Virus record (IMG/VR): IMGVR_UViG_3300027881_000007
Coordinates: 49,345 to 113,344 of that record
DNA length: 64,000 bases
Reading direction: 5' to 3' (one strand)
Source of the DNA: a virus
Shown here: positions 1 to 64,000 of the stretch, one piece after another
Numbering within the stretch: position 1 is the stretch's first letter
How the letters are laid out: each line of letters opens with the position of its first letter
Notes under the pieces: model-generated
Seen by the model: the letters and a program-made list of their open reading frames with translations, nothing else
Database searches by the model: none
What the model was told of the DNA's origin: nothing
Made by a program: the position numbers and the translations under genes

Positions 1-156
1 AAAGTCTCCTGAATATTCAGAACTTTTATTTGAGAGGTATATATTTGTAACTATATGTCCAGTCTCTTGATGGAATTTATATAATAGTTGGGCAAGTCGG
101 GATTCAAGTTCACACCTCTTCTTCTTTATTTTCTCTAGGTCTTTCATCTTCTTCAT
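1..156 (-). CDS. Hypothetical small basic protein, 3' end outside window
   Basis: An open frame starts at an ATG at 156, seven to ten bases after an AAGGAG ribosome site, and stays open for 52 codons to the window edge. The product starts MKKMKDLEKIKKKRCELE and is Lys-rich and probably helical. No family is recognised. It is the last visible member of the dense minus-strand cluster of tiny genes. Confidence 0.6.
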   Translation of the reverse strand, partial: MKKMKDLEKIKKKRCELESRLAQLLYKFHQETGHIVTNIYLSNKSSEYSGDF

Positions 157-157
157 T

Positions 158-361
158 TCAACTCCTTCTCTTTGAGGACTTAGACTTCAGTTTCTTGATT
201 TTGTGTCCCTTCACTTTGTGAGGTGGCAACTTATAACCTACAAGCTCCCCCGAGAATCTGCCAAATACATCCATGGGTTTTAGTCTTTTATTGCACACGG
301 GACATCTATATTTCTTATCATTATCGTCGAACCATGCTTCACCAGTACACCAGTCGCTCAT
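158..361 (-). CDS. Small zinc-ribbon-like protein
   Basis: The start chosen is the ATG at 361, which has GGGAG at good spacing. An upstream start at 403 would add 14 residues and overlap the previous gene. The product has a CPVC pair and an upstream Cys (DWC), followed by a very basic tail rich in Lys and Ser. It looks like a small nucleic-acid-binding zinc protein, but no family can be named. Confidence 0.6.
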   Translation of the reverse strand: MSDWCTGEAWFDDNDKKYRCPVCNKRLKPMDVFGRFSGELVGYKLPPHKVKGHKIKKLKSKSSKRRS

Positions 362-383
362 TCTAAATCTCCCATGACCTCCC

Positions 384-752
384 TTACCTTCTCGCTTGCT
401 CAACTAAACCTTCTATTCTGTCTAATATTCCTAAGTAATTTAATTCGCCGGCCGTGTACTTGTGCTCATTATCATTTAACCACTGTACCATGCTTTTATA
501 TGTATCTAAGTACTCTGAACACACAACTTTACACACTGGGTCAACTAAACATTCCCCACATACTACACCTGATATAACAGTTAGTACTTCTCTAGCCGTG
601 GGACCACACTCAAATTTATAGTTTAAACCTATCATCTTAATATTTACTGTTGGCTTCTTACATCCCTTTAGTTGTTGGTGTTCCTTCGAACCGGACGGGA
701 TGTTTATATAAATGGGGTCTACTGCTGTTAATTTATCTCTCATTATTTCCAT
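384..752 (-). CDS. Cys-motif mini-protein, paralogue 1
   Basis: About 122 residues. The C-terminal half carries CGECLVDPVCKVVC, an exact C-x2-C-x5-C-x3-C pattern shared with seven other small genes between 750 and 4420. The ATG at 752 overlaps the stop of the upstream gene (TGATG), which suggests translational coupling. The spacing equals the auxiliary-cluster motif of SPASM domains, so iron-sulfur or zinc binding is possible. The function is unknown. Confidence 0.65.
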   Translation of the reverse strand: MEIMRDKLTAVDPIYINIPSGSKEHQQLKGCKKPTVNIKMIGLNYKFECGPTAREVLTVISGVVCGECLVDPVCKVVCSEYLDTYKSMVQWLNDNEHKYTAGELNYLGILDRIEGLVEQARR

Positions 753-982
753 CAATTCCCCCAAGTCTCTACTAACTCGTCTAGTTTTATTTTGAACTCA
801 TCTTCTGTAACATTGTATCCTTTTATCCTGGAGAACCAACTTATCATTGTTCCATGTATCATGGAGTAGTTGTGACATGACATTTCACATATGAAACCAA
901 CCAGGCAGTCCTTACATACAACTTCCTCTATAGCAATTAATATATGTCTACCCCATCCCGGTTTCCATTCTACTTGCTCCAC
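752..982 (-). CDS. Cys-motif mini-protein, paralogue 2
   Basis: 76 residues starting from GTG. It contains CKDCLVGFICEMSC, the C-x2-C-x5-C-x3-C motif, preceded by a short acidic helix (IAIEEVV). The start overlaps the end of the upstream CxxCxGxG gene. The short helix, Cys cluster and amphipathic helix order is the same as in its paralogues. No enzymatic domain is visible. Confidence 0.65.
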   Translation of the reverse strand: MEQVEWKPGWGRHILIAIEEVVCKDCLVGFICEMSCHNYSMIHGTMISWFSRIKGYNVTEDEFKIKLDELVETWGN

Positions 983-1230
983 GTTTCACCCTTCTTCCTC
1001 TGTATTACACTCATTGCCTGCCTGAGAAAATGTTGCTCAACCTTCTTTGTATAGGGACGACTTTTGTCTATTCTACCAGTTGCACGTTCCGCCCAATCAT
1101 ACTTTCCTCTGCCGTCACAATGAGGACATACAATTGCCTCTGGTTCAAATGGTTCATCATTCGTGGGTGCTAATACTAGTCCAACTCCACTACATTGACC
1201 ACATAAATATTCACCCTCTTTTAATCTCAC
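970..1230 (-). CDS. CxxCxGxG zinc mini-protein
   Basis: It begins with LKEGE, followed by CGQCSGVG and, 25 residues later, CPHCDGRGKYDWAERATG. This is the paired CxxCxGxG pattern of DnaJ-type zinc fingers. The same LKEGE / CxxC / GKxDW arrangement recurs in six genes at 51906-54466, so this is an outlying member of that family. A GTG start at 1230 is used. It probably binds zinc; its role is unknown. Confidence 0.65.
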   Translation of the reverse strand: MRLKEGEYLCGQCSGVGLVLAPTNDEPFEPEAIVCPHCDGRGKYDWAERATGRIDKSRPYTKKVEQHFLRQAMSVIQRKKGETWSK

Positions 1231-1402
1231 TAAATCTATCCTTCCATGTTTCGTGTGTAATCAATATAGCCTTCGCTCGATGTGAGAGTATACCTTTAGC
1301 TTCAAATACTTCCCATAGTTCATCACAGACTTCACTACAGTTCATAAACAATATGCAGTCACTACATTTCTCTTCGACTACCTGAGTTGCCTTGTCGGCC
1401 AT
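1211..1402 (-). CDS. Cys-motif mini-protein, paralogue 3
   Basis: It contains CSDCILFMNCSEVCDELWEVFE, the C-x2-C-x5-C-x3-C motif and a following acidic helix. ATG 1402 with GGAGTGAG upstream is preferred because the other paralogues start 10-16 residues before the first Cys; starts at 1453 or 1471 are possible. It is closest to the gene at 1657-1857, sharing CSEVCDELW. Confidence 0.6.
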   Translation of the reverse strand: MADKATQVVEEKCSDCILFMNCSEVCDELWEVFEAKGILSHRAKAILITHETWKDRFSEIKRG

Positions 1403-1449
1403 CTCACTCCAGTCTTGTTTGTTCTTCGTTATTTCTCTTGGGAATAGTT

Positions 1450-1656
1450 TCACTTTATATAATCTCCCCATCTATCAACTACATGTCTCACTCGATGTGC
1501 CATACTTACAGGGGTTATGAGATCTAAAGGGATATTGATATTATTCTCCCTTAATACCTCGTATAAGTCGACACAGGATTCGCTACATCTGGTGTACAAT
1601 AGGCATCCCTGACATTTCTCTAAAATAATTTCAACTAATCTTTCAGCTTCTCTCAT
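1450..1656 (-). CDS. Cys-motif mini-protein, paralogue 4
   Basis: 68 residues beginning MREAERLVEIILEKC. It carries CQGCLLYTRCSESC, again with strict C-x2-C-x5-C-x3-C spacing, then a helix DLYEVL. It abuts the next gene upstream within one base. Same family as its neighbours; function unknown. Confidence 0.65.
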   Translation of the reverse strand: MREAERLVEIILEKCQGCLLYTRCSESCVDLYEVLRENNINIPLDLITPVSMAHRVRHVVDRWGDYIK

Positions 1657-1857
1657 TTAATACTTATTCCTCCACGCATTCCGTATGAGTATACCCATTA
1701 CTCGATGTGTATAGATTTTCTCCCTTTCAAATTCGCTCCACAACTCATCACAGACTTCACTACAATTCACTTGTACTATACACTTTTTACAATGTCCTCT
1801 AATAAGTTTAAGAGCTCTATCCACTTTTTCATTATCTGATAGTTCACGATCCTTCAT
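1657..1857 (-). CDS. Cys-motif mini-protein, paralogue 5
   Basis: ATG at 1857 lies seven bases after a GAGG site. The motif CKKCIVQVNCSEVC is followed by DELWSEFEREK, close to paralogue 3, and by a short TH-R-x-MGIL segment also shared with it. This indicates recent duplication inside the cluster. Confidence 0.62.
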   Translation of the reverse strand: MKDRELSDNEKVDRALKLIRGHCKKCIVQVNCSEVCDELWSEFEREKIYTHRVMGILIRNAWRNKY

Positions 1858-2119
1858 ATGGAACCTCTTCACTTGTAACAGTATGCTTAAGAAACTTAAC
1901 CATAGTTAGAATGTCTTTTTCTTCCATATCCCCTTGTGCTTTAATCCTCTCTAGAGAGGTCATGTATATCTCATTAAACTCGGGGCAAATGTCAGAGCAT
2001 GTTGTACTAACTAAACAATCAGGACAGAGCACTTTGACTATTGTAATCGCCATTACTCTTATCGCTCTGGCTGGAACTTGAGGTTGATTCGTTGCTTTGT
2101 GACTATAACTATGTCTCAT
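1844..2119 (-). CDS. Cys-motif mini-protein, paralogue 6
   Basis: 91 residues with the motif CPDCLVSTTCSDIC starting near residue 32. It has a longer N-terminal arm than its relatives. It overlaps the downstream paralogue by 14 bases, as is usual in this operon. Metal or cluster binding is inferred from the Cys spacing only. Confidence 0.62.
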   Translation of the reverse strand: MRHSYSHKATNQPQVPARAIRVMAITIVKVLCPDCLVSTTCSDICPEFNEIYMTSLERIKAQGDMEEKDILTMVKFLKHTVTSEEVPYEGS

Positions 2120-2319
2120 TTTAGAGCATCCAGTATGGCAACTACATGGTTGCCCGTCGCACCACAGTAACCATTATATGCTTCTGGAACATTAATGTCC
2201 CACGTCTTAATAACATCCCACACAGCGTTAAATTCAGGTGTCTCCAGTTCTTCTGGTAGTGGATCTCTCCACTCGATTGGGTTCTTCAGTTCATTCACTT
2301 CTTTCACTTCTCTCTTCAT
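2116..2319 (-). CDS. Hypothetical acidic protein
   Basis: The start chosen is ATG 2319, nine bases after AAGGAG; a start at 2349 would lie inside the preceding gene. The 67-residue product is acidic and contains a short Gly/Asn-rich stretch (NGYCGATGNH). No family is recognised. Confidence 0.55.
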   Translation of the reverse strand: MKREVKEVNELKNPIEWRDPLPEELETPEFNAVWDVIKTWDINVPEAYNGYCGATGNHVVAILDALK

Positions 2320-2333
2320 TCGCTTGTCTCCTT

Positions 2334-2564
2334 TTAACCAAATAACCAATGAGCAAAGTCTAACAGTACCATATCTCTAAACTTTAAAATGAATCCATAT
2401 AATCCGAAAACAATCAAAACTAGATATAAAAATCCTAAGAACATCGCAATAGTTGCTAGTGCAGATGCCAGGACTGCCAACCAGTGAAGTATTTTACGCC
2501 ACCAGGGCAGTCCGGCATACCATTTTTCAAATGGTTTAGGATATTTCTGTTTAACTTTTGCCAC
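2334..2564 (-). CDS. Small membrane protein
   Basis: 76 residues. A basic, aromatic N-terminus (KWYAGLPWWRKILHW) is followed by about 35 hydrophobic residues that could form two transmembrane segments or one hairpin. It lies among other tiny membrane proteins. Phage holins and superinfection-exclusion proteins can look like this, but nothing here decides between them. Confidence 0.55.
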   Translation of the reverse strand: MAKVKQKYPKPFEKWYAGLPWWRKILHWLAVLASALATIAMFLGFLYLVLIVFGLYGFILKFRDMVLLDFAHWLFG

Positions 2565-2582
2565 TGCAAAATCCTATGCTTA

Positions 2583-2708
2583 TCATTTCTTAAATAAAGA
2601 TTTAACCCACTCAACAAACTTATCAACGTACTTCTTCACCAACGCTGGTTGTGCAATAAAATTCCAACCAACTATTAAACCTATTCCAAAACTAATAATA
2701 AGGTCCAT
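2583..2708 (-). CDS. Tiny membrane protein (41 aa)
   Basis: An ATG at 2708 follows a GGAGG site. The product begins MDLIISFGIGLIVGWNFIAQ, a single transmembrane segment, and ends in a basic tail (KKYVDKFVEWVKSLFKK). It fills the gap between its neighbours exactly. The strong ribosome site and membrane-helix-plus-basic-tail plan support a real gene. Confidence 0.6.
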   Translation of the reverse strand: MDLIISFGIGLIVGWNFIAQPALVKKYVDKFVEWVKSLFKK

Positions 2709-2720
2709 AATAATTGCCTC

Positions 2721-2927
2721 CTAGTATGGTATGATTGTGATTAAATCGGCCACCCCATAACCTCCGTGGCCATTGCCCTCGCAGTTGTGCATATTAAATA
2801 GATGATCTCGGGGCACTTTGAATGTATTACTAATTAGGACATCCTGTAAAATTTTATCTGGTACTATTTTCTCTTCTTTGTAAGTTAGTCCACAGTTTCT
2901 ACAAGTGTAGACGAACTCGTTTTCCAT
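2721..2927 (-). CDS. Small zinc-ribbon-like protein
   Basis: It starts MENEFVYTCRNCGLTY with one CxxC pair, and a His/Cys pair occurs later (HNCEGNGH), so a single zinc site is plausible. It overlaps the upstream gene by a few dozen bases, a common arrangement in this cluster. No family is recognised. Confidence 0.5.
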   Translation of the reverse strand: MENEFVYTCRNCGLTYKEEKIVPDKILQDVLISNTFKVPRDHLFNMHNCEGNGHGGYGVADLITIIPY

Positions 2928-3127
2928 GTTCCCTCCTCCTTCATTCGTTGTATATCACTGACTTTTGTAAGATGACACCCACAAGTACACCATGTGAATC
3001 TTTTATCCTTTTCAAATAGTTCATATTCCTTTTCTTGTTTAAATCTTTCTATTGATTCTGGAGACCATGTTTGATTACAGTTGTAGCATTTCCATAACCA
3101 TCTATAATCATCTGGAAGTTTTCCCAT
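2885..3127 (-). CDS. Small zinc-binding-like protein
   Basis: ATG 3127 follows GGGAG. Two Cys clusters, CYNC near the start and CTCGCH near residue 50, could bind one zinc. The segment between them is charged. Function unknown. Confidence 0.5.
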   Translation of the reverse strand: MGKLPDDYRWLWKCYNCNQTWSPESIERFKQEKEYELFEKDKRFTWCTCGCHLTKVSDIQRMKEEGTWKTSSSTLVETVD

Positions 3128-3132
3128 TGTTT

Positions 3133-3324
3133 TTACTCCCAATAAATACAGTCAACGGGGCACACTTCCATTGCCTCTGCTATACATTCTTGATCAGTAC
3201 TATCTGGGTCGATAACTTCTGCCAGCTCTGTGGACTCATTAAAACGAAATATGTCAGGACATACAATGACACAATTTTCACATCCATTACATTCATCCGC
3301 ATCTATTCTAACTCCTTTAGCCAT
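3133..3324 (-). CDS. 4Fe-4S ferredoxin
   Basis: 63 residues with CNGCENCVIVCP near residue 13 and CPVDC near the end. Together these are the four ligands of a single [4Fe-4S] cluster as in small ferredoxins of anaerobes, with an acidic region between. It would carry electrons in the host cytoplasm. Possible partners within this genome are the radical-SAM enzyme QueE (59941-60612) and the neighbouring Cys-motif mini-proteins; both links are inference from gene content. Confidence 0.88.
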   Translation of the reverse strand: MAKGVRIDADECNGCENCVIVCPDIFRFNESTELAEVIDPDSTDQECIAEAMEVCPVDCIYWE

Positions 3325-3335
3325 ACCTAACTCCT

Positions 3336-3563
3336 TTATGTATATTGATGATTCTTCTGTTCTTTCACATCTCTTGCCATTGATAATAACTCCGCTTTAC
3401 GTTCAACTGTTCTATCGTGATGTCTAGTGTCTGCACACATTATCATTAGATAATCTATGCCTTCACAGTATTCACTACAAGTTGCTCTAACTATACAACC
3501 TTTACATACTATTTCTTTAATTGCTTTCTTACATTCATTATACATACGAATATGTTCTTTCAT
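3336..3563 (-). CDS. Cys-motif mini-protein, paralogue 7
   Basis: 75 residues. The motif CKGCIVRATCSEYC starts near residue 20 after the helix KKAIKEIV. It is almost identical in its core to the gene at 4199 (CKGCIVHATCDMPC). It sits between the ferredoxin and a basic Cys protein. Confidence 0.67.
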   Translation of the reverse strand: MKEHIRMYNECKKAIKEIVCKGCIVRATCSEYCEGIDYLMIMCADTRHHDRTVERKAELLSMARDVKEQKNHQYT

Positions 3564-3907
3564 CTACGGTCCTCTGCAAGTTTTCTCTTAAACGCATCTA
3601 CACATCTTCCGCATATGTCATATTCTTCTTTAAGTTTTTCAATGTATGATTCGCTTCCGTCCCATACTTGTTTAGAAGGATACAAATCAATACCGCAGCA
3701 TCCTCGGGATGATCCTCCTTTTATGTGCACTTTCTTAGATTTTGAGGTCTGTTTAACAATTAGAACAAGTTTTCTAGTACCAACTCTTGCCTTTGCTCGT
3801 CTTTTCCTTCTTCTTTCTTCTAGTATAAAGTCTGGAACTACTCCACCAAATATGGATCTACAGGGACCCATGTGTGCCTTTCCACAATCCCAACACCGAT
3901 CAGTCAT
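3560..3907 (-). CDS. Basic Cys-rich protein
   Basis: ATG 3907 follows AAGGAG. It begins MTDRCWDCGKAHMGPC, has a central very basic region (RRRKRRAKAR), and later Cys pairs (GCCG, CGRC). This suggests nucleic-acid contact plus zinc binding. No named family. Confidence 0.55.
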   Translation of the reverse strand: MTDRCWDCGKAHMGPCRSIFGGVVPDFILEERRRKRRAKARVGTRKLVLIVKQTSKSKKVHIKGGSSRGCCGIDLYPSKQVWDGSESYIEKLKEEYDICGRCVDAFKRKLAEDRR

Positions 3908-3945
3908 CTTCGTCTCCTTCACTATTCACAGATACTCATCTTCAC

Positions 3946-4209
3946 TTATACATATACTCCAACAATGATGCCACCGATTGTAAAAAATAAAAGATCTAAT
4001 GCTGTATCGTCCCAATGACCTATAGGCCATTGATCAATTGTTTCTCGGGGTAGACCTAATAGAAAACCGCTTATCCCTCCCATGTACCAGTTGGGATTAC
4101 TAGCTATAGGGTATAATGCAATTGCTGCCCAAGCTAAGTGAAAGAGTTGATCAAGTCTTTTTCTCCATGTCTTACCAATCAATTCATCAATCTTGTCTTT
4201 AATAGCCAT
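3946..4209 (-). CDS. Small membrane protein
   Basis: About 87 residues. A charged, amphipathic N-terminus is followed by two or three hydrophobic segments; the last part reads HWDDTALDLLFFTIGG, a pattern seen in short phage and VanZ-like membrane proteins. Role unknown. Confidence 0.55.
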   Translation of the reverse strand: MAIKDKIDELIGKTWRKRLDQLFHLAWAAIALYPIASNPNWYMGGISGFLLGLPRETIDQWPIGHWDDTALDLLFFTIGGIIVGVYV

Positions 4210-4417
4210 CATCTTCCCCTTTAGTTAGTCCTTTCGCACTATCTATAGCTAATTGCTTAACCTCATCTGGAGACAACCTTCTACCTATTCTCCCCTCTAT
4301 TGTATTCATTTGTCTATAAACGGGATTGAAAACTTCGCGATATGTATCGCACGGCATATCACAAGTAGCATGAACTATACAACCTTTACATATTATCTCG
4401 ACGACTTCTTCGATCAT
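4199..4417 (-). CDS. Cys-motif mini-protein, paralogue 8
   Basis: 72 residues starting MIEEVVEIICKGC. The motif CKGCIVHATCDMPC begins at residue 10, the shortest leader in the family, and it is followed by DTYREVFN. This member defines the minimal unit: one short helix, the Cys cluster, then an acidic helix. Confidence 0.67.
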   Translation of the reverse strand: MIEEVVEIICKGCIVHATCDMPCDTYREVFNPVYRQMNTIEGRIGRRLSPDEVKQLAIDSAKGLTKGEDDGY

Positions 4418-4425
4418 TATACTTC

Positions 4426-4641
4426 CTATGGAGAAGGTTTTAAGGCAACTCTTCTGATTGCTTCTTCGTTTACAATGTAACTAAGATACTCGGCATTACC
4501 CACTAGTTTTTTGCACCCAGTACAATATACTCTAGGAATTCCACTTCCCTCCCATGCTAAGGGAGTTTCATGGGTCTCTCCACATTTGGGGCATATACAC
4601 TCAGTAGGCACTTTCTTTAACTCGGGTCCTATTCTCCGCAT
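4426..4641 (-). CDS. Zinc-ribbon protein
   Basis: 71 residues with CICPKCGETHE and, about 22 residues later, CTGCKKL. These two CxxC knuckles form a standard zinc ribbon. Such proteins in phages often act on transcription or bind nucleic acid; here only the fold is supported. Confidence 0.62.
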   Translation of the reverse strand: MRRIGPELKKVPTECICPKCGETHETPLAWEGSGIPRVYCTGCKKLVGNAEYLSYIVNEEAIRRVALKPSP

Positions 4642-4650
4642 TACTGCCTC

Positions 4651-5058
4651 CTAGAATATAGCACCAAGTTTGCGAACCAGTAGATCCCATAGACTAACCG
4701 CTTTATCCCAATAAGCAACTACAAGGAAAAGCGTATTAATCATAGTCATAATGACAATGATAGCAGTGTAACCAACAACTTTTCTGGAATACTTTTTAAC
4801 CATCATAGATGATATAACTGAAGCAACAGCCTGAGATGTAATTATTCTTTGTAGGGATTCAACTTCTCCCAAGTAATATTTTACACCACTGTCTGAATAG
4901 TAAAATATTCGCCTCAGTAAATCCTCTGGTCCTTCTTTCAACCAGGACTTTGTTAACTCCATCGACTCATTGTTGGCATGTACCTTAATATCGTCGGGCA
5001 CCTCTTTCTTATTTTTATTAATTTCTTTTAATACTTCTTCAAGTTTCTCTTCGCTCAT
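4651..5058 (-). CDS. Membrane protein with charged N-terminus
   Basis: 135 residues. The first 85 are charged and likely helical. A hydrophobic segment (VVGYTAIIVIMTMINTLFLV) lies near residues 93-115, followed by a short tail. It overlaps the tiny membrane gene at 5039. Its location next to the lysis genes allows a lysis role, but this is not shown. Confidence 0.55.
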   Translation of the reverse strand: MSEEKLEEVLKEINKNKKEVPDDIKVHANNESMELTKSWLKEGPEDLLRRIFYYSDSGVKYYLGEVESLQRIITSQAVASVISSMMVKKYSRKVVGYTAIIVIMTMINTLFLVVAYWDKAVSLWDLLVRKLGAIF

Positions 5059-5170
5059 CGGACGACCCTTTGATTAAAGATTTAAGTCTAGAGAAGAACC
5101 TGCCCATATACCTTCCAATTACAATACCTATAAAGGTATAGAGGAGTGGTTCATATTCAGCAAATTTCAT
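5039..5170 (-). CDS. Tiny membrane protein (43 aa)
   Basis: From ATG 5170 the frame reads MKFAEYEPLLYTFIGIVIGR, then a very basic stretch (RFFSRLKSLIKG). One membrane segment is likely. It fills the gap between neighbours and overlaps the next start by 20 bases. The ribosome site (GGGAAAG) is weak, so confidence is moderate. Confidence 0.45.
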   Translation of the reverse strand: MKFAEYEPLLYTFIGIVIGRYMGRFFSRLKSLIKGSSDERRET

Positions 5171-5173
5171 TGT

Positions 5174-5497
5174 CTACTTTCCCTTCGGTTTCTCCGGAAT
5201 CTTCGGATGGGCCTTAATTGATTTCCTGACTTTCGCTGGAGATTTACCTTTACCTCTCCAATAGGTTGACGCATGGACTTCATCTTTAACAGTTGCACAA
5301 AACGCTTCAGGATCATCAAGTTTCCCTTTCATCTTCTTCACACATAACTTAAAGAAACCGGGGGACTTCGGTCCCCCTTCAACTCCCTTCGAAAGAGTCA
5401 TTCCAAACTTTTTAACGCTATCTCTTGTCCAACCTTTCGGATAGTTCTTAAAACCAGATTCTTGTAGATAGTTTAAATATTCATTAAGTACATTCAT
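5174..5497 (-). CDS. Basic phage protein, possible head-associated peptide
   Basis: 107 residues, Lys-rich. It starts with MNVLNEYLNYLQESG, a short helical leader, then a core with FKLCVKKMKG and DDPEAFCATVKD. Similar small basic proteins accompany heads in large myophages, but the assignment is from general resemblance only. A promoter-like GAACAAAT box lies about 25 bases before the ATG. The gene contains a perfect GC hairpin at 5360-5377. Confidence 0.55.
   Translation of the reverse strand: MNVLNEYLNYLQESGFKNYPKGWTRDSVKKFGMTLSKGVEGGPKSPGFFKLCVKKMKGKLDDPEAFCATVKDEVHASTYWRGKGKSPAKVRKSIKAHPKIPEKPKGK
5360..5377. other. Perfect GC hairpin inside a gene
   Basis: GGGGGAC, four loop bases (TTCG on plus), GTCCCCC: seven perfect base pairs in an otherwise AT-rich gene. 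A sister hairpin with a TTCG loop is at 60955-60976. It has no T-run, so it is not a terminator. It may be only a consequence of the Gly-Pro-Lys-Ser-Pro codons. Confidence 0.5.
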
Positions 5498-5515
5498 AAG
5501 ACACCTCTCACTTAA

Positions 5516-5530
5516 TTTTATATTTGTTCC
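5516..5530 (-). promoter_or_regulatory. GAACAAAT-type promoter-like box
   Basis: On the minus strand GGAACAAATATAAAA lies about 25 bases upstream of the ATG at 5497. The same box occurs before several other minus-strand genes. The AT core resembles T4-type late promoters (TATAAATA). Confidence 0.5.
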
Positions 5531-5584
5531 AAATTGCAGGAATTATAACGCGGGTAAAGCATTAGAAATAATATGGAAAATGTC

Positions 5585-5860
5585 TTATGGGCGAGGAATC
5601 TGATCTTTATCGTCTGGGGGAGAAGTTTTGGGAGATTTATCTTTAGGATCCTTCTTTTTAGCAGCAGCAGCCCACTCTTGAATCTTATTTGAACCTACAT
5701 AAGCACCCCACAAAATTGCAACTAATTCTGGGGTTAAAGAAGGATATGGTTTTTCAAAATACCAAGCAAATGGAAACATAAATACAACCATACCTGTAAG
5801 AATTGTAGCAAAGAATGCAGTCTTTGAGGCCTTGTTATCAACACTCCATAAGAATTTCAT
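5585..5860 (-). CDS. Holin candidate, small membrane protein
   Basis: ATG 5860 follows GAGGAG. About 91 residues: a basic start (MKFLWSVDNKASK), two hydrophobic segments (about residues 14-32 and 42-58), and a Lys/Pro/Asp-rich cytoplasmic tail. This is the layout of class II holins. A spanin-like pair lies 0.7-1.6 kb upstream in the same direction, supporting a lysis role, but sequence alone cannot prove it. Confidence 0.5.
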   Translation of the reverse strand: MKFLWSVDNKASKTAFFATILTGMVVFMFPFAWYFEKPYPSLTPELVAILWGAYVGSNKIQEWAAAAKKKDPKDKSPKTSPPDDKDQIPRP

Positions 5861-6588
5861 TGTATTCTCCTCACAAAAAGTAATGGCCATCTCTCATCGA
5901 AATTAGTAAAGTGTCGGTTCAACTGTTTCACTTCTTTTGTATCTGGAATATCTAATCTGTTTGGTTTAACTTTATATCTAACATTCCCTGTGAGGACACA
6001 TCCTTCAACTAGTCCACAAAACTGAGCAACCCGTTTTCCCCTTCTTTTAGGTTTTTTACAGTAGTCTTCATATCTCACAACCTTATATAAATCTGAAGGT
6101 AGTGTTGTTAATTGTGTATTTAAACGAGATAACTGTTCTTCGTGAATAACAGCTCCAGCCCTAAGATTTACTGAATGTCTTCTCCGAAAAGTTGATAAGA
6201 CACACATTATAGGATTTCTAACCATTACAACTATTTTTAAATCATCCTTAAACAAATCATATACATCATATAGATCTGGAGCGGAACGAGCACTCCCTCC
6301 AAAGGGTGCAGACCGTTTATATAGTACAACATCCTTTCTTGGAAATTTTTGAAGAAGTTTATCAATCATTGGTTGTATTTGACTCTTAGCATCTTGATGT
6401 TGTTTAAAGTCGCCTTGGCGATCCCACATTGTTCTTGTCAACTCATTAAACTCATTAATCAAGGGATCATTAAGTGGTCGATGATTTCCGCCAAGAGTTA
6501 AAACATTGCCCGGAGTGCTTAGTATTCTGAGCATCATTGTCGTACCAGAACCAGAGCAACCAACAATAAAGATAAACTTATAACTCAC
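5857..6588 (-). CDS. Sulfotransferase family protein (1)
   Basis: 243 residues from GTG 6588 with AGGAG upstream. The N-terminus VGCSGSGTTMMLRIL is the 5'-phosphosulfate loop of PAPS-dependent sulfotransferases. VRNPIMCVLSTFRRRH near residue 125 is the 3'-phosphate site (Arg and Ser), and VRYEDYCKKP is the usual following strand. It should move sulfate from PAPS to an unknown acceptor. It belongs to a set with genes at 7495, 8270 and 8979 and the APS kinase at 9631. Confidence 0.82.
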   Translation of the reverse strand: MSYKFIFIVGCSGSGTTMMLRILSTPGNVLTLGGNHRPLNDPLINEFNELTRTMWDRQGDFKQHQDAKSQIQPMIDKLLQKFPRKDVVLYKRSAPFGGSARSAPDLYDVYDLFKDDLKIVVMVRNPIMCVLSTFRRRHSVNLRAGAVIHEEQLSRLNTQLTTLPSDLYKVVRYEDYCKKPKRRGKRVAQFCGLVEGCVLTGNVRYKVKPNRLDIPDTKEVKQLNRHFTNFDERWPLLFVRRIQ

Positions 6589-6597
6589 TTCAATCTC

Positions 6598-7188
6598 CTA
6601 TAATACTAAGACAAGAGCAATCCCAACAGCAATTGCTCCTATAACTCCAAGGGTAATTTTATTTTCAATTCTTTGTTTCTCTAATTTATATTCCAACTGT
6701 AGAACTCTATTCTCGGCATTTACCCATAGAGTCCTGTAACGCTGAATGGTTATATCTTGGAGTTTGACAACATCTAACATTGCATTGTAAAGTTCAACTT
6801 CAACTTGTACTCTCTGAACCAATAGTTCAGAAATTTCAGCCATCATTTTGCCTTGCTCAATCTTGGCAACTATTTTGTTGTGCTCTTCAACAAGATATCC
6901 AACTACTTCAGCACCCTCTGGCACTTCCCCTTCCCAATCAAACTCTGTAGTCTGACCTTTTCTTATTAAGATAATGGGAACAGGTTCATTCATTTTATGA
7001 ACTTTATGAAGTATCTGCTTTAGTTTATCAACTCTGAGTTTGAAGGGGCGTTGGAATCTCTCTTCCATTTCAATGGGTTTAAATTCATCTGGAGGCTTGA
7101 AATCTTTTGGACCGCTGGCACAACTAGTCAGCAGACCAATTCCAAGCAGCACGTAGACGATCCAGGGACTCCTTAGCCGTTTGAACAT
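6598..7188 (-). CDS. Lipoprotein with C-terminal membrane anchor (unimolecular-spanin-like)
   Basis: 196 residues. The N-terminus has a basic start, a hydrophobic stretch and the lipobox LLTSC, so it should be lipidated. The middle (about 45-170) is charged and coiled-coil-like. The last about 20 residues (GVIGAIAVGIALVLVL) form a membrane segment. A lipid anchor at one end and an inner-membrane anchor at the other is the plan of unimolecular spanins, which disrupt the outer membrane. The start lies inside the upstream gene, as in nested Rz/Rz1 pairs. Confidence 0.6.
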   Translation of the reverse strand: MFKRLRSPWIVYVLLGIGLLTSCASGPKDFKPPDEFKPIEMEERFQRPFKLRVDKLKQILHKVHKMNEPVPIILIRKGQTTEFDWEGEVPEGAEVVGYLVEEHNKIVAKIEQGKMMAEISELLVQRVQVEVELYNAMLDVVKLQDITIQRYRTLWVNAENRVLQLEYKLEKQRIENKITLGVIGAIAVGIALVLVL

Positions 7189-7495
7189 TTTTTATCTCCT
7201 TAACGGTTCTATTAAAAGTCCTAATAGACCTACCTAAGTCGATCTTAACCACTTGCGCCACCTCTTCTCTTTTTGTCATCTTCGTTGCTAGGTTGTCATT
7301 TGCAACAGCAAGCTGACTTAGTGCAGTTGTTAGTTGTTGCATTTGAACGAACTGTTTCATTTCATAGTTGTGGCGGTCCGTTAGCATATCCTTTGTCTCA
7401 CTACGATAGCTAAGAAATATAATGAGAATAATAATAGCGAGAATGAATATGCCAAAGTCCTTAATTATTCCTAAGGCCTTGCTGAGTGCATCCAT
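7124..7495 (-). CDS. Membrane-anchored coiled-coil protein, i-spanin-like
   Basis: ATG 7495 overlaps the upstream stop (TAATG) and has GGAG eight bases before it. One N-terminal membrane helix (FGIFILAIIILIIFL) is followed by about 85 residues of heptad-like helix. This is the topology of inner-membrane spanins. It overlaps the lipoprotein gene by 65 bases. Alternatively it could be any membrane-tethered coiled coil. Confidence 0.55.
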   Translation of the reverse strand: MDALSKALGIIKDFGIFILAIIILIIFLSYRSETKDMLTDRHNYEMKQFVQMQQLTTALSQLAVANDNLATKMTKREEVAQVVKIDLGRSIRTFNRTVKEIKNVQTAKESLDRLRAAWNWSAD

Positions 7496-8283
7496 TATAC
7501 CCACTCCTTTATTCTATATCCCAAAAGGTCAAACAGTTTTTCATTTTGTTCTCTGTAAAAGATATTAAATTCTCTCCTCACCTTTTTCTCCATTGGTTCG
7601 AAATTAGCCCCTACCCTTGACCAAACCTTATATACCTTTTCTTGGCTGTCCTTATACATATCCCCTGTTTTCTTGCTATACCTTTTAGAAGGATGAATAA
7701 TTTCAGTGGGAAAGTCAATAGGATCTGCTCCAAGAAATTCGTGTATCTTACTCATCTCATTAGTGGTATCTTCTTTCATCCTTTCGACAATGTATATATG
7801 AACCTGTTCTCTAGGAATATTTATAAAGACATTTTCTGCAAGATGCTTATAATATCTTCCCAATCTCAGATACATAGTCTTAAATTTTCTACAATTTTCT
7901 AAAGTAAATTTCCAGTTCACTTTTTTTGCTTGAACATTCATTCTATAGTGTGAGTATGCCCGATCAGTTGGATTTCTAATTCCTATTATCAGTTTTGTGT
8001 CAGGAGCATATCTGCCCATAAGTCTCATAGCTTTTCTATGTCCTGCATAATCTGGACTTTTTTCACCAGAAATTTTTCCCACAAACTTACTCTTATACCA
8101 TTTAATTCCTTTATTCCAATTGTGTAAACCCCAAAATCTCATTTCAGTTCCACCGCCTACACCTGGTCTAACTGGACCTCCCCTTTTAGACATTGTTATA
8201 TCTGGATGTTTATTCAGGTTTAGAAACAACTGAGTAGTTCCACACTTTAAAAAACCTGCTATTATAAAATCAGGAAGTTTCAA
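7495..8283 (-). CDS. Sulfotransferase (2)
   Basis: 262 residues from a TTG start with AGGAG at seven bases. The PAPS loop is FLKCGTTQLFLNLNKHP. GEKSPDYAG and IGIRNPTDRAYSHYRMN follow, which is the classic order for the heparan-type sulfotransferase domain: 5' loop, then the 3' site with Arg and Ser. This is the clearest sulfotransferase of the four. The acceptor could be a phage structural protein, a host glycan or a small molecule; nothing here decides. Confidence 0.9.
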   Translation of the reverse strand: MKLPDFIIAGFLKCGTTQLFLNLNKHPDITMSKRGGPVRPGVGGGTEMRFWGLHNWNKGIKWYKSKFVGKISGEKSPDYAGHRKAMRLMGRYAPDTKLIIGIRNPTDRAYSHYRMNVQAKKVNWKFTLENCRKFKTMYLRLGRYYKHLAENVFINIPREQVHIYIVERMKEDTTNEMSKIHEFLGADPIDFPTEIIHPSKRYSKKTGDMYKDSQEKVYKVWSRVGANFEPMEKKVRREFNIFYREQNEKLFDLLGYRIKEWV

Positions 8284-8977
8284 TACAATCTCCTATCTCG
8301 TAAACTGGTCCATCGAATTTATTAAATACCTTTATAACATCATTAAATCTTGGGTCAACCCTTTTCAACATAAAACCATTCTTCTTATGGTTGAGTATTC
8401 TCCCAACTCTCATAGGTTCTCTGTAATCGAATGGATCTAGATTACAATGTTCATAAATTCTCGCTGATATTTCTTTAAAGTTTGAGACCATATTTTCATA
8501 CTTTATTGTTAAACAACTTTTTAAGTCTGCAATCATTTCAGTGTACTTTGGTATATAAGTAATATACTCATCAATCATTCTGGGAATCTGTTTCATCTTT
8601 CCCCTTTTACGATATTTCATTTTTATAATCGAATTCCATGAGTCAAGGGGATGTCTCACTATTTGAATTATTCTTGCATCACTACCAAAGAGTTCATTCC
8701 ATTTTTCACAATATTCAACAACTGTAATATTTGATAAATGGCGTTTACCAATTACTCTCTTTTCGTAGATTAGTTTATCTCCATGATTTAACTTAAACTT
8801 AGGGTATTTGTTGTAAAGATAATTCTTAGTTGTAAATTGAAATCTAGATGAATATCTACTTCGTATTATATGCTCTTCATTAAACATACCTGCCATTTGT
8901 GGATGTTTCTTACAAGTCCTATATGTAAGTGTAGTCCCACTTCTTGGAAATCCGACAACCAAAACCTTTACTCCCAA
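8270..8977 (-). CDS. Sulfotransferase (3)
   Basis: 235 residues from TTG 8977 with GGGGGAG upstream. LVVGFPRSGTTLTYR is the PAPS 5' loop (PRSGTT), QIVRHPLDSWNSI the 3'-phosphate site, and IKYENM the next conserved strand. It overlaps gene 2 by 14 bases, so the two are co-translated. Its sequence outside the motifs is different from the other copies, so these are not recent duplicates. Confidence 0.88.
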   Translation of the reverse strand: MGVKVLVVGFPRSGTTLTYRTCKKHPQMAGMFNEEHIIRSRYSSRFQFTTKNYLYNKYPKFKLNHGDKLIYEKRVIGKRHLSNITVVEYCEKWNELFGSDARIIQIVRHPLDSWNSIIKMKYRKRGKMKQIPRMIDEYITYIPKYTEMIADLKSCLTIKYENMVSNFKEISARIYEHCNLDPFDYREPMRVGRILNHKKNGFMLKRVDPRFNDVIKVFNKFDGPVYEIGDCIETS

Positions 8978-8978
8978 A

Positions 8979-9650
8979 TCATCTCCCCCTTAAACGCTTA
9001 TGAAACTTGTTAACTTCTCTATAGAGTTCTTTTGTTCTTTCAATAACTACTTCTTCTACTTCTTTACTTATTGGTTTATTAGTTGAGGCTTTTCTGTGAT
9101 CTACAACATTTATTAACTTTCTAAATGGTCCAACGTCCTGGAGTTTTATATCGTTTGTCCATTGTTCAAATCTTACAATAGGATTCCCTGACTCCAAAAA
9201 ATCAAAAACAACATTGTTCCATCTTGTTGTGTACCAGATAGCTAGTTTCTCTGTGTCTACGCCTCCAAAGCGTTCAGCCTGTTCGGGGTGTCTTCGACTA
9301 TACATTGAGCAATAAGCGTACACAGGATTTCGTACAATACACATTGCCTTAATAGAATTTATTGTTAGAAATGGAGTAAACTTAGAGACCCCACCACTGA
9401 ATAGAATGGGTTTTTTAGAATTGTGAACGAACCTTACTAAATTATCGTTAAGATTGATAGTCATATCAAGGTCAGTCCCAGTACGTTGTTTCCATCTTTT
9501 CTGCATAGTTGCTTTTGGCATATAACATATATCACCTGCGGAACCGATAACTGTATCTGGTCGCATATGAGCATTCATCAAACGTCTAACAAGAGATGTG
9601 GCATGACCACCCCATGGTGCAATTGCTACTTTAATATTCTGGTTCTTCAT
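8979..9650 (-). CDS. Sulfotransferase-like protein with degenerate PAPS loop (4)
   Basis: ATG 9650 has GGGAAGG upstream. The first strand and loop read VAIAPWGGHATSLVRRLM, where the usual SGTT is replaced by GHAT. The 3'-phosphate region is recognisable (IVRNPVYAYCSMYSRRHPE), similar to copy 1. It may be a diverged or inactive sulfotransferase, or bind another nucleotide. It overlaps the APS kinase end by 20 bases. Confidence 0.6.
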   Translation of the reverse strand: MKNQNIKVAIAPWGGHATSLVRRLMNAHMRPDTVIGSAGDICYMPKATMQKRWKQRTGTDLDMTINLNDNLVRFVHNSKKPILFSGGVSKFTPFLTINSIKAMCIVRNPVYAYCSMYSRRHPEQAERFGGVDTEKLAIWYTTRWNNVVFDFLESGNPIVRFEQWTNDIKLQDVGPFRKLINVVDHRKASTNKPISKEVEEVVIERTKELYREVNKFHKRLRGR

Positions 9651-9966
9651 ATTCTGTACCTTCCCATAACTCTCCAAATGGGAGACAAATTTCAAGACAT
9701 TCCAAAAGTAGTGATTGTGCCTTCTTCCTCCATTCTCTCTTCGGACTAATACAAGCGACTACAACTGTAAACCCTTGTTCTTCTAATAATGCAGCAAACT
9801 TTGCTATGAGCATTATATTGCTTTCTCGTCCCTCATCTGTAAAATCAGAGGGAAAATGTTCTCTTATCCTGTCCCCATCTAAAACAATACCATTAGTTTG
9901 TCTAGCAATACGATTTGCTAAAGTTGTCTTACCCGCCCCAGATCGACCTGTAATCCAATATACCAT
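9631..9966 (-). CDS. cysC: Compact adenylylsulfate (APS) kinase
   Basis: 111 residues. The P-loop GRSGAGKTTLA, LDGDRIR, and ACISPKREWR are the signature steps of APS kinase, which phosphorylates APS to PAPS. The usual protein is near 200 residues. Here the lid and nucleoside region between ISP and the end is deleted, but the tail GTEYEEPE aligns with the usual TGIDxxYExPE end. It supplies the donor for the adjoining sulfotransferases. AAA-type kinase is an alternative, but DGD and ISP favour CysC. Confidence 0.85.
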   Translation of the reverse strand: MVYWITGRSGAGKTTLANRIARQTNGIVLDGDRIREHFPSDFTDEGRESNIMLIAKFAALLEEQGFTVVVACISPKREWRKKAQSLLLECLEICLPFGELWEGTEYEEPEY

Positions 9967-9978
9967 TTATGTAATCCT

Positions 9979-10488
9979 CTATCTGTTTATATAATCAGTT
10001 ATCACAGCAGCTCCATGAATAATCTCAACACTCTTCTCAACTATTTCAGCACCCTCTTCATGAGTTGGAGGTTCAAGTTCTAAGCTCGCTTGCATCCTTT
10101 CCATAACAACTAAAGGAAAATCAGATTCGATTGCTCTTTCAATACAAGTTTCATATGGAGTTTTTACATAAATAATTGTTACATCTGCTCCATATTCTTT
10201 ACCTAAGTTGATTACTTTCTCTCTTCTAAATTTTGTTGTGTGTGTTCCATCGAGAACTACATCTAGTCCTCTGATCAGACTGGCCCTAACCATTGTATTA
10301 AATGTGCCCCAAACAAAGTCTTCTAGTTTTGGATCAAATTCAACTCCAAGTGCAAGTCTAATATCATCACCACAAATGACTTGGTATTCCCGGAGTTCCC
10401 GATTCACTATTGTCGACTTCCCGCTCTTTGGGAGGCCGCACATTATCACCATCGTCGGTCTTCTCTCTACTCCTTGATCTTTCGGCAT
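9979..10488 (-). CDS. P-loop kinase (AAA_33 / polynucleotide-kinase-like)
   Basis: About 169 residues. The Walker A loop GLPKSGKST is close to the N-terminus. ICGDDIR and LDGTHTTKFRR follow, and IIYVKTPYETCIERA near residue 115 is the usual strand-4 region of T4 PNK-type kinase domains. There is no phosphatase domain. ATG 10488 with GGGG upstream is chosen. It may phosphorylate RNA/DNA ends or a small molecule; its place next to cysC allows a role in the sulfation cassette. Confidence 0.75.
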   Translation of the reverse strand: MPKDQGVERRPTMVIMCGLPKSGKSTIVNRELREYQVICGDDIRLALGVEFDPKLEDFVWGTFNTMVRASLIRGLDVVLDGTHTTKFRREKVINLGKEYGADVTIIYVKTPYETCIERAIESDFPLVVMERMQASLELEPPTHEEGAEIVEKSVEIIHGAAVITDYINR

Positions 10489-10527
10489 TCTCAATTCCCC
10501 TTTGAATTATTGTTTCGTAGTAGTCCA

Positions 10528-10800
10528 TTATTCAAACCTCTTTTTGACCTTCTCCATATAAGCATACTGATCTATTCTTGGAGGATTTGGCTTATGATTA
10601 TATCGTGAAATAATTCTCCAATCCCTAACTTGTGGTTCTCTACATCTTTTACATTCTCTATACAATCTTGAGTATTCTCCTTCTGTACCGGTGCACTCTC
10701 TTGTAATAGTACCATCAGGTTGGGCATATACTACACTAGAGGCCTCTTCCCATTCATGTTCTTTTAAACACTTCATCGTGGGATTTCCATTTTTCTCCAT
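10528..10800 (-). CDS. Hypothetical charged protein with two Cys pairs
   Basis: 90 residues, with CLKEHEW near the start and YRECKRCREPQVRDW later. One zinc site is possible. GGAGG lies 11 bases before ATG 10800. No family is recognised. Confidence 0.5.
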   Translation of the reverse strand: MEKNGNPTMKCLKEHEWEEASSVVYAQPDGTITRECTGTEGEYSRLYRECKRCREPQVRDWRIISRYNHKPNPPRIDQYAYMEKVKKRFE

Positions 10801-10823
10801 TACGCATCTGCCTCCGACCTTTT

Positions 10824-11057
10824 CTAATCGACTTGAGCAGCTTTCGATTCTGGAGTATGCTTTTTGCCTTTTTTGATTTCATTAATTATATGCTCCGATA
10901 GAATTTGATCTTGTTTTAGAAATAACCTTATTGCCTCAACAGTGATACACTTTGAAATCTCAGAGTAACAGCTTTCCTTTTTGCAATAACTCCTATCACT
11001 CTTTACTTCATGGTCATCACATCTTGCGCATGTACCTAAGATCATAGTCCCTATCAT
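10824..11057 (-). CDS. Hypothetical Cys-containing protein
   Basis: About 77 residues. CARCDDHEV and YCKKESCYSEISKC give six Cys in the first half, followed by a helical charged tail. ATG 11057 fits the ribosome site better than the TTG at 11072. Probably a zinc mini-protein; function unknown. Confidence 0.5.
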   Translation of the reverse strand: MIGTMILGTCARCDDHEVKSDRSYCKKESCYSEISKCITVEAIRLFLKQDQILSEHIINEIKKGKKHTPESKAAQVD

Positions 11058-11068
11058 TTCTATTCCTT

Positions 11069-11254
11069 TCAATCTTCAAACAACTTCCAAAAGTGCTCAT
11101 TGACAACTTTTTGAATTTCAGGATCAGGATCTTTTTGCTCCTTAAATAAATTATATACAAACTTTCGATGAATTTTTGCTTCTTCTTCTGTGAGATTTCT
11201 ATGTCCGGGAAAGAGTTTTTCACAAAACTCAATCCAATTTTTATCGCCCGACAT
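11069..11254 (-). CDS. Hypothetical protein
   Basis: About 61 residues, charged and helical, beginning MSGDKNWIEFCEKLFPGH. ATG 11254 overlaps the end of the upstream gene. No motif. Confidence 0.5.
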   Translation of the reverse strand: MSGDKNWIEFCEKLFPGHRNLTEEEAKIHRKFVYNLFKEQKDPDPEIQKVVNEHFWKLFED

Positions 11255-11675
11255 CTTGTACCTCACCTTCAATAGAAGGACCTTCTACAGAAAGAAGTTC
11301 TTCATCTGGTATTCCTAAACCAACTGGACTTAACTGCTCCAATTCATATACAACCATAGATTTTAGAATACTATTCCAAGTTTTCCTATTGAAGGGTCCA
11401 TCAGGCAAGTCATTGCCCCTAGTCCAGTCTTCTGCAGCCCTTGGTTTTCTTCGTGAAACTACACAACCAAGATATCCTTTATTGGGTCTTTCAATTGCTA
11501 CTATAGCATATACATTCTCAAAAGTATATAGTTTAAATTTAAAGCGATGTTCATATTCACCATTGCCGTGACCTTCTCCTTCGTCCTCTGTAATATGGAC
11601 ATAGTTTTCAACGTTTCCACGAGTTCCCAAGTCTTCTTCTATCCACTTTTTTAGATCTTTAATTGTATTACTCAT
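11241..11675 (-). CDS. Hypothetical phage protein
   Basis: About 144 residues from ATG 11675, which has AAAGGAG at good spacing. The first 30 residues are acidic. A beta-rich middle (YEHRFKFKLYTFENVYAIV) and a basic WTRGNDLPDG stretch follow. No family is recognised. It directly follows the non-coding RNA locus. Confidence 0.55.
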   Translation of the reverse strand: MSNTIKDLKKWIEEDLGTRGNVENYVHITEDEGEGHGNGEYEHRFKFKLYTFENVYAIVAIERPNKGYLGCVVSRRKPRAAEDWTRGNDLPDGPFNRKTWNSILKSMVVYELEQLSPVGLGIPDEELLSVEGPSIEGEVQDVGR

Positions 11676-11698
11676 AGTTCGCTCCTTTCTTGACAACG

Positions 11699-11750
11699 AA
11701 AAAAAATGAGGGGGTTGCGACCCTTTTGAAAAAAAGGCGTGGACCCCCTC
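11699..11750 (-). terminator. Rho-independent terminator of the RNA locus
   Basis: On the minus strand GAGGGGGT (11750-11743) pairs perfectly with ACCCCCTC (11715-11708), followed by A and eight T. An inner GGGT/ACCC hairpin overlaps it. It ends the non-coding locus before the gene at 11675. Confidence 0.75.
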
Positions 11751-11845
11751 AAAACCACATCTATCCCAAAGGAGAAGAGTTTAGCAGCCTTTTCCTGTGT
11801 GGACCAAACTCTATTAATGCAGGGTCGCAGACAGAATGACATGAA
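11736..11845 (-). ncRNA. Structured RNA unit A
   Basis: No credible gene is present. Minus-strand order: CATTCTGTCTGCGACCCTGC, then a seven-pair stem AGAGTTT/AAACTCT around CACAGGAAAAGGCTG, then CTCCTttGGG, then a GTGG/CCAC hairpin leading into the terminator. Every block has a counterpart at the same place in unit B (11933-12040), though stem sequences differ. That pattern, stems changing while pairing is kept, suggests a folded RNA. Confidence 0.6.
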
Positions 11846-11932
11846 CTAAACCACACAAACCCCGGCAGATAGAGGCAAAGGCAGCAGGCGCAGCAAGGCA
11901 CCATCGAGGAGATGCGGACCTTGTTGAAAAGG

Positions 11933-12088
11933 GGTGGTCTCCCCAAACCACAACTTCCCTAGGAGTCGGCTAGCACAGTCAGGATTTTCTGGTGCAAACT
12001 GTGTTAGGGCCGCAGGTTCGCAGACGGCATGGGCTGGACTCGCACCAACCACTATGCTGAATCGGAGGGATTTTTTGATGCATAGTGG
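11933..12088 (-). ncRNA. Structured RNA unit B
   Basis: It starts with a nine-pair stem CCACTATGC/GCATAGTGG (12088-12080 with 12057-12049) and a hairpin GGTTGG/CCAGCC with a T-loop-like TGCGAGT. The block shared with unit A follows: CATGCCGTCTGCGAACCTGC, stem CACAGT/ACTGTG around CCAGAAAATCCTG, CTCCTAGGG, and hairpin GTGGTTTGGGGAGACCAC. The region is clearly more GC-rich than the flanking genes. No known RNA family is recognised. Confidence 0.6.
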
Positions 12089-12100
12089 AGAAAAAACTTT

Positions 12101-12168
12101 TGGAGCGGGGGAGAGGAGTCGAACCCCTTCTGGACTTGGAAGGTCCTTACCGGCCACCCGGCCTCCGC
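12101..12168 (-). tRNA. tRNA-Gly(TCC)-like element with short D arm
   Basis: On the minus strand 5' GCGGAGG pairs with 3' CCCCCGC (one A-C mismatch), followed by T and an encoded CCA. The anticodon arm GGAC-CTTCCAA-GTCC gives anticodon TCC (Gly). The T arm AGGGG-TTCGACT-CCTCT is standard. The D arm is too short (total 68 nt), so the element may be a degenerate tRNA or a tRNA-like start or processing signal for the RNA that follows. Confidence 0.6.
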
Positions 12169-12174
12169 ATGTCT

Positions 12175-12465
12175 TCATTTCGGAACCTCCAGAGGAGTGT
12201 TGTGATTCATTTTTCTTCGAAGCATTTCTTTAACCAATTCATTATGTACATTTATAATAAACTCAAACGCTTCTCTAGTCACATTACCTTTTTTATTCCA
12301 TGCGCCGTGTAGCATATGACATTTTCTATGAAGATCAACTAACTGCGGATTGGTTAACTCTCGTACTACCTTCCCGCTCCTGTCCCTCTCAATCTCTTTA
12401 AGACGATTATATGTGGAGGGTAATTTTTGTATTATTTTCAAATACCTTTCGATCAGAGGATTCAT
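12175..12465 (-). CDS. Hypothetical basic helical protein
   Basis: 96 residues, mostly helical and basic, with LVDLHRKCHMLHGAW in the middle. The ATG at 12465 is used. It lies just upstream of the tRNA-like element. No family is recognised. Confidence 0.5.
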   Translation of the reverse strand: MNPLIERYLKIIQKLPSTYNRLKEIERDRSGKVVRELTNPQLVDLHRKCHMLHGAWNKKGNVTREAFEFIINVHNELVKEMLRRKMNHNTPLEVPK

Positions 12466-12477
12466 TTTCTGATCCTA

Positions 12478-12849
12478 TTAGCGAGATCGTTTTAGTCGTC
12501 GTTTAGCCTGTTCCTTAAGAAGCTCAGCATAAGAAAATGATGAAACCCTAATATCCTCTTTTAATTCACCTTTTTCTCTTTGACCCTCGACCCACTTGGC
12601 CAACTTAGCTTGCATGCCATCTGCCCAATTGGAGAGAGTTGGGTTTTCCTTCTTATTCCAAACATTCAAATTTGTAAGAGCCTTTGAAACAGTTTCCCAA
12701 CCCTTCTTTTTAATCAGATCTTCGAAGTGACTCATCGAAAGTGTTTCAACATCTTTACCCTCAGGCACCTCAAGGACACCAGGATGTTTAACTGGAATTT
12801 TTACCTTCTGCTCACTAAGTCCTTCAAGGTAATTGTTTACGGCCTTCAT
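12478..12849 (-). CDS. Hypothetical phage protein
   Basis: 123 residues starting MKAVNNYLEGLSEQKV, a short helical leader like that of the gene at 5174, followed by a charged helical body and a very basic end (KRRLKRSR). It is preceded by TATAAATAGGAGCATAAT, combining a late-type AT box with the ribosome site. Possibly a packaged internal protein, but unproven. Confidence 0.55.
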   Translation of the reverse strand: MKAVNNYLEGLSEQKVKIPVKHPGVLEVPEGKDVETLSMSHFEDLIKKKGWETVSKALTNLNVWNKKENPTLSNWADGMQAKLAKWVEGQREKGELKEDIRVSSFSYAELLKEQAKRRLKRSR

Positions 12850-12860
12850 ATTATGCTCCT

Positions 12861-12876
12861 ATTTATAATATGTTCT
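12861..12876 (-). promoter_or_regulatory. Late-type promoter box
   Basis: On the minus strand AGAACATATTATAAAT lies 12-27 bases upstream of the ATG at 12849. It contains TATAAAT, matching the T4 late-promoter core, and the GAACA part of the box seen elsewhere on this strand. Confidence 0.5.
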
Positions 12877-12885
12877 ATATAGACA

Positions 12886-13269
12886 CTATATTATCCCATT
12901 CGTTCTGTCGAGTGTAATCTTCACGTCTTGTATGGATTGTCCAAAAATCTGTTTCTGTAAAAGGAAATTACTCGTAGCAATCTCAAGTCGTTCCATAGAC
13001 TTATTTGCACAACGATCTTCTCTCAAATATTCTTGAATACCAAGAGCTTCAATAATGTCATCCTGGCTGACTTCATAGTTATACATTAATAAGCTCCCTA
13101 TTCTCCTTTCTGCTCCTTCTGTTTCTTGTATTTTCAGAGCATCTAGAAGTTGCTCTCTCGTACACTTTCCTCTAATTACAAGGATTTCACCCAAGAGAGC
13201 TTTTCCCTTGTTTTCAACTATTTCTGCCTCTGTGTATATACCTAGTTTCTCAAGTATCTTTCTTAACAT
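12886..13269 (-). CDS. MshEN / GspE-N-like domain protein
   Basis: About 127 residues from ATG 13269 (GAGG upstream). Residues about 18-80 contain two tandem copies of the same pattern: LLGEILVIRGKCTREQLLDA and IGSLLMYNYEVSQDDIIEAL, each ending in L-x-I-Q. This is the repeated motif of MshEN / type II secretion ATPase N-domains, some of which bind cyclic di-GMP. No ATPase domain follows. Binding of a nucleotide signal is inference. Confidence 0.6.
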   Translation of the reverse strand: MLRKILEKLGIYTEAEIVENKGKALLGEILVIRGKCTREQLLDALKIQETEGAERRIGSLLMYNYEVSQDDIIEALGIQEYLREDRCANKSMERLEIATSNFLLQKQIFGQSIQDVKITLDRTNGII

Positions 13270-13657
13270 GGTCGTCCACCTCACTTTTATATTTCTCAAA
13301 TTCAGTCTCTAGGCGAACAAAGTCCAATTTTATTTTGTCTATCTCCTTTATTTTCTCCGCTTGTGGTTCCATCTTAGTTTGAACTACAGCCATTTCTTTT
13401 GAGAACTCACTCAAACTAGTAGAGCATCCTTCCATAGTACTGGATAGTTTGTCAAGTTTTCTACAGAGTCGTGCATCACAAGTATTTCTATATTGACTAC
13501 AAAGTTCTTCCCATTTTTCTCTTGTTAAGACTTCTCTTGCATAATCAAATTTAAACTTAAAATAATCCTTGACTAACCATATTAATAGTCCAATACTCGC
13601 TGTAGCAATCACTCCAAAAATTATTTTCAGAAAGTCTGTGAAGGTGAATTTATCCAT
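13250..13657 (-). CDS. Membrane-anchored coiled-coil protein
   Basis: 135 residues. One N-terminal membrane helix (IIFGVIATASIGLLIWLV, about residues 12-29) precedes a long charged helical region with three or four Cys near the middle. It overlaps both neighbours. Role unknown; virion-independent membrane tethering is possible. Confidence 0.55.
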   Translation of the reverse strand: MDKFTFTDFLKIIFGVIATASIGLLIWLVKDYFKFKFDYAREVLTREKWEELCSQYRNTCDARLCRKLDKLSSTMEGCSTSLSEFSKEMAVVQTKMEPQAEKIKEIDKIKLDFVRLETEFEKYKSEVDDHVKKDT

Positions 13658-14441
13658 CTATCGTGTCTCTTGGAGAGAGCATTTTCTCTACAACCTCATA
13701 GACATCTTCAGGATCGGGTTCAGATGCCATATCCTCTTTGAGGCACATTGTTTTTGCTCTCTCAAGTAGAGCCTCCTGTGCGCGAGAATTTTTCATCCCT
13801 TTTGATTCCATTAAATCAACTACATCTTGATTAGTAATTTGATCCGGCCGAATGTGCGTCTCAACCACTTTCTTTTTCTTTAAAGTTTTTACTTTTTTAA
13901 CAACCCTTTTCTTTGGTGGTAGAAATCCCTCAGTCAGAAAATGGTCAACAGCATTGTGCATACTTCTAAGTCTTTCCTCGGCCATACTTCTCGCTTCACC
14001 TTCTTCTTCTTCGTCGTCGATTATGATTTTTCTGTCGTCACCCTTCTTGTGAATGATAGTTTCATCATCTACTAATGTAACACTTACTTCTTTCTTCTCA
14101 GTTTTAGTTTCCTTTTCATCTTCAGTGATAACCCTTGCTTCTATTTTTACTGGACTCACTACCCTAAATTCACTTCTCCAAGGATCCATGTAGAATCCAT
14201 TTCCAATGATCTCCAATTTAGCCATTAACAACTCATCATCTTTCAGAGATCGTCTAACAACGCTGTTCAATGCTGGCAAATCAACAGAGATAGACTCACT
14301 ACGCACTTCGGCCGGAAACCCATATTCAACATTGTCTACTACAACTCGTAGTGTCCCAACCAATTCTTTGTAATCAATGCCGCCAATTTGAACTTCAAAT
14401 TGGAGTGTTCTCCGTTCATTGACTTTTAACTTTAGTGCCAT
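13650..14441 (-). CDS. Large-phage hypothetical protein with beta N-domain
   Basis: 263 residues. The first about 105 look beta-rich (LKVNERRTLQFEVQIGGIDY). They are followed by an acidic/Lys linker (KKEVSVTLVDDETI to DDEEEEGEA) and a helical C-part with basic KKRVVKKVKTLKKKKVV. It has the look of a virion or prohead-core protein. No specific family. Confidence 0.55.
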   Translation of the reverse strand: MALKLKVNERRTLQFEVQIGGIDYKELVGTLRVVVDNVEYGFPAEVRSESISVDLPALNSVVRRSLKDDELLMAKLEIIGNGFYMDPWRSEFRVVSPVKIEARVITEDEKETKTEKKEVSVTLVDDETIIHKKGDDRKIIIDDEEEEGEARSMAEERLRSMHNAVDHFLTEGFLPPKKRVVKKVKTLKKKKVVETHIRPDQITNQDVVDLMESKGMKNSRAQEALLERAKTMCLKEDMASEPDPEDVYEVVEKMLSPRDTIDG

Positions 14442-14458
14442 AGCAATATCCTCTCTAA

Positions 14459-14689
14459 TTAATCCTCATCGTTATTATTATTGTTATCAAACTTAACTTT
14501 GGTCACCTCAATCATTGTAAGATCTTCGACTTCTCTAGTTTTCTCTAATTCAACTCTCTTAACCATGACCAAAGGTCTTTTGATTTCTTCTTCTTCGATA
14601 CGCAAAACTGCCGTGCCGCCTACATCAGGTATAAGACCTGGACAGGGACAGCATATTATCCCTTTCGTAGCAACACTAGTGGCATTCAT
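14459..14689 (-). CDS. Hypothetical protein with Asn/Asp tail
   Basis: 76 residues. An N-terminal IICCPCPG cluster, a beta-like middle, and an Asn/Asp-only end from a GTT-type codon run. It lies between structural genes. Function unknown. Confidence 0.5.
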   Translation of the reverse strand: MNATSVATKGIICCPCPGLIPDVGGTAVLRIEEEEIKRPLVMVKRVELEKTREVEDLTMIEVTKVKFDNNNNNDED

Positions 14690-14706
14690 ATATTTGTTCC
14701 CTCAAC

Positions 14707-15792
14707 TTATGGGTCACATAGATACAGATGATCAATATGAAACAGGTGACCCGCTGATCCATTCGATATATGAGCTATCTGTATAATCACCTGTCCTACA
14801 CCACTTACATAATCAGCATTTTGAATAGTAAATTTATAACTACTCTTCGCTCCTGCACTTGGGAAGTCGTCAACAGCGCCAGTTAAGTCATCAAAGACAG
14901 AAGTATTGAAATTCCATGCCCTGATCTTCTTATCATGTGCCGGGTTTCCTTGATAGTAAGCGGCAAGACAGACGTCAATATTATTTGTTGGTACATCATT
15001 AAAATCAAATCTAAAGTCAAATGCTGGGGCCGGCACAGCAGCTTCATTCAATACAAAATATGTATCATCTTCAGCATAAGTATTGACAAGTGCTCCTGAG
15101 TTGATAGATCCAACATTTATAAGAACCGACTTTGCAAGTCTCCAGTCTGGACTAGTTGTGGTCGCTGTTGTCGTTGTACTGGTTGTTGTCGTTGTGCTAG
15201 TAGTGCTTGTTGTAGTTGTAGTTATTGGAGCGGTAGTTGTAGTAGTCGTTGTAGTTGTAGTCACTACCGGAGTTCCACAAGTCACAACTTTATATGACGT
15301 CATTCTGCCTTCGTCATCGTAAGTCGCTTCAATACAATATGTCTCAATAACTCCTACGTCTGTTCCCACATTAGCTGCATTATTATAAATTCTAATTCGA
15401 CCTGTTAGCATACATCCAAATTCATTGAACGTCGTCTGATCAATATAAAAGTTTTCTTGAACGAGACCCAGGATCCTTCGAAGTATCTCTGTAAAAGAAT
15501 CAAACGTATTTACGAACACCTGAATAGTATCCGCTTTACCCCAAGGGAAATAGGTATCGTGATAAGCAATAAGGTACCAATCACCAATTGCATTTGGGGT
15601 AAAACTTGATCTATAACTTCCAGAACCTAATTCTATAAAAGTTACGGGAACTGTTGCACTTACTTCAGTTCCATTATCATCCCATATATTATATGTAAAC
15701 GCAGTGGAGTCAATGTTGGGGATTCGATTACCTGCTGTATCAGTAACCGTGAAATCTTCATGAATAATATCTCCCACTCGACCAATCTGCAT
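14707..15792 (-). CDS. Tail-associated adhesin with Thr-rich linker
   Basis: 361 residues in three parts: an N-terminal beta domain (1-120, beginning MQIGRVGDIIHEDFTV, like baseplate-fibre BppU-type N-domains), a linker of about 45 nearly all Thr/Ser residues (about 175-218), and a C-terminal beta domain ending HLFHIDHLYLCDP. The linker probably is a flexible or glycosylated spacer. The product is likely a surface-exposed fibre or decoration. Confidence 0.6.
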   Translation of the reverse strand: MQIGRVGDIIHEDFTVTDTAGNRIPNIDSTAFTYNIWDDNGTEVSATVPVTFIELGSGSYRSSFTPNAIGDWYLIAYHDTYFPWGKADTIQVFVNTFDSFTEILRRILGLVQENFYIDQTTFNEFGCMLTGRIRIYNNAANVGTDVGVIETYCIEATYDDEGRMTSYKVVTCGTPVVTTTTTTTTTTAPITTTTTSTTSTTTTTSTTTTATTTSPDWRLAKSVLINVGSINSGALVNTYAEDDTYFVLNEAAVPAPAFDFRFDFNDVPTNNIDVCLAAYYQGNPAHDKKIRAWNFNTSVFDDLTGAVDDFPSAGAKSSYKFTIQNADYVSGVGQVIIQIAHISNGSAGHLFHIDHLYLCDP

Positions 15793-15814
15793 TTATAATT
15801 CCCCTTAATTCACA

Positions 15815-16462
15815 CTATGCATACAGTCTCTTCTCAAACAGCATTGCTTGAGCATAGCGTAATGCTGCAGAGGTTGATCCTCTCAGTCTAGCTCCAATTG
15901 TATAAGTGTTTTTTCCATCTCTTAATGCTACATTAGTATCAAATTCTCCAACCACCCAGTTATCACCAGTATTTGGAATGTTAAGAAGTGGAGTGACAAG
16001 TGATACAATACTAGATCCGTCACTATTCAAATCTTCTCCAATTGTTACCTGAACTTCAGTTCCAACAGTCTTTATTGCTCCCAGTACTCGTATAAAAGCA
16101 TTTGGTAATCTATTCGATGGAATAAATTGTGTTGGGTCTACAACAACTCCACCTAACTCCTGCCATGGTGTTGTTGTTGTGATTTGAACGATTGAGTCAA
16201 CTAGTTTTGTCTGAGAGTGAAGAATGAAGACCTCCCTCTCTGTACCCAAGTGTGCAGCAATTACTCCATCGAGTGCATTGTTCTCAGGACCTGTCAAATC
16301 TCTGTCAATCCATATATCAACTGTGTCCAAAGCGATATCTTTATTGAGATATAGTAAGGTTGCAGTTCCTCCCAAAGCAAGAATTTCATAACGCAAATTC
16401 GGGAGGTTTACCTTCTGATTTGGAAAGTCATTTATTATTGAATAAGCATACTTTGTTGCCAT
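15815..16462 (-). CDS. Fibre-family protein, NDFPNQ paralogue 1
   Basis: ATG 16462 overlaps the end of the next paralogue. The N-terminus MATKYAYSIINDFPNQKVN is shared by three further genes upstream and should be a common virion-attachment module. The DxVIAAH segment near residue 60 is also shared. The C-domain is beta-rich and unique. Confidence 0.65.
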   Translation of the reverse strand: MATKYAYSIINDFPNQKVNLPNLRYEILALGGTATLLYLNKDIALDTVDIWIDRDLTGPENNALDGVIAAHLGTEREVFILHSQTKLVDSIVQITTTTPWQELGGVVVDPTQFIPSNRLPNAFIRVLGAIKTVGTEVQVTIGEDLNSDGSSIVSLVTPLLNIPNTGDNWVVGEFDTNVALRDGKNTYTIGARLRGSTSAALRYAQAMLFEKRLYA

Positions 16463-17079
16463 TAGTCTATTCTCCTTAGTTCTAAGAATGCTTTGTATAT
16501 ATGCCAGGTCTCTTCTCCAACCACATCCTTGCCACAATCTATATCAATAGCGTGTGTACCCCTATCCAAGTGTATATTTACAAATCCAGATCTTGGAATT
16601 CTTTCACCTGGCATTGCTTGAGATGCTTCCTCAATATACTCCATCTCAGTATCAGTGCCATCCACTTGGATTCGCATTTTCAGGTTAACACCCACTGACT
16701 GTACTCCATAGAGAATAAACCAACTACATCTATAATTCCCATGATCTAGATGTGGGGTATTCAGAGTAACTACTTCTGTATATGCATCATTATCTGATGC
16801 AAATTCGCTAGTTCTTTCTTCTCGTATAATATCACCAATTGCGATACCAGGAGGAAACGGGACACCATCATGTGCTGCAACTATTGCATCCAATGCTGTC
16901 TCTTCTCCGGGAGGAAGAACATCTGTAAAATCAATATAACAACTATTATTGTGCTTGGTTACACCAAGAAGAACTACAGCAACTGCCGTAGAGTCCTCTA
17001 TCTCTAATGCTAACTTATTGCTCGCAACCACCTGATTAGGAAAATCATTTAGGATCGAGTATGTATATCTTTCTGCCAT
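16462..17079 (-). CDS. Fibre-family protein, NDFPNQ paralogue 2
   Basis: 205 residues: MAERYTYSILNDFPNQ start, AIVAAHDG near residue 65, then a beta C-domain that ends with AFLELRRID, similar to the RARxxLW ends of the longer fibres. Part of a tandem family of four. Confidence 0.65.
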   Translation of the reverse strand: MAERYTYSILNDFPNQVVASNKLALEIEDSTAVAVVLLGVTKHNNSCYIDFTDVLPPGEETALDAIVAAHDGVPFPPGIAIGDIIREERTSEFASDNDAYTEVVTLNTPHLDHGNYRCSWFILYGVQSVGVNLKMRIQVDGTDTEMEYIEEASQAMPGERIPRSGFVNIHLDRGTHAIDIDCGKDVVGEETWHIYKAFLELRRID

Positions 17080-17080
17080 A

Positions 17081-17674
17081 CTAACCTCCGAAAAGCAACC
17101 TTGCCTTAGAAATGTAGGCTGTAGGACTACCTCCTGTATCGTTTACTCTATACTGAAGTATTATTGTTTTTGGACCATCTAGATCACACCGGCAAAACCC
17201 AGTGTAAATTGGTTTTACATCGGACCCTGGTTGCTGATGAATTATATTCTCTATTACCATATTTGCAGTTGTATCATACAGCCTGGCTTCTATTTCTCTA
17301 TTGGCTGGGGCACTACCAAATTTGAATGTCCAGTCGAGTCGGTATGTTCCTGGAGTCGGATCACCTGTTATATCTAATGTAAGTTTATCTATCCAATCAT
17401 TCGAAGTAGTCTCTGATTCAGATAATGATTCCACATAAATCGGATCGAGTATATCATATGGTAGCCCAGTATGACCTGCAACTATTCCATCAAGTGTAGT
17501 CTCTTCTGGTCCAGATAAGATAGACTCAAATTCAATATTACAAGTAGCATCATGGACAGTCGAACTAACATAAGGAGTAGTAATCGAAGAGGCAGCAATC
17601 TCTACTTCCATTTTCTCAATATCGACTGCCTGATTTGGGAAGTCATTTATAACAGAATATGAATATATAGTCAC
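17081..17674 (-). CDS. Fibre-family protein, NDFPNQ paralogue 3
   Basis: It starts at GTG 17674, which has GGAGGG upstream and touches the stop of the next gene. The N-module reads IYSYSVINDFPNQAVD and the second shared segment GIVAGHTG. The C-domain ends SKARLLFGG. About 197 residues. Confidence 0.65.
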   Translation of the reverse strand: MTIYSYSVINDFPNQAVDIEKMEVEIAASSITTPYVSSTVHDATCNIEFESILSGPEETTLDGIVAGHTGLPYDILDPIYVESLSESETTSNDWIDKLTLDITGDPTPGTYRLDWTFKFGSAPANREIEARLYDTTANMVIENIIHQQPGSDVKPIYTGFCRCDLDGPKTIILQYRVNDTGGSPTAYISKARLLFGG

Positions 17675-19284
17675 TATGATACCCTCCAAATCTCTATTCT
17701 TGCTCTCCGAATATATGCAGTTCCAGTATCTATTTGTCTCCAGTTTATCTCTATATCAACAGTTCCTGATACATGAGTATAGTAGTAAAACCCGCTAAAA
17801 TCATAATAGTTAGAACCGTCTTGTGGTTCTAGTACTTCAAGGGCAACTGTAGTACCTCCTACTAGAACTCTAGCTTCAACACTTCCACTAGTCGATGAAT
17901 TTCTAATTTCTGCATACCAACCAACTCTGTATTTACCGGCTGGTCCAATGTCAAGATTTTCTATTTCAATTTTCTCTTGCCAAGAACTTGACGTTGTTGA
18001 AGATTCCCCATCAGAAGATTCCTCATAAAATTCGCTTCCAAATGTACCATCTCCATCACCACCGCCAGGTATTGTAATAGTAGCCTCTGATGTACTATCA
18101 GTAGCAGTAACACCATCACCAACAAAATTTATTATTGAATGTGGTGTATTAGGTAAGTTCACTCCCTCATCTTGAATGATTATATTAGAACCCGAACCAG
18201 TAGGTCCTGGTTCACCGTCAACGCCAGCAGCACCAGCCACACCATCTAACTTTACAACCTTAAAGGTGCCACCAGCAAAAATTGCAGCTGCATCATTTTG
18301 ATATCTTAACTGTACAGTTATAAAATCTCCACTTGAAAGTGAAGATATAAAACTATGACTCAAATGGTTATTTATATCATCTCTACTATCTATTGAACTA
18401 TCCGCAAAAACACTTGTTTCTGATGGTGAACCATTTAGAACACTGGTATCATTTACACGAACTTGTGCCTCAACGTCCGAAACAGATGGAGTGGAACCAG
18501 CATCAATATCAAAGTCATAAAGAATTAGATATAGTCCATCTACCTTAACATCTATTCTATCTGTATTTGTGTCATTATGCTCTAGGTTGGTGGGAACTGA
18601 TTCTTCATCAGTTGTGTCAAATGTAACATCGGCAAATGTTGTTCCTAGAGATAATGTTGTTGTTCTTCTTGCTTGGACTGCTGCAAGTTCTGTAGATACA
18701 GCAGCTGTACCATCTCCTCCAGTTTGATCTTCATATTCTAAATTTCCAGATGCAGATCTATATACAAGAACTCGACCATCAACAATTGCAGCATCATCAA
18801 CTACAACTCCTTTAATCTTTTGCGCATCATGGTCTAAGTCTGTAATATCTACCTCAAGATGAGTATGACCTGTGTCTGATTTTCCAGTTAAAGCTGTATC
18901 TACTTCTCCCTGAGTATATTTGTCAAGGTCAGTTACATCAGCTTCAAGATGAGTATGAACTTCCTCAGCAGCTCCAACTTGAAGAGCAGTAATCATGTGT
19001 GGGTTAGAAGTAGTGTCCGCAACATGGGCATCTACAGGATCTTCAGGTTCAGGGCATACACTTCCATCATGAGCAGCAACAACACCATTCAAGGCTGTCA
19101 CTTCACCACCCGACAGTGTAGAATCAAACTCTATATCAACATCATCTGGACTTGCAAATGGGGCAACAATTATATGCGTCAAGTCAGTAGTAATCGCACT
19201 CTCTGCCAGAATTTCATCTGTCAGTGTTGAAAGGCATACCTGACCACCAAAATCAGTAGACAGCGAATATGTGTATGTTGCCAT
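17674..19284 (-). CDS. Tail fibre, NDFPNQ paralogue 4 (long)
   Basis: 536 residues. The N-module is MATYTYSLSTDFGGQV, with GVVAAHDG near residue 68. It continues with fibre repeats containing HTHLEADVTDLD and VVDDAAIVDGRVLVY, a beta region, a short collagen-like GEPGPTG, and a C-domain ending RRARIEIWRVS. The HTHxE repeat and end motif are shared with the next gene, so the two fibres share shaft and tip modules. Confidence 0.72.
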   Translation of the reverse strand: MATYTYSLSTDFGGQVCLSTLTDEILAESAITTDLTHIIVAPFASPDDVDIEFDSTLSGGEVTALNGVVAAHDGSVCPEPEDPVDAHVADTTSNPHMITALQVGAAEEVHTHLEADVTDLDKYTQGEVDTALTGKSDTGHTHLEVDITDLDHDAQKIKGVVVDDAAIVDGRVLVYRSASGNLEYEDQTGGDGTAAVSTELAAVQARRTTTLSLGTTFADVTFDTTDEESVPTNLEHNDTNTDRIDVKVDGLYLILYDFDIDAGSTPSVSDVEAQVRVNDTSVLNGSPSETSVFADSSIDSRDDINNHLSHSFISSLSSGDFITVQLRYQNDAAAIFAGGTFKVVKLDGVAGAAGVDGEPGPTGSGSNIIIQDEGVNLPNTPHSIINFVGDGVTATDSTSEATITIPGGGDGDGTFGSEFYEESSDGESSTTSSSWQEKIEIENLDIGPAGKYRVGWYAEIRNSSTSGSVEARVLVGGTTVALEVLEPQDGSNYYDFSGFYYYTHVSGTVDIEINWRQIDTGTAYIRRARIEIWRVS

Positions 19285-20399
19285 TAACTAACCCTCCAAA
19301 GAGCCAATCTTGCCCTGCGTATATCTACATCGTCAGGACTAGATACTGTACGATAGTCTATATCTATAGTGTTTACACCGGAAAGAGATCTTAATGCAAA
19401 CCCAGAAACACTTATATACCCATTTAAGCTGCTATCATACCTGTTAAATCCCAACTCTGTTGTATCATTAAGTTCCACTCTACTTTCAGCATGATCACCG
19501 TTACCATCAATTTCATAATTCCACTGTATTATATATGTACCTGATGGAAGACTACTAGTTGTCAATCTTAATTTCAGTTGATATGTCTCACTAGTAGTTG
19601 AACTTTCCCCCTCAGAAGTAGCTTGCTGGTACTCAGGATTAAACTCGCCACCTCCACCTTCAATAAACTCATACTGTAGATCGCCCGTTGTAGAATCATA
19701 TACTAAAACTTTGCCATCAGCAATTGCAGAATCATCAACTGGAACTCCTTGAATCTTTACGGCATCGTGGTCAAGGTCAGTTATGTCCGCTTCAACATGA
19801 GTATGAACTACAGGGGCCCCACCAACATCCGAAAGAGTAACCATATGCGGATTAGATGTCGCATCTGCAATATGGGCATCTATATCATCGTGAGTGTTTG
19901 TACCTATATCTTGAATGTTCTCATGACTTATGTTTGATTCAGTAAAGTGAATCGTACCATCGTCAATGTGGGTATCAATTTCATCGTGTGTATATGTGCC
20001 TATATATTGAATATTTCTGTGGTCAATGTCAGTCTCAAAGAAGTGTATTGCTGTGCTATCTATATGATCTATTATCTCGCTTAAATCAAGGTCAACAAAT
20101 TCAAGACCATCTGCAGTTCCCTTTACAGCAACAACCTTCCCACCATCTCCAGCATATGTATTAGGAGTATCTGCAAGGCCTAAGAAAGTGTCAGCTCCAA
20201 CCCCACCGCCAATGAATTTCCAGGTAACAGGAGATTCATCTATTAACATCCATATAGTGTCGTCGTCGGTTTGTCTAGCAAACTTCCCAACATCGGCAGC
20301 TTCCAAACCAGTAGCACTTTCTCTTGCAGTTTGATTTGCATAAGTCCATGCATATGGTATGTGTACATCTGGTGGAGTTGCATCTTTATGCCAGGTCAT
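19284..20399 (-). CDS. Tail fibre with shared shaft and tip modules
   Basis: 371 residues. It lacks the NDFPNQ module but has HTHVEADITDLDHDAVKIQG and VDDSAIADGKVLVYDS as in the gene at 17674, three DH-N-Q-IGT repeats (about 130-175), and the end RRARLALWRVS. Same strand, four-base-type overlaps at both ends. Likely a receptor-binding or side fibre. Confidence 0.7.
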   Translation of the reverse strand: MTWHKDATPPDVHIPYAWTYANQTARESATGLEAADVGKFARQTDDDTIWMLIDESPVTWKFIGGGVGADTFLGLADTPNTYAGDGGKVVAVKGTADGLEFVDLDLSEIIDHIDSTAIHFFETDIDHRNIQYIGTYTHDEIDTHIDDGTIHFTESNISHENIQDIGTNTHDDIDAHIADATSNPHMVTLSDVGGAPVVHTHVEADITDLDHDAVKIQGVPVDDSAIADGKVLVYDSTTGDLQYEFIEGGGGEFNPEYQQATSEGESSTTSETYQLKLRLTTSSLPSGTYIIQWNYEIDGNGDHAESRVELNDTTELGFNRYDSSLNGYISVSGFALRSLSGVNTIDIDYRTVSSPDDVDIRRARLALWRVS

Positions 20400-20761
20400 T
20401 ACAAAATACTCCTCATTACGTGGCCGTTGATATTTATAAATACACTAAAATCAACACAAGAAGTAAAGATAGTATTCTCGTGCCAAGCTGTTCCCTCAAC
20501 ATCATCCCTTACCGTTCTAAAACGTACATGAAAAGTTGCGTCCTCTACACTTAGGTTGCTAATACTATCATTTATTATAATTGTCTCTAAGGTGATTTCA
20601 GTCCTTAAATTACCAGAAGCGGAAATCTCCCACAATTCAAAATAATCTGTTAGAGCGATCTGGTCATTAGCAGGAATGCCAATGCCCAGATCCTCTATAA
20701 ATATCTCACTAGTTGTATCATTTATAGCAATGATAATCGCTGGTCTTTCATCTAGTGCCAT
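20399..20761 (-). CDS. Fibre-associated protein with IEDLG module
   Basis: About 121 residues from ATG 20761. The segment NDTTSEIFIEDLGIGIPAND matches the N-terminus of the next, larger gene (NDSTADVFIEDLGINVPAGD), so they are paralogues over the first about 90 residues. Likely virion surface. Confidence 0.6.
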   Translation of the reverse strand: MALDERPAIIIAINDTTSEIFIEDLGIGIPANDQIALTDYFELWEISASGNLRTEITLETIIINDSISNLSVEDATFHVRFRTVRDDVEGTAWHENTIFTSCVDFSVFININGHVMRSIL

Positions 20762-22038
20762 TAGGCTCTCCAAGCAATTTCGATAATCAGAACTGGATCA
20801 GGGACACCAGATCCAGCATCAAGATAAGACTGTAGATAGTCACCAGCAGATAAATCTACGTTTGTTGTAAGGTCGTCGCCTCCTTGAGCAGCTGCGATTG
20901 CTAGGGTAGCAATATCGGTTGCTGTATCATTCTTCCTTATTCTCATATTGCAGGTTCCGACTGCATCAAGTTGTCCAGACATCATCACTATGGTCGCATC
21001 TCGTGGAATACGGAAACCAGCGTTGTTTGATGATAAATTCCCAACACCAAAGTTAAGGTACTGATTCTTTGTATTACCACCTCGACCAAATGTGAGGATC
21101 ATTCTTTGAACGCTTAGCCACTTGGAGCGATCATCGTCATACTCATAGAGTAGACCATTGATCACAGCCATTTGGCCATCAGCGAGACCAGTAGTTGGAG
21201 CAGAAGCTAGATCAGTCAATTCTAGAGGAGCATAACCACCTAAAGCAGTTAGTTGGACTGCACCAGCATCAACAAAGATTTGCCTACCAGCACCAGCTCC
21301 ACCTTGATCATATGCTCCGTCAAGAGTGTTTCCGCCAAAGATATCTGCATCAGCTATCCTTACCCAGGCAAGCAGAAACTCCTCCTCGTAAACATACATT
21401 GCTGGCAATTCTTGACCATCATTATTAACAATGACAGCTGCATTGTCAACTGGTTGACCAAGGTCTGTCCAAACACCAGTAGTGAGTTCAAAGATATTCT
21501 CCGAAGTTGAATCAAGGTTAATTACTCGATCGCCTTCAACAAGAAGCTTCATATCAACCCACGCAGTTCCATCCCACTTATACAAATGATTATCGTCTGT
21601 ATCTACATAGAAATCATATTGAGATGGATTGGCTGGTGGGGCTGCCTGAATCTTAAGAACTCGTGCTTCGACTGGTTCCTGCCAATGAAAGTCCCCAAAA
21701 GGTGGAGCATTGACAATGTTCTCCCAATCAACTATTGAATCACCAGGTGTCTGTAACTCAACCTTAGAGTAATAATTATCCTCTAGATAATAAATATGAA
21801 CAATTTCTAAGTATGTTGTCCCGTCTGCAGCAGATAAATCGCCGTCATATCCATTAAGGACTAACTCTCCTGCACCAACAGCAGCCCTTAGATCATCTGA
21901 CTCTGAGATCTGAGGATATGTAAACTGATCAGCAAAATCAATTGTATCCCCTGCTGGTACATTTATACCGAGATCCTCAATAAAGACATCAGCAGTCGAG
22001 TCATTCCTAACTTGTAATTGCCACATTTCTCCTGCCAT
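20761..22038 (-). CDS. Tail fibre / appendage protein
   Basis: 425 residues. The N-module (1-90) has FIEDLGINVPAGDTIDF, the middle resembles fibre-shaft insertions (YVDTDDNHLYKWDGTAWVD), and the C-terminal about 140 residues, from DDDRSKWLSVQRM to the IEIAWRA end, match the gene at 22054. It combines modules from both neighbours, which suggests module shuffling. Confidence 0.65.
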   Translation of the reverse strand: MAGEMWQLQVRNDSTADVFIEDLGINVPAGDTIDFADQFTYPQISESDDLRAAVGAGELVLNGYDGDLSAADGTTYLEIVHIYYLEDNYYSKVELQTPGDSIVDWENIVNAPPFGDFHWQEPVEARVLKIQAAPPANPSQYDFYVDTDDNHLYKWDGTAWVDMKLLVEGDRVINLDSTSENIFELTTGVWTDLGQPVDNAAVIVNNDGQELPAMYVYEEEFLLAWVRIADADIFGGNTLDGAYDQGGAGAGRQIFVDAGAVQLTALGGYAPLELTDLASAPTTGLADGQMAVINGLLYEYDDDRSKWLSVQRMILTFGRGGNTKNQYLNFGVGNLSSNNAGFRIPRDATIVMMSGQLDAVGTCNMRIRKNDTATDIATLAIAAAQGGDDLTTNVDLSAGDYLQSYLDAGSGVPDPVLIIEIAWRA

Positions 22039-22053
22039 TTATCTACCTCCCAA

Positions 22054-22506
22054 TTATTCTCTCCACGCTAATTCTAATAGTAAAGTGGGAAAATCAACAT
22101 CCCCTGTTATCGCCTCTAAGTAACATTGTAAGAAATCATTTTCAGTCAAATCAATATCAAGGTCATCATTTGACTTTCCAACTTCTGCGGCCAGACTTAT
22201 ACTTGTGATATTCACCGGTGAATTGTTCTTTCGAATTCTAAATGTACAAGTAGCTAGATTTTGTGTCTGGACTGTCACGGCGGTGATTGTTGCATTTCGG
22301 GGGATTCGATATCCTACAACATTTGAATATGTACTAGAGATAAGGGCCATCCATCTATCATTTCTTATGTTGCGATGATCTATCCCATACGTCACATTTT
22401 CTCTGGCAGCACTTATCCATTTCGACCTATAGGTGTCATAGAATAATAGTAAACCATTGTCCTGCCTAAATTGGGACCCGGGTCCAACAAATGTATCTCT
22501 TAGCAT
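22054..22506 (-). CDS. Stand-alone fibre tip module
   Basis: 150 residues. It matches the last third of the gene at 20761: YRSKWISAAR, GYRIPRNATI, CTFRIRKNN, DFLQCYLEA and the LLLELAWRE end. It could be a separate fibre tip or an extra receptor-binding subunit. Confidence 0.62.
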   Translation of the reverse strand: MLRDTFVGPGSQFRQDNGLLLFYDTYRSKWISAARENVTYGIDHRNIRNDRWMALISSTYSNVVGYRIPRNATITAVTVQTQNLATCTFRIRKNNSPVNITSISLAAEVGKSNDDLDIDLTENDFLQCYLEAITGDVDFPTLLLELAWRE

Positions 22507-22520
22507 TTCGATCCTTCTGT

Positions 22521-22820
22521 CTAGTCTTCATAAAGGATACTAGACCCAGCGCTTTTAGTTTCGTCATACAACAAACTTAACTTATTTCCAGGGATTTCAT
22601 CAACAGATTCTCTTACATAACTATGTAAGTTACCCTCAAGAGTTTTTAGTTTCTCGAAGAAGTGGTAGATGTTTTGAACCAAATACATTTCAGTTTGCTC
22701 TGGATCATTCTTGTTTTCCAACACCTCCACAAGATCTGCAAGACCCTCAAACATTCCCTTGGAATCTTCAGAAGTTAGTTGTTGAAGAAACTTGTGTGCC
22801 ATCTTCCCTGTCTTTTCCAT
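22521..22820 (-). CDS. Hypothetical helical protein
   Basis: 99 residues, mostly acidic helices (MAHKFLQQLTSEDSKGMFEG onward) with no Cys. GGGAG lies eight bases before ATG 22820. Possibly a small virion or assembly protein; no family. Confidence 0.5.
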   Translation of the reverse strand: MEKTGKMAHKFLQQLTSEDSKGMFEGLADLVEVLENKNDPEQTEMYLVQNIYHFFEKLKTLEGNLHSYVRESVDEIPGNKLSLLYDETKSAGSSILYED

Positions 22821-22851
22821 TAAAGTCTCCCAGAAATAAGTTATATTTATA

Positions 22852-23106
22852 TCAACTAGACCCTTGCCTCTCTGATTGGATTCTCTCTAAATCCTGAATT
22901 GCTTGATCAATATATTCTTGTGCATCATCTTCATCGTCTTCGTCTTCAGAGATATTAAGGATCTGAATTGCTTTCATAATATCCACAGGTCTAATGTCAT
23001 TTGCCATAACAGTAGACGCTGCTTGCTGTAACAAAGTAACTGGTGATGTCTCAACATTAAAATTTTTTAAAATAGTAATAGCATCGTCAAGATCGGGAAT
23101 TGGCAT
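22852..23106 (-). CDS. MPIPD tandem paralogue 1
   Basis: 84 residues beginning MPIPDLDDAITILKNF. It shares ANDIRPVDIMKAI and the AQEYIDQAIQDL tail with the gene that ends at its start. A small helical protein duplicated in tandem among fibre genes; function unknown. Confidence 0.6.
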   Translation of the reverse strand: MPIPDLDDAITILKNFNVETSPVTLLQQAASTVMANDIRPVDIMKAIQILNISEDEDDEDDAQEYIDQAIQDLERIQSERQGSS

Positions 23107-23363
23107 TAGTAGAGTCCTCCCTTTCGCCTGTCCAAAGTTCTCACTATATCTTCGATTTGTTGATCAAGGTATTCTTGGGCATATGCTTCACCGCCTTCTG
23201 CAGGCGGGTCGACCAGATTTCTAATTGCATTAATCACATATAAAGGTTTAATATCATTCGCATATATAATTGCTGCAGCAAACTCTAAGACTTTAGGATC
23301 ACTCTCGCCAATTATAAAATCCTTCACTATCTTAACTGCAATCCTTATATCTGGTATAGGCAT
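23106..23363 (-). CDS. MPIPD tandem paralogue 2
   Basis: 85 residues: MPIPDIRIAVKIVKDF, ANDIKPLYVINAI and AQEYLDQQIEDI align with paralogue 1. The stop of this gene overlaps the ATG of paralogue 1. The pair arose by tandem duplication. Confidence 0.6.
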   Translation of the reverse strand: MPIPDIRIAVKIVKDFIIGESDPKVLEFAAAIIYANDIKPLYVINAIRNLVDPPAEGGEAYAQEYLDQQIEDIVRTLDRRKGGLY

Positions 23364-23365
23364 AA

Positions 23366-23803
23366 TTAATCCTTAGTTGCTATAATACCTACATTAGCAA
23401 ATGGACGCCAAGAGCTAGCAGTTGCTCCACCATCACTAGTTTCTATTACACCTGCTCCTGCCCAACTTCCCGGACCTGTTATGGTTGACCAAGAAACGTC
23501 AACTGCAGCGTTTATAATTATTGTATTGACTTCAGATTTATGGGTAACAAGAGTACCAGTCTTATCACTTGCCCAGATAGTAACATCATGGTCATGATCT
23601 GGTTGTGTCCAGGTCCCCTGCTGTTCTCCACCTCCAGATGAGCCACCATAAGATGAGGAGCCATGAACCGCTAGAACAGCATCACCAAGGGTCATATCAA
23701 TTGTCCACCCAGTTGGAGCAGCTGGTTGATAAAACCATTGCTTTACACCAGGATCAAACTGGATTACACTATCTGGTAAATTTGAACTACTGAGATCAGA
23801 CAT
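23366..23803 (-). CDS. Collar-like fibre tip protein (short)
   Basis: 145 residues. YQPAAPTGWTIDMTLGDAVL, WTQPDHDHDV and the SWRPFANVGIIAT end match the larger gene at 24161. Phage collar / microcystin-dependent-protein-like tips show this layout (PxGW, HxH, and conserved end). Metal binding by the HDHD segment is possible. Confidence 0.65.
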   Translation of the reverse strand: MSDLSSSNLPDSVIQFDPGVKQWFYQPAAPTGWTIDMTLGDAVLAVHGSSSYGGSSGGGEQQGTWTQPDHDHDVTIWASDKTGTLVTHKSEVNTIIINAAVDVSWSTITGPGSWAGAGVIETSDGGATASSWRPFANVGIIATKD

Positions 23804-24147
23804 TAAGTGTCTCCCTTTACTAGACTTAGTAACTTTTTACCAAAGGTTTTTTTCTCTGGTTGTAGTGTACTTATAGAGTCTTTCGTTGCTTGAGCAACTC
23901 TTCTAAATCCAGTATCTACTGCTGTAGCAACCTGTTTGCCAGTTTTAACTTCTTCATTTCTTTGACTCTCAACTGCCGCTTGAATACCTATATGACTCTT
24001 CTCCATCCGAAAGAGAGAATCGAGCATTGCTTGAAATCTACAAAGATCAATAGTTTCTGTCTTTGTAGTTTGACTATCATGCATAGTGAGAGTTATATAC
24101 TGACCACACTTCTTCCCATCCTTTTCACATTCTCCATCACAAAACAT
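23803..24147 (-). CDS. Hypothetical protein with N-terminal Cys cluster
   Basis: 114 residues. MFCDGECEKDGKKCGQYI gives three Cys in the first 14 residues, followed by a helical body. It stands between the two related collar-like genes. Function unknown. Confidence 0.5.
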   Translation of the reverse strand: MFCDGECEKDGKKCGQYITLTMHDSQTTKTETIDLCRFQAMLDSLFRMEKSHIGIQAAVESQRNEEVKTGKQVATAVDTGFRRVAQATKDSISTLQPEKKTFGKKLLSLVKGDT

Positions 24148-24160
24148 TTCGACTCCTTAC

Positions 24161-24979
24161 TTAGTCTCTAGTTGCTATAATACCTACATTGGCGAATGGT
24201 CGCCATGTGTTTACTGTTGCATCATTTCCAGTTGCTGCACCGTGGTCATGACTTCCGTCTGAATCCGTTGTTTCTGTTTTGCCTTTTAATGCTTCAGTGG
24301 TAGACGATTCCTTAGACCACGCTATGCCATTACCACCCTCTAAGATAATGTCACCAGTATAACTGGCATCACTAAGAATAACACCAGTTTTATCACTTGC
24401 CCAAATATCAACATCGTGAGTGTGTGTTCCATCAGAAGAGATTGAGTGATCATGATCTGGTTGAGTCCAAGTACCCCTTTGTTCTCCACCGCCACCAGAA
24501 CCATAATATGAAGATGAACCATGAACTGCCAAAACTGCATCTCCAAGGGTCATATCAATTGTCCAGCCAACTGGAGCGGCCGCTTGATAGAAATACATCT
24601 TTGTACCTGTCACAATACCAAGAATGTCAGCAGCTTCATCTGCATCAAGTGGATATGCACCAATTACAATAAACTCAACAACATCAGCGGCAAGCAGGGA
24701 AGCACCAAATGTAACCGTATAGGGACCAGTTTCTTCATACTCATTTGAAAGAGTTGCGGCTACCTCTAAAGTAGCCTTCTGACCATTTACATAGACAAAA
24801 AGAGTATTTGATCCTGGAGAGTATGGATTAGTGAGAGTGAAGACAGTGTTACCTGACGCACCATCTGAACCCACATTTCTCTGATACATTTGAAGACCTG
24901 AGATATTAGGATCGTCTCCTTCTGTCTTGATCTTCTCTAAATAGTGTTCTCCACTAGCGGTCTCTTTAACAATTGACAT
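24161..24979 (-). CDS. Collar-like tail fibre tip protein (long)
   Basis: 272 residues. The N-part has a fibre-like domain (NVGSDGASGNTVFTLTNPYS, about residues 30-110). From AAPVGWTIDMTLGDAVLAVH it matches the gene at 23366 and ends WRPFANVGIIATRD. HDHSIS and HTHDVDIW segments add His pairs. A paralogue with an extra N-domain. Confidence 0.67.
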   Translation of the reverse strand: MSIVKETASGEHYLEKIKTEGDDPNISGLQMYQRNVGSDGASGNTVFTLTNPYSPGSNTLFVYVNGQKATLEVAATLSNEYEETGPYTVTFGASLLAADVVEFIVIGAYPLDADEAADILGIVTGTKMYFYQAAAPVGWTIDMTLGDAVLAVHGSSSYYGSGGGGEQRGTWTQPDHDHSISSDGTHTHDVDIWASDKTGVILSDASYTGDIILEGGNGIAWSKESSTTEALKGKTETTDSDGSHDHGAATGNDATVNTWRPFANVGIIATRD

Positions 24980-24994
24980 TTGGTATACTCCCTA

Positions 24995-25306
24995 TTACGG
25001 TTTTGAAAACTTGTTTTTTACACCGTCTATTTGAGTAATATATGCTTCTCCATCCGGTCCGATGTCCACACCATTGTCCCGCAGATATTTCAAAGTTTTT
25101 GTTATTGCATCAAGTTGATCGCCTTCTGATGGATATTCAATAATTCTGTTGTCTCTATAGTCATTAAGAGGATATTCAGCTTCAGTAGCATCTCTTACAA
25201 AAGATAAATCATCTGGATGATCACTATCTATCCACTCATTACATTCTGCTGTCTCTAAGCGACTTCTCTCAATTACATTTCCCCCACCATCTCTTTTTAC
25301 CCACAT
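24995..25306 (-). CDS. Hypothetical protein, possible fibre assembly factor
   Basis: 103 residues, acidic, with ATEAEYPLNDYRDNRI and DAITKTLKYLRDNGVDIG. The last segment resembles short phage tail-fibre-linked proteins in which a protein is told how many steps to count, but no specific family can be claimed. It sits between two fibre genes. Confidence 0.45.
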   Translation of the reverse strand: MWVKRDGGGNVIERSRLETAECNEWIDSDHPDDLSFVRDATEAEYPLNDYRDNRIIEYPSEGDQLDAITKTLKYLRDNGVDIGPDGEAYITQIDGVKNKFSKP

Positions 25307-25318
25307 TACACATTCTCC

Positions 25319-26416
25319 TTAAAACTTTATAATAAAGTTTACAACTGCAATTGGATTCAAAACGTCTTGAGTTCCTGAACCTCCAGAACCAGTTATACCA
25401 TGGTTATGTGTATTTCCAGAACCAGCAGTTCCAGTATTAGGGTTGGAACCACGAGCATCGCCACCACCTGTGATACTAGAACCAGCAGTAATTACAAAGT
25501 TTCCAGCAACAGCAGGGTGTGAGTGAATTGGCATCTCAGCTATTGTTAGAGCATGACTACCAGTTGTATGAGTATGTGATATATCTACTGCCTCGGCACC
25601 ATCAGTGTCGGCAACACTTCGACCACCACCTGGGCCATATGGACCTCTTTGAGCCATATCTGGAACACTGAAGTTTGCTCCACCTCCACCCCAAGCATAT
25701 CCAATAGCAGCAAATAAGTCTGGATAATCAGCAACAAGAACTGAAGCTCCATCACAGAGCAGAAAACCAGATGGTGTACTGGTTCCACCATGCATTAACA
25801 TTGTACCAATGGGGACTAGATTGAGTAATTGTTGTGGAGTAGGATCAGGATTATAAAACACACCCCAACTTCTAACTTCTCCACTCCCTCCACCTGTGAA
25901 GCGCATCCTTAAATCAGAACCAGTATTTGAGAAGCTGTGGATTGCCCCATTATCAACTGATTCCCAATTAGCTCCACCATCCGCTGTAGCTTCAATTGTG
26001 GGAGATCCAGAGTCATCAAAGTCAATATAGACCATACATTCTGTTACTGTAATTGCGAGAGTTCCATCATATATATCTACACTTTCAAGTATTTCACCTG
26101 CTGTAAATTCATACTTATTATCTGTAGCATTATAAGTCATAGTTGTTGAAGCAATTAAAAGTTCATTGATAAAACCATCCCAGCTACAGTTTAGATATAT
26201 TGAATTACCGAGCATATCAGCGTACATATCAAATTCAGACCCGCCACCTCCACCTGCACCGTACTCTCTCCAACCAGTGTCAGTACCGTAGTACCTTAAC
26301 TTTGTATCTTCTGTATAAACTTCTCTTCCTACATCTGCTGCCGTCCAAGCTGGAAGAGTTGATACTCGTTGTCCGATAAACGGACCTTGCATATCAGTTC
26401 CATAGTTTTTACTCAT
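25319..26416 (-). CDS. Phage tail collar domain protein
   Basis: 365 residues. The last half is a tail-collar domain: PIGTMLMHGGTSTPSGFLLC, DYPDLFAAIGYAWG, FSVPDMAQRGPYGPGGG, repeated His pairs (HTHTTGS, NTHNHG) and the end NPIAVVNFIIKF. The start MSKNYGTDMQGPFIGQRV is a likely attachment part. A receptor-binding or short tail fibre protein. Confidence 0.75.
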   Translation of the reverse strand: MSKNYGTDMQGPFIGQRVSTLPAWTAADVGREVYTEDTKLRYYGTDTGWREYGAGGGGGSEFDMYADMLGNSIYLNCSWDGFINELLIASTTMTYNATDNKYEFTAGEILESVDIYDGTLAITVTECMVYIDFDDSGSPTIEATADGGANWESVDNGAIHSFSNTGSDLRMRFTGGGSGEVRSWGVFYNPDPTPQQLLNLVPIGTMLMHGGTSTPSGFLLCDGASVLVADYPDLFAAIGYAWGGGGANFSVPDMAQRGPYGPGGGRSVADTDGAEAVDISHTHTTGSHALTIAEMPIHSHPAVAGNFVITAGSSITGGGDARGSNPNTGTAGSGNTHNHGITGSGGSGTQDVLNPIAVVNFIIKF

Positions 26417-26429
26417 TGAGAATCCTCCG

Positions 26430-27677
26430 TTATCCTACTACTACGGCATCGAGAGATACGGTATTAACCGGCATCCAAACTCTGAGTTTATAAGGCGGGA
26501 CTGTGATGAGTTCCTCATTAAGCGGGTAAATCTTATCAACTCCATCGAAAAAAGCACTGGTTACTTGTAGACCACCAAGACTAGCTATATTAATATCATA
26601 ATAATAGTCACCAGCACTTAGAGTCCAATCACCAGGTGCTGTAATTGATTCTCGAATTATAGCGGCACCTGCAACAAAGAACATATTCTGTGGGAAGAAC
26701 CACATACTTATTGTACTTGGTCCAGTGGCTGCACTTATTGCTGTTCCAACTGATTGACGAAAAGCAGCAGGTAATACATTTGTAACTGTGCCTGCTTCTG
26801 AATCAGATAGATAGAGAGTATCTCCAATAGCAACTATAACTCCGGTTTCAACTGGTACATCGTCGGCCCTACCTGCCATTCTGACTTTGCCGCTACCATC
26901 AGCCTCAAGACCAACTTGTAGGATTACAGCATCTGCTTGATGGTCAAACGAATCAGCAAGGGCAGGCACCATTGCTCCAGTTGCATCAATATAGGCCAAC
27001 TCTCCAACAGTTAAACCAGTTGTATCAACATTATCTCTAATTGCATTGAATGTTTCCCAGCGGGAAGAAGTGCCCCAATACAATCTATCGGTTGACCTTA
27101 CATAGATGATTCTTGCTTCATGTTCATCTTGATCAAATGATGGAATTTCATCTTGTACACCTGCAAAGAGGGGAGCATAGACTCGTCTGTTTGCTGGGGT
27201 GCCTGGATCATAATCCCATACAGCGTCAATCTCAAATGCGGACCCACTCCATGACACTTCAACTGCTTTTAGGAATAGGTATCTATCGGCCGTAAATAGA
27301 GTTGCTGTTTGACTTGGTAGGATAACTTTGATAGAGGCTTCCGGGGCGGGTCTAGATTGTACATAAACATAATCAAGGACAACATAGTAATAACCTATTT
27401 CGTTCCACCATCCTCCAGACGGATCAACATAAAAATCACTGTCTTCAAAGTCTACAGTTAGAATTGATGTCGTCTGAATTAGTACATCGTCCTTGAAACA
27501 TTGACCCTCTGAGCAATCAACTTCTGTAAGCGATGCTTGTGTAACCTCAATAGAATGTGTGCCAAATAAGCAATTAAGTCCAGTGGTAATCATCCTGGTC
27601 AGCTTATTTACAACATTACTATGATAAGATGCATAGGGGTCAACTGTTCTTGATTGACTTGGTGTTGGATTGCCCAT
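26430..27677 (-). CDS. Tail fibre / baseplate-type structural protein
   Basis: 415 residues, first gene of the leftward fibre operon. Beta-rich throughout, with SEGQCFKDDVLIQTTSILTV near residue 75 and a region like phage fibre N-domains (YIDATGAMVPALADSFDHQ). GAACAAATTTTAAACC and a TATAAT-like stretch lie upstream. No strict family. Confidence 0.6.
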   Translation of the reverse strand: MGNPTPSQSRTVDPYASYHSNVVNKLTRMITTGLNCLFGTHSIEVTQASLTEVDCSEGQCFKDDVLIQTTSILTVDFEDSDFYVDPSGGWWNEIGYYYVVLDYVYVQSRPAPEASIKVILPSQTATLFTADRYLFLKAVEVSWSGSAFEIDAVWDYDPGTPANRRVYAPLFAGVQDEIPSFDQDEHEARIIYVRSTDRLYWGTSSRWETFNAIRDNVDTTGLTVGELAYIDATGAMVPALADSFDHQADAVILQVGLEADGSGKVRMAGRADDVPVETGVIVAIGDTLYLSDSEAGTVTNVLPAAFRQSVGTAISAATGPSTISMWFFPQNMFFVAGAAIIRESITAPGDWTLSAGDYYYDINIASLGGLQVTSAFFDGVDKIYPLNEELITVPPYKLRVWMPVNTVSLDAVVVG

Positions 27678-27715
27678 CTTACCTAATCTCCCCTCTTAGG
27701 AATAAAGTCTATTAT

Positions 27716-27733
27716 AGGTTTAAAATTTGTTCT
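27716..27733 (-). promoter_or_regulatory. Promoter-like box of the fibre operon
   Basis: On the minus strand AGAACAAATTTTAAACC, followed by TATAATAG, lies about 40-55 bases upstream of the ATG at 27677. It combines the recurrent GAACAAAT box with a TATAAT-like hexamer. Confidence 0.5.
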
Positions 27734-27782
27734 AATTAATATCTATTGTTAGCATAATCTAATTTTTTGTATTTGGCACATA

Positions 27783-27799
27783 TACTATATATATTAATT
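27783..27799 (+). promoter_or_regulatory. TACTATATATATTAATT promoter-like motif (copy 1)
   Basis: A 17-base motif found five times in front of rightward units (here, 28028, 36130, 39757, 60674). This copy precedes the structured RNA. No clear -35 hexamer is seen. Confidence 0.55.
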
Positions 27800-28010
27800 T
27801 CTGAAGTGATATGGATGTTTTGTTTTTTTGGTGTCTCTGGAGGTGGTGCATTAATGGTTTGCACATAATCGGTTGGAGGACCTCACTACGCCCGTCCTCA
27901 AATTCGGGAGGACACCTTTGGGAGTGGGTGAGTTGCGGCCTCCAGAGTTGATCGCGTAGACCTAGGGCGGAGAGAGTAAATATAACTTCTCTTCGCCCAC
28001 CTTTTCTTTT
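27800..28010 (+). ncRNA. Structured non-coding RNA with terminator
   Basis: The stretch between two promoter-like motifs holds no gene. A nine-pair outer stem CTCTGGAGG (27835-27843) / CCTCCAGAG (27939-27947) encloses hairpin GTGCA/TGCAC (27846-27864) and a longer arm with CTCAC/GTGAG and GTCCTC/GAGGAC (27894-27913). A terminator stem GGGCGGAGAGA/TCTCTTCGCCC followed by TTTTCTTTT ends it at about 28010. Consistent with a roughly 200-nt folded RNA; the family is unknown. Confidence 0.65.
27965..28010 (+). terminator. Terminator of the ncRNA
   Basis: An 11-pair stem (27965-27975 with 27988-27998, one G-T) and ACCTTTTCTTTT tail. It is upstream of the second promoter motif at 28028, so it isolates the RNA from the following gene. 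Confidence 0.75.
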
Positions 28011-28027
28011 CATGATTAAACAGAATC

Positions 28028-28043
28028 CTTATATATATTAATT
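28028..28043 (+). promoter_or_regulatory. Promoter-like motif (copy 2)
   Basis: CTTATATATATTAATT, matching the recurrent TACTATATATATTAATT motif in 14 of the last 15 positions, about 60 bases before the gene at 28103. Confidence 0.5.
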
Positions 28044-28102
28044 ACTAATTAAGACCAGGGTTGATGTTTTCTTTAAAACGTAGGCAGAGGAGGTTTTCAA
28101 TC

Positions 28103-28300
28103 ATGAAAGAGCAGGAGAAATTTCCCGACCTTGATGAAGATGTTGTTGAGATGATTAAATCCAACGATCTAATCAAGGTGAACTTTGAGAAGGGATATGT
28201 TGAATTTTATGATGGCAAAACGGAAAAACCTAACTTGGCGGTTTCTTTCCATGCACCATCAACATTCATCAATGAAACAATAAGAGGATTTTGTAAGTAA
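28103..28300 (+). CDS. Small hypothetical protein
   Basis: 66 codons from ATG 28103, preceded by GAGGAGG. The product MKEQEKFPDLDEDVVEMIKS is acidic at the start and has a beta-like middle (KVNFEKGYVEFYDG). It is bracketed by a promoter motif and a strong terminator, so it forms a single-gene unit. Function unknown. Confidence 0.65.
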   Translation: MKEQEKFPDLDEDVVEMIKSNDLIKVNFEKGYVEFYDGKTEKPNLAVSFHAPSTFINETIRGFCK

Positions 28301-28308
28301 TACACAAC

Positions 28309-28381
28309 TTGGTGGGGACTCCCAATTCATAAAATAATACTCCGGCACCGCGCCTGCTGGAGTTCCCCACCAAATTTTTTA
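28309..28381 (+). terminator. Large nested-stem terminator
   Basis: TTGGTGGGGACTCC (28309-28322) pairs with GGAGTTCCCCACCAA (28359-28373) and is followed by ATTTTTT. An inner hairpin CTCCGGCA/TGCTGGAG (28340-28362) competes with part of it. The nested form could also be regulatory. Confidence 0.72.
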
Positions 28382-28416
28382 TATAGAATTTCTAATGAAA
28401 GGAGGGAGGGAAAAAT

Positions 28417-28851
28417 ATGAAAAAGATTTTCATTTTGGTACTAAGTATTTTGTTTCTAAGTGTGGGGGTTGCAGTTGCTGACATAGACTGGACTTTTACA
28501 GGTCCGGATACAAGTGTGACACCTATTGATGGAGGGACGAGGACCACGACTACTTGGTCAGCTACAGGTATAGGAACATATAATTATTCACCGGATCCTA
28601 TCAATAAAGGTGAAGATCCTCCTCCAACAACGACGACACCAGTGGATATTCATGAAAGTGATTCCATTCCCAACAATCCCCCACCTACAACTATTAATAC
28701 GTCTTCATCATGGAACAATAGCTCTACATTTGGTCCGGTAGTGGGAGGCAGTGGCCCAGTAGGTGGTAGTAGCAGCTTCTCATTTAGCAATGGGGGTATC
28801 CTGTGGGATGGTAGTTTTCGGGTTCCGCCCACTGATACACCATTACCCTAG
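28417..28851 (+). CDS. Exported Thr/Pro-rich protein
   Basis: 144 residues. A clear signal peptide (MKKIFILVLSILFLSVGVAVA, cleavage after about 21) is followed by a low-complexity Thr/Pro/Ser/Gly region without Cys. GGAGGGAGG precedes the ATG. It is the first of seven exported products read rightwards to 33479. Extracellular or periplasmic location is expected; function unknown. Confidence 0.65.
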   Translation: MKKIFILVLSILFLSVGVAVADIDWTFTGPDTSVTPIDGGTRTTTTWSATGIGTYNYSPDPINKGEDPPPTTTTPVDIHESDSIPNNPPPTTINTSSSWNNSSTFGPVVGGSGPVGGSSSFSFSNGGILWDGSFRVPPTDTPLP

Positions 28852-28903
28852 GTCAATAAGTTGTTTCAAGTTTGTAAAATTTTCTAATGAAAGGAGGTAG
28901 CCT

Positions 28904-29548
28904 ATGAGGAAGATTTTACTTGTATTTTTCTTTGCTATATCAATTGTACTTTTGCTCTCCCCTATAGTTTTAGCACAAGATGCAGATGTAGGAGTAGCGC
29001 TACTTGAGATGCAATTGGTATCATCTGATCCAATCTTGATAACTCCAGGTGGAGATGAAATCAAACCGGATAAATACAATTCTCCATCCGACATTGACAC
29101 CCGAGTTGTCACTGACACAACTCCAACCTGTGAAGAGATCTTCACAATTATTGACATGAAGCAGAAGGTGGGCACACCATTGTCATGGTATGACCAGGCA
29201 ATGAGGGCAAGATGCATTGAGCAACCTATACCCGAAGATGATGATAAGCAGGATGATTACAGACCTGAACTCTCATTAGCAGTGCCTGATACCCTTTCCA
29301 AAACTGAGGGAAAACTCACAAGAATCGAAATCAGAGTAACCAAGGACTGTTGCCCATCACCTGATATTCCGGACTGTCCCACTTGTGGGGATAGACCATC
29401 TAAACATAGTCCGGATGTAACAAGGGCAACACAATCTGCTAACCGTCCACAATCAACACATTCAACACAATCAAGTCGGTCATATAATGTTGAGAGAAGC
29501 TATCAGAGTACACCCAACGCAGATCGACCGGCTAGACCAAAGAGATAG
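28904..29548 (+). CDS. Exported protein
   Basis: 214 residues with a signal peptide ending about VLAQDADV. CCPSPDIPDCPTCGD around residue 150 gives five Cys close together, and the tail is Ser/Gln/Arg-rich. The leader CTAATGAAAGGAGG is repeated from the gene at 28417. Function unknown. Confidence 0.62.
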   Translation: MRKILLVFFFAISIVLLLSPIVLAQDADVGVALLEMQLVSSDPILITPGGDEIKPDKYNSPSDIDTRVVTDTTPTCEEIFTIIDMKQKVGTPLSWYDQAMRARCIEQPIPEDDDKQDDYRPELSLAVPDTLSKTEGKLTRIEIRVTKDCCPSPDIPDCPTCGDRPSKHSPDVTRATQSANRPQSTHSTQSSRSYNVERSYQSTPNADRPARPKR

Positions 29549-29577
29549 CAAAGATGACCTTTGAAAGGAGGACGTCC

Positions 29578-30120
29578 ATGTGGCGTATGATGTATATATT
29601 AATCATTTTTGTTGCTGTCTCCTGTGCACCTAAGATGACCGTTTTGGTCGATGGGTACCCTATGAGTCAAGAGCAGGAATACTTATGGGTCCCAGATCCA
29701 GAGGTTGGTATAAGGATTCAGTACTATGTTGCTGGGTGGATAAAGAAAGATCTTGGAGGGGAAGAATTGGAACCGTATCCAATCTACTTCAAGATCAACG
29801 AGAAGGAATATCTTCCTGATAACGTTGAAGCTGTGACACTCAACGCTTGGATTAAGAATCCAAAGAACATTGAATATAAGGTTAACTCTTGGGTTGATGT
29901 GTCAAAACCCCATACTCGGCGTGTCAGTAAGATCGAACCTGTTTGCGGACTTACTAGCAAACTTAACAACTTCATTACCATTCATGGTCCTGTTGATTCT
30001 GGTTCAACTGTAAGATTAAGAGCAGTTCTCTATGATAACCAAGGGCTTCCTTTAGTTGCTATTGGTGATGCATATTACAAAGTAAAAAAACCAAAGAACG
30101 AAGAGCTCTATTCTCAATAA
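29578..30120 (+). CDS. Lipoprotein
   Basis: ATG 29578 has AAAGGAGG upstream. MWRMMYILIIFVAVSC is a short hydrophobic leader ending in a lipobox Cys. The mature part is beta-rich with aromatic residues (SQEQEYLWVPDPEVGIRIQY). An outer-membrane or periplasmic lipoprotein is expected; no family. Confidence 0.62.
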   Translation: MWRMMYILIIFVAVSCAPKMTVLVDGYPMSQEQEYLWVPDPEVGIRIQYYVAGWIKKDLGGEELEPYPIYFKINEKEYLPDNVEAVTLNAWIKNPKNIEYKVNSWVDVSKPHTRRVSKIEPVCGLTSKLNNFITIHGPVDSGSTVRLRAVLYDNQGLPLVAIGDAYYKVKKPKNEELYSQ

Positions 30121-30230
30121 TCGACAGTGATCAAATCTAAATTTGAAAGGGGGTGGTCAACAGTAGTGCGTAGGTAGAGGTAGTTACATTTTCAACTAAT
30201 TATATTCCCCTTGAAAGGAGGAATAAAGAA

Positions 30231-31265
30231 ATGAAGAAGACTATGGTATTATTGTCAATTCTTGCACTTCTATGCTGGGTCCCGAGTGCCTTCGCCATTG
30301 AGGGTGTAGGTGACTGGGATGGCGCAGCAGCGCAAGGCCAACTGATGGACCAGACCCAAGGTGGCCAGGCTGTCTTTGATGCTGATGGAAATACCATTGG
30401 CGGTCTCATGGGTCAAGAGTCTGAAATGATCCAAGAGATGAAGGCCGGTGGAATCGCCACCGCCAGTGTTGACCCCTGTGTTGACTGTCCAGATGACAAG
30501 ATAGCCATTGGCGGCGCCTACGCTCATTCCGAGATGGGTGTCTTCATGGAAGAAGGTCAACGTCAGGGTCAGGCTCAGATTGGTGTCTTCGGCCATATTT
30601 CCATCGACAAGCAAGAATGGTGGGAATTGAAGACCACCAAGAAGGGCGAGTTCAACTCAGATGGAACCAAAACTTTCAGTCTGAACAAGACAGAGACTAG
30701 TGATTATGACAAGACTTTTGACTTGACGAAGACTGAGAGTCATGACTCCGACTGGGACTTCCATGCTGACGTCGACGCAAACAAAACCTTCGACGTTGAA
30801 GCGGACGCCACTTTTGTCAATGAGAATGTAAACAAGACAGAAAATGAGTCCGAATCAGATGAAGGTCCTCCGGCAACAGAGTCATCCTCTGAAACCAACA
30901 CCAACACCAACACTCATTCCTTCGACGGTGCCTTGGGCGTTGATAAGCATTTTGATGCAGAAATCAATGCTGACGGTTCCCGTTCAGATGACTGGAGCAA
31001 GACTGTTGATGTTGACAAGACTGAGGACTTGACCGAGACAAAGACTGTAGAAGTCGTCAAAACTTGGGACAAGCACAATGACTTCGAGCTTGAGTGTACA
31101 GTCGTCGAGCACCACCAGAAAACTCTGACCTTTGATGGCAACGGTGTTGCTGGGGTCCAGTATGGTGGAGGCTATCAGTATGGAACGATCCAAGGGTATG
31201 CTAATGCAGGTGCCATGGGTGGAAGCCTTGACTACAACCCCATCGTCAGGCCTACTCTAGAATAA
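30231..31265 (+). CDS. Exported Asp/Thr/Lys repeat protein
   Basis: 344 residues. Signal peptide to about PSAFA, then VGDWDGAAAQGQLMDQTQGG, which has the same pattern as the next gene (VVADWDAESSQ...DQT). The middle (about 125-285) consists of short degenerate repeats of the NKTxTxDxD kind. The end is Gly/Tyr-rich. Base composition is more GC-rich than the structural genes. Repeat-rich exported proteins often build surface matrix or filaments, but this is inference. Confidence 0.65.
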   Translation: MKKTMVLLSILALLCWVPSAFAIEGVGDWDGAAAQGQLMDQTQGGQAVFDADGNTIGGLMGQESEMIQEMKAGGIATASVDPCVDCPDDKIAIGGAYAHSEMGVFMEEGQRQGQAQIGVFGHISIDKQEWWELKTTKKGEFNSDGTKTFSLNKTETSDYDKTFDLTKTESHDSDWDFHADVDANKTFDVEADATFVNENVNKTENESESDEGPPATESSSETNTNTNTHSFDGALGVDKHFDAEINADGSRSDDWSKTVDVDKTEDLTETKTVEVVKTWDKHNDFELECTVVEHHQKTLTFDGNGVAGVQYGGGYQYGTIQGYANAGAMGGSLDYNPIVRPTLE

Positions 31266-31313
31266 TCTCCAGACCTGAGAGAAACTAGTTTTTCTCTTAG
31301 AAGGAGGATGGCA

Positions 31314-31865
31314 ATGAAGAAGCTAGCAATCTTGCTTGGATTCATTGCCTTCGCTCTCTTTGTATCACCAGTCTACGCTGATACAAGCGTAGTTGCAGAC
31401 TGGGACGCAGAGTCCTCTCAAATAATGGTGTTTGATCAGACCATTGATCTGATCAACCGCTCAGAAGTTGATGGACTCGTAATTAATAAGGATGTGGATG
31501 ATCTGTTTAATAAGGAAACGCAAACTATTGCTGCTCCTGTTCAGGCTGGTTTTTTCGACCACAAAGAATTCCAAAGACTCTGGAAGGAGGGGGAGGTTGT
31601 AGACCTTTCTGAACTTATAGAGTCGAAAGGAATGGAGCAGGATACAGAATCGTTAGCTGTTCAGCAGATTAATACGAAAACTGAAGTTAGCGGAGCAGAC
31701 TGCAACAATGACAAATCTAGTGCTAGTACAGGAGCATCTGCTGCTCTTGTTCAAGGATATGACGCGTCACAGGCTGGATATGGGAGCGGATTTATTGGAT
31801 ACCAAGCAGGAACTAGTCAATCAGCAACTGCCAGTAGTGTCAACTCGACTACTACTAGTCAGTAA
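31314..31865 (+). CDS. Exported protein related to 30231 gene
   Basis: 183 residues. Signal peptide ends VYADTSVV. The first mature residues share the xDWDxxxxQxxxxDQT pattern with the previous product. The C-terminal third is Ser/Thr/Gly/Gln-rich (GASAALVQGYDASQAGYG), also like the end of the 30231 product. GGAGG lies six bases before ATG 31314. Confidence 0.62.
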   Translation: MKKLAILLGFIAFALFVSPVYADTSVVADWDAESSQIMVFDQTIDLINRSEVDGLVINKDVDDLFNKETQTIAAPVQAGFFDHKEFQRLWKEGEVVDLSELIESKGMEQDTESLAVQQINTKTEVSGADCNNDKSSASTGASAALVQGYDASQAGYGSGFIGYQAGTSQSATASSVNSTTTSQ

Positions 31866-31877
31866 GGAGGAACACGC

Positions 31878-32654
31878 ATGAAGAGAACGTTATTTGCGTT
31901 ACTCTTGGTTGTTGTTTTGATTTTTGCCTATACCCCTGTATGGTCTGGGGAGGCCAGCGAGAACTCCAATGAAGAGCAAGTGGAGGCTCTCGGTGAGGCC
32001 GGAGGCAGTGTGTTCAACGAGCAGGATACCTATGGAAGTAACTTCCAGATGGATCTATACATCGAAAAGTTCGAGATGGACCAGACGACAAACTGGAATC
32101 CTCAGTTGGATGCAAAAGTCGAAATAATCAAAACCATTAACATTAACAAAACCAAGACTGTCGATGTTGATATAGATGTCAATAAGACTGAAACGACCAA
32201 CGAAAACAAAACTGTGGACGTGGACGTGGACGTCAATAAAACCGAGACCCAAGGTGAAGGTGGAGAGGTTCTTCAGGCAACTAATGAAGTTCTGAACTCC
32301 TCCAACGGTAACGGTCATGGTAATGACATTGAGGTTGACATTGACTGGTACCCAATGTGTTGCACAGAAGTCGACATTATAATGGAGAATGTCCAGATTT
32401 CCATGATGTCCCAAACGGGTGGACAGTACTCTGATATGGGTGTCGATAATGCCTACGCAGTCGGAGAAGGTTCCTTCGAGATGCGTGGTCTGAATCAGAA
32501 CTTAGTGCAGCAGCAACTCAATGCTTCCAACGGAGCAGTTGGTGTACAGCAAATTGCGACCAGTTCCGCTACCGAGGTTCTTATCAATGGTGGTGGTGCT
32601 GTTGTAACTACTGATACCTACGAATCCTCAGGAGGCCTTGGCATCGTCGACTAA
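31878..32654 (+). CDS. Exported NKT/DVD repeat protein
   Basis: 258 residues. Signal peptide ends about VWSGEA. Residues about 75-125 have repeats of the DVDVNKTET type, as in the 30231 gene. The rest is rich in Gln/Asn/Gly/Ser, with MCCTEVDI as the only Cys pair. A paralogue or assembly partner of the 30231 product. Confidence 0.63.
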   Translation: MKRTLFALLLVVVLIFAYTPVWSGEASENSNEEQVEALGEAGGSVFNEQDTYGSNFQMDLYIEKFEMDQTTNWNPQLDAKVEIIKTININKTKTVDVDIDVNKTETTNENKTVDVDVDVNKTETQGEGGEVLQATNEVLNSSNGNGHGNDIEVDIDWYPMCCTEVDIIMENVQISMMSQTGGQYSDMGVDNAYAVGEGSFEMRGLNQNLVQQQLNASNGAVGVQQIATSSATEVLINGGGAVVTTDTYESSGGLGIVD

Positions 32655-32678
32655 TAGCAGGCAAAAAAGGAGCATAGG

Positions 32679-33479
32679 ATGAAACGTTTCCTATATATTC
32701 TAGTTGTCCTGTTCGCCTGCTTAACCATGGCGATCCCAGCTTATGCTGGAGATCTGGACGCTAGCGGGCAAGTCGGCGATCAGAACAATAACAACACGGA
32801 AAACAATGTTGCAAACGCCAATCAGAATGCGAATGCTCAGAACCAGTTCATGATTGGAGGTTCTCCGCAGTCAACCATCACAACGCATGGTTCGGAGATT
32901 CCCAGAAGCTTCCCAGTACCGGGTTCCGTTAACTATCCCGGTTATCCACAGTACTTCGGCCAGCCCACAGAGGACTACAACTTTCAGAAAGCAGGCGTTA
33001 TGCTGCTTTTCAAGAAGGTGTGGACTCGGGCTGAACTGGAGGCCATGGTAGGTGGCAGGGTTAGGCTCAACTCGAAATCTTTGGTTCCCCTGAAGAAGAA
33101 AGATGAAAGACTTCCTGAGGATACCATTGAGATCATAATCAAGCGGCCGCAGTACCCTGTACAGCAAGTAGGTCTCATTTATGTGTCAAGCAAAAATGTA
33201 GACTCCACTTCAATGGAAGTTTTATCCAAAGCTGCTCTATCTGCTCTGGACATGGGAGCCAAAACACTATTTCTGACCGCCGAAGGTTACTCACGAGTAA
33301 TCAAGGCATTTGGGTGGGGTATCGGTTTGAACTACACTCAGGCCTGGATTCAGAATTCCGGCAAAGGACAGAATAATGGTGGTGTTGGTTCCGGTGGTAC
33401 TGGAATCTCTGGTGGTGAAGCTGGATATAAGAGCAAACCCTGGATTCAAATGTTTGCTCTGAAACCCCTAGCGGAATAA
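32679..33479 (+). CDS. Exported Asn-rich protein with conserved C-domain
   Basis: 266 residues. Signal peptide ends IPAYAGDL, followed by an Asn-rich tract (about residues 33-58), a Pro/Tyr-rich linker, then a globular part (about 105-225) with MLLFKKVWTRAELEAMVGG and IEIIIKRPQYPVQQVGLIYV. The last part is Gly-rich. The operon ends here with a strong terminator. Function unknown. Confidence 0.65.
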   Translation: MKRFLYILVVLFACLTMAIPAYAGDLDASGQVGDQNNNNTENNVANANQNANAQNQFMIGGSPQSTITTHGSEIPRSFPVPGSVNYPGYPQYFGQPTEDYNFQKAGVMLLFKKVWTRAELEAMVGGRVRLNSKSLVPLKKKDERLPEDTIEIIIKRPQYPVQQVGLIYVSSKNVDSTSMEVLSKAALSALDMGAKTLFLTAEGYSRVIKAFGWGIGLNYTQAWIQNSGKGQNNGGVGSGGTGISGGEAGYKSKPWIQMFALKPLAE

Positions 33480-33503
33480 CCAGCCTATACTAAACCATTA
33501 ACC

Positions 33504-33552
33504 CCCTACTGACGAGTCAATCTCGACTTGTCAGTAGGGCTTTTCTTAATTT
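33504..33552 (+). terminator. Terminator of the exported-protein operon
   Basis: CCCTACTGACGAGTC pairs with GACTTGTCAGTAGGG, loop AATCTC, followed by CTTTTCTTAATTTTTTTT. Confidence 0.82.
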
Positions 33553-33570
33553 TTTTTATGGATAATAATC

Positions 33571-34128
33571 ATGGACCTTTGGTTAGAAGAATACGAAATT
33601 TCCAGATGGGCGTTTGAGTATTGTCGAGATACCTCAAACTCATTTGAAATCGCTGATCTAATTACAGTTTCCAAATGGGCATATGAATACTGTAGGTGGG
33701 TTAAAGATGATATTAGGATCAGACGCAGAATAACTAAGTCAGAACATGCCTACTTCTACTGTAGATTCGTTATGGACTTTCCAAGTATACGAAAATACAT
33801 AACGGAACCAGAGGATGCATATTATTATTGTAAAGAGCGTGAGAATCGTCCAGAGGTGAGGAAGTACATAACAGACTCATACTGGGCATACATTTATTGT
33901 AGGGAAATTGAGAATGATCCCGAGGTAGCAAAGTACATAACAATTCAGAACCTCTCAATGGTCTACTCAGTCAACATGGCCACAAACGCTAACGAGTTGA
34001 TATTAAAGGAGACCGAAGTTCTTGAACTGTTAGACAAAGAAACAAAAGAGGCGTGTATAGACTCTGCAATTGAGAACCACAAAAAACTGAAGCACAATAA
34101 GGCGGGACAACGAAAAAAAGTGGGGTGA
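33571..34128 (+). CDS. Protein of YCR-type 27-residue repeats
   Basis: 185 residues. About five tandem repeats of roughly 27 residues: WAFEYCRDTSNSFEIADLIT, WAYEYCRWVKDDIRIRRRIT, HAYFYCRFVMDFPSIRKYIT, DAYYYCKERENRPEVRKYIT, WAYIYCREIENDPEVAKYIT. Such A-YYxAR-type helical repeats occur in phage and bacterial proteins of unknown role. There is no good ribosome site. A charged C-terminal tail follows. Confidence 0.65.
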   Translation: MDLWLEEYEISRWAFEYCRDTSNSFEIADLITVSKWAYEYCRWVKDDIRIRRRITKSEHAYFYCRFVMDFPSIRKYITEPEDAYYYCKERENRPEVRKYITDSYWAYIYCREIENDPEVAKYITIQNLSMVYSVNMATNANELILKETEVLELLDKETKEACIDSAIENHKKLKHNKAGQRKKVG

Positions 34129-34149
34129 TACCATTTTAGCATCACCCCG
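34122..34149 (+). terminator. Hairpin after the repeat-protein gene
   Basis: GGGGTGAT and ATCACCCC around ACCATTTTAGC. The eight-pair stem begins at the stop codon. The T-run is poor, so termination is uncertain. Confidence 0.45.
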
Positions 34150-34210
34150 TAACTGAATAGTAACTCTCTCGTTATGTGAGATAGTAAGTTTATTATTTGT
34201 TCTGCATTTC

Positions 34211-34942
34211 TTAGGAAATCAGTTTTTTCACGTCGGCTACTTTGGGTGCTCTTGCTCTCACTGTAATAACTCTCCATCCATCTTGACGTAGCTTTGCATC
34301 TCGACGTGGATCCTCATATGCCATTCTGTTATGCCAAAAGGCATTTGGGAATTCAAAGTCAACTTTATTTATTGGATCGGCCATATCTGTGATAAACTCA
34401 TATTCAAGATGACCCGTTATGATGAACTTCTTTATCGAATAGTTGTTCTGAATGAAGGGATATTTCTTTCTCAAAAACTTGATAAGTTGGAGTTTGTCTT
34501 TTGGACTCTTATCATCTTCGTCTACAGCATCATATGGTTCAGGGTCCTGAGCTCCCTCAAATTGAAAGAGATCGCTCATATCTTCATCTTGAATTTTCTC
34601 TTGAATTTCTTCAATTGTTGGGGCATCTTCATCGTCAGTTATTTCGTCAATGATTACTTCATCGACGGCCCCCTCATCTGTTATCACATCATCTTCACCA
34701 GTATCATTTAAGTCAACTTCGACTTTAGTTGGTTTCTCTTCAAATATCTCAGTCTTAGATTGTACTTGAGACATTGTTAGAGAAAACATTTTTCCAGAGG
34801 TGGGGGCACCAGAATATTTTGCTTTATACTCTTCAATAGACATACCATGTTTTCGAGTATGAGTTCCGGTTATAACTTTATAACCTACACCACACTCTTG
34901 ACAGATTACTTCGCCCTTATCGCTAAATTCGGGATAGTTCAT
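34211..34942 (-). CDS. MucR-type zinc finger plus Vsr/DUF559-like nuclease domain
   Basis: ATG 34942 has AAAGGAG upstream; the earlier ATG at 34969 does not. About 243 residues: a MucR/Ros-type finger (ICQECGVGYKVITGTHTRKH then GMSIEEYKAKY, 11-45), a long acidic linker, and a C-domain (about 160-243) with INKVDFEFPNAFWHN and DAKLRQDGWRVITV. The latter is the pattern of Vsr-like and DUF559 PD-(D/E)xK nucleases. It may be a homing-type or repair nuclease; activity is inferred only. Confidence 0.6.
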   Translation of the reverse strand: MNYPEFSDKGEVICQECGVGYKVITGTHTRKHGMSIEEYKAKYSGAPTSGKMFSLTMSQVQSKTEIFEEKPTKVEVDLNDTGEDDVITDEGAVDEVIIDEITDDEDAPTIEEIQEKIQDEDMSDLFQFEGAQDPEPYDAVDEDDKSPKDKLQLIKFLRKKYPFIQNNYSIKKFIITGHLEYEFITDMADPINKVDFEFPNAFWHNRMAYEDPRRDAKLRQDGWRVITVRARAPKVADVKKLIS

Positions 34943-34970
34943 TGAGTTCTCCTTTCTCGATTTAAGCATT

Positions 34971-34983
34971 TATATTTTGTTCT
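34971..34983 (-). promoter_or_regulatory. GAACAAA promoter-like box
   Basis: On the minus strand AGAACAAAATATA, with TATAAAT-like bases following, lies about 30-40 bases before ATG 34942. Confidence 0.45.
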
Positions 34984-34993
34984 GAGGTTAACC

Positions 34994-35362
34994 ATGTATC
35001 ATTATCTGGTTGGATTAAGGATCAACGACCGTAAAAGTTTTGAAGAGGGAGAATTAATTTATCATGTTGATTTTGTATTTGACTACACAGAAGAGGATGT
35101 TGAGAACGTTAAACTTACAGCATCAGCAATGCAGAATGAAATGTGGCCAACCACAGGAGAAGAGGCGGCCCGAATATTTGGTTCTGCAAGAATGCTTAGT
35201 CAATTTCATTTCATGAGCTATAGAGCAAGGTTAAATGAGATTACTGTTTGTCACTTTCACACCGACTTTGAATTAGACCACGAATGGTTCACAATCTTCT
35301 TTAGAACAAATGATAAGGAATATTTGAAAAAGAAGATCAATGAAGCAAGGATAAAATTCTAG
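34994..35362 (+). CDS. Hypothetical protein
   Basis: 122 residues starting MYHYLVGLRINDRKSFEEGE, with mixed alpha/beta character and no Cys clusters. It reads rightwards, back-to-back with the nuclease gene. No family is recognised. Confidence 0.58.
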   Translation: MYHYLVGLRINDRKSFEEGELIYHVDFVFDYTEEDVENVKLTASAMQNEMWPTTGEEAARIFGSARMLSQFHFMSYRARLNEITVCHFHTDFELDHEWFTIFFRTNDKEYLKKKINEARIKF

Positions 35363-35403
35363 TCGGAAGAGAGATTTCATCCTCTCTGAAAAAAGGGATA
35401 AAT

Positions 35404-35577
35404 ATGTTAATCAATATGAAAAAAGTTTTTGAAGATGTAATAGGTAAGCATGTAGGCACAAAAGTTGAAGTGACTACTATTGACATTCAAACCTCAAATA
35501 CTTGGAAGGTCGGCACTACGGACCATGGTGCTTTCACAATAGTTAAAGAAACACACGGGGGTTTCTCCATTTTTTAA
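35404..35577 (+). CDS. Small hypothetical protein (57 aa)
   Basis: The frame is MLINMKKVFEDVIGKHVGTK onwards and ends HGGFSIF. Start could be the second ATG (35416). AAAGGGA lies before the first. It fills the gap between neighbours. Function unknown. Confidence 0.5.
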   Translation: MLINMKKVFEDVIGKHVGTKVEVTTIDIQTSNTWKVGTTDHGAFTIVKETHGGFSIF

Positions 35578-35595
35578 GGAAGGGGAGAGGATGTT

Positions 35596-35898
35596 ATGTT
35601 TGAGAACATACTATATTCGGCAATGACTTTTGCCGCATGGATAACTGGACTGCTTATAGTGGCGGTAGGAGCAGTCATTGGTCTCCTTATTCATGTAAGT
35701 AGGATGGGTTATCAATGGTATATTATTCCATCCTTTGCGTTAATATGTGGAGTATTATTAATAATTGCCTCCACAAGAGTGTACTTAAAGTACCAGGACA
35801 AACTGGAGTTACTTACAATTGAGGCGGAGATTAATTTAGAACTTTCAGATTTTTACATCGAATCAGACGGAACATCCAAACCATCCCCCTATAATTAG
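35596..35898 (+). CDS. Small membrane protein
   Basis: 100 residues with two membrane segments (ITGLLIVAVGAVIGLLIHV and IIPSFALICGVLLIIAS) and a charged C-terminal tail. GGGGAGAGG lies before ATG 35596. Topology suggests both ends on the same side. Role unknown. Confidence 0.58.
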   Translation: MFENILYSAMTFAAWITGLLIVAVGAVIGLLIHVSRMGYQWYIIPSFALICGVLLIIASTRVYLKYQDKLELLTIEAEINLELSDFYIESDGTSKPSPYN

Positions 35899-35933
35899 AG
35901 AGGAGCAAATGCAAAAAGTCCTAATAACTCTAA

Positions 35934-36078
35934 TGGTAGGGGGTACGGCATATGGATGCTGAATGGCTTGCTACAAGTCATTCAAGATGGTTGGGAGGAC
36001 GCTTTTCAAATCGGCGGGTCTTTCCTTCTTTCAACCGCTGATACCGTCTTGGGTTCGATTCCCGCCCCCTATCACCCA
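35934..36078 (+). ncRNA. tRNA-like RNA with large insertion, own terminator
   Basis: TGGTAGGGGG (35934-35943) pairs with CCCCCTATCA (36065-36074), followed by CCCA. Inside are a D-arm (CGGC-ATATGGAT-GCTG, 35946-35961), an anticodon-like arm TGGCT-TGCTACA-AGTCA (35964-35980), and a T arm with GGGTTCGATTCCC (36051-36063). Between the last two lies an extra long hairpin (GGTTG/CAACC and GGAGGAC/GTCTTTC). Anticodon would be CTA but position 33 is G, so identity is uncertain. It may be an odd tRNA, a tRNA with insertion, or another tRNA-mimic RNA. Confidence 0.55.
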
Positions 36079-36087
36079 GAGAAAAAG

Positions 36088-36117
36088 GTGCTCAGATTTG
36101 TCTGAGTACTTTTTTTT
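36088..36117 (+). terminator. Terminator of the tRNA-like RNA
   Basis: GTGCTCAGA - TTTG - TCTGAGTAC with eight T after it. Near-perfect nine-pair stem (one G-T). Confidence 0.88.
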
Positions 36118-36129
36118 GGTTCTCTAAAC

Positions 36130-36146
36130 TACCATATATATTAATT
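36130..36146 (+). promoter_or_regulatory. Promoter-like motif (copy 3), leader of the repeat array
   Basis: TACCATATATATTAATT, 16 of 17 matches to the recurrent motif, 37 bases before the first AGTGAACC. Likely start of the transcript that covers the array, the embedded gene and the Tas-like gene. No terminator is seen before 39700. Confidence 0.55.
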
Positions 36147-36182
36147 TATGGAGGTGGTTGTTGTATTTGTTTTTTTGTTCTA

Positions 36183-38498
36183 AGTGAACCAATGTTTAGT
36201 AAAAACCCAAATGAAACAAGTGAACCAAAGGAGAGGAGGCACAAACCCGATTAACCTCAGTGAACCAATTAGTTGGAGAAACCCAGTTTCAAAAAGTGAA
36301 CCAATGCGGATAACAAAACCTAAAGGTGAGAAGTGAACCAATGTGATTAATAAACCCAATAGGAGGGTAGTGAACCAGATGCTTCAAGAATCTAATGGAA
36401 CCTAGTGAACCAATATCTAGAAGTCCACCAATCGTTGTAAAGTGAACCATTTGGAAAGAGTATCCCATCTCACCCCAGTGTACCACGTGGTATAAGCACA
36501 ACCAATCAGTCTAGTGAACCACAATGGTGGAGAAAACCACAACATAGTTAGTGAACCAAACCTATGATAAAAACCCGCCGGATCAAAGTGAACCACAAGC
36601 CTGCAGTAAACCTCCGGAATGGAGTGAACCAGCGAAGCTCAGCAATCCTATATTTCTGAGTGGACCACAATGGTACAGAAACCCAAGATGTAACAAGTGT
36701 AAAAAACCAATCGGTGCAGGGCACCTCAGAGTGTACCAATCCGAAAAATTATGTGAACCAATAGTCTAGAGAAGAACCAGTCTTATAGAGTGAACCAGAC
36801 AACGACACTAATTCATTGTTGAGGAGTGAACCAATAGGAAATAGATAACCTGTTGTTGAAAGTGAACCAAACGTGTCCAAGAAAACCTTCCTTTCTTAGT
36901 GAACCACCGTGATTTAGGACACCTTAGGATCCAAAGTGAACCAGTAAAAAGCTAGTCACCCAGAGGGGTGGAGTGAACCTACGTTGGTTAGAAATCCAGT
37001 ACATGACAGTGAACCAATTAGTGTAAGAACAACCAAGAACAAACAGTGAACCATCTCGCCAGAGTAATCCAATTGCGCGGAGTGAACCAATCTAAGGAAG
37101 AAACCCAGTTTTGAACAGTGAACCAATGCTATCCAGTAAACCTGTGCGGAGGAAGTGAACCTGTTGAAGGAAGCGACCCTTGATGACCAAGTGAACCGAG
37201 ACGAGATAGATAACCTACGATATTGAGTGAACCCACCAGGGCTAGAAACCCTAGAAAGCATAAGTGAACCATTCCCCTGCAGTACTCCATCCTTGCCGAG
37301 TGAACCGAACCGAAGTAGAACTCCCACAAAATGAAGTGAACCCGTTAGCCTCAGTAGACCAGAATCAATGAGTGAACCTAAGGAGAGTAGAAACCTTCAT
37401 GTCTAAGTGAACCAATTTGCGAGAGTAACCCATTCCCCTTCAGTGAACCAACCCGGGGTAGAAACCCGACAAAGTCAAAGTGAACCGTGAGGCTTGAGAT
37501 AACCACCTCCTGTAAGTGAACTATTAATGAAACAGAAAACCAATCAAGGTCAGTGAACCAATAGAAGAAATGAAAATCAGATAGCACAAGTGAACCGTAA
37601 AATGTCATAAACCCGAAATATTTGAGTGAACCAGTCCTATGAAGCAACCGAGCATCGCTAGTGAACCAAGTTACGTAGTTAACCAAATTGCCGAGTGTAC
37701 CATATTGGTCAACCAACCCAGACAGAATAAGTGAACCTGGTATGGATAAATAATCTAAGACGATAAGTGAACCAGGACATCGAAGAAAAACCACGAAAAC
37801 TCAGTGGACCAAGATCGGATAGAAATCCAATCGTGAGTAGTGAACCATTTTGTGCTAGAAAAACCCGGAAGTCAAAGTGAACCATCAAGGAGGTCTAAAT
37901 GAGCGAGATTGAATTAGGGCGAAAGGTAAGGGATACGGTTTCTGGATTTGAAGGAATTGCTGTTTGTCGTCACATTTATCTAAATGGTTGTGCAAGACTT
38001 AGCATTCAAGCACCCATTGATAAAGAGGGAAAATTGCCAGAGGTTGTCACCTTCGACGAACCGCAACTTGAAGTCATTGAAGAAGAGACAGGAATCGAAA
38101 AGTCAAAAGATGAAGGACCTGGCGGACCAATGCCCTATACGCCAACATCGCGTCATGAACCTAAAAGTAAATAAGTGAACCCCAGTATATCAGAAAACCA
38201 ATACAAGCGAGTGAACCAGGGGGTTTAGAAAACCGGCAAGAAAAAGTGAACCGTTATCTAATAGACACCCAAGTGTCGAAAGTGAACCATTAAAGAAACG
38301 CGTGTAACCAATTCTTCGGAGTTGAGTCCTTACCGGCACGCAGAGTGAACCAGGGTTTTTTAGTAATCCGTTAGAAATAAGTGAACCAGGGTTCTACAGT
38401 AATCCACCAGTAACGAGTGAACCATTAACCAGAAGAAATCAAAAATAAAAAGTGAACCAGAAAGAAGCTAAAAACCCCAAAATCGGAAAGTGAACCGA
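36183..38498 (+). repeat. TIGR-like dual-repeat array (57 units, about 36 nt)
   Basis: AGTGAACC (or a one-base variant) starts at 57 positions, 48 before the embedded gene and 9 after. Steps are 34-38 nt with few exceptions (22, 24/39, 40). The usual unit is AGTGAACCA, nine variable bases, AGAAACCCA or AGTAATCCA, nine variable bases; for example 37045-37116 has two exact 9-9-9-9 units. Variable parts differ in every unit. Alternating edge and loop repeats with two short spacers per 36 nt is the plan of TIGR arrays, not of CRISPR (28-37 nt repeat, about 30 nt spacer). A Tas-like gene follows at once. Confidence 0.85.
37899..38174 (+). CDS. Small gene embedded in the repeat array
   Basis: 91 residues from ATG 37899 with AAGGAGG upstream. 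LGRKVRDTVSGFEGIAVCRH, then YLNGCARLSIQAP and DEPQLEVIEEE give a small beta-barrel-like phage protein family seen in many phages without known role. The repeat array stops 15 bases before its ribosome site and restarts on the last base of its stop codon. It may be an inserted passenger, a TIGR-linked factor, or an ordinary phage gene caught in the array. Confidence 0.7.
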   Translation: MSEIELGRKVRDTVSGFEGIAVCRHIYLNGCARLSIQAPIDKEGKLPEVVTFDEPQLEVIEEETGIEKSKDEGPGGPMPYTPTSRHEPKSK

Positions 38499-38509
38499 GG
38501 AGAAGTGTA

Positions 38510-39673
38510 ATGACCAAAGAAATTCTAGAACCAATCAGATCAATCGCTGATATCTTCAAAGGTAGAGGTTTTGATATACCCGTGGAACCTATACCTGAAT
38601 TGTGGAGTCCAAAGATTGAACTGAGAGCATTGATCAGAGGATACGACGACATTCAACGTGACAGAATCAGAATGGGAAATAGGATTCTTGGAAACTTATA
38701 TCGTCGTTTTGGTCTTAAACCAGGAGAGAAGAAAGATGGTCTTGGAGGCCTCCCAAGAGAGTTGATGGGTCTTATCTCCAGAGAGTACAAAAGAATTACT
38801 GATGGTGTCGTAATTAACATGAGAGAGATTCCAAACATTGTGAGAGATGCACATCCCGGTATAATCTCGGATGAAATCATGTTCGTGTTTGTTGACACCT
38901 ATTTAAAACTCGTTAAACAAGAGTACATAATCACCAAACAACTTGAATTATTTCTTGAAGAATTTCCAATTTGGACAGATCATCTGAAAGGACTTAGTGG
39001 AGTTGGTCCTACTATGGGTGGTATTATGGTGAGCGAACTTGATCCTCATAGAGCAGCACACGTTACTTCATTTTGGAGTTATGCTGGACTTGATGTGGTA
39101 TGGACAGTGGATACTATTGATGGTGAAGAAGTTGTCAGAGGAGAAGGTAGGAGCAAAAAGGCACACCACCTAGTTGATAGGGAATATGTGGATAAGGGTG
39201 GTCATACCAAAACAAAGAAGAGTATAACTTATTCCCCATACCTGAAAACAAAACTCCATGTCCTGGCAACAAGTTTTCTCCGTAAACAGGACGACAAATA
39301 TTCTCCCATCTTTTACGACTACAGAACTCGGATGCAGGGCAGGAGAGAATTCTTTGTTAGAGGTTTGAAAAGTAAACAAATTCTCTATAAGAAGGATCCT
39401 CATGATTCTGAAGGTCTGTTAACTCTTAGCTCCGCAAAGGTTGAACTCTGTAAAACATGGAGGGAGAAACAAAAGAAAACTCCAACTCTGGCGCAAACCA
39501 AGAAGTTTGTCACAAGTAACATCATGAGTGACAACCATATTAAGAACATGAGCATTCGCTATATGCTCAAAATATTCCTTCTTGATCTGTGGTCAAAGTG
39601 GAGGGAGTTAGAAGGATTGCCTGTATCGTCTCCGTATGAAGAAGACAAACTGGGCATTGTGCATTCTAAGTGA
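38510..39673 (+). CDS. Tas-like protein (IS110/Nop-like domain, no nuclease)
   Basis: 387 residues. The last repeat of the array overlaps its ribosome site (GAGGAGAAG). The N-terminal about 150 residues are helical and charged. LKGLSGVGPTMGGIMVSEL, then ARAAHVTSFWSYAGLD-like HVTSFWSYAGLDVVWTVD (about 165-205), is the helix-hairpin-helix and core of the IS110 Transposase_20 domain, which is related to Nop domains of box C/D RNPs and Tas proteins. No N-terminal DEDD (RuvC) domain and no HNH motif are seen, so it is closest to nuclease-free TasA. A free-standing IS110 remnant is the alternative. Confidence 0.72.
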   Translation: MTKEILEPIRSIADIFKGRGFDIPVEPIPELWSPKIELRALIRGYDDIQRDRIRMGNRILGNLYRRFGLKPGEKKDGLGGLPRELMGLISREYKRITDGVVINMREIPNIVRDAHPGIISDEIMFVFVDTYLKLVKQEYIITKQLELFLEEFPIWTDHLKGLSGVGPTMGGIMVSELDPHRAAHVTSFWSYAGLDVVWTVDTIDGEEVVRGEGRSKKAHHLVDREYVDKGGHTKTKKSITYSPYLKTKLHVLATSFLRKQDDKYSPIFYDYRTRMQGRREFFVRGLKSKQILYKKDPHDSEGLLTLSSAKVELCKTWREKQKKTPTLAQTKKFVTSNIMSDNHIKNMSIRYMLKIFLLDLWSKWRELEGLPVSSPYEEDKLGIVHSK

Positions 39674-39699
39674 GTCTCCATAACTCACTTCCTCCCCAC

Positions 39700-39736
39700 G
39701 ACCCCGAGAGTTTAGATGATCTCGGGGTCTTTTTTT
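39700..39736 (+). terminator. Terminator after the Tas-like gene
   Basis: GACCCCGAGA - TTTAGATGA - TCTCGGGGTC followed by seven T. Perfect ten-pair stem. Confidence 0.9.
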
Positions 39737-39756
39737 CGGTTATGTAAAAAACCTCC

Positions 39757-39773
39757 TACTATATATATTACTT
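39757..39773 (+). promoter_or_regulatory. Promoter-like motif (copy 4)
   Basis: TACTATATATATTACTT, 16 of 17 matches to the recurrent motif, about 20 bases before the GGAGG of the next gene. Confidence 0.55.
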
Positions 39774-39793
39774 ATTTGAAAGGAGGTTTTTAT

Positions 39794-40072
39794 ATGAAAT
39801 ATATATGCGTAAAATGCAGGCACACCTGGTCAGTCAATAATGACAACCATGGTCTGATTAAAATATTCCTTCTCTATCTGCAAGAAAAATGGAACCCCGA
39901 TCCTTGTCCATATTCTGGCGGAATATGCGAAAGTTGCATTACTGAATATGTACGAGGAAAGCAGAAAACCAGAGGGGAGGATCCTTGTTTTAAAGAGGAA
40001 CGGATCATTAAAGTGTGCGAACGAAACGATTGTACTTACCATAAGTTTTGCTGTGGAGAACCTTATAAATGA
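39794..40072 (+). CDS. Cys-rich zinc protein
   Basis: ATG 39794 follows AAAGGAGG. The product starts MKYICVKCRHTWSVNND and has about ten Cys (CPYSGGICESC, CERNDCTYHKFCC). Multiple zinc sites are likely. First gene of a short rightward operon of tiny genes. Function unknown. Confidence 0.6.
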   Translation: MKYICVKCRHTWSVNNDNHGLIKIFLLYLQEKWNPDPCPYSGGICESCITEYVRGKQKTRGEDPCFKEERIIKVCERNDCTYHKFCCGEPYK

Positions 40073-40086
40073 AAGGAGGAATTTCT

Positions 40087-40239
40087 GTGAAATATTACAA
40101 ACTTAGAAATGCATGGTCAGTTTTTCTCACGGTTATCCTCCTCTTCTTTCTCCTATGCTTCAGAGCAGCAATATGGCTATTTGACTTGAGTCCACCCGAG
40201 ATTGATCTCTCTGAGGTGGAAATGAAAGGGCGACTATGA
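40087..40239 (+). CDS. Tiny membrane protein (50 aa)
   Basis: GTG start with GAAAGGAGG upstream. VKYYKLRNAWSVFLTVILLF begins a single membrane segment, and the tail is acidic (PPEIDLSEVEMKG). The stop overlaps the next ATG (ATGATAA region). Confidence 0.6.
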   Translation: MKYYKLRNAWSVFLTVILLFFLLCFRAAIWLFDLSPPEIDLSEVEMKGRL

Positions 40240-40415
40240 TAACTATAATCTGTTCGAGTTGTGAGTGTATCGTTGGAGAGAAAGAAGGAGAGATTGAAGA
40301 TCCAAATCTACCAAACATAAGTCACGGTTTCTGTGACGGTTGCCTGATGTTACTTTACCCTGAGCAGGCAAAAGTAATTCTAGCAAAAGAAAGGAAGGGA
40401 TTAGAAAATGGGTAG
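40236..40415 (+). CDS. Tiny Cys-rich protein (59 aa)
   Basis: Starts MITIICSSCECIVGEKEGEI and has a second pair FCDGCLMLL, together one zinc site. The start overlaps the upstream stop by four bases, so it is translationally coupled. Not one of the C-x2-C-x5-C-x3-C family. Confidence 0.58.
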   Translation: MITIICSSCECIVGEKEGEIEDPNLPNISHGFCDGCLMLLYPEQAKVILAKERKGLENG

Positions 40416-40569
40416 CGAATGGTTAGTTTATCTAATATTTGCAGCCATCCTGGGTTTCATCATCGCAGCCATAGTGATGGGAAATCCCGGACCAGCCGAA
40501 GTGAAGAAGCATTGGACGCCACATGCCTGTGAAGTACCACCTGGCCAGAAGTGGTACACCAAGTATTAG
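40408..40569 (+). CDS. Tiny membrane protein (53 aa)
   Basis: MGSEWLVYLIFAAILGFIIA gives an N-terminal membrane helix, followed by a short Pro-rich tail. AGGAAGGGA lies before the ATG, inside the previous gene. Role unknown. Confidence 0.57.
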   Translation: MGSEWLVYLIFAAILGFIIAAIVMGNPGPAEVKKHWTPHACEVPPGQKWYTKY

Positions 40570-40584
40570 ACGAGGAGGTTATCT

Positions 40585-40887
40585 ATGCTAACAAAAAGAG
40601 AAGCATGTTTGGCTGTAATTGGTGAATTCTGTGTTGACAACAAAATTGGACCAGAGGACCTTATTGCTGATAAGCATATATTCTCATCTTCAAAACTTGC
40701 AGTTGCTATGGAATATCTTGGTTTAATAGAAGATAGAACCTTGCAAGAGTATGCTGCAACTAGAGGTGGTGCGGTCCTATACTACTTTGCAGATGAAGAC
40801 GTGAAAATTCTAACCTTCAGAGAACTCCTTGACCTTCTCCCTGAGGATAAGAAAAAGGGAAAGATTAAATGGACAAATATCAAATAG
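40585..40887 (+). CDS. Hypothetical protein
   Basis: 100 residues, alpha-helical, beginning MLTKREACLAVIGEFCVDNK. GAGGAGG precedes ATG 40585. No family is recognised; the Tyr/Phe in YYFADEDVK suggests a compact helical domain. Confidence 0.57.
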   Translation: MLTKREACLAVIGEFCVDNKIGPEDLIADKHIFSSSKLAVAMEYLGLIEDRTLQEYAATRGGAVLYYFADEDVKILTFRELLDLLPEDKKKGKIKWTNIK

Positions 40888-40910
40888 AGGAGGAGGAGGA
40901 GGAATATTCT

Positions 40911-41465
40911 ATGAAGAAATTTCTGCTTATCCTTCTATTACTGCTCTGTGGTTGTGGCGGTACCAAGTTCTACTTCTTTGGAGTGGATATGGATATTGTC
41001 AAAGAAGCTAAGGGCAAAGATTGGGCATATACTAGTGCAGGTGTCATAACAAGTGTATGTATGCACGTAGGAGGTCATTGGTTGGCAGGAGAAGTATTTG
41101 ATGTTGAGTTCAAATTCAAGGACTATTATTCCAAAGAAGAAATAACCAGCTATGACAGTGATTCAGATTTGAGATGGTTCGCCCGAGGAGGGTTCGTTCT
41201 TCAACACAGCGTTGGACTTGCTTTAACCAGTTTTGAAAGTACAAGATATTCATACTTCACTAAAGGTTATGTTGCTTCAGCAGCAATCGGAACATGGACC
41301 TATCCTCTTTATCACTACAATTCTGATTACCACGACTTCAAGTTGATAGATGATGCGGGGGGTAATGGTGATCTAGAGTATGTGCTTTATAGTACGGTGG
41401 CCTTGCATAATGTACTACGAGTGCCATGGTACAAATTAGATGAGAATGAAACAACGAAAAAATAA
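40911..41465 (+). CDS. Lipoprotein with membrane-like repeats
   Basis: ATG 40911 follows GGAGGAGGAGG. MKKFLLILLLLLCGCGG is a lipoprotein leader with lipobox Cys. The mature part has an HVGGHWLAGEVFDVEF segment and further aromatic stretches, some resembling small exported phage or host proteins. Last gene of the rightward block. Function unknown. Confidence 0.6.
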   Translation: MKKFLLILLLLLCGCGGTKFYFFGVDMDIVKEAKGKDWAYTSAGVITSVCMHVGGHWLAGEVFDVEFKFKDYYSKEEITSYDSDSDLRWFARGGFVLQHSVGLALTSFESTRYSYFTKGYVASAAIGTWTYPLYHYNSDYHDFKLIDDAGGNGDLEYVLYSTVALHNVLRVPWYKLDENETTKK

Positions 41466-41496
41466 CCCCCCGAGTTTCCCCGGAGGGTTATTTTTG
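41457..41496. terminator. Bidirectional terminator between convergent genes
   Basis: AAAATAACCC and GGGTTATTTT flank an inner CCCCG/CGG stem. A-run on the left and T-run on the right let it work in both directions, serving the lipoprotein gene and the capsid gene. Confidence 0.85.
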
Positions 41497-41515
41497 TGCT
41501 TATTTTTTTGTCCAT

Positions 41516-42973
41516 TTACGGCGTGATTGTCAGTGTAGCAATACCCAGTGGTCTGACCAATGAAGTCGCATAACGACTTAAGATGGTCAGTGATGGGGTA
41601 TAGCCAAGTGGATATGGATGCAAGACCGCTGGTACATATGGACAGTAGTAATAGACAACTTTCAACTCTTCCACTGGTTTGTAAACGATGACCATAGTTC
41701 CTTGTGGAACAACAGCACTGGTCAGAACTCGCCACTTGCCACCTGCAACAGTAGCAGAGCGATATCCCATGTCACCGTCAACAGTTGAAGTACCAGTATA
41801 ATTGAAAGTCTGAATATCTTCCAGAATAGCAACATCAAGCGGGTTGGCCGCGATGGTGTTACCAGCCTCAATGTTGGTGTCTGTGTAAATCTGGGCAGAC
41901 AGCACATTCAGAGTCGGAATGATATTCTCATGCCAATACTTGGTACCCCAGGTATAACCTACCGGTGGGGTGCGAGAGAAAGTATCAGTATGAGTCGCTG
42001 GGTTCAGCCTCGTATTGCCTGTAATCAAGGAGTTAATAATCTCCCTATCAATGTCAAGAGCAATCTGTTGGCCCAGAATATTGACAATTTCAGCCTGCAT
42101 GGACAGATCGAACAGAGCTCTCATGTCCTGCTCCATATTTATTGTCCAGTTCGCTGAGATCTGGCGATCCCTAGCATAGAGGCGTACTTTGTCAACATTC
42201 AACCTGACATATGGGTTCACCCTATTCTCTTCAAGAGAAGTGGTGCAGGTAAACCTGATAATTGTGACAACTCCAGTTGCACTGGAAATGTCAACGGTAC
42301 CATTGAGGTAATCAACCTGACCTGAAATAACATCGTCGCCAACACCCGGGACAGTTACGCCAGCTGAGAAGTGACCCTCAACAGCAGGGATGATTGAAAC
42401 TTCGGTCCAAGCAGTACCATCAGCACTAACGGCTGTGATTTCCCAGTCACGTTCAATATGGACATCCGTGCTGGTCAAACCAAGCAGTGCCAATACATCA
42501 AAATCTTTGCTTGGTACAGGCATTGTGGCTGCCACAGGAGTACCAACAGCTGGACCAGCTGAAACATCAGTGGTCGTCGCTGGGGCTGGGTACGAAGTTG
42601 CGTCCCCATATTTGTGGAATGTGGCAGTCAGGAAGGCCTTGATTGTTTCCGGTTTGTCCATTGGAGAAACAGTGATGAGCTCCTTAGCGACCAGCTTCGG
42701 ATAGAACACGCGCAGAATCGGCAGAGTCAAAGTTTCATAAGGGTTGATTTGAAACATTGAATTTTCCAGAAGGTTAATTCTGGTATTCTCGGCCAGTATC
42801 ATAAAATTCTGACGGTCCTTCTTGTCCTCAATGGACTCAGCGAGGCTAGTAACATATGCCTCAAACGCTGCGTCATCTACAAGCACGGCCTTCAGATTTC
42901 CGGGCTTTGATGGATCAATACCCGAAATCTTCTTCGTGGTCCTGTAGGTTTCCATTAAGAGTTCTTTCATCAT
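41516..42973 (-). CDS. Major capsid protein, T4 gp23-like
   Basis: 485 residues. The N-terminus (ARNTRINLLENSMF-type ENTRINLLENSMFQINPYET, about 62-82, then LPILRVFYPKLVAKELI) is the conserved start of T4-type capsid proteins, and the C-part (from RDRQISANWTINMEQDMRAL) completes the HK97 fold. It sits next to the prohead protease and two coiled-coil proteins. A GroES-like co-chaperonin at 59664-59927 fits the need of gp23-type proteins for a phage chaperonin partner. No second capsid gene is seen here. Confidence 0.88.
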   Translation of the reverse strand: MMKELLMETYRTTKKISGIDPSKPGNLKAVLVDDAAFEAYVTSLAESIEDKKDRQNFMILAENTRINLLENSMFQINPYETLTLPILRVFYPKLVAKELITVSPMDKPETIKAFLTATFHKYGDATSYPAPATTTDVSAGPAVGTPVAATMPVPSKDFDVLALLGLTSTDVHIERDWEITAVSADGTAWTEVSIIPAVEGHFSAGVTVPGVGDDVISGQVDYLNGTVDISSATGVVTIIRFTCTTSLEENRVNPYVRLNVDKVRLYARDRQISANWTINMEQDMRALFDLSMQAEIVNILGQQIALDIDREIINSLITGNTRLNPATHTDTFSRTPPVGYTWGTKYWHENIIPTLNVLSAQIYTDTNIEAGNTIAANPLDVAILEDIQTFNYTGTSTVDGDMGYRSATVAGGKWRVLTSAVVPQGTMVIVYKPVEELKVVYYYCPYVPAVLHPYPLGYTPSLTILSRYATSLVRPLGIATLTITP

Positions 42974-43005
42974 AGTACACTACCTCCTTGTCCTTTAATG
43001 TTATC

Positions 43006-43422
43006 TTACACTCTTGCAAATCTTTTACTTACCATGTTTGTTATTTCCCTCAATTGATGGTTTAACTTTTCCTCAGATAAATTTTCGACTATCTTTAAGA
43101 GAACCACCATTTGGTTTCTCATAGCCCCTTCGTGAACTAATCCAGTTGAGACCAACTTTGAAATTTTTTCAACTAGATTTTTTATCCTTTTCTTTCTTCG
43201 GTGTTCAATCATTAATTGTTCAAGTTCCTCTTTTCGCCTGTGAACCTTTTGCCTAAGGACCTTATAATCGTCCTTAAACTCTTCTAGTTGTTTTGTCTTT
43301 TCTCGATAAACATCGTCAAGCAAAGGGTGAATCCCTTTAACTATTTTTTCAGCAAGATTGAGTTTCGATTTATCAATATTTTTAATATTAATATCGGGAA
43401 TTGAAGTTTCGACTATTTTCAT
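43006..43422 (-). CDS. Coiled-coil head-module protein
   Basis: 138 residues, almost all helical and charged (KQLEEFKDDYKVLRQKVHRR). No Cys cluster. It lies just upstream of the capsid gene and overlaps the next coiled-coil gene by four bases. A scaffold or core role is plausible by position only. Confidence 0.58.
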   Translation of the reverse strand: MKIVETSIPDINIKNIDKSKLNLAEKIVKGIHPLLDDVYREKTKQLEEFKDDYKVLRQKVHRRKEELEQLMIEHRRKKRIKNLVEKISKLVSTGLVHEGAMRNQMVVLLKIVENLSEEKLNHQLREITNMVSKRFARV

Positions 43423-43733
43423 AGTTCACTTCCTAGAGATTCAAGAAGCGTCTCTCTGAGACTTAGAGTGTCTTCATCAAGTTCAGAAATCTTTTCGGTT
43501 ACTTCAGTTTTAATTCTATCGGCCTCACTTAACAGACCCTCTTGTCTAGTAACCTTCTTTCGCTGATTTTCAAGTTGGTTCTCTACTGATTGGAGTTTTT
43601 CTCTGACTTTGAAATTCTGATCATTCATGCAAATTAGGAAAATTCTATCTACCACTTCCGAGATAAAGCTCTCGGAGGATGGATTTTTGTTTTGTTCTAA
43701 CTTTTCGCCTAAACTAGTTTTTTTGATCTTCAT
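43419..43733 (-). CDS. Coiled-coil head-module protein
   Basis: 104 residues. Helical with heptads (VENQLENQRKKVTRQEGLLS). Paired with the previous gene by a four-base overlap (ATGA). Probably part of the prohead core; no family. Confidence 0.57.
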   Translation of the reverse strand: MKIKKTSLGEKLEQNKNPSSESFISEVVDRIFLICMNDQNFKVREKLQSVENQLENQRKKVTRQEGLLSEADRIKTEVTEKISELDEDTLSLRETLLESLGSEL

Positions 43734-43785
43734 AAGTTGATTCCTCGGATCCCATCTAGATAAAGAAATTTACCTAGATAAAATC

Positions 43786-44454
43786 CTATACCCACCTTTC
43801 GAAGAATTGGATCATTCTCGTTTCAACTAACTTATCAAAATAACTTGCTAAATAGCAAGTTCCGTCTGCTGTACAGACAGTTCCACAATCACAATTTTCA
43901 ATTAGCATAGATTTATTCTCAAATTTCATTTCTTTGAAATCAACAACAGCCGCTGTGTGGCTAGGTAGTGACACTGAGTCGTAAGTAATAATCATTAAAG
44001 GACCTTCAACCTCATTATGCTCTTTCGTCCTTTTCAAAGAGGCCAATCCTCTCATACTCATTCCAATACCGGAGCGATCTTTTAACAGACCTAAGAGTAT
44101 TCCCCCGTTAGGAGTATTAGTTGTTTCCAGCTCTCCTACCAATTGTTTTCCTCTCCAGTCATAGTCACGAATCAGATGAGAGACCTCTTTCAACATGACT
44201 GTCGTCTGTCTAACTTCATCGAACTGATTACCAGTTGGAACTGGATGATCAAGTTCTCCCAGAAATGCACGACGAGTCATACGAGACTCTACTTCTTTCA
44301 TACCTTCGGCCAAAACAGCCTGTGGATATAATCTTTTATTTTGATTGACTTGATCAGCAGTTTGAAGGACCATACGAAAAATTGCTTTACCTGGTTCTTC
44401 TTTTACTATTTTTGCTTCCTGAATAATTGCACTCTCGACAAAAAAGTGTGACAT
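43786..44454 (-). CDS. Prohead core protease, T4 gp21-like
   Basis: 222 residues. RRAFLGELDHP near residue 78 carries the catalytic His of the herpes-type prohead protease fold, and GIGMSMRGLAS near residue 130 carries the Ser. FKEMKF follows. It cleaves the scaffold and capsid N-terminus in the prohead. Two Cys pairs near the end (NCDCGTVC) form a small zinc-like cluster not typical of gp21. Confidence 0.87.
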   Translation of the reverse strand: MSHFFVESAIIQEAKIVKEEPGKAIFRMVLQTADQVNQNKRLYPQAVLAEGMKEVESRMTRRAFLGELDHPVPTGNQFDEVRQTTVMLKEVSHLIRDYDWRGKQLVGELETTNTPNGGILLGLLKDRSGIGMSMRGLASLKRTKEHNEVEGPLMIITYDSVSLPSHTAAVVDFKEMKFENKSMLIENCDCGTVCTADGTCYLASYFDKLVETRMIQFFERWV

Positions 44455-44465
44455 ATTAGCACCTC

Positions 44466-45464
44466 TTATTTTTTCTTAAGCATCTCCTTTGTAACATTAA
44501 TATCTTTTACAGCCCAAGCATCCCAGCAGAAATCATTAATATAATTGTAAGGGAGATAACCATAACCTTTCTCTCCCCAATTTGTTCCCCAAGAATTCTT
44601 GAACTTTACTAGCTTTTTATTTGAATCATATCCAACAAAGCAAATAGCGTGACCTCCATAGAGAACTTTTGGATTTGCTGGATATGGAACATAACCATCA
44701 TCTCCGACATGGAATATCTCTTCATAGCAACCAATGCCGGCAAGACATGGACCGACGTTTTTCAACGACCATTCAATTTGTTCTATGTTCTCTAGTCTGT
44801 AATAGTGACCACACATTGTCCAAAGGGAAATCATTTTCGCCCATCTCTTTGGACTCCCTAACGTCCTGTCGCTATACGGCCATGCCTTCTCTGGCGGAAC
44901 TCCCATTTTCTGAAGGATTTTGAGTGCAAACCTAAAACTTGTGCCTTCTTGATTTGGCCAGGAATCAATTTCTTTCGACTTGTGATAAAGCCACTGTTCT
45001 GATAAGTCGTAGTGTTTTGCTTTTCGCCTGTACTTCTTCCCCATGAGCATTTCATCAATATGCTCCTTTTGCTCTTGCCATTCTTTCATTGAAACAACTG
45101 CAAAACCAACACAAGAACCTTTACGACCTTGATCTTTCACTGGAGACATTTCACCTGTATAATCTACAGATAAAGAATAAGTAAGTGGTAGTTCGGTAAT
45201 GGTAGAAGCCTTATAATCTCTCGTATCAAGAGGATCTGGTTTATAATTAAGTAAATATGGAAACGAACTAGTTCTCCCCCGCTCTCCAACTCTTTGAATT
45301 ACAATAGGAGTATCAATGACATAATCAGTAATTCCGGCTGCTCTTAATTGGTTAAATATCAAATCCCGATTATGGTCATTAAAGTCTATTATACATGGGG
45401 TTCTCACTTGACTGTGGTCCAAATTCAGGAGACTCCCCTTCTGGTTTATCCGTAGTTTCGGCAT
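44466..45464 (-). CDS. Papain-like cysteine protease (C1A family)
   Basis: 332 residues. MSPVKDQGRKGSCVGFAVVS has the nucleophile Cys (about 118), GGHAICFVGYD the His (about 274), and FKNSWGTNWGEKGYG the Asn (about 290), the full papain triad with an N-terminal about 85-residue extension. It stands between prohead protease and scaffold-like gene, and overlaps the latter. It may act in head maturation or on a host target after release; both are inference. Confidence 0.88.
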   Translation of the reverse strand: MPKLRINQKGSLLNLDHSQVRTPCIIDFNDHNRDLIFNQLRAAGITDYVIDTPIVIQRVGERGRTSSFPYLLNYKPDPLDTRDYKASTITELPLTYSLSVDYTGEMSPVKDQGRKGSCVGFAVVSMKEWQEQKEHIDEMLMGKKYRRKAKHYDLSEQWLYHKSKEIDSWPNQEGTSFRFALKILQKMGVPPEKAWPYSDRTLGSPKRWAKMISLWTMCGHYYRLENIEQIEWSLKNVGPCLAGIGCYEEIFHVGDDGYVPYPANPKVLYGGHAICFVGYDSNKKLVKFKNSWGTNWGEKGYGYLPYNYINDFCWDAWAVKDINVTKEMLKKK

Positions 45465-46323
45465 CCTTTTTTTCCTTTTTCGTGTCCTCTTTCTTTTTAA
45501 GTGAATAGTATTTCTTTAAGAGACCATATACTCTTTCGAGAAACTCATAATATAGGACGATTATATCGTCTACCTGTTCTTTAAATAAATCTATATTAGC
45601 TATCATCACTTCAAAGACTTCAATTGATTGACCCACTATTTGTCTTAATTTCAGAAGAGTACTATCAGTTGATTCAGCTAAATGTTTATCAATAGAAATC
45701 AAACGTGAATATATCTTCTTTAATTCATAGATACGACCAACTTCTCCTGGTGTTTCGGGTCCTGTATCTTCCTCACCCGGCATACCCGGGAAACCTCCCA
45801 TACCTTCATCACCACCTGGCATACCTTCTTCTTCCCCAGGCATTTCTGGCATAGCCTCTTCCTCTCCAGCGGCTGCTGGATCTTCTTCTGGCATAGCCTC
45901 TTCCTCTTCTTCTTCCTCTTGTTCTCTTATATCTGCTAAATCTGATTTCTTTACTTTTTCTTCCTCTTCTTTTTCTTCCTCTTCTTCTTCAAACTGTCCA
46001 ACAGAAGGAGGCTGCTGAAGAGGGACTGGTTGTTCTGTCGCTAACTTGTCATGTTCTATTTCTTCATCTTCTTGCTCTTCAACTTTCTTATTTGTCAATC
46101 CATATCCTTCAATTGGTATAGAACTACCGATTGAAGTAGCAGGAGGACCCACGGCACCAATCGACTGGTGGGTTGTGTAGTCCTCCCAACCAGTAGCATA
46201 TCTAGGGTCATAATAAGACATCATGTTCTGACTTTGACGTCTAAATCCTTGTGGACCCCAGAACAGAGTGCTGTTCATCGTACTTATTAATTCATTAAGT
46301 ATTTGATTGAATCTCTCAGACAT
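45379..46323 (-). CDS. Acidic scaffold-like head protein
   Basis: 314 residues. An N-terminal domain with aromatic residues (about 1-70), a 100-residue Glu/Pro/Gly/Met tract (about 80-195), and a helical C-domain (YELKKIYSRLISIDKHLAES onward). The highly acidic middle is typical of phage core scaffolds. It directly follows the portal reading frame. Confidence 0.6.
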   Translation of the reverse strand: MSERFNQILNELISTMNSTLFWGPQGFRRQSQNMMSYYDPRYATGWEDYTTHQSIGAVGPPATSIGSSIPIEGYGLTNKKVEEQEDEEIEHDKLATEQPVPLQQPPSVGQFEEEEEEKEEEEKVKKSDLADIREQEEEEEEEAMPEEDPAAAGEEEAMPEMPGEEEGMPGGDEGMGGFPGMPGEEDTGPETPGEVGRIYELKKIYSRLISIDKHLAESTDSTLLKLRQIVGQSIEVFEVMIANIDLFKEQVDDIIVLYYEFLERVYGLLKKYYSLKKKEDTKKEKKDAETTDKPEGESPEFGPQSSENPMYNRL

Positions 46324-46335
46324 AACATTATCTCC

Positions 46336-46388
46336 TTAGAACGTACCGCCTCCACCAAATCCTGTTTCCTCTTCTTCTTTCTCAGTAC
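46336..46388 (-). other. Displaced C-terminus of the portal (-1 frame)
   Basis: Just before the portal stop the -1 frame reads EEDIEKGLGTEKEEEE and then TGFGGGGTF before TAA. The last bases of that TAA are part of the next ribosome site (AAGGAG). Gly-rich acidic ends are common in T4-type portals. A -1 shift, in DNA or by ribosomal slippage, would join it to the portal. Confidence 0.5.
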
Positions 46389-48227
46389 CTAAACCTTTCT
46401 CAATATCTTCTTCGGTTGATACTTAGCAACATCAGACCAATCAATCTGACTGAGGTATTTCCTCTTGGCATACTCTTTTGGTATACCTATTCTTTCCAAT
46501 GTATCAATCATGTTCGCTAGATCACTTAAATATCTTGCTTCTCTTTCAAACTGGAGGGATTTAGGTGGTGCAAAAGCAATTAGGACTGCATCTAGTATCT
46601 CTATTGCAATATCTGGTTTAACTATTTCTATGACCTTATAAAGCAGACTATTTACTTGATGAGTAAAATATTTTTGATGACCAACAATTGTCCTAGCAAA
46701 AAGAATATTCTCCTCAGATAAAGCGGCCTTGTTTGAGAGATTTTCTTCAATATTCAAAAAGCTAGCTGGTACCCCGAGACAGGCAACAATACTATCTCTC
46801 AGAAACTTTAACTCATCAACTTTTCCTCTAACGTCAGTGCCACCTTCATTGAAGGTACTAACATCAACAAATGCTTTCCCATCCTTTTGAGGAATGTAGA
46901 TATCTTCAAATGTGGTAATCATACTTGGAATGGTATCAACTGTGCCAAATGAGTCCAAACTAATTTTTCTTTTTCTAAACTCCTCTTTCATTTTCTCAAT
47001 TGCTTTCTTAGCATCACGTGGTAATCCAATCTCTATTGCAATCTTTCTCTTTTCAATAGATCGAGTTAGTCGATGAATTGCCAATGCAGTTTCTAAAGCA
47101 ATTAAGACTTTTGCATTAAATTGGCACGGGTCAAATATAGACTCACCATATGGGAAATACCTATCTGATGGAACATGAAAGTGCTCCATCTTATCGGGTG
47201 GCACATATCGAATATTTAAAGATCTTGAGTAATCAGAAGATACAATCATTGATTTGATGATATCTTTTAGATCTTCATTGTCTTGCAATTCTTTAGCTTG
47301 AGGAATTCTCTTCTCAACATTTTTGAGTATCGCTAGACAAATATTATTAACTATTTGATCCTGTACCGCCAATTGAGGAATAGACAATGCTCTAGGAAAT
47401 ACTAAATAGCCAAAACAAATGGGGAAAAGATCACTTTGCAATTTAACAACAAATTTTGCTTCATGGAAAACTAAGTGTACATCCTTTAAATTTTTTTCAC
47501 TATCATCGTCATCTGTTTTTTTACCTGTCATATCTTCAGCTTCAGTGAAGGATGAGTAATCCATTATAAATTTTATATTCTTTAATTCACTCTCACCAAG
47601 TCCATCTATAACTAATGTTTCTTTATCAGTATTTTTTGCATTAGAGTCTATATACTCATGGTATTCCGCAATTATCGCCCTCGACGTCAGCGCTGTCTTT
47701 GTGTCGGCAATCTCACAAAAATAGTCACCAAATTCCAAAGTGTTCCTAACTATTTTAGTTAGGTTTTGCTCAAGTTTTAGGCTCTTAATTATTTCCTGAA
47801 CTAGGTTTACAACAGTTTCTCCAGACACTTCCTCTGATATTTTCTCAACGGGTTTAATATCAAGAGCAACTTTTGTAATGTCATCTGGAGAAAGAATATT
47901 ATCTACCAAAACACTTAATGCTCTATAACAATAACTTATATTGTAAACAATTGCTTCATATGTTCTATACCGCATTAACCTCCCACCTTGACCCATCATC
48001 GCAGGAGTTGCTGCTTGACCAAAAAGTCCTTGACTTCCAGCACCAATGTCTATTTGACCACTCTTGGAAATAACGGAACGCACTAAGTCTATATATCCAT
48101 TTCTCCCAGATTGGGATTTATACATTGAGATGTCTCGGACTGCTTTGTCTAACTTTCTATCAATCTTTGTAGTTTTCACTCCAAGGACTGAAGATTTTAA
48201 TTTGTCAAACGTATCACTAAGCGGCAT
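46389..48227 (-). CDS. Portal protein, T4 gp20-like
   Basis: 612 residues. YDDSSFTE-type MDYSSFTEAEDM and, around residue 310-330, KNVEKRIPQAKELQDNEDLK, VSSDYSRSLNIRYVPPDKME, PYGESIFDPC (about 350) and SLDSFGTVDTIPSM match the T4 portal order. It forms the dodecameric ring for DNA packaging. The reading frame ends in KKILRKV and an acidic Gly-rich tail continues in the -1 frame. Confidence 0.85.
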   Translation of the reverse strand: MPLSDTFDKLKSSVLGVKTTKIDRKLDKAVRDISMYKSQSGRNGYIDLVRSVISKSGQIDIGAGSQGLFGQAATPAMMGQGGRLMRYRTYEAIVYNISYCYRALSVLVDNILSPDDITKVALDIKPVEKISEEVSGETVVNLVQEIIKSLKLEQNLTKIVRNTLEFGDYFCEIADTKTALTSRAIIAEYHEYIDSNAKNTDKETLVIDGLGESELKNIKFIMDYSSFTEAEDMTGKKTDDDDSEKNLKDVHLVFHEAKFVVKLQSDLFPICFGYLVFPRALSIPQLAVQDQIVNNICLAILKNVEKRIPQAKELQDNEDLKDIIKSMIVSSDYSRSLNIRYVPPDKMEHFHVPSDRYFPYGESIFDPCQFNAKVLIALETALAIHRLTRSIEKRKIAIEIGLPRDAKKAIEKMKEEFRKRKISLDSFGTVDTIPSMITTFEDIYIPQKDGKAFVDVSTFNEGGTDVRGKVDELKFLRDSIVACLGVPASFLNIEENLSNKAALSEENILFARTIVGHQKYFTHQVNSLLYKVIEIVKPDIAIEILDAVLIAFAPPKSLQFEREARYLSDLANMIDTLERIGIPKEYAKRKYLSQIDWSDVAKYQPKKILRKV

Positions 48228-48244
48228 ATTTTTTCTCCGAGCTT

Positions 48245-48697
48245 TTATTGCTCTCCAGCTGCTGCTTCTTCTCCTCCTATATCAATCCCTTCTTCAAGCA
48301 TTGCTGTAAAAGAATCTCGTCTTATTTCATCGTCTTCATATTTAGTATTAAAAAATTCAGTTATATTAAAAATGAGGGTATCGAGATCTCCATAGACATA
48401 AGAAAACTCTTTTTCCATTTTTTTGCCCATGAGCTTCAGTACCAGAACTATAAAATCTTTTGTGTATACTGCGAAGTGCTCATCGGGCACTCTTGTTGCT
48501 TCAAGAGAATAAATAAGCATCTTATCTTTATGAATTATCTCATATGCTTTTTCTAAGTGATAACCAAGAGCAGCAGCATACGATGGGAAGTTTTTGATCG
48601 CTTCCATCCTTTTATTTGAATCTTGGTACTTATTAATTAGAAGCAACACTGCACAAAATGCTATAGAAGCTAATCCTAAGGGAATGTATAGAGGCAC
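48245..48697 (-). CDS. Membrane-anchored protein of head module
   Basis: GTG 48697 follows GGAG and overlaps the upstream stop region. One N-terminal membrane helix (VPLYIPLGLASIAFCAVLLL) and about 130 helical acidic residues ending EEAAAGEQ. Role unknown; an inner-membrane-tethered prohead initiator is conceivable by position. Confidence 0.52.
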   Translation of the reverse strand: MPLYIPLGLASIAFCAVLLLINKYQDSNKRMEAIKNFPSYAAALGYHLEKAYEIIHKDKMLIYSLEATRVPDEHFAVYTKDFIVLVLKLMGKKMEKEFSYVYGDLDTLIFNITEFFNTKYEDDEIRRDSFTAMLEEGIDIGGEEAAAGEQ

Positions 48698-48698
48698 T

Positions 48699-48992
48699 TT
48701 ATTCTCCGTCAGTAACGACGTCTTCAGTTTGTTCAACTTGTTCGTCTTCGGTTTTAGTCACAATTTCTTCTTCTTCGGTTGTTTCGCCTTCATCGCTAAG
48801 TTCGGAGACTACAATCGAGCATATTCTTGATGGTCTAATTATGACCGAACCCGAAGTGGTCTCTAAAATTGAAACATTACTTGCTTCAAGGAGCTTCGAT
48901 AGATTTGTCACATATGAGGACAAATCTTGACCATCTTCATCTTTGATCTCAATTGAATCTGCACTCTCATGGATGATCTTTATTAGTTTCAT
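48699..48992 (-). CDS. Hypothetical acidic head-module protein
   Basis: 97 residues. MKLIKIIHESADSIEIKDED, a beta-like middle (VIIRPSRICSIVVSEL), and a Glu/Thr tail. Overlaps the upstream gene by four bases. No family. Confidence 0.53.
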   Translation of the reverse strand: MKLIKIIHESADSIEIKDEDGQDLSSYVTNLSKLLEASNVSILETTSGSVIIRPSRICSIVVSELSDEGETTEEEEIVTKTEDEQVEQTEDVVTDGE

Positions 48993-49285
48993 TTCTCTTC
49001 TAAGATTTTGTCAAGAGTGGTTCTACTCTCGAACTCCTCAATCTTCACCAATTCGTCGATTTCTTGTGGAACATCCATGACTAAATCTTTATCTACTTTT
49101 CTAGGTTTCTCAATTATATCTTCGACTTCATAATTCATAATTCCCCTAGACTTTATAATCATCATAACAGGACCAAATTCTTTATCAGTAACATCTAAGA
49201 TAACCGGACATCTCACTTCTTTCCCTCTAAACATAATCATGTGATTCGCTTCATGGATTTTCACTCTTCGTTTTTCTCTTTTCAT
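48989..49285 (-). CDS. Hypothetical protein
   Basis: ATG 49285 follows GGAAGG; an earlier start at 49333 would lie inside the terminator. About 98 residues, basic N-terminus (MKREKRRVKIHEANHMIMFR), beta-like middle. Function unknown. Confidence 0.53.
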   Translation of the reverse strand: MKREKRRVKIHEANHMIMFRGKEVRCPVILDVTDKEFGPVMMIIKSRGIMNYEVEDIIEKPRKVDKDLVMDVPQEIDELVKIEEFESRTTLDKILEEK

Positions 49286-49303
49286 TGGCACCTTCCGAAG
49301 ATC

Positions 49304-49352
49304 CAAAAAAATAGACTCAACAGTGAAGCACAATTACTCCACTGTTGAGTTC
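49304..49352 (-). terminator. Terminator of the acidic scaffold gene
   Basis: On the minus strand ACTCAACAGTG (49350-49340) pairs with CACTGTTGAGTC (49325-49314), followed by TATTTTTTTGG. Confidence 0.8.
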
Positions 49353-49359
49353 AAAGTTC

Positions 49360-50286
49360 CTAAACCACAACTTCTTCTGAGTCAACCTCAGGAACTTCTT
49401 CTTCATCTTCAATTTGCTCTTTGAAGATTTGGAAGGCTTCATACATAGTTCCCTCGTCTTCGTCTTCGCCCTCACCAGCATTGCCCATTGCACCTTTTGC
49501 TTTGGGAGGACCAGGACCAACGCCAGCATCCTCAGTAACTTCTTCCTCTTCTTCTTTCTCTTCTTCTTTCTCTTCTCCACCTTCCATTTCCTCATCGACA
49601 TCTAACTCTTTTTCCTCTTCTTTTTCTTCCTCTTTTTCTTCGTCCTGCTCAGCGACCAGTTCTTCACCAGCTGCCTCCATTACTTCCTTTTCTTCACCTT
49701 CGCCTTCCTCATCTTCCTCTTCCATCTCGGAGATCAGCTTTTCAATGACCGCACTTTCAACAGAATCGTCGGTCTCTAGTTGAGCAGCTTTAACCTGATT
49801 GTCTGCATCTTTGCCCTTCCTTGGTGGAAGTTCTTTTTCATCTCCAGCAAGACCAGCTGGCTCCTCAGGGACAATCTGCTCAGCTACTTCTTCGGCTTCT
49901 TCCTCTTCCTCATCCGCTACCATCTCCTCTTCGGCCTGCTCCATGGCCATTGCTTTTTCGGTATCTTTCTTGGAGTCCTCAACGTCTTCTGGTACCTCTG
50001 GAAGAGCGGCCTTGTCTTTGCCAACAGTCACGATATCTTTGCTGACTACTGACTCTTCCTCATCCAAAGAGATGGTAACACCTTCATCTTGATCTTGCTC
50101 GAAGTAGTACCTCTCAAGAATGGACGCAGCGTCTTTATGGGTGGGAAGTTCACCGTCACCCTTATAGCTGAGGATAGGATCAAGGAACGGACCTACCGTG
50201 TCTACATTCTTTGGAACTTCAGTAAAATCTGAAAGTGCCTCTTTGAGTAAGTTGGCGTACGAAACTTTTTTGGTTTTCTCGCTCAT
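49360..50286 (-). CDS. Highly acidic scaffold-like protein
   Basis: 308 residues. The first about 90 are ordinary (MSEKTKKVSYANLLKEALSD), the rest is dominated by Glu with Lys, Asp and Ala, then a Gly/Pro segment (DAGVGPGPPKAKG) and an acidic helix. Sequence and position fit a prohead core protein. Low complexity makes family assignment unsafe. Confidence 0.58.
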   Translation of the reverse strand: MSEKTKKVSYANLLKEALSDFTEVPKNVDTVGPFLDPILSYKGDGELPTHKDAASILERYYFEQDQDEGVTISLDEEESVVSKDIVTVGKDKAALPEVPEDVEDSKKDTEKAMAMEQAEEEMVADEEEEEAEEVAEQIVPEEPAGLAGDEKELPPRKGKDADNQVKAAQLETDDSVESAVIEKLISEMEEEDEEGEGEEKEVMEAAGEELVAEQDEEKEEEKEEEKELDVDEEMEGGEEKEEEKEEEEEVTEDAGVGPGPPKAKGAMGNAGEGEDEDEGTMYEAFQIFKEQIEDEEEVPEVDSEEVVV

Positions 50287-50346
50287 AATAATTCCTCCCT
50301 AATTTTCTTTTACCTCCCTAAAAGTCATAATTTTTGTCACTCGTAA

Positions 50347-50360
50347 TTTATTTTTTGTTC
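50347..50360 (-). promoter_or_regulatory. GAACAAA promoter-like box
   Basis: On the minus strand GAACAAAAAATAAA lies about 60-75 bases before the ATG at 50286. Confidence 0.48.
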
Positions 50361-50394
50361 TTATTATATTTCAATCTTACAGTCAGATAATATC

Positions 50395-51903
50395 TCATAT
50401 TGACATGCCTGTAAAAGAGGCATCTGTAGGAGAAGTTGTTCCGAGATGTTTTTCAGGTCTTTCTTCTTTAGATACAGCAACAATATTACCATTCAAAAAT
50501 TTGTATCTCTCAAAATCTGCCCGAAAGTCAATCGCTACATTCGCTCGACCACTCCTGTTCTTTCCAACAAACATATGGACTAAATTCTCATGCTCAACAT
50601 TTCGAGCAAGTAATGCTACAAAGTCTGCATGCTCAACTTTCTTAATTGACTCAGACATCATACCGAGATGAAGTTCTCTTGCATTCTTTATCCCATCATA
50701 CACTTGACGACCTAACTGACTTGCTGTGATTACTGGAATTTTGTAATAACTTGAAAGGCCTTTGAGAGATAAAGCGATGTGTCCCAACTCTATCCTATAG
50801 TGTTCGTGCCTACGATCAGGTCTGAGTAAATCAAGATAATCAACATATATACCCTGTATTGTCTCTTCCCCATAAGTTGTCATTGCATCATTTATAACAG
50901 GCATAAGATCATTGGGAGTAATCGAATAAGCAGGGAAAAATCTCATGATTACTGTACTGTTAGTTCGCCTAAGTTTATCCATTATCATTTGTTTGATATT
51001 AACTCCATTCTTTATATCGTGTACAACTTGAGGAGTAGTCCTATCAAACAAAGGTTGGTATGTTCTTAAATACGCATCACTAAGAGAATTTTCAAGAGTT
51101 ATATAGATATAAACTTTTTCAATTTTATCACCTTGAGGTGGCGCACTAAATACATCAAGTTCAGTTGCAGAATTTATTATCATATTATTCAATAGAGTTG
51201 ACTTGCCCGCACTGGTACCCCCACCAAAAATATAAAGTCTTTCAGTCTCAAATCCTCCATGTAAGATACTACCATCAAAAACTTGAAAACCGGCCGAGAC
51301 TTTATTTTTACCTGTATATTTCTCAACTATTTCTTCTTGAATAGGAGTGTGATCATCTTCAACTAAATCAAGAGAAGCTGACGATTCAATATCTGACATT
51401 CGATTGTGTTCCATTACATTTACATATAATTCTTTTATTACGTGCTCTTGATTTTTTACTAAATCATCAATTGCTTCAAACGAACCATCCTTGATTAACT
51501 CAACTAATTTAACCAATTCATCATAATTGGCGAACATTGATACCGCTTTTCTGTGTGTTCTTATTTGCTCAATGTTCTTATTAACTTCTTGAGTTTCTAC
51601 TTGTTCATGTGCTGATGATTCAAGGAAGTCTTTTAAACTTTCATACTTCTTACCAAATCCTGTCAAACTTGCGATTATTGCATCATTGCCCGAACCTTCA
51701 AGTCGAAGACCACAAATTCTATTAAGACATTCAAACTTACTTTTTGCGGTAACTGAAATTCCAATCTTTTCTTTCTCTTGAAAGAATTCAAGTACGTCTA
51801 AAATATCTTTACATAAAGTGTTATCTCTCCTCACTTTGCTCCCCTCGGGCAACTTACAAAATAGAACCGAGAAGCAAATGTTGAGAAACGCCTCCGTTAT
51901 CAT
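50395..51903 (-). CDS. Replicative DNA helicase, DnaB/gp41-like
   Basis: About 502 residues from ATG 51903 (AAAGGAG). The C-domain begins near residue 205: IFGGGTSAGKSTLLNN is Walker A, VYIYITLENS motif 1a, QGIYVDYLDLL Walker B, PVITASQLGRQ motif H3 and FVGKNRSGRANVAIDF motif H4, all typical of DnaB-class helicases. The N-domain is helical and divergent. It unwinds DNA ahead of the polymerase at 61333. Confidence 0.88.
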   Translation of the reverse strand: MITEAFLNICFSVLFCKLPEGSKVRRDNTLCKDILDVLEFFQEKEKIGISVTAKSKFECLNRICGLRLEGSGNDAIIASLTGFGKKYESLKDFLESSAHEQVETQEVNKNIEQIRTHRKAVSMFANYDELVKLVELIKDGSFEAIDDLVKNQEHVIKELYVNVMEHNRMSDIESSASLDLVEDDHTPIQEEIVEKYTGKNKVSAGFQVFDGSILHGGFETERLYIFGGGTSAGKSTLLNNMIINSATELDVFSAPPQGDKIEKVYIYITLENSLSDAYLRTYQPLFDRTTPQVVHDIKNGVNIKQMIMDKLRRTNSTVIMRFFPAYSITPNDLMPVINDAMTTYGEETIQGIYVDYLDLLRPDRRHEHYRIELGHIALSLKGLSSYYKIPVITASQLGRQVYDGIKNARELHLGMMSESIKKVEHADFVALLARNVEHENLVHMFVGKNRSGRANVAIDFRADFERYKFLNGNIVAVSKEERPEKHLGTTSPTDASFTGMSI

Positions 51904-51905
51904 TC

Positions 51906-52277
51906 TCACTCCTTTCCAGTTAATTCTTCTAATATCTGCTTATCAATCTCCATTGCAATTTTGTTACTCATCACCTGAATAATTTCTCTATCAATCTGTT
52001 TCTGTGCCTTTAAAAAAGCTGTCTTCCCATGCCCTCTTGGATAGAGGATAGCAACTTGAGCGGCGGTCGAATCTATCGTAATATGACTAGATGAGTCCCA
52101 TGACGCTTCCAACATTTTTGGTGGTCTTTTTCCAACAACGTTTTCGACCCAATCTAAATATCCATCACCATTACATTCTGAACACCTAAATGGTACAGTT
52201 GTACTATACTCACCGCACTGATAGTATTTTCCCTTACCCTTACATTTTTCACATTCATACATTTCATATTCAGACAT
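51906..52277 (-). CDS. CxxCxGxG / DWVEN mini-protein
   Basis: 123 residues. CEKCKGKGKYY and CSECNGDGYLDWVENVVGKR are the two zinc knuckles and the DWVEN box. A further 70-residue C-part has LYPRGHGKTAFLKAQ, not a complete P-loop. It overlaps the next family member at 52270. Confidence 0.62.
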   Translation of the reverse strand: MSEYEMYECEKCKGKGKYYQCGEYSTTVPFRCSECNGDGYLDWVENVVGKRPPKMLEASWDSSSHITIDSTAAQVAILYPRGHGKTAFLKAQKQIDREIIQVMSNKIAMEIDKQILEELTGKE

Positions 52278-52542
52278 GTCTCATCCTATTATATAACCAT
52301 TCGAAAATTTTTCTTGCATACGATTTGTCTAACCAGTATTGCTGAGGTCTCGTGGGGTCAGGTCCAATTGCATTTCTAATCCAGTCAACCTTTCCTGCGG
52401 AACCACAGAGGGGACAAGAAATTGTTTCTTTGACTCCCCATTTGGGTTTATGAACTTTATAACCGGAACCTTTACACTCCGGGCATACAAGTTCACCCTC
52501 CTTCAGTTTTAGCTTCAGCCACCGGCGCAATAATACCATCAT
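52270..52542 (-). CDS. CxxCxGxG / DW mini-protein
   Basis: 90 residues: LKEGELVCPECKGSGYKVHK, then CPLCGSAGKVDWIRNAIG. The second knuckle has SAG for GxG. Start uncertain because the first 12 residues lie within the upstream gene. Confidence 0.6.
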   Translation of the reverse strand: MMVLLRRWLKLKLKEGELVCPECKGSGYKVHKPKWGVKETISCPLCGSAGKVDWIRNAIGPDPTRPQQYWLDKSYARKIFEWLYNRMRHV

Positions 52543-52969
52543 AGAGTACTCGTCTCGCTTTCTCTTCTACTTCTTTTACAGCTTCATATAGATCTTTGCG
52601 TGCTTGATCAGTTGGAGGTGTCATTTTTCCAAACATCTTTCCATATGGACTTTTCAACATTTCTTCATGTCTTTCCATTTCTGCATCAATCTCAGCTATA
52701 ACTTTCACCCTCCACATTTGTAATACAACTTCTATAATAGCCTTTGGATCAGCATCAATACTCTTTCTAAATCCTTCTTCTTCTGTTAGATACATAACCC
52801 AAAATTTGAAAGATATTAGAGCAAGACCTCCAAGAAACTCTGACCATAAATAGTAGAAGGGCGTATCATGGTCTTTCACTCCAGCCAACTTCTTTGCAAA
52901 AAAAGCAGCCGCTTCTTCTTTTTCTTTTTCCTTAGTCGACTCTGACGACTCTTCCTGTTTTTCTATCAT
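52493..52969 (-). CDS. Hypothetical helical protein
   Basis: About 158 residues, ATG 52969 or earlier. Lys/Glu-rich N-terminus, then helical with aromatic FYYLWSEFLGGLALISFKFW and EMERHEEMLKSPYGKMFG. No zinc motif, although flanked by zinc mini-proteins. Function unknown. Confidence 0.53.
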   Translation of the reverse strand: MIEKQEESSESTKEKEKEEAAAFFAKKLAGVKDHDTPFYYLWSEFLGGLALISFKFWVMYLTEEEGFRKSIDADPKAIIEVVLQMWRVKVIAEIDAEMERHEEMLKSPYGKMFGKMTPPTDQARKDLYEAVKEVEEKARRVLYDGIIAPVAEAKTEGG

Positions 52970-53162
52970 ATTTAAACGTGCTCCCATAAGACTTTGGATG
53001 TTTACCCACAACGTTCTCAACCCAATCTAGTTTTCCATCTCCATGACAAGTATGACAAATAGTAGCTGCTACAAATCCACAACCTTTACAATCTTGACAT
53101 TCAACATCACTCGGGTTGGACTTTTCTGTAGTGTTTTGTAATTCTTCTTGGTTTGCCATCAT
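52932..53162 (-). CDS. CxxCxGxG / DWVEN mini-protein
   Basis: 76 residues. CQDCKGCGFVAATICHTCHG and GKLDWVENVVGKHPK. The spacer between knuckles is only about nine residues, shortest in the family. Polar N-terminal leader. Confidence 0.62.
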   Translation of the reverse strand: MMANQEELQNTTEKSNPSDVECQDCKGCGFVAATICHTCHGDGKLDWVENVVGKHPKSYGSTFKYDRKTGRVVRVD

Positions 53163-53355
53163 CTTTACCCATCATACCTTTGACCCAGTCTTGAAACTTA
53201 CCCTCTCCTAAGCAATGAGGGCAAGTTCCTACTGTAACTGAGTCTTCTGTTATTTCTTTTAAAATACCATCCCCATCACATATACTACAAAAGACCTCGC
53301 CTTCTTTAAGACAAGGTCTTATTCTCTTTACCCGATAGGTTACCTTTTTAACCAT
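53107..53355 (-). CDS. CxxCxGxG / DWVK mini-protein
   Basis: ATG 53355 overlaps the endolysin stop. LKEGEVFCSICDGDGILK, then CPHCLGEGKFQDWVKGMMGK. Basic N-terminus (MVKKVTYRVKRIRP). Confidence 0.6.
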   Translation of the reverse strand: MVKKVTYRVKRIRPCLKEGEVFCSICDGDGILKEITEDSVTVGTCPHCLGEGKFQDWVKGMMGKDDGKPRRITKHYRKVQPE

Positions 53356-53935
53356 ACGTCTTTTCAACTTTGAGACGCTTCGACCATCCCCTCATATACT
53401 TTTCCAACTTGGGGTTGTTCCCAGTTATACTCGCATACCTAGCACCCTGGAAAATATTCAACCAGAGAAGAACGAGTTCAGGTGGGTCATAACTGAGAAG
53501 GGTATTGAGGGATTTAATTGTGTTCTTTCCAACATCGCCATCTTCTACAATATCAGAATAAAGATGTCCCTCTCTATTCAAGAGATTCAGAGTCTGCTGG
53601 AGAAACTTAGATGCCTGGTAGGTACCCATGTTTACACCAGTATCAAACATTTCAATTGCAATATCATCGTCTGGAATAATATCCCCACAGAGAGGATCCC
53701 AGAATTTCAATTTATAAAAGTCTTTGATGCAGTCTTGTAAATCATCATCTCCATCAAGATTCTTAGGAAAATTGGGTTGACTTTTCTTGCCATCAATCAC
53801 AATCCAGCCCTTCCAAGTTGGATGTCTATCCCTTGCAACACCCTTGTAGGTTTCCCCACCCGGATCGTCAGGATCGTGACTATAGCCGCCTTCGTGACCC
53901 ATTGTTACTTCGAATGCTTTATCAAAATCTGCCAT
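53348..53935 (-). CDS. Endolysin, GH108 muramidase
   Basis: 195 residues. The N-terminus FEVTMGHEGGYSHDPDDPGG, then ETYKGVARD, is the GH108 motif with catalytic Glu in EGGY. FDTGVNMGTYQASKFLQQTL follows as the conserved second half, together with the usual peptidoglycan-binding C-region (about 120-190). It should cut the glycan strand during lysis. No signal peptide or membrane helix, so a holin is needed. Confidence 0.9.
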   Translation of the reverse strand: MADFDKAFEVTMGHEGGYSHDPDDPGGETYKGVARDRHPTWKGWIVIDGKKSQPNFPKNLDGDDDLQDCIKDFYKLKFWDPLCGDIIPDDDIAIEMFDTGVNMGTYQASKFLQQTLNLLNREGHLYSDIVEDGDVGKNTIKSLNTLLSYDPPELVLLWLNIFQGARYASITGNNPKLEKYMRGWSKRLKVEKTYG

Positions 53936-54179
53936 CTTCTCCTCCTTGAAAGTTTTGTTTAGCTTTCCCTACTATATTCTCTACCCAATCAACTTTTCCT
54001 GTCTCATTACATTTTTCGCAATTTTTGATCCACCTATTTCTGTAGTAGGGTTTATCATAAGGCCATTCCCCTACTCCTTCTTGCCTATAAACAACTCCCC
54101 ACCCATTGCAGTCACCACATATTAGTTCACCTTCTTTTAATTCAATTTTGTGATTCTCAGTATCTACAACAGGTTTCAT
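53922..54179 (-). CDS. CxxCxGxG / DWVEN mini-protein
   Basis: 85 residues: LKEGELICGDCNGWGVVYRQ, 25 residues, then CEKCNETGKVDWVENIVGKA. It overlaps the endolysin start by 14 bases. Confidence 0.62.
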   Translation of the reverse strand: MKPVVDTENHKIELKEGELICGDCNGWGVVYRQEGVGEWPYDKPYYRNRWIKNCEKCNETGKVDWVENIVGKAKQNFQGGEDGRF

Positions 54180-54466
54180 CTTATTCTCTTCCCATCAGTT
54201 GGATCAACTACAATTCCCGTTGCTGCTCTTGGTCTCCAATCATCACCCTTTTTATTTTCTTCTCTTTTGCCAACAATGTTCTCAACCCAATCAAGTTTTC
54301 CCTCTCCAAGACATCTTGGGCATTGAACATAAATAGTTCGAAGTTCACCATCCTCGTTCATAACTCTTCCCCAACCATTACACGGTTCACATAAGTACTC
54401 ATTCTCGAGAAGAGTTATATTGTCATTTATATGATCTACAAGTGGCCGTACTATAATTGGTTTCAT
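54176..54466 (-). CDS. CxxCxGxG / DWVEN mini-protein
   Basis: ATG 54466 has GAGG upstream and overlaps the stop of the transglycosylase gene. LLENEYLCEPCNGWGRVMN and CPRCLGEGKLDWVENIVGKR are the two knuckles. CNGWG is shared with the neighbour at 53922. Confidence 0.62.
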   Translation of the reverse strand: MKPIIVRPLVDHINDNITLLENEYLCEPCNGWGRVMNEDGELRTIYVQCPRCLGEGKLDWVENIVGKREENKKGDDWRPRAATGIVVDPTDGKRIR

Positions 54467-55872
54467 TAGAACCTCAATGGACAAGATGGATCTAAATGTA
54501 TAAACTCATCTTTCGCTAAAAATCTATCAACTACATATTTACAATAACCTTCATCTAGAGTTGTTAGCATGTCCAATGACCTTATTAAACTATTTGTCTT
54601 TGCTTTTTGTTTTCTTGTTATTCTTTCATGGTTGAACTTCCTTGTTACCATTTCAACCCCTCTAGTAAACTCTTCTAACTCCCTTGCTTCATATAAAGGA
54701 TATAGCTCATCTGAATATCGTTTAGCTACCTCTTGTATCTGTCTCATAGACTCCAAAGAGTACAACATTGAATAAATCTTTACAGGATCATGGAAAGTTC
54801 CCATTCCATCCTTTTGATATATATCCGAAGCGCTTGTCAATGACATTCTCTTAAAACCATATTGATCAGCCATAGAGTTTAGTTCATTACTATATGCATC
54901 AAGTACTGACCGATTGTTTCTGCCAAATCTTTTATCAAGATTGTTTGTCTTCACATACATCTTTACAACCATGTCATTTTCTTCATCATAAACCAATATA
55001 TATCTCGCTCGATTCAACTGTTTAAATGCCGCTCCAGCAGAGTCGTAAGATATAACTAAATCTATGTTGTGGACTTTCTTGACATGAGTCTTAAAAAATT
55101 CATAGAAAAATATGTCTCTTGGATTGCCGATCCCAAGAACGTGAAAATGTAAATAGTTTCTATTATTTCTTTTTACTTCATTTAGCAACGGAATCAATGG
55201 GATGATATAAGTAATACATGGAGTGTTTGCGTCAGATGCAAGATTTGCAACCATACCTCCAGTCCCATGATGCTCAAACTCTGCAAACAGATTATCATCT
55301 CGCATAATCTTCATAAATATATCCCAAAGAGCAGGAGTTCTGAAATGATGAATGTAAACTAGTTTTCTTTTAACATCACTTGGAAGATTAGCAGCTCTAG
55401 TATAAGACTGATAATTCCACCTGTATATATCATCATATACCTTAAAGAAATCAGGATGTCCTCCTTGACCCGGAGGCAGGTCTAATAAAAATGCTCGATC
55501 ATATACATCTTTATGTGTTACTAAAAAGTCGTGATATATATCCAAGAGACCCTTTGTCTGTTCCAAGTTTAAATCACCCATACTAACTTGAAACCCTCCA
55601 GAGTCAACTACAATTTCAGAATTACTAAATATAGTTCCTTCTTTCATACCTCTTAACATCTTAGCTTCATTATCAGCATAACCTTCCATATTCTTTCTCT
55701 TCCGAAGGTTCTGCCCAAAAGAATGAAGAAACATATTACAAGTTTGACCAAAAAAACTTGAAAGGTCATTACGAGTAAAATGGTTGTCAAAACCCCTCTC
55801 AGGATCCCTATAAAAGTTCTCCAGTATATTGTTTAGGGTTTGGACTCCTGCACAAATGTAATCTGATGCCAT
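54466..55872 (-). CDS. DpdA/TGT-like transglycosylase (copy 1)
   Basis: 468 residues. EIVVDSGGFQVSMG (about 88-101) is the queuine tRNA-ribosyltransferase motif with its Asp. HHGTGGMVANLASD, HFHVLGIGNPRDIFFYEFF (about 235) and VISYDSAGAAFKQL (about 268) complete the TIM-barrel active site. Phage relatives (DpdA) insert 7-deazaguanines into DNA. With QueE nearby this is the likely role; tRNA modification is the alternative. About 60% similar to the copy at 56017 by eye. Confidence 0.78.
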   Translation of the reverse strand: MASDYICAGVQTLNNILENFYRDPERGFDNHFTRNDLSSFFGQTCNMFLHSFGQNLRKRKNMEGYADNEAKMLRGMKEGTIFSNSEIVVDSGGFQVSMGDLNLEQTKGLLDIYHDFLVTHKDVYDRAFLLDLPPGQGGHPDFFKVYDDIYRWNYQSYTRAANLPSDVKRKLVYIHHFRTPALWDIFMKIMRDDNLFAEFEHHGTGGMVANLASDANTPCITYIIPLIPLLNEVKRNNRNYLHFHVLGIGNPRDIFFYEFFKTHVKKVHNIDLVISYDSAGAAFKQLNRARYILVYDEENDMVVKMYVKTNNLDKRFGRNNRSVLDAYSNELNSMADQYGFKRMSLTSASDIYQKDGMGTFHDPVKIYSMLYSLESMRQIQEVAKRYSDELYPLYEARELEEFTRGVEMVTRKFNHERITRKQKAKTNSLIRSLDMLTTLDEGYCKYVVDRFLAKDEFIHLDPSCPLRF

Positions 55873-55890
55873 AATACACTCCTATCTCAA

Positions 55891-55905
55891 TTTTTTATTT
55901 GTTCC
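55891..55905 (-). promoter_or_regulatory. GAACAAATAAA promoter-like box (TGT copy 1)
   Basis: GGAACAAATAAAAAA on the minus strand, about 20-30 bases before ATG 55872. Duplicated almost exactly upstream of copy 2. Confidence 0.55.
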
Positions 55906-55965
55906 TTATTACAAAAAAATATACCGGGTAAGTCAAAGTATAAAATGGAATGAGTTTGACAGGTT

Positions 55966-56000
55966 AGAACTCACTTGGCAGATTTATAATATAGAACCAA
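55966..56000 (-). pseudogene. Relic of macro-domain gene 3' end
   Basis: On the minus strand the end of the intergenic region reads FYIINLPSEF then a stop. The intact macro-domain gene ends FYIINLPGKY and the bases around are nearly the same (GGTTCTATATTATAAA). So an earlier duplication covered the macro gene and the transglycosylase, and one macro copy was lost. Confidence 0.65.
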
Positions 56001-56016
56001 TCTACAGGCAGCTTCA

Positions 56017-57510
56017 CTAGAATCTCAACGGGCAAGATGGATCAAGATGTTTAAACTCATCTTTTGCTAAGTACCTATTAACTACATATTCACAATGATC
56101 TTCATCGAGACTTGACAACATATCTAATGATCTTCTCAAACTATTTGTTTTTGCTTTTTGCTTTCTTGTTATTCGTTCATGGTTAAACTTTCTTGTAACT
56201 AATTCAACCTCCCTATTAAACTCTTCTAACTCCCCCGCTTCATATAGAGGGTATAACTTATCTGAATGATACTTTGAGACTTCTTGAATTTTTCTTACTG
56301 ATTCTATCGAGTATAGCATTGAGTAAACTTTTATAGTATCATAAAAAGTTCCCCAACCACTACCATGACATTTACTGCACTGGTTTCCTGCCCCATTAGT
56401 ACCAGCTCCATCACAACCTTCACACACTTGATAGACGTCAGAGATATCTCTTATTGGGACCTTTGAAAACTTATATTCATGTGCCATTTTATTTATTTCA
56501 TCATTATAAGTATCAATTACTAACTTATCCTTTCTACCAAATCTTTTTATTAACTCATTAGTTTTCAGGTACATCTTTACGATCATATCATTAACTCCAT
56601 CATAAACAGGTATATATCTTGCATTAAGTAGCTGGTGAAACATTGCTCCAGCAGAGTCATAAGATATGTGTAAGTCTATATTATGAATTTTCTTAACATG
56701 AGTCTTGAAAAACTCATAGAAAAATATATCTCGTGGATTACCAATTCCAAGTACATGAAAATGTAAATAATCTCTATTATCTTTTATTGCTTCATTTAGT
56801 AGTGGGATCAACGGGAGAATATAAGTAATACATGGAGTATTGGTATCAGATGCTAAATTTGCAACCATGCCTCCAGTTCCGTGGTACTTAAACTCCTTAA
56901 ATAAATTATTATCCCGCATGATCTTTATAAATATCTTCCAAAGAGCTGGTGTTCTAAAATGATGAATATAAATTATTTTATCTCTAACATAGTTTGGAAA
57001 CCTAGCAGCCCTAGTATATGATCGAAGATTCCAGTAATATATATCATTAAAATCTTTGAAAAACTTCGGATTTTTGCCTTGACCAGGAACAAAGTCTAAA
57101 GTAAAGGCTCTATCATAATCTTTATAATGATTGTATAGAAAGCGATGATACATCTGATCAAGTACCTTTGACTGATCTTCATCTAAACGACCTTTACTGA
57201 CTTGATAACCACCCGAATCAACTACTAATTCAGTCCTAGTAAATATAAGTCTCTGCCTCATATTCCTCAGTAACTTAACTTCTGATTTATTATATTTATC
57301 CATAGCTTTAGTATCTTCGATACCAATCCTTTTATTATTTGGTAAATTTTGTCCAAAAGAGTGAAGAAAAGAATTACAGGTTTGACCAAAGAACCTCGAA
57401 AGGTCAATACGAGTAAAATTATTCATAAAACCTCTATGAGGATCTCTATAAAAATTCTCCAATATACTATTTACAGTTTGAGCGCCTGCACACATATAAT
57501 CTGATGCCAT
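56017..57510 (-). CDS. DpdA/TGT-like transglycosylase (copy 2) with zinc insertion
   Basis: 497 residues. LVVDSGGYQVSKG, HHGTGGMVANLASD-type YHGTGGMVANLASD, HVLGIGNPRDIFFYEFF and ISYDSAGAMFHQL match copy 1. A 25-residue insertion near residue 370 has CEGCDGAG and CSKCHGSG, a DnaJ-type zinc knuckle pair absent from copy 1, where the same place reads YQKDGMGTF. The insertion may change substrate or partner choice. Confidence 0.78.
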   Translation of the reverse strand: MASDYMCAGAQTVNSILENFYRDPHRGFMNNFTRIDLSRFFGQTCNSFLHSFGQNLPNNKRIGIEDTKAMDKYNKSEVKLLRNMRQRLIFTRTELVVDSGGYQVSKGRLDEDQSKVLDQMYHRFLYNHYKDYDRAFTLDFVPGQGKNPKFFKDFNDIYYWNLRSYTRAARFPNYVRDKIIYIHHFRTPALWKIFIKIMRDNNLFKEFKYHGTGGMVANLASDTNTPCITYILPLIPLLNEAIKDNRDYLHFHVLGIGNPRDIFFYEFFKTHVKKIHNIDLHISYDSAGAMFHQLLNARYIPVYDGVNDMIVKMYLKTNELIKRFGRKDKLVIDTYNDEINKMAHEYKFSKVPIRDISDVYQVCEGCDGAGTNGAGNQCSKCHGSGWGTFYDTIKVYSMLYSIESVRKIQEVSKYHSDKLYPLYEAGELEEFNREVELVTRKFNHERITRKQKAKTNSLRRSLDMLSSLDEDHCEYVVNRYLAKDEFKHLDPSCPLRF

Positions 57511-57528
57511 AACACACTCCTATCTCGA

Positions 57529-57542
57529 TTTTTATTTGTTCC
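57529..57542 (-). promoter_or_regulatory. GAACAAATAAA promoter-like box (TGT copy 2)
   Basis: GGAACAAATAAAAA lies about 20-30 bases before ATG 57510 on the minus strand, in the same context as that of copy 1. Confidence 0.55.
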
Positions 57543-57599
57543 TTATTATAAAAAAATATACCTGGAAAGTCAAGTATAAAATAGAATGGGTTTAACGGG

Positions 57600-58085
57600 T
57601 TAGTACTTACCTGGCAGGTTTATAATATAGAACCTATCATCGAGATATTCTCTAAGAATTGGTTTCACCTCAGAAAGCCATTTAAGCTTCCCATTGTGAC
57701 AACCAGGTCTCGGTAGGATTACTTTTTCCCAGCCCATATTGTTAGTTAACCAAACTAAAGATCTTGTTGAAATGTCGACCAAATCTTTATCTGCCTTCTC
57801 CCACCAATTGTGTTTTACAGGAAAAGCAACAATATCAGTATCAATGACTTTATGAATAATCTGAACTATATTTCCATTCTCCTTAATTAAGTTGCCTAGA
57901 GTTCTATCAATACCATCGAACTTATCTCTTGCCTGTTTAGCGTTTCCGGCTCCCATTACACAGCAGCCGTTCTTCTTTACAAATCCATTTGTAGTAAGAC
58001 ATATTGCATCAGCGAGATTGACCACCTTTTCGCTGAACATGTCTGCCACTATCTCTTTCATTTTCTTTCTCTCTATGATACTCAT
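57600..58085 (-). CDS. Macro-domain protein
   Basis: 161 residues, or shorter if the ATG at 58061 is used. NGCCVMGAGNAKQARDKFDG is the ADP-ribose-binding loop of macro domains, and LPRPGCHNGKLKWLSEVKPI the second loop. It may hydrolyse ADP-ribose derivatives, or act on an ADP-ribose signal of host defence. It precedes the transglycosylases; a relic of a second copy is at 55966. Confidence 0.82.
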   Translation of the reverse strand: MSIIERKKMKEIVADMFSEKVVNLADAICLTTNGFVKKNGCCVMGAGNAKQARDKFDGIDRTLGNLIKENGNIVQIIHKVIDTDIVAFPVKHNWWEKADKDLVDISTRSLVWLTNNMGWEKVILPRPGCHNGKLKWLSEVKPILREYLDDRFYIINLPGKY

Positions 58086-58173
58086 CTATTTTTTCTTGAA
58101 TCTCTTTCGGTGGTGGACCTGGACCAGTTAAGTGAGGTGCATTTAGCTTCTGATTAATTGATCCTCGAATCAT
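58009..58173 (-). CDS. Small hydrophilic protein (54 aa)
   Basis: ATG 58173 has AGGAG upstream. MIRGSINQKLNAPHLTGPGP begins a Pro-rich then Glu/Arg-rich product ending in basic VQRKGGQSR. It overlaps the macro gene start. Function unknown. Confidence 0.5.
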   Translation of the reverse strand: MIRGSINQKLNAPHLTGPGPPPKEIQEKIDEYHREKENERDSGRHVQRKGGQSR

Positions 58174-58175
58174 AA

Positions 58176-59039
58176 TTATTCTCCTTCAAATTTATAACCA
58201 TCCTCTTTCATTCTTAAACATTTTGCTAAGTCAAACGTATAATCATAAATATGAAGTCCTTTTGAAGCACATACCATTTGTCCATCTTCAACTCCAATCT
58301 CAGCTGCCATGTACTCCTTTAACAACTGAATTGCAGCTAGGTTTGCAGGCAAACCACTCCAGAGATCCCATGACCTGAAATAAGGAAAGAAGTGGAGTTT
58401 TCCATCTTGAACTCTTGTATCAATGTGTCTCAAACATGGAGGGTCTTTTAGGACAATATCACTTGGATTAGCAACTTGGAGAACCATCTGATTATTCCTA
58501 TGACCCTTATTTTTGTATGTCCATATTACCCAATTAATTTGACTAAGGAAGTACATCTCACTCCCTTGAAAATCAAACTCAAGGGGTACAACTTCCCTAT
58601 CATCCCAGCATTCATCAGTGTAAACCAAACATTCTTCGTCTGTCTTAAGACCATCTAAGAATTCTTTCCTTCTATACCAATAGTCAAGAGGCATGGAAAC
58701 TTTATTTATTCTCTGACCATAAGTATATGATTCGTGCTCAGAAACTAAGTCTGTCATTAGGTAAGGAAGGTAATCATTTATGTATTCATCTTCAACTGGA
58801 TTTGGCATACTATATTGCTCAGGTATCTGAGGTAAGAGGCGCTTTGCATCAGGCAAATAAGATTGAGGTTTGTTACTTGGATCTCTAACACGAAATACAA
58901 CATAATCAAACTCAAGTCGTTTCTGGCCCGCATATGAACCTTGGTCGATTTTAAATACTCGACCATTTTCAATCATTTCATATAACAGTCTAAACCATGT
59001 GTCTTCGAGTGTCGTTGCTTCGACTTTTACTACGTTCAT
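58176..59039 (-). CDS. Thymidylate-synthase-like protein
   Basis: 287 residues. KDPPCLRHIDTRVQDGKLHF (about 200) has the nucleophile Cys of thymidylate synthases. FPYFRSWDLWSGLPANLAAI has the Arg-Ser-x-Asp phosphate site and the Asn of dUMP recognition, and LHIYDY the end. Overall it is divergent in the first 180 residues. It may methylate dUMP, or act on another deoxynucleotide in a modification path. Confidence 0.8.
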   Translation of the reverse strand: MNVVKVEATTLEDTWFRLLYEMIENGRVFKIDQGSYAGQKRLEFDYVVFRVRDPSNKPQSYLPDAKRLLPQIPEQYSMPNPVEDEYINDYLPYLMTDLVSEHESYTYGQRINKVSMPLDYWYRRKEFLDGLKTDEECLVYTDECWDDREVVPLEFDFQGSEMYFLSQINWVIWTYKNKGHRNNQMVLQVANPSDIVLKDPPCLRHIDTRVQDGKLHFFPYFRSWDLWSGLPANLAAIQLLKEYMAAEIGVEDGQMVCASKGLHIYDYTFDLAKCLRMKEDGYKFEGE

Positions 59040-59114
59040 GTTTCACCTCTGGGGGTTCTGTTGTTGACGTGGTACTCCAAAAATCCCCATGTATAGTGGT
59101 AGTCATCGTCATGG

Positions 59115-59663
59115 TTACCCTCTTGGTGGTGGTGGTGGAGTTGTACTAGTTGATGTAGTCGTCGTATATGTAGTCGAAGTTCTAACATGCTGAGATTGTT
59201 CAAAATCTATCCTTAACTCTTTTAATTTTTCAAAGAAATCAAACTTGTTGTCTGCCCTAACTGGTTCTCTTTGTTCAGCAATTTCATGGTCATCAATTAT
59301 TGTAACCTTCTCACACTCCTTACATACCGCTAGTTTTCTCGTTATATTACTATTCTTCACATGACTCCATGCAAATACACGCGAAACTTCTATCCAATCA
59401 ATACTACCACATGGACAAAATACTTTGTGAAACCACTCAAAGGGTTCCTCTTGAAGACCGGTGGAGGGGTCATGAAAAGGCATAACCGTACTACTCAGAT
59501 TATGATTATGACCAGGTACTGCATGAGTGTGGCCATGCGTCACACCGGTGTGAGAATGACCAGCGCCCGGAACTGAATGAGAGTGTGGATTACCCCCAAC
59601 AGTCACACCTCCTCCAGCACCTTTTTGTAACTTCTTTAACTCCTTCTTTATTCTCTTAATCAC
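59115..59663 (-). CDS. His-repeat and Zn-ribbon virion-type protein
   Basis: 182 residues. Five HxH units (HSHSVPGAGHSHTGVTHGHT, about 27-55) resemble collar/fibre metal-binding tips. VFCPCGSIDW and AVCKECEKV form a zinc ribbon. A Thr/Ser tail leads into PPPPPRG. Fusion of fibre-like and zinc parts is unusual. Function unknown. Confidence 0.55.
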   Translation of the reverse strand: MIKRIKKELKKLQKGAGGGVTVGGNPHSHSVPGAGHSHTGVTHGHTHAVPGHNHNLSSTVMPFHDPSTGLQEEPFEWFHKVFCPCGSIDWIEVSRVFAWSHVKNSNITRKLAVCKECEKVTIIDDHEIAEQREPVRADNKFDFFEKLKELRIDFEQSQHVRTSTTYTTTTSTSTTPPPPPRG

Positions 59664-59927
59664 TTATTCCCTCACTATACCATAGACCTCACCATAGGCC
59701 AATACTTTGTAAAGTACTCCATTGAGCAAAATATCCTGTCCAGCACTTCTATGACATACAACAACTTCACCAGGTTTAATTGTTTCAATGGTTTCTCCAA
59801 CAGACATCACTCTACCATGAAGTTGTGGCATCTGATTGGCGGTATCAGGAATTAGTATTCCAGCCTCAGTCTTCTGTGATTCTTTTATCACTTCAACTAT
59901 CACTTTGTCAAGTACCGCTTGAATCAT
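59664..59927 (-). CDS. GroES-like co-chaperonin
   Basis: ATG 59927 follows AAGGAG. About 87 residues: VLDKVIVEVIKESQKTEAGI and LIPDTANQMPQLHGRVMSVG, then VVVCHRSAGQDILLNGVLYK are the Cpn10 barrel and mobile-loop region (residues 20-35). It would cap host GroEL and help fold phage proteins such as the gp23-like capsid protein, the role of gp31 in T4. Confidence 0.87.
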   Translation of the reverse strand: MIQAVLDKVIVEVIKESQKTEAGILIPDTANQMPQLHGRVMSVGETIETIKPGEVVVCHRSAGQDILLNGVLYKVLAYGEVYGIVRE

Positions 59928-59940
59928 ACTTTTCTCCTTT

Positions 59941-60612
59941 TTAGATAAAGTCAAACATCAAATGCATTCTCGTTGAAATGTTCACCTTGAACTCTTCAGC
60001 TGCATCAAGTACAAATGGTGTATTCTTCAGTAACTCGTCCCTGTTGCATCCTTGTGGCATTAAATAAATCCTATCATTAATGCCCATCTCAGCTACTTTT
60101 TGCACAAAGTTAAAATTCTCACGAGTTTCATAAAACACAACTTTTACATAAATATTTGGATACTTCACTGCCCACTTAACAAGATCAACTGCATCATCTA
60201 CATCATGAGGTAAAAACATCTTTGGTGATAAGACATAATTAGTTCTATCATTATTAGTTCTTTTATATAAATCTTTCAACCGATAACCATTTGTTTCAAC
60301 GTTTGCAAATGGATATTCCAACTTCCTCAACAACAGACTTGCATCAGTAATGTGGGCATCCCATGTGGGTTCTCCACCAGTTATCATCAATCCACACTTT
60401 TGATCATTGAGTATTTTTTGTATCTCCTTTAATGAATATTCGGCCTCCGGACTCACTCTCATTTTGACCAACGTGTCACACCAATTACATGCCTCTTTTC
60501 TTTCAACACGATCACAGTGTTTGAATCTAATGAGAAGCATTGACTTGCCTGTGTCCGGCCCTTCGCCCTGCCAAGTTTGAATACATTCGATTGCTTTAAT
60601 CTTCTTTTTCAT
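59941..60612 (-). CDS. queE: 7-carboxy-7-deazaguanine synthase
   Basis: About 223 residues, ATG 60612 after GAAAGGAG. TWQGEGPDTGKSMLLIRFKH starts the QueE radical-SAM domain. The cluster Cys are at HCDRVERKEACNWCDT, with C-x8-C-x2-C spacing, expanded relative to C-x3-C-x2-C. LMITGGEPTWD is the SAM-binding GGE loop. It converts carboxy-tetrahydropterin to the deazaguanine ring. No queC, queD or folE is seen in the window. Confidence 0.87.
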   Translation of the reverse strand: MKKKIKAIECIQTWQGEGPDTGKSMLLIRFKHCDRVERKEACNWCDTLVKMRVSPEAEYSLKEIQKILNDQKCGLMITGGEPTWDAHITDASLLLRKLEYPFANVETNGYRLKDLYKRTNNDRTNYVLSPKMFLPHDVDDAVDLVKWAVKYPNIYVKVVFYETRENFNFVQKVAEMGINDRIYLMPQGCNRDELLKNTPFVLDAAEEFKVNISTRMHLMFDFI

Positions 60613-60626
60613 GTGACTCCTTTCCA

Positions 60627-60640
60627 TTTTTTATTTGTTC
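60627..60640 (-). promoter_or_regulatory. GAACAAATAAA promoter-like box (queE)
   Basis: GAACAAATAAAAAA on the minus strand, about 20 bases before ATG 60612. Same box as for the two transglycosylase genes, so the modification genes may share regulation. Confidence 0.55.
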
Positions 60641-60673
60641 TTAAACCCTAGTTCTTTTTCTCATAAATAAAGT

Positions 60674-60690
60674 TACTATATATATTAATT
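60674..60690 (+). promoter_or_regulatory. TACTATATATATTAATT promoter-like motif (copy 5)
   Basis: Exact copy of the 17-base motif of 27783. It drives the plus-strand membrane genes 60730-61247. Confidence 0.6.
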
Positions 60691-60729
60691 CCTAAGGGAA
60701 ACGACTGACTTTTAAAGGAGGAGATTGCT

Positions 60730-60948
60730 ATGAGAACTTTAACTAGAAACATAGTTGCTTTTGCATTTGGTGGACTTGCACTCATACTAGTCCTCTATGC
60801 AGAGGCAGAGGGTATTCCATTTTATGAACTCCTAACCCCAGTGATACTTATAATGACAGGAGTCTTTGTAGGTATCAACAACAAGGGTATTGAGTTCGTC
60901 TCAGCTGTAGGTGGTTGTCTTATCACCTATTTCTACATTATGTCATAA
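60730..60948 (+). CDS. Small membrane protein
   Basis: 72 residues, mostly hydrophobic, with three likely membrane segments (VAFAFGGLALILVLYAEAEG and others). AAAGGAGGA precedes ATG 60730. No family. Confidence 0.62.
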   Translation: MRTLTRNIVAFAFGGLALILVLYAEAEGIPFYELLTPVILIMTGVFVGINNKGIEFVSAVGGCLITYFYIMS

Positions 60949-60954
60949 GGAACC

Positions 60955-60976
60955 GAGAGGGACTTCGGTCCCTCTC
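60955..60976 (+). other. Perfect UUCG hairpin between two genes
   Basis: GAGAGGGAC - TTCG - GTCCCTCTC, nine pairs, no T-run. It lies between two membrane genes and could be a processing or mRNA-stability element, or a weak attenuator. Confidence 0.65.
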
Positions 60977-61001
60977 AACCTCTCCAAAAAAGGGAAATTA
61001 T

Positions 61002-61247
61002 ATGAAAAAATATATATCCTGTTTTTTAGTTGGGATCATCGGTATGACCTCTGTACTATCATGCCAAACAGCTGGTTTAGCACTCGCCGCCTTATTTCTT
61101 TCTGCAGTGGTTATTGGTATATTAACCGCAGATAGAAAAAAAGGTTTTACGGTGCAAACAGTCATTGGAACCTTTATAGCTATTGCAGGTTACATGGCTG
61201 GATTAATAATTGTAGTAATTTTCTTCCCACACTTTATAGGATTGTAG
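61002..61247 (+). CDS. Small membrane protein
   Basis: 81 residues with a Cys-containing leader (MKKYISCFLVGIIGMTSVLS) and three or so hydrophobic segments. AAAGGGAAA before ATG 61002. It could be a lipoprotein if cut at SC, but further segments suggest an integral membrane protein. Confidence 0.6.
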   Translation: MKKYISCFLVGIIGMTSVLSCQTAGLALAALFLSAVVIGILTADRKKGFTVQTVIGTFIAIAGYMAGLIIVVIFFPHFIGL

Positions 61248-61251
61248 ACGG

Positions 61252-61332
61252 TAGTACTGAGTTAGACAGCAAATAGCTGTCTTCCCCTAACTCGGTATGA
61301 AGGGGGTGGACCGATGCCCGCCCCCTTTTTTT
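61252..61332 (+). terminator. Tandem hairpins ending the plus-strand unit
   Basis: ACTGAGTTAGACAGC / GCTGTCTTCCCCTAACTCGGT forms the first stem; GGGGGTGGACCGATGCCCG-CCCCC followed by TTTTTTT the second, which is a good terminator facing the polymerase gene end. Confidence 0.75.
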
Positions 61333-64000
61333 CTAGATTGTCATTGACTGTTGCTTCGGACTCATTACTGGTTCTAACATTAAGTTATATCTATCTATCC
61401 ATGCAAACTTCAACATAGCCTTAACATCAACTACATAATATGGCGGGAGAGATATTTCTTCATCTGGTAGAGATATATAATCTATCTTTTTACCATTTGA
61501 CAAAAATTTCTTATTATATTTTTCAGCCACTTCTGGAGGTGCTGTCATAAGGTCAATTCCACTTAACTTAAATAAATAACCCTTCGAACCTGTATCAAAG
61601 ATTTTATATTCCAGTTCGTTCCAGTTCAACATTGAAATTACTCCGGGAGGTACTCTCTTATACTGACTCAACTTCCTTCCAAATGCAGATGGTCTAGCTA
61701 CTCCCTTATCTCCTTCCCCTATCTTTCGACGGAAAATGCTCTCTCTTGAATGAATGAAATCCATAATTTTCTTTATTGATACTTCATCTGATTTTAGAAT
61801 TAAATCCAACAATTCACTAAGAGACTCTTTTGTATAACTTGGATAATCACTTCGCTTTGTTGCAATTCCCATATTCACTATTTCGTCTGTCTTCCTACCT
61901 TCTTGAGAGATCACATAAATTGCATAATGTTTCTTTGCTAAAAATAAACCCCTCTTAATAATTAGTTCGTTCTTCAACTCCAAACGATTTCTTAATGGAG
62001 GAACATTATGTCTATCAATGAGGGGAGCAATAATTTGATTATTTAAAAATGTCTGAATTTCATCACACCATCCACCGATCTTGCCCATTATCTCATCTTC
62101 TGATTTAGTCTTATCTACTATTTCATCAAATGTGACAAATAGACTATCTGTATCACCAGTGATAATGAACTCAGTATCTCTACTAACATCTCCGTACATT
62201 TCCTGTTTTGTCAAGGGTTCGGGAATCTCATATTCAGAGATGCCTTTCTTAATCATATCAACATAATTATTTCCATGAATAATCGAAGTTTTGAGTGACT
62301 CTTGCCCGCTCAGGGTAATGCTACTCCCGAGATCATCATGGTAAAATCTAAAGAAATGATTTGTAAGAATTCCATATAACGCATTTGCTAAAACTTTATA
62401 GACTAATTGACGACCATGGTACATATCATGTAGATGATCTTCTCCTGCCTGTTTTGCATCAAACATCCTGTCTTTATACTCTTTTCTAGAACTTAATAAA
62501 TGATCTAACACCTCAGCATAAATTGAAACTTCTTTATCATGGGGTTTATAAAAACATCCATTTATTGTATATGTAAGATTTGCATCTTTGACTTTTTTCA
62601 TAAAGTCTTCTTTTTTAACCTTCATTTCTTGATTAAGAAATCCTGGATCATAAACTATATCAAACTCTTCTGGAAGTTTATCAGGATAATAGACAAAGTC
62701 ATATCCTAATGTATGGTCTTTAAACTTCGCAACAAATGTATTAATTCCAATATTATAAGTTAATATCAAACTCGGATACAGAGAGGTAAAATCGAAATCA
62801 ACAATATACTCATGGATACCTGTTCTAGGTTCCTTGACAAATGCTCCAGGAATTGATGCTTCCTTCACTTTATGAACATTGGCATTTCTTGAAGCAAATC
62901 CTTTATCTTTTAAGAATGAAATCACCAAACTATCAAGTTTGCCAAGATTACTAAATGCTCCAGCAAAACTTGAACTACCAATCTTTCTTATCTCATTCTC
63001 TAAGACTATAAGTCTAAGTTTATTATCTATTCTCAATATTAACTCAACGTCCTTTGTGTTGTAATCAAGTGCTCCATTAATATCTTTCTCATATTTCTCG
63101 GAGAAGTTTTCACCTACATCAGTTTTTGCTTCACCTAATTCTTCTTGTGCTATTGTCCCAAGTCGATAATTCTCTTTCTGTGTGAATGTAAAACTTTTAT
63201 ATAGTCTGAGTAAATCAAGTATAACCATACCAGCAATTTCACAGTATGTTCTCTTTTCATCAATTGCAAATGATACTTCATTAAACTTCGAAAGGGACTC
63301 TTGCTTTATTCTTAATTTCTTACATCTGTTGTAAATATAATAAAGGTCAAATCCAATTACATTCCAACCTACAAGAAAGTCTGGTTCCAAAGCTCTCATA
63401 TCTTTTATAAAATTAAGAAGCATTTCACGCTCAGTTTTGAAAATATGAATAGGATCATCTCTTGTAGATATGATATCTGGAGCATTCTTGTCATTCAGAA
63501 GACTTTTATTATCAACTACATATGTTATATATTTTCCATGATAATAATATCCTATAACGCAAATTGGTTGTTTGGCATCTTCAACATTTGGAAACTCTTT
63601 CGTTTTACTGTAGGTCTCAATATCCAAGAACATTATGTTCAGTTCTGTCTCGGGGGGTTCCCCTTTACTAAAATGATAATAGTCCTGAGCATACTTTACT
63701 GATATTCTTATGTCCCCTTCATATGTCCTTTCTGGATCTAATTGTGATTTCTGTCTATATGGAACCTTGATTACTTCTAACTTATCATATTCTATAAGGT
63801 GCCTATTATCAATCCCTTCTGGAAGTCTATAACAATAATAATCATCGTTCTCTTTATGATAAATTTTCTTATTGTCCTTATCTCTAAAGACGTGTAAAAC
63901 CTCTTTTGTTTTATTTAAGAATTGAACATCAACAAGTCTGTAATCTGGTCCATAAAACTTCTCTGGAATTTTATAGCGATATTTTCCTGTTCCAACAGCA
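61333..64000 (-). CDS. Family B DNA polymerase (N-terminus beyond window)
   Basis: The frame is open from 61333 to the window edge, so at least 888 codons. MFLDIETYSK is the Exo I motif (with GWNVIGFDLYYIYNR as Exo II and YNTKDVELIL as Exo III), and VDFDFTSLYPSLILTYN, KVLANALYGILTNHFFRFYH and ITGDTDSLFVTFDEI are Pol motifs A, B and C. The C-part keeps KKHYAIYV. T4 gp43-like replicative polymerase with proofreading. Bases upstream of 63633 continue the frame (ending LDPERTYEGDIRISVKYAQ). Confidence 0.93.
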   Translation of the reverse strand, partial: AVGTGKYRYKIPEKFYGPDYRLVDVQFLNKTKEVLHVFRDKDNKKIYHKENDDYYCYRLPEGIDNRHLIEYDKLEVIKVPYRQKSQLDPERTYEGDIRISVKYAQDYYHFSKGEPPETELNIMFLDIETYSKTKEFPNVEDAKQPICVIGYYYHGKYITYVVDNKSLLNDKNAPDIISTRDDPIHIFKTEREMLLNFIKDMRALEPDFLVGWNVIGFDLYYIYNRCKKLRIKQESLSKFNEVSFAIDEKRTYCEIAGMVILDLLRLYKSFTFTQKENYRLGTIAQEELGEAKTDVGENFSEKYEKDINGALDYNTKDVELILRIDNKLRLIVLENEIRKIGSSSFAGAFSNLGKLDSLVISFLKDKGFASRNANVHKVKEASIPGAFVKEPRTGIHEYIVDFDFTSLYPSLILTYNIGINTFVAKFKDHTLGYDFVYYPDKLPEEFDIVYDPGFLNQEMKVKKEDFMKKVKDANLTYTINGCFYKPHDKEVSIYAEVLDHLLSSRKEYKDRMFDAKQAGEDHLHDMYHGRQLVYKVLANALYGILTNHFFRFYHDDLGSSITLSGQESLKTSIIHGNNYVDMIKKGISEYEIPEPLTKQEMYGDVSRDTEFIITGDTDSLFVTFDEIVDKTKSEDEIMGKIGGWCDEIQTFLNNQIIAPLIDRHNVPPLRNRLELKNELIIKRGLFLAKKHYAIYVISQEGRKTDEIVNMGIATKRSDYPSYTKESLSELLDLILKSDEVSIKKIMDFIHSRESIFRRKIGEGDKGVARPSAFGRKLSQYKRVPPGVISMLNWNELEYKIFDTGSKGYLFKLSGIDLMTAPPEVAEKYNKKFLSNGKKIDYISLPDEEISLPPYYVVDVKAMLKFAWIDRYNLMLEPVMSPKQQSMTI

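What the first reader, a model, noticed from the sequence alone, without database searches (positions are those of the whole stretch)
36183..38498. A 2.3 kb TIGR-like array in a phage genome
57 copies of AGTGAACC lie at 34-38 nt steps. Half-way in each unit is a second conserved block (AGAAACCCA or AGTAATCCA), so units are 9-nt repeat, 9-nt variable, 9-nt repeat, 9-nt variable. This is seen directly. The TIGR arrays of TIGR-Tas systems have this alternating edge/loop repeat, two-spacer, about 36-nt plan. CRISPR arrays do not. The variable parts differ in every unit, so the array probably encodes many different guide RNAs.
Basis: partly seen in the sequence, partly recalled or inferred. Interest (0 to 1): 0.97.

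Follow-up and report, generated by a model that had tools for sequence, protein, structure and literature searches.

The report
Large TIGR guide-RNA array in phage
A large uncultivated bacterial virus carries about 60 short two-part RNA guides next to the protein that uses such guides (a TIGR-TasA system), and related viruses share some of the same guides, which suggests that these guides have real targets in DNA other than the virus's own.

Summary
The finding holds. Window 36183-38496 has 49 exact (about 57 near-exact) AGTGAACC edge repeats alternating with a looser AG-AAA-CC loop repeat and two ~9-nt variable parts, about 36 nt per unit. A 91-aa gene splits the array. The next gene (38510-39673) is a Tas protein without a nuclease domain (TasA): its family profile matches TasH (1.9e-62) and TasR (1.4e-31) in the PDB, and the first 11 fold matches of its model are all TasR/TasH. 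It is a dual-repeat TIGR-TasA locus in a T4-like phage: a new, unusually large member of a kind described in 2025.

New here: a repeat-only DNA search found such arrays in 16 IMG/VR contigs, 11 of which carry a Tas gene. Four related phages have a second array without tas beside it. Guides are shared between phages and arrays as diverged orthologs (24 pairs at >=14/18 bases, none with reversed spacers), although four-fold sites of nearby genes are only 42-74% identical.

No guide matches the phage's own genome. Natural targets were not found; one cas7 match is probably chance.

The parts
36183..37883 (+). TIGR array, first block (about 45 edges)
   Evidence: exact and near-exact AGTGAACC, edge/spacer/loop/spacer parse
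36695..36751 (+). irregular conserved element in the array (AGTGTAAAAAACCA..GGTGCAGGGCACC..AGTGTACC), nearly identical in the sister phage
   Evidence: same element in L005 about 6816-6876; predicted fold no better than shuffles
37899..38174 (+). 91-aa phage gene (PHROG 16275, unknown function) inside the array; an edge repeat and AGGAGG lie directly before its ATG, and its stop codon abuts the next edge
   Evidence: not seen in the array of the relative
38174..38496 (+). TIGR array, second block (9 edges)
38300..38341 (+). hairpin element in an over-long (63-nt) unit; the sister phage has a similar two-part hairpin with changed stem bases
   Evidence: alignment and folds; shuffle z-scores only -0.7 and -1.9
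38510..39673 (+). tasA: 387-aa Nop/IS110-type RNA-binding protein without an HNH or RuvC domain
   Evidence: Pfam Transposase_20 E=9e-4, just under its cut-off; PHROG 4285 1e-26; PDB TasR 9mty and TasH 21kl; model pTM 0.67, Foldseek ranks 1-11 all TasR/TasH with probability 1.00
36088..36118 (+). intrinsic-terminator-like hairpin and T run that separates the array from upstream transcription
   Evidence: fold z=-4.1 for 36040-36120; conserved in L005
35937..36071 (+). conserved tRNA-like RNA element (UAGGGGG..CCCCCUA ends, GGGTTCGATTCCC T-arm) just upstream of the array; its link to the array is not shown
   Evidence: alignment to L005; similar T-arm upstream of the second array of G002 and in L046; ARAGORN calls no tRNA

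Best explanation
This is a phage-borne dual-repeat TIGR-TasA system. The array is transcribed rightwards, probably together with the 91-aa gene and tasA, whose translation starts lie directly behind edge repeats (inferred). It is cut inside the edge repeats into ~36-nt tigRNAs (inferred from the family). Each tigRNA sits in a TasA dimer, with the AG..CC ends of edge and loop acting as paired box D/box C anchors, and spacers A and B pair with opposite strands of one ~18-20-bp DNA site (inferred from TasR/TasH). TasA has no nuclease domain, so the likely effect is to bind, unwind and bend target DNA and so block its transcription or replication (inferred). The targets are not in the phage's own genome (shown for the 113 kb held) but in the host or in competing elements (inferred). 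A subset of guides is kept across phages by selection while the rest turn over, and units are exchanged between arrays (pattern shown, cause inferred).
For: Array anatomy. Adjacent Tas by sequence and fold; no N-terminal nuclease, whereas related HNH-bearing Tas proteins align over the Nop part. The repeat pattern, searched without any protein, hits 16 viral contigs, of which 11 carry a Tas gene. Strict 9+9+9+9 units and a truncated edge followed by a terminator in L029. Shared diverged guides: 24 pairs >=14/18 versus 0 in reversed controls; similarity is bimodal while four-fold sites of nearby genes are 42-74% identical. No self-targets at <=1 mismatch in own or relative genome and no consistent excess above.
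Against: No transcription or RNA data. No natural target identified; scans with three conserved guides gave chance-level hits. Loops are looser and unit lengths more variable than in published arrays, so some units may not work. The record is a 113-kb fragment, so self-targets in the missing part cannot be excluded, though the 277-kb relative has none for its own guides. Recent exchange of units could explain part of the guide sharing without selection.
Confidence: 0.8

Rival explanations
1. Same machine, but the guides are aimed at host genes (host takeover or counter-defence, for example silencing of cas genes) rather than at competing mobile elements.
For: Conserved guides imply conserved targets. 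One guide identical in four phages matches exactly the conserved motif of a type I-E cas7 gene in Desulfobacteraceae Eth-SRB2. Another conserved guide had no viral hit at all. Spacer GC exceeds genome GC in three phages.
Against: 11 hits of that guide against about 7.5 expected by chance, in unrelated taxa. No excess of guide matches in 30 further cas7e loci. 0 hits of a second guide in 395 genomes of that phylum. The host is unknown.
Confidence: 0.35
2. Same machine, but the guides are aimed at rival phages or plasmids (inter-element competition), perhaps with a nuclease recruited in trans.
For: Suggested for TIGR in PMC12045711. Guide turnover fits an arms race. An HNH endonuclease gene lies 1.5-2 kb from the second array in L046, L050 and L055.
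Against: Guides of seven arrays do not match the sibling phages at <=1 mismatch beyond one A/T-rich match. Three viral contigs target scans gave no coherent target set. HNH genes are common in phages.
Confidence: 0.35
3. Self-regulation: the guides bind the phage's own genome to control its genes.
For: TasA without a nuclease could be a regulator; the array sits in the leader of the tas operon.
Against: 0 matches with 0-1 mismatch in 113 kb own and 277 kb relative; counts at 2-3 mismatches near mispaired controls; orthologous single-spacer sites 31 versus 28 with reversed spacers.
Confidence: 0.05
4. A decaying or neutral repeat array without guide function.
For: Loose loops, unit lengths 34-40 nt, irregular elements.
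Against: Edges are nearly invariant; shared guides are conserved against strong synonymous divergence and vary in a positional pattern.
Confidence: 0.08

Closest known systems
TIGR-TasA dual-repeat systems (Faure et al. 2025, PMC12045711; for example Flavonifractor plautii FpTIGR)
   Same: Two alternating short repeats, two ~9-nt spacers, ~36-nt units, adjacent nuclease-less Nop-domain Tas gene, phage context
   Different: About 60 units in one array against 5-15 typical; array split by a gene and running into the tas ribosome-binding site; loose loop repeat; a second array away from tas, and guides shared between phages, in relatives; a 387-aa Tas with an N-terminal extension and an internal insertion
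TIGR-TasH (Salicola phage CGphi29 SpTasH; PDB 21kl, 9w04)
   Same: Nop fold; some TasH-type phages (L048, L059, L063) carry the same AGTGAACC edge repeat
   Different: TasH has an N-terminal HNH nuclease; the window protein does not
TIGR-TasR (TaTasR, PDB 9mty)
   Same: Fold and guide plan; matching motifs in edge and loop
   Different: TasR has RuvC; its boxes are UG..CCA, here AG..CC(A)
IS110/IS621 bridge-RNA transposases and box C/D snoRNPs
   Same: Related RNA-binding domain (8wt6 E=7e-5; Nop5 3icx weak)
   Different: No catalytic N-terminal domain; an array of dual guides instead of one bridge RNA or scattered snoRNAs
CRISPR arrays
   Same: Regular repeats with variable parts
   Different: Two alternating short repeats, 9-nt spacers, no cas gene among the neighbours tested

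Membership tests
TIGR-Tas (dual-repeat, TasA type) | Two distinct alternating 8-12-nt repeats separated by ~9-nt spacers | tested here: met
   same edge with strict 9+9+9+9 units in L029
TIGR-Tas (dual-repeat, TasA type) | Adjacent gene for a Nop-domain Tas protein | tested here: met
   profile E=1.9e-62 to TasH and 1.4e-31 to TasR; Foldseek ranks 1-11 are TasR/TasH
TIGR-Tas (dual-repeat, TasA type) | No nuclease domain (TasA) versus HNH or RuvC at the N-terminus | tested here: met
   Pfam finds only Transposase_20; the alignment shows the HNH block present in L048/L059 and absent here
TIGR-Tas (dual-repeat, TasA type) | Matching box C/D-like motifs in edge and loop | tested here: met
   AG..CC ends in both repeats: edge nearly invariant, loop A50/51, G40/51, C43/51, C47/51
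TIGR-Tas (dual-repeat, TasA type) | Array ends with a truncated edge repeat and a terminator | tested here: inconclusive
   Seen in L029; in the window the array runs into the tas ribosome-binding site instead
TIGR-Tas (dual-repeat, TasA type) | Processing into 36-nt tigRNAs bound by Tas | not testable with these tools
   needs RNA data
TIGR-Tas (dual-repeat, TasA type) | Spacers A and B pair with opposite strands of one target | tested here: inconclusive
   No natural target found in own, sibling, cas7e or scanned collections
CRISPR-Cas | Single ~25-36-nt repeat with ~30-nt spacers and cas genes | tested here: not met
   Dual 8-9-nt repeats; the neighbours tested are no Cas proteins
IS110 transposon | N-terminal DEDD catalytic domain | tested here: not met
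   Pfam finds only the C-terminal Transposase_20-like part and no N-terminal transposase domain

The most novel reading that the evidence does not exclude
These phages keep a shared, slowly evolving library of 60-70 dual-spacer guides, spread over two arrays that serve one nuclease-less TasA: multiplex RNA-guided silencing of a fixed set of foreign (probably host) genes. Spacer positions 3, 6 and 9 change most freely, because they meet codon wobble positions of coding targets or because TasA tolerates mismatches at every third base.
Probability: 0.35. Interest if true: 0.88.

Novelty: new member of a known kind. Interest (0 to 1): 0.62.

Why it matters
TIGR systems were described in 2025 with unknown natural targets, unknown spacer origin and an unknown role for TasA (PMC12045711). 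This phage group gives about 190 distinct guides in six homologous arrays, many present as diverged orthologs. That shows that some guides persist while others turn over, and it gives target-finding a handle that single arrays lack: a true target set must match several variants of one guide.

Tried and rejected
Self-targets: none. rRNA targets with E. coli rrnB: no excess. Peptides encoded by guide targets in own proteomes and fetched loci: none of note. Viral scans with two conserved guides and with a 1-3-nt gap: none, or chance-like hits in unrelated genes, or one gene shared by close relatives at gap 3. GTDB scan: 11 hits in unrelated taxa; the cas7 lead was followed and not supported. Coding targets in fixed register: changes in shared guides are synonymous in the spacer's own frame 29 times versus 18.8 expected (p=2e-4), but in-frame stop codons are hardly depleted, so this was not adopted. 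Array as a protein-coding repeat: rejected, the frame breaks and there is no long + strand ORF except the 91-aa gene. First structure job with two sequences failed (pLDDT 34).

Full report
OBSERVATION. AGTGAACC occurs 49 times exactly, always on the + strand, between 36183 and 38496, against 2.3 expected by chance in the whole window. With one-mismatch forms there are about 57. Between edges lies a second repeat, consensus AG-A/T-AA-N-CC, well marked at its ends (A50, G40, C43, C47 of 51) and loose in the middle. Units are mostly 36-37 nt and the two variable parts are 9-11 nt. Irregular steps (40, 71, 22, 63 nt) mark special elements, and a 91-aa gene (37899-38174) interrupts the array.

THE PROTEIN. 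The gene that starts 13 nt behind the last edge repeat (38510-39673, 387 aa) has a weak Pfam Transposase_20 match, PHROG 4285 at 1e-26 and PDB matches to 9mty (2e-10) and TasH 21kl (0.003). 9MTY is the published TasR structure. A seven-sequence family profile gives TasH 1.9e-62, TasR 1.4e-31 and IS621 7e-5. An AlphaFold2 model on that alignment (pTM 0.67, mean pLDDT 69) finds in the PDB, at ranks 1-11 with probability 1.00, only TasR and TasH chains. No N-terminal HNH or RuvC is present; homologs from other array-bearing phages (L048, L059) do have an HNH block there. The protein is TasA by the definition in PMC12045711.

CONTEXT. The record is a 113,344-bp IMG/VR virus and the window is its last 64 kb. 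T4-type major capsid, portal and family B DNA polymerase genes make it a T4-like phage. No INPHARED phage has a close Tas, and the best-covered capsid matches in cultured phages are only about 25% identical. The host is unknown.

RELATIVES. Three IMG/VR records (142, 277, 224 kb) carry a Tas 83% identical, with their own array. L029, whose capsid protein is 66% identical, has a strictly regular array (edge AGTGAACCA, 9, AGAAACCCA, 9) next to the capsid gene, ending in a truncated edge and terminator. A pattern search for edge-N10-loop-N10-edge, which uses no protein, found 19 stretches in 16 viral contigs. Three of these are the records above; of the other 13, 8 contain a Tas homolog. The five without are fragments or hold the second type of array. 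Both TasA-type and TasH-type proteins go with the same edge repeat.

SECOND ARRAY. G002 has a second array (27 edges) far from tas. It is syntenic in L046 and L050 beside a conserved 164-aa gene, and L047 has a corresponding array with that gene on the same contig. No tas gene was found in the L046, L047 and L050 records, which are fragments, and in G002 the only Tas match is at the first array. So one TasA probably serves two arrays, about 70 guides in all in G002 (inferred).

GUIDES ARE SHARED. Between {window, G002 array 1, G002 array 2} and {L046, L047, L050}, 24 guide pairs agree at 14 or more of 18 spacer positions; with reversed spacers there are none. Best-match scores are bimodal: background (7-12) or well above it. 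Four-fold-degenerate sites are 58% (Tas) and 67% (capsid) identical between window and L005, and 42-74% between the second-array flanking genes, so guides identical at 15-18 of 18 sites look constrained; recent exchange of units is an alternative for some. Guides also recur in different array loci (window array with array 2 of other phages), so units move. The remaining guides are unique: turnover is high.

POSITION PATTERN. In shared guides, variable sites fall on spacer positions 3, 6 and 9 in 34 of 60 cases (binomial p=1.7e-4), in spacer A alone 15/25, B alone 19/35, and in exact 36-nt units 18/27. This was noticed after the fact, so the p-value flatters it. Changes are synonymous in the spacer's own frame more often than by chance (29 versus 18.8), which would fit coding targets read in register; but stop codons in that frame are hardly depleted over all guides and a free-phase test is negative. 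Mismatch tolerance at every third base is the alternative. It is left open.

TARGETS. The published geometry (PMC12045711) implies, by my reading of the cut sites and 3' overhangs, a target A + rc(B) with a gap of 0-2. In the phage's own 113 kb, the 277-kb relative and three sibling contigs there is no match with 0 or 1 mismatch except one 1-mismatch match of an A/T-rich guide, and no consistent excess with more mismatches over mispaired A-B controls. The excess at 3 mismatches for the A-rich arrays is probably composition. Orthologous single-spacer sites equal the reversed control. Collection scans with three conserved guides gave no coherent target. The most tempting lead was an exact match to the SSQxLK-RTWRTS motif of a type I-E cas7 gene in a sulfate reducer, but this was one of 11 hits with about 7.5 expected, and 30 further cas7e loci showed no excess. 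It is probably chance.

MECHANISM. Shown: array anatomy, adjacent TasA, absence of a nuclease domain, shared guides, no self-targets in the sequence held. Inferred from TasR/TasH: cleavage in the edge repeats, dimeric RNP, opposite-strand pairing, strong DNA bending. Inferred: because TasA cannot cut, it acts by occupying and bending target DNA in a host or competitor genome. The start codons of the 91-aa gene and tas lie 15 and 13 nt behind edge repeats; cutting at edges would trim these mRNAs to very short leaders, a possible feedback (not tested).

VERDICT. A real TIGR-TasA system, a new and large member of a known kind. The comparative findings (second array away from tas, shared guide library, triplet variability) are the part likely to interest a specialist.

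Noticed in passing
window 35937-36071; G002 (reverse complement) about 200328; L046 about 3800: A conserved tRNA-like RNA (T-arm GGGTTCGATTCCC, acceptor-like ends) stands shortly upstream of both array types; ARAGORN does not call a tRNA in the window.
   Followed up: partly
shared guides, spacer positions 3, 6, 9: Variable positions of shared guides show a triplet pattern; cause unknown (codon wobble of targets or mismatch tolerance).
   Followed up: partly
window 38281-38343 and L005 7886-7943: Over-long array unit with a two-part hairpin whose inner stem differs between the two phages but still pairs.
   Followed up: partly
window 28417-33479: A run of secreted or lipoprotein-like genes in tandem (several rich in N, T, S and D), unusual in a T4-like phage.
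   Followed up: no
window 44466-45464: A peptidase-family gene (PHROG 16701; papain-like by eye) sits in the T4-type head gene cluster.
   Followed up: no
G000 1839-1899 and G002 (reverse complement) 60107-60170: A 64-bp element 89% identical at non-orthologous places of the two phages.
   Followed up: no
L046 1896-2483, L050 463-1050, L055 9849-10385: HNH endonuclease gene 1.5-2 kb from the second array; could be a nuclease partner in trans.
   Followed up: no
L048, L059, L063: TasH-type (HNH) proteins go with the same AGTGAACC edge repeat as TasA-type proteins, so repeat class and nuclease type do not track each other.
   Followed up: partly

What the first reader, a model, noticed from the sequence alone, without database searches (positions are those of the whole stretch)
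38510..39673. Tas-like protein with IS110/Nop-like core and no nuclease
The gene begins right after the last repeat. It has the GVGPTMGG ... SYAGLD core of the IS110 Transposase_20 domain, which is related to Nop domains, but no DEDD, RuvC or HNH motif is seen. This fits nuclease-free TasA. Such a protein may bind DNA without cutting, for example to block expression, or rely on another nuclease.
Basis: partly seen in the sequence, partly recalled or inferred. Interest (0 to 1): 0.9.

Follow-up and report, generated by a model that had tools for sequence, protein, structure and literature searches.

The report
Phage RNA-guided DNA-binding system (TIGR-TasA)
A tailed phage carries a long array of about 55 short two-part RNA guides followed by the gene for a nuclease-free guide-binding protein (a TIGR-TasA system); related phages keep, mutate and shuffle the same guides, and the last letters of the two halves of each guide are complementary more often than chance, which constrains how such guides are held or how they find DNA.

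Summary
ORF 38510-39673 (387 aa) is a TIGR-associated Tas protein: NCBIfam TIGR_Tas scores above cut-off, and the predicted fold matches solved TasR and TasH over the Nop and coiled-coil core, with no RuvC, HNH or DEDD domain found. The repeats are a textbook TIGR dual-repeat array (edge AGTGAACC, loop about AGAAACC, spacers about 9 nt, period 36-37) of about 55 units at 36183-38505, longer than the 5-15 usually reported, with one embedded gene. TasA is under strong purifying selection (dN/dS 0.08). Three IMG/VR records of a related phage population (83% aa identity) carry a partly orthologous array; the 277-kb record also has a second, tas-less array. New here: the last nucleotides of spacers A and B are Watson-Crick complementary about twice as often as expected (29/51 against 14.0 in the window; 66/123 against 33.5 in relatives; 0 of 20,000 shuffles each), so the two half-guides either read the same central base pair or pair with each other. 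Orthologous spacers differ mostly at positions 1, 4, 7 and 10, which suggests, but does not prove, protein-coding targets. No targets were found in the phage's own DNA; outside targets (Cas7e, DndB/DpdB) are only leads. Function remains inferred.

The parts
36183..38505 (+). TIGR dual-repeat array, about 55 units: edge AGTGAACC(A), spacer A 9-10 nt, loop about AGAAACC(A), spacer B 9-10 nt; period mostly 36-37 nt
   Evidence: 51 regular units parsed, the rest irregular
36659..36751 (+). irregular stretch of the array with a perfect hairpin GGTGC-AGG-GCACC (36713-36725); nearly identical in the relatives L005-L007, unlike most of the array
   Evidence: read directly from the sequence, function unknown
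37899..38174 (+). 91-aa ORF (phrog_16275, unknown function) lying between two units; its ribosome-binding site follows one edge repeat and its stop codon overlaps the next
38281..38343 (+). irregular 63-nt unit; a counterpart with the same TACCGGCACG motif lies near the array end in the relatives
38489..38509 (+). last edge repeat followed by a GAGGAGAAG ribosome-binding site for tasA
38510..39673 (+). tasA: nuclease-free Nop-domain TIGR-associated protein, 387 aa
   Evidence: dN/dS 0.08 against L006
39700..39736 (+). probable intrinsic terminator after tasA (GACCCCGAGA...TCTCGGGGTC then seven T)
   Evidence: read from the sequence; not listed by the pattern scan because its loop exceeds 8 nt

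Best explanation
This is a TIGR-TasA system of a T4-like tailed phage. SHOWN: the array, the Tas-family protein, no nuclease domain found, strong purifying selection, conservation in relatives with partial spacer turnover, and complementarity of the last nucleotides of spacers A and B. INFERRED from Faure et al. 2025 (PMC12045711): the array is transcribed together with tasA, trimmed to about 36-nt tigRNAs, and a TasA dimer holds each tigRNA so that spacer A pairs with one DNA strand and spacer B with the other. INFERRED here: in this lineage the 3' ends of A and B meet at one shared central base pair of the target, and the bound complex acts by occupying (and probably bending) DNA, blocking transcription or replication of foreign genes (host or competing phage) rather than cutting it.
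For: Tas family above cut-off; TasR and TasH are the nearest folds; canonical dual-repeat array. The same edge repeat occurs in about 100 IMG/VR stretches, many with a recognisable TasA homologue nearby. dN/dS 0.08. Last nt of A complementary to last nt of B: 29/51 against 14.0 expected in the window, 66/123 against 33.5 in the rest of the family after removing orthologues, 0 of 20,000 shuffles each; 87/162 against 45.3 with shuffling inside arrays; the next best of 100 column pairs has z 3.2 against 6.6. No excess of G.U over A.C, which favours a shared target base pair over an RNA-RNA pair. No own-genome targets, so targets are probably external. tigRNA binding by TasA, processing and two-strand targeting: PMC12045711.
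Against: No target was identified, so blocking foreign genes is untested. Only about 55% of units show the complementary last nucleotides, so the shared base pair is not universal. An internal A:B pair inside the tigRNA is not excluded. A nuclease supplied in trans is not excluded. The own-genome test covers only the 113-kb record of this phage and a 277-kb record of a relative. The source paper reports no obvious A-B covariation in its own systems.
Confidence: 0.7

Rival explanations
1. The complementary last nucleotides of A and B form a base pair inside the folded tigRNA, near the crossing of its figure-eight, rather than reading one shared target base pair.
For: Covariation is limited to this one column pair. 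Purine-pyrimidine combinations are favoured overall and purine-purine or pyrimidine-pyrimidine ones depleted. A weak excess is also seen in other lineages when shuffled within locus (88 against 73.0, 2 of 5000 shuffles).
Against: G.U is not favoured over A.C. In most other lineages both positions are a fixed G, which cannot form a Watson-Crick pair.
Confidence: 0.35
2. TasA guides a nuclease or other effector supplied in trans by phage or host.
For: The protein carries an N-terminal helix and a small beta insertion (about 196-238) absent from the minimal ~270-aa TasA homologues, which could be a docking surface.
Against: No conserved nuclease neighbour was recognised beside tasA in the window or relatives among the genes examined. 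Faure et al. also find no partner for most TasA.
Confidence: 0.15
3. It is an IS110-family transposase or a decayed one.
For: Weak Transposase_20 and IS110 matches.
Against: Far below both cut-offs for IS110; no DEDD catalytic domain; an array instead of element ends; same position in related phages; dN/dS 0.08.
Confidence: 0.02
4. The tigRNAs regulate genes of the phage itself.
For: Nuclease-free binding would be safe for the phage.
Against: No excess of A+rc(B) matches, at gaps -4 to +5 or overlaps 2 to -2, in the 113-kb own record or the 277-kb relative compared with mispaired controls.
Confidence: 0.06

Closest known systems
TIGR-TasA systems (Faure et al. 2025, PMC12045711), e.g. the Flavonifractor plautii TasA locus
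   Same: Solo Nop-domain protein next to a dual-repeat array with about 9-nt spacers and 36-nt units; phage-borne; box D-like and box C-like motifs shared by edge and loop repeats
   Different: About 55 units instead of the usual 5-15; 387 aa with extra helix and beta insertion; embedded ORF; a second tas-less array in the 277-kb relative; last nucleotides of A and B complementary, whereas that paper saw no obvious A-B covariation
TasH / TasR (PDB 9w04, 9mty)
   Same: Nop and coiled-coil fold, Z about 18
   Different: No HNH or RuvC domain found
IS110-family RNA-guided transposases (IS621, PDB 8wt6)
   Same: Nop-like RNA-binding core, Z 13.1
   Different: No DEDD domain, no bridge RNA, no element ends
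Box C/D snoRNP protein Nop5
   Same: Nop fold and coiled coil, Z about 7
   Different: RNA-methylation guide system with fibrillarin and L7Ae; targets RNA

Membership tests
TIGR-Tas (TasA type) | Nop-domain protein of the Tas family | tested here: met
   NF052498 111.9 bits above cut-off 100; fold Z 17.8-18.4 to TasR and TasH
TIGR-Tas (TasA type) | Adjacent dual-repeat array of two alternating short repeats and about 9-nt spacers | tested here: met
TIGR-Tas (TasA type) | Edge and loop repeats share covarying box C and box D ends | tested here: met
   AG...CC(A) at both repeats in the logo of 716 regular units
TIGR-Tas (TasA type) | No nuclease domain (TasA as opposed to TasH or TasR) | tested here: met
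   no HNH, RuvC or DEDD in Pfam or NCBIfam hits; the model is helical with a small beta insertion. A diverged fold in the low-confidence N-terminus was not searched alone
TIGR-Tas (TasA type) | Array processed to about 36-nt RNA bound by Tas | not testable with these tools
   needs RNA-seq of a pull-down
TIGR-Tas (TasA type) | Spacers A and B pair with opposite strands of adjacent target DNA | tested here: inconclusive
   no natural target found; last-nucleotide covariation is consistent with the 3' ends of A and B meeting at the target centre
IS110 transposase | DEDD catalytic domain and family score | tested here: not met
   24 bits against cut-off 140; no DEDD domain

The most novel reading that the evidence does not exclude
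A nuclease-free phage system in which each guide RNA reads both strands of one shared central base pair, placed at a codon wobble position, and which silences protein-coding genes of the host or of competitors (possibly defence genes such as cas7e or dndB/dpdB) by RNA-guided binding alone, with guides that track synonymous changes in those genes.
Probability: 0.15. Interest if true: 0.92.

Novelty: new variant of a known kind. Interest (0 to 1): 0.6.

Why it matters
What nuclease-free TasA proteins do, and what TIGR spacers target, are open questions in the founding paper. This locus and its relatives give a natural series of orthologous arrays in related phages (shared, diverged and relocated units, one phage population with two arrays), so array evolution and target tracking can be studied directly. 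The last-nucleotide complementarity is a quantitative constraint on how split guides are held or read, and it can be tested with one structure or one binding assay.

Tried and rejected
Own-genome targets: no excess over mispaired spacers. Targets in about 1.3 Mb of TIGR-bearing and related phage DNA: none.

Cas7e lead: a scan of 85k genomes with one four-phage-conserved unit at gap 0-2 gave 24 hits, where I estimate about 22 by chance. One falls on the conserved KRTWRTS motif of a type I-E cas7 of a Desulfobacteraceae genome. Other units did not hit I-E cas loci of 20 related genomes above controls, and the hit needs gap 0, which does not fit the one-base-pair overlap suggested by the covariation. 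Kept only as a lead, likely chance.

Host by CRISPR spacers of those loci: no convincing match in the part of the output that was shown; the table was cut.

Degenerate or exact codon patterns in viral contigs. PEWQAC gave 77 hits, about what chance gives, some in phage AAA-ATPase and primase families. DGQHRV gave 17 hits, two genes of which are true DGQHR-motif proteins, one of the DndB/DpdB family. FDEFYN gave 8 hits from about 3 independent genes. ATRLPV gave none. None exceeds chance clearly.

Strict codon-register model (every unit coding in one register): not supported, because stop codons are not depleted. A weaker signal remains: 16 of 37 polymorphic core positions are 4 or 7 (p 0.012), and fewer non-synonymous changes than in all 300 position shuffles, partly because positions 1 and 10 vary more anyway.

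Fold comparison: unrelated helical proteins at Z 6-8 were taken as background. Rfam: only a sub-threshold box C/D snoRNA match in the array.

Full report
OBSERVATION. The ORF is real: 38510-39673, plus strand, 387 aa. It begins just after the last repeat, with the ribosome-binding site between them. The repeat region 36183-38505 reads as edge AGTGAACC, about 10 variable nt, loop about AGAAACC, about 10 variable nt, period mostly 36-37. There are 49 exact edge copies in 2.3 kb, none elsewhere in the window on that strand, and one (on the other strand) in the rest of the 113-kb record. I parse 51 regular units plus a few irregular stretches, about 55 in all.

IDENTITY. Pfam sees only a sub-threshold Transposase_20 core. 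NCBIfam's TIGR_Tas model scores 111.9 (cut-off 100) and its IS110 model 24 (cut-off 140). A profile of 19 homologues finds TasH and TasR first among solved structures, then IS621 and ISCro4. The AlphaFold model (mean pLDDT 77) matches TasH at Z 18.4 and TasR at Z 17.8 (1.9 A over 193 residues), IS110 at 13.1 and box C/D Nop proteins at about 7. No HNH, RuvC or DEDD domain was found; the extra parts are an N-terminal helical region and a small beta insertion at about 196-238.

RELATIVES. Three IMG/VR records (142, 277 and 224 kb) encode an 83% identical TasA with the same neighbours and an array in the same place. Their arrays are identical to each other, so they represent one phage population. 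TasA is under purifying selection (dS 1.34, dN 0.107, ratio 0.08). The 277-kb record holds a second array of the same repeat type without a recognisable tas gene within the 20-kb stretch that holds it (tasA hits), and three further contigs (L026, L029, L052) share units with it. A pattern scan found about 100 stretches with this edge repeat in IMG/VR, many with a TasA homologue at 20-33% identity. Across 716 regular units the logo is GAGTGAACCA / GAGARWACCA with fully variable 8-nt cores. In the window lineage position 10 of each spacer is free as well.

SPACER TURNOVER. Nine to sixteen unit groups are clearly orthologous between family arrays, some identical, some with a few changes, and some moved between the main and second array (for example window 36587 and L011 3888).

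CENTRE COVARIATION. The last nucleotide of spacer A and of spacer B are complementary in 29 of 51 window units (14.0 expected) and 66 of 123 other family units after removing orthologues (33.5 expected); none of 20,000 shuffles reached either. Shuffling inside arrays gives 87/162 against 45.3, and the next best of the 100 column pairs has z 3.2 against 6.6. G.U is not favoured over A.C. Other lineages, where this position is usually a fixed G, show a small excess within loci (88 against 73.0, 2 of 5000 shuffles). Faure et al. report no obvious A-B covariation in the systems they studied. From their cut-site rule I infer that the 3' ends of A and B meet at the target centre. The simplest reading is that both read the same central base pair from opposite strands; an internal RNA pair at that point is the main rival.

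TARGETS. With 10-nt spacers, gaps -4 to +8 and both geometries, no self-targets exceed mispaired controls. Scans of viral and genome collections gave hits at about chance level. Leads worth recording, none established: cas7e of a Desulfobacteraceae genome; a DndB/DpdB-family DGQHR protein; phage AAA-ATPase and primase motifs. Substitutions between orthologous spacers are enriched at positions 4 and 7 (16 of 37, p 0.012), and several groups are wholly synonymous when read as B + rc(A) sharing one base pair. Stop codons are not depleted in that register, so I treat coding targets as suggestive only.

MECHANISM. Shown: the parts, their conservation and the covariation. Inferred from the founding paper: transcription and trimming into 36-nt tigRNAs, TasA dimer binding, split pairing to both strands. 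Inferred here: occupancy of external DNA without cutting. I give 0.7 to the overall account, about 0.97 to TIGR-TasA identity alone, and about 0.5 to the blocking function.

VERDICT. A new, unusually large member of the TIGR-TasA kind with one new quantitative feature (last-nucleotide complementarity) and an orthologue series that makes the open question of targets testable. Interest 0.6.

Noticed in passing
window 35937-36077: Conserved structured RNA just upstream of the array: tRNA-like acceptor stem and T arm (GGGTTCGATTCCC) but a long stem-loop in place of a normal anticodon arm and a long extra arm; folds far better than shuffles (z -4.1) in both phages, not called by ARAGORN. A terminator-like hairpin follows at about 36091-36116.
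   Followed up: partly
window 54466-57510 and 59941-60627: A QueE-like radical SAM gene (phrog_2076) and two paralogous genes, one weakly matching queuine tRNA-ribosyltransferase (phrog_887); suggests the phage may make deazaguanine-modified DNA or RNA.
   Followed up: partly
L011:15535-16510 (G002, 277-kb relative): Second TIGR array with the same repeats and no Tas gene found in the 20-kb stretch around it; orthologues in L026, L029 and L052, contigs that also carry a tRNA-Pro gene several kb away.
   Followed up: partly
window 36686-36766: Inside the array, a stretch could encode RCNKCKKPIGAGHLRVYQSEKLCEPIV (zinc-ribbon-like) and is strongly conserved in relatives; either a captured gene end or a structured RNA.
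   Followed up: no
window 44466-45464 and 5857-9695: A papain-family cysteine protease gene among the head genes, and a cluster of sulfotransferase-like genes (one confirmed by Pfam), unusual for a phage.
   Followed up: no
window 39716-40072: Small cysteine-rich protein next to tasA (53% identical in the relatives), with more distant homologues within about 5-6 kb of the second array in L011, L026, L029 and L052; might be linked to the TIGR loci.
   Followed up: no
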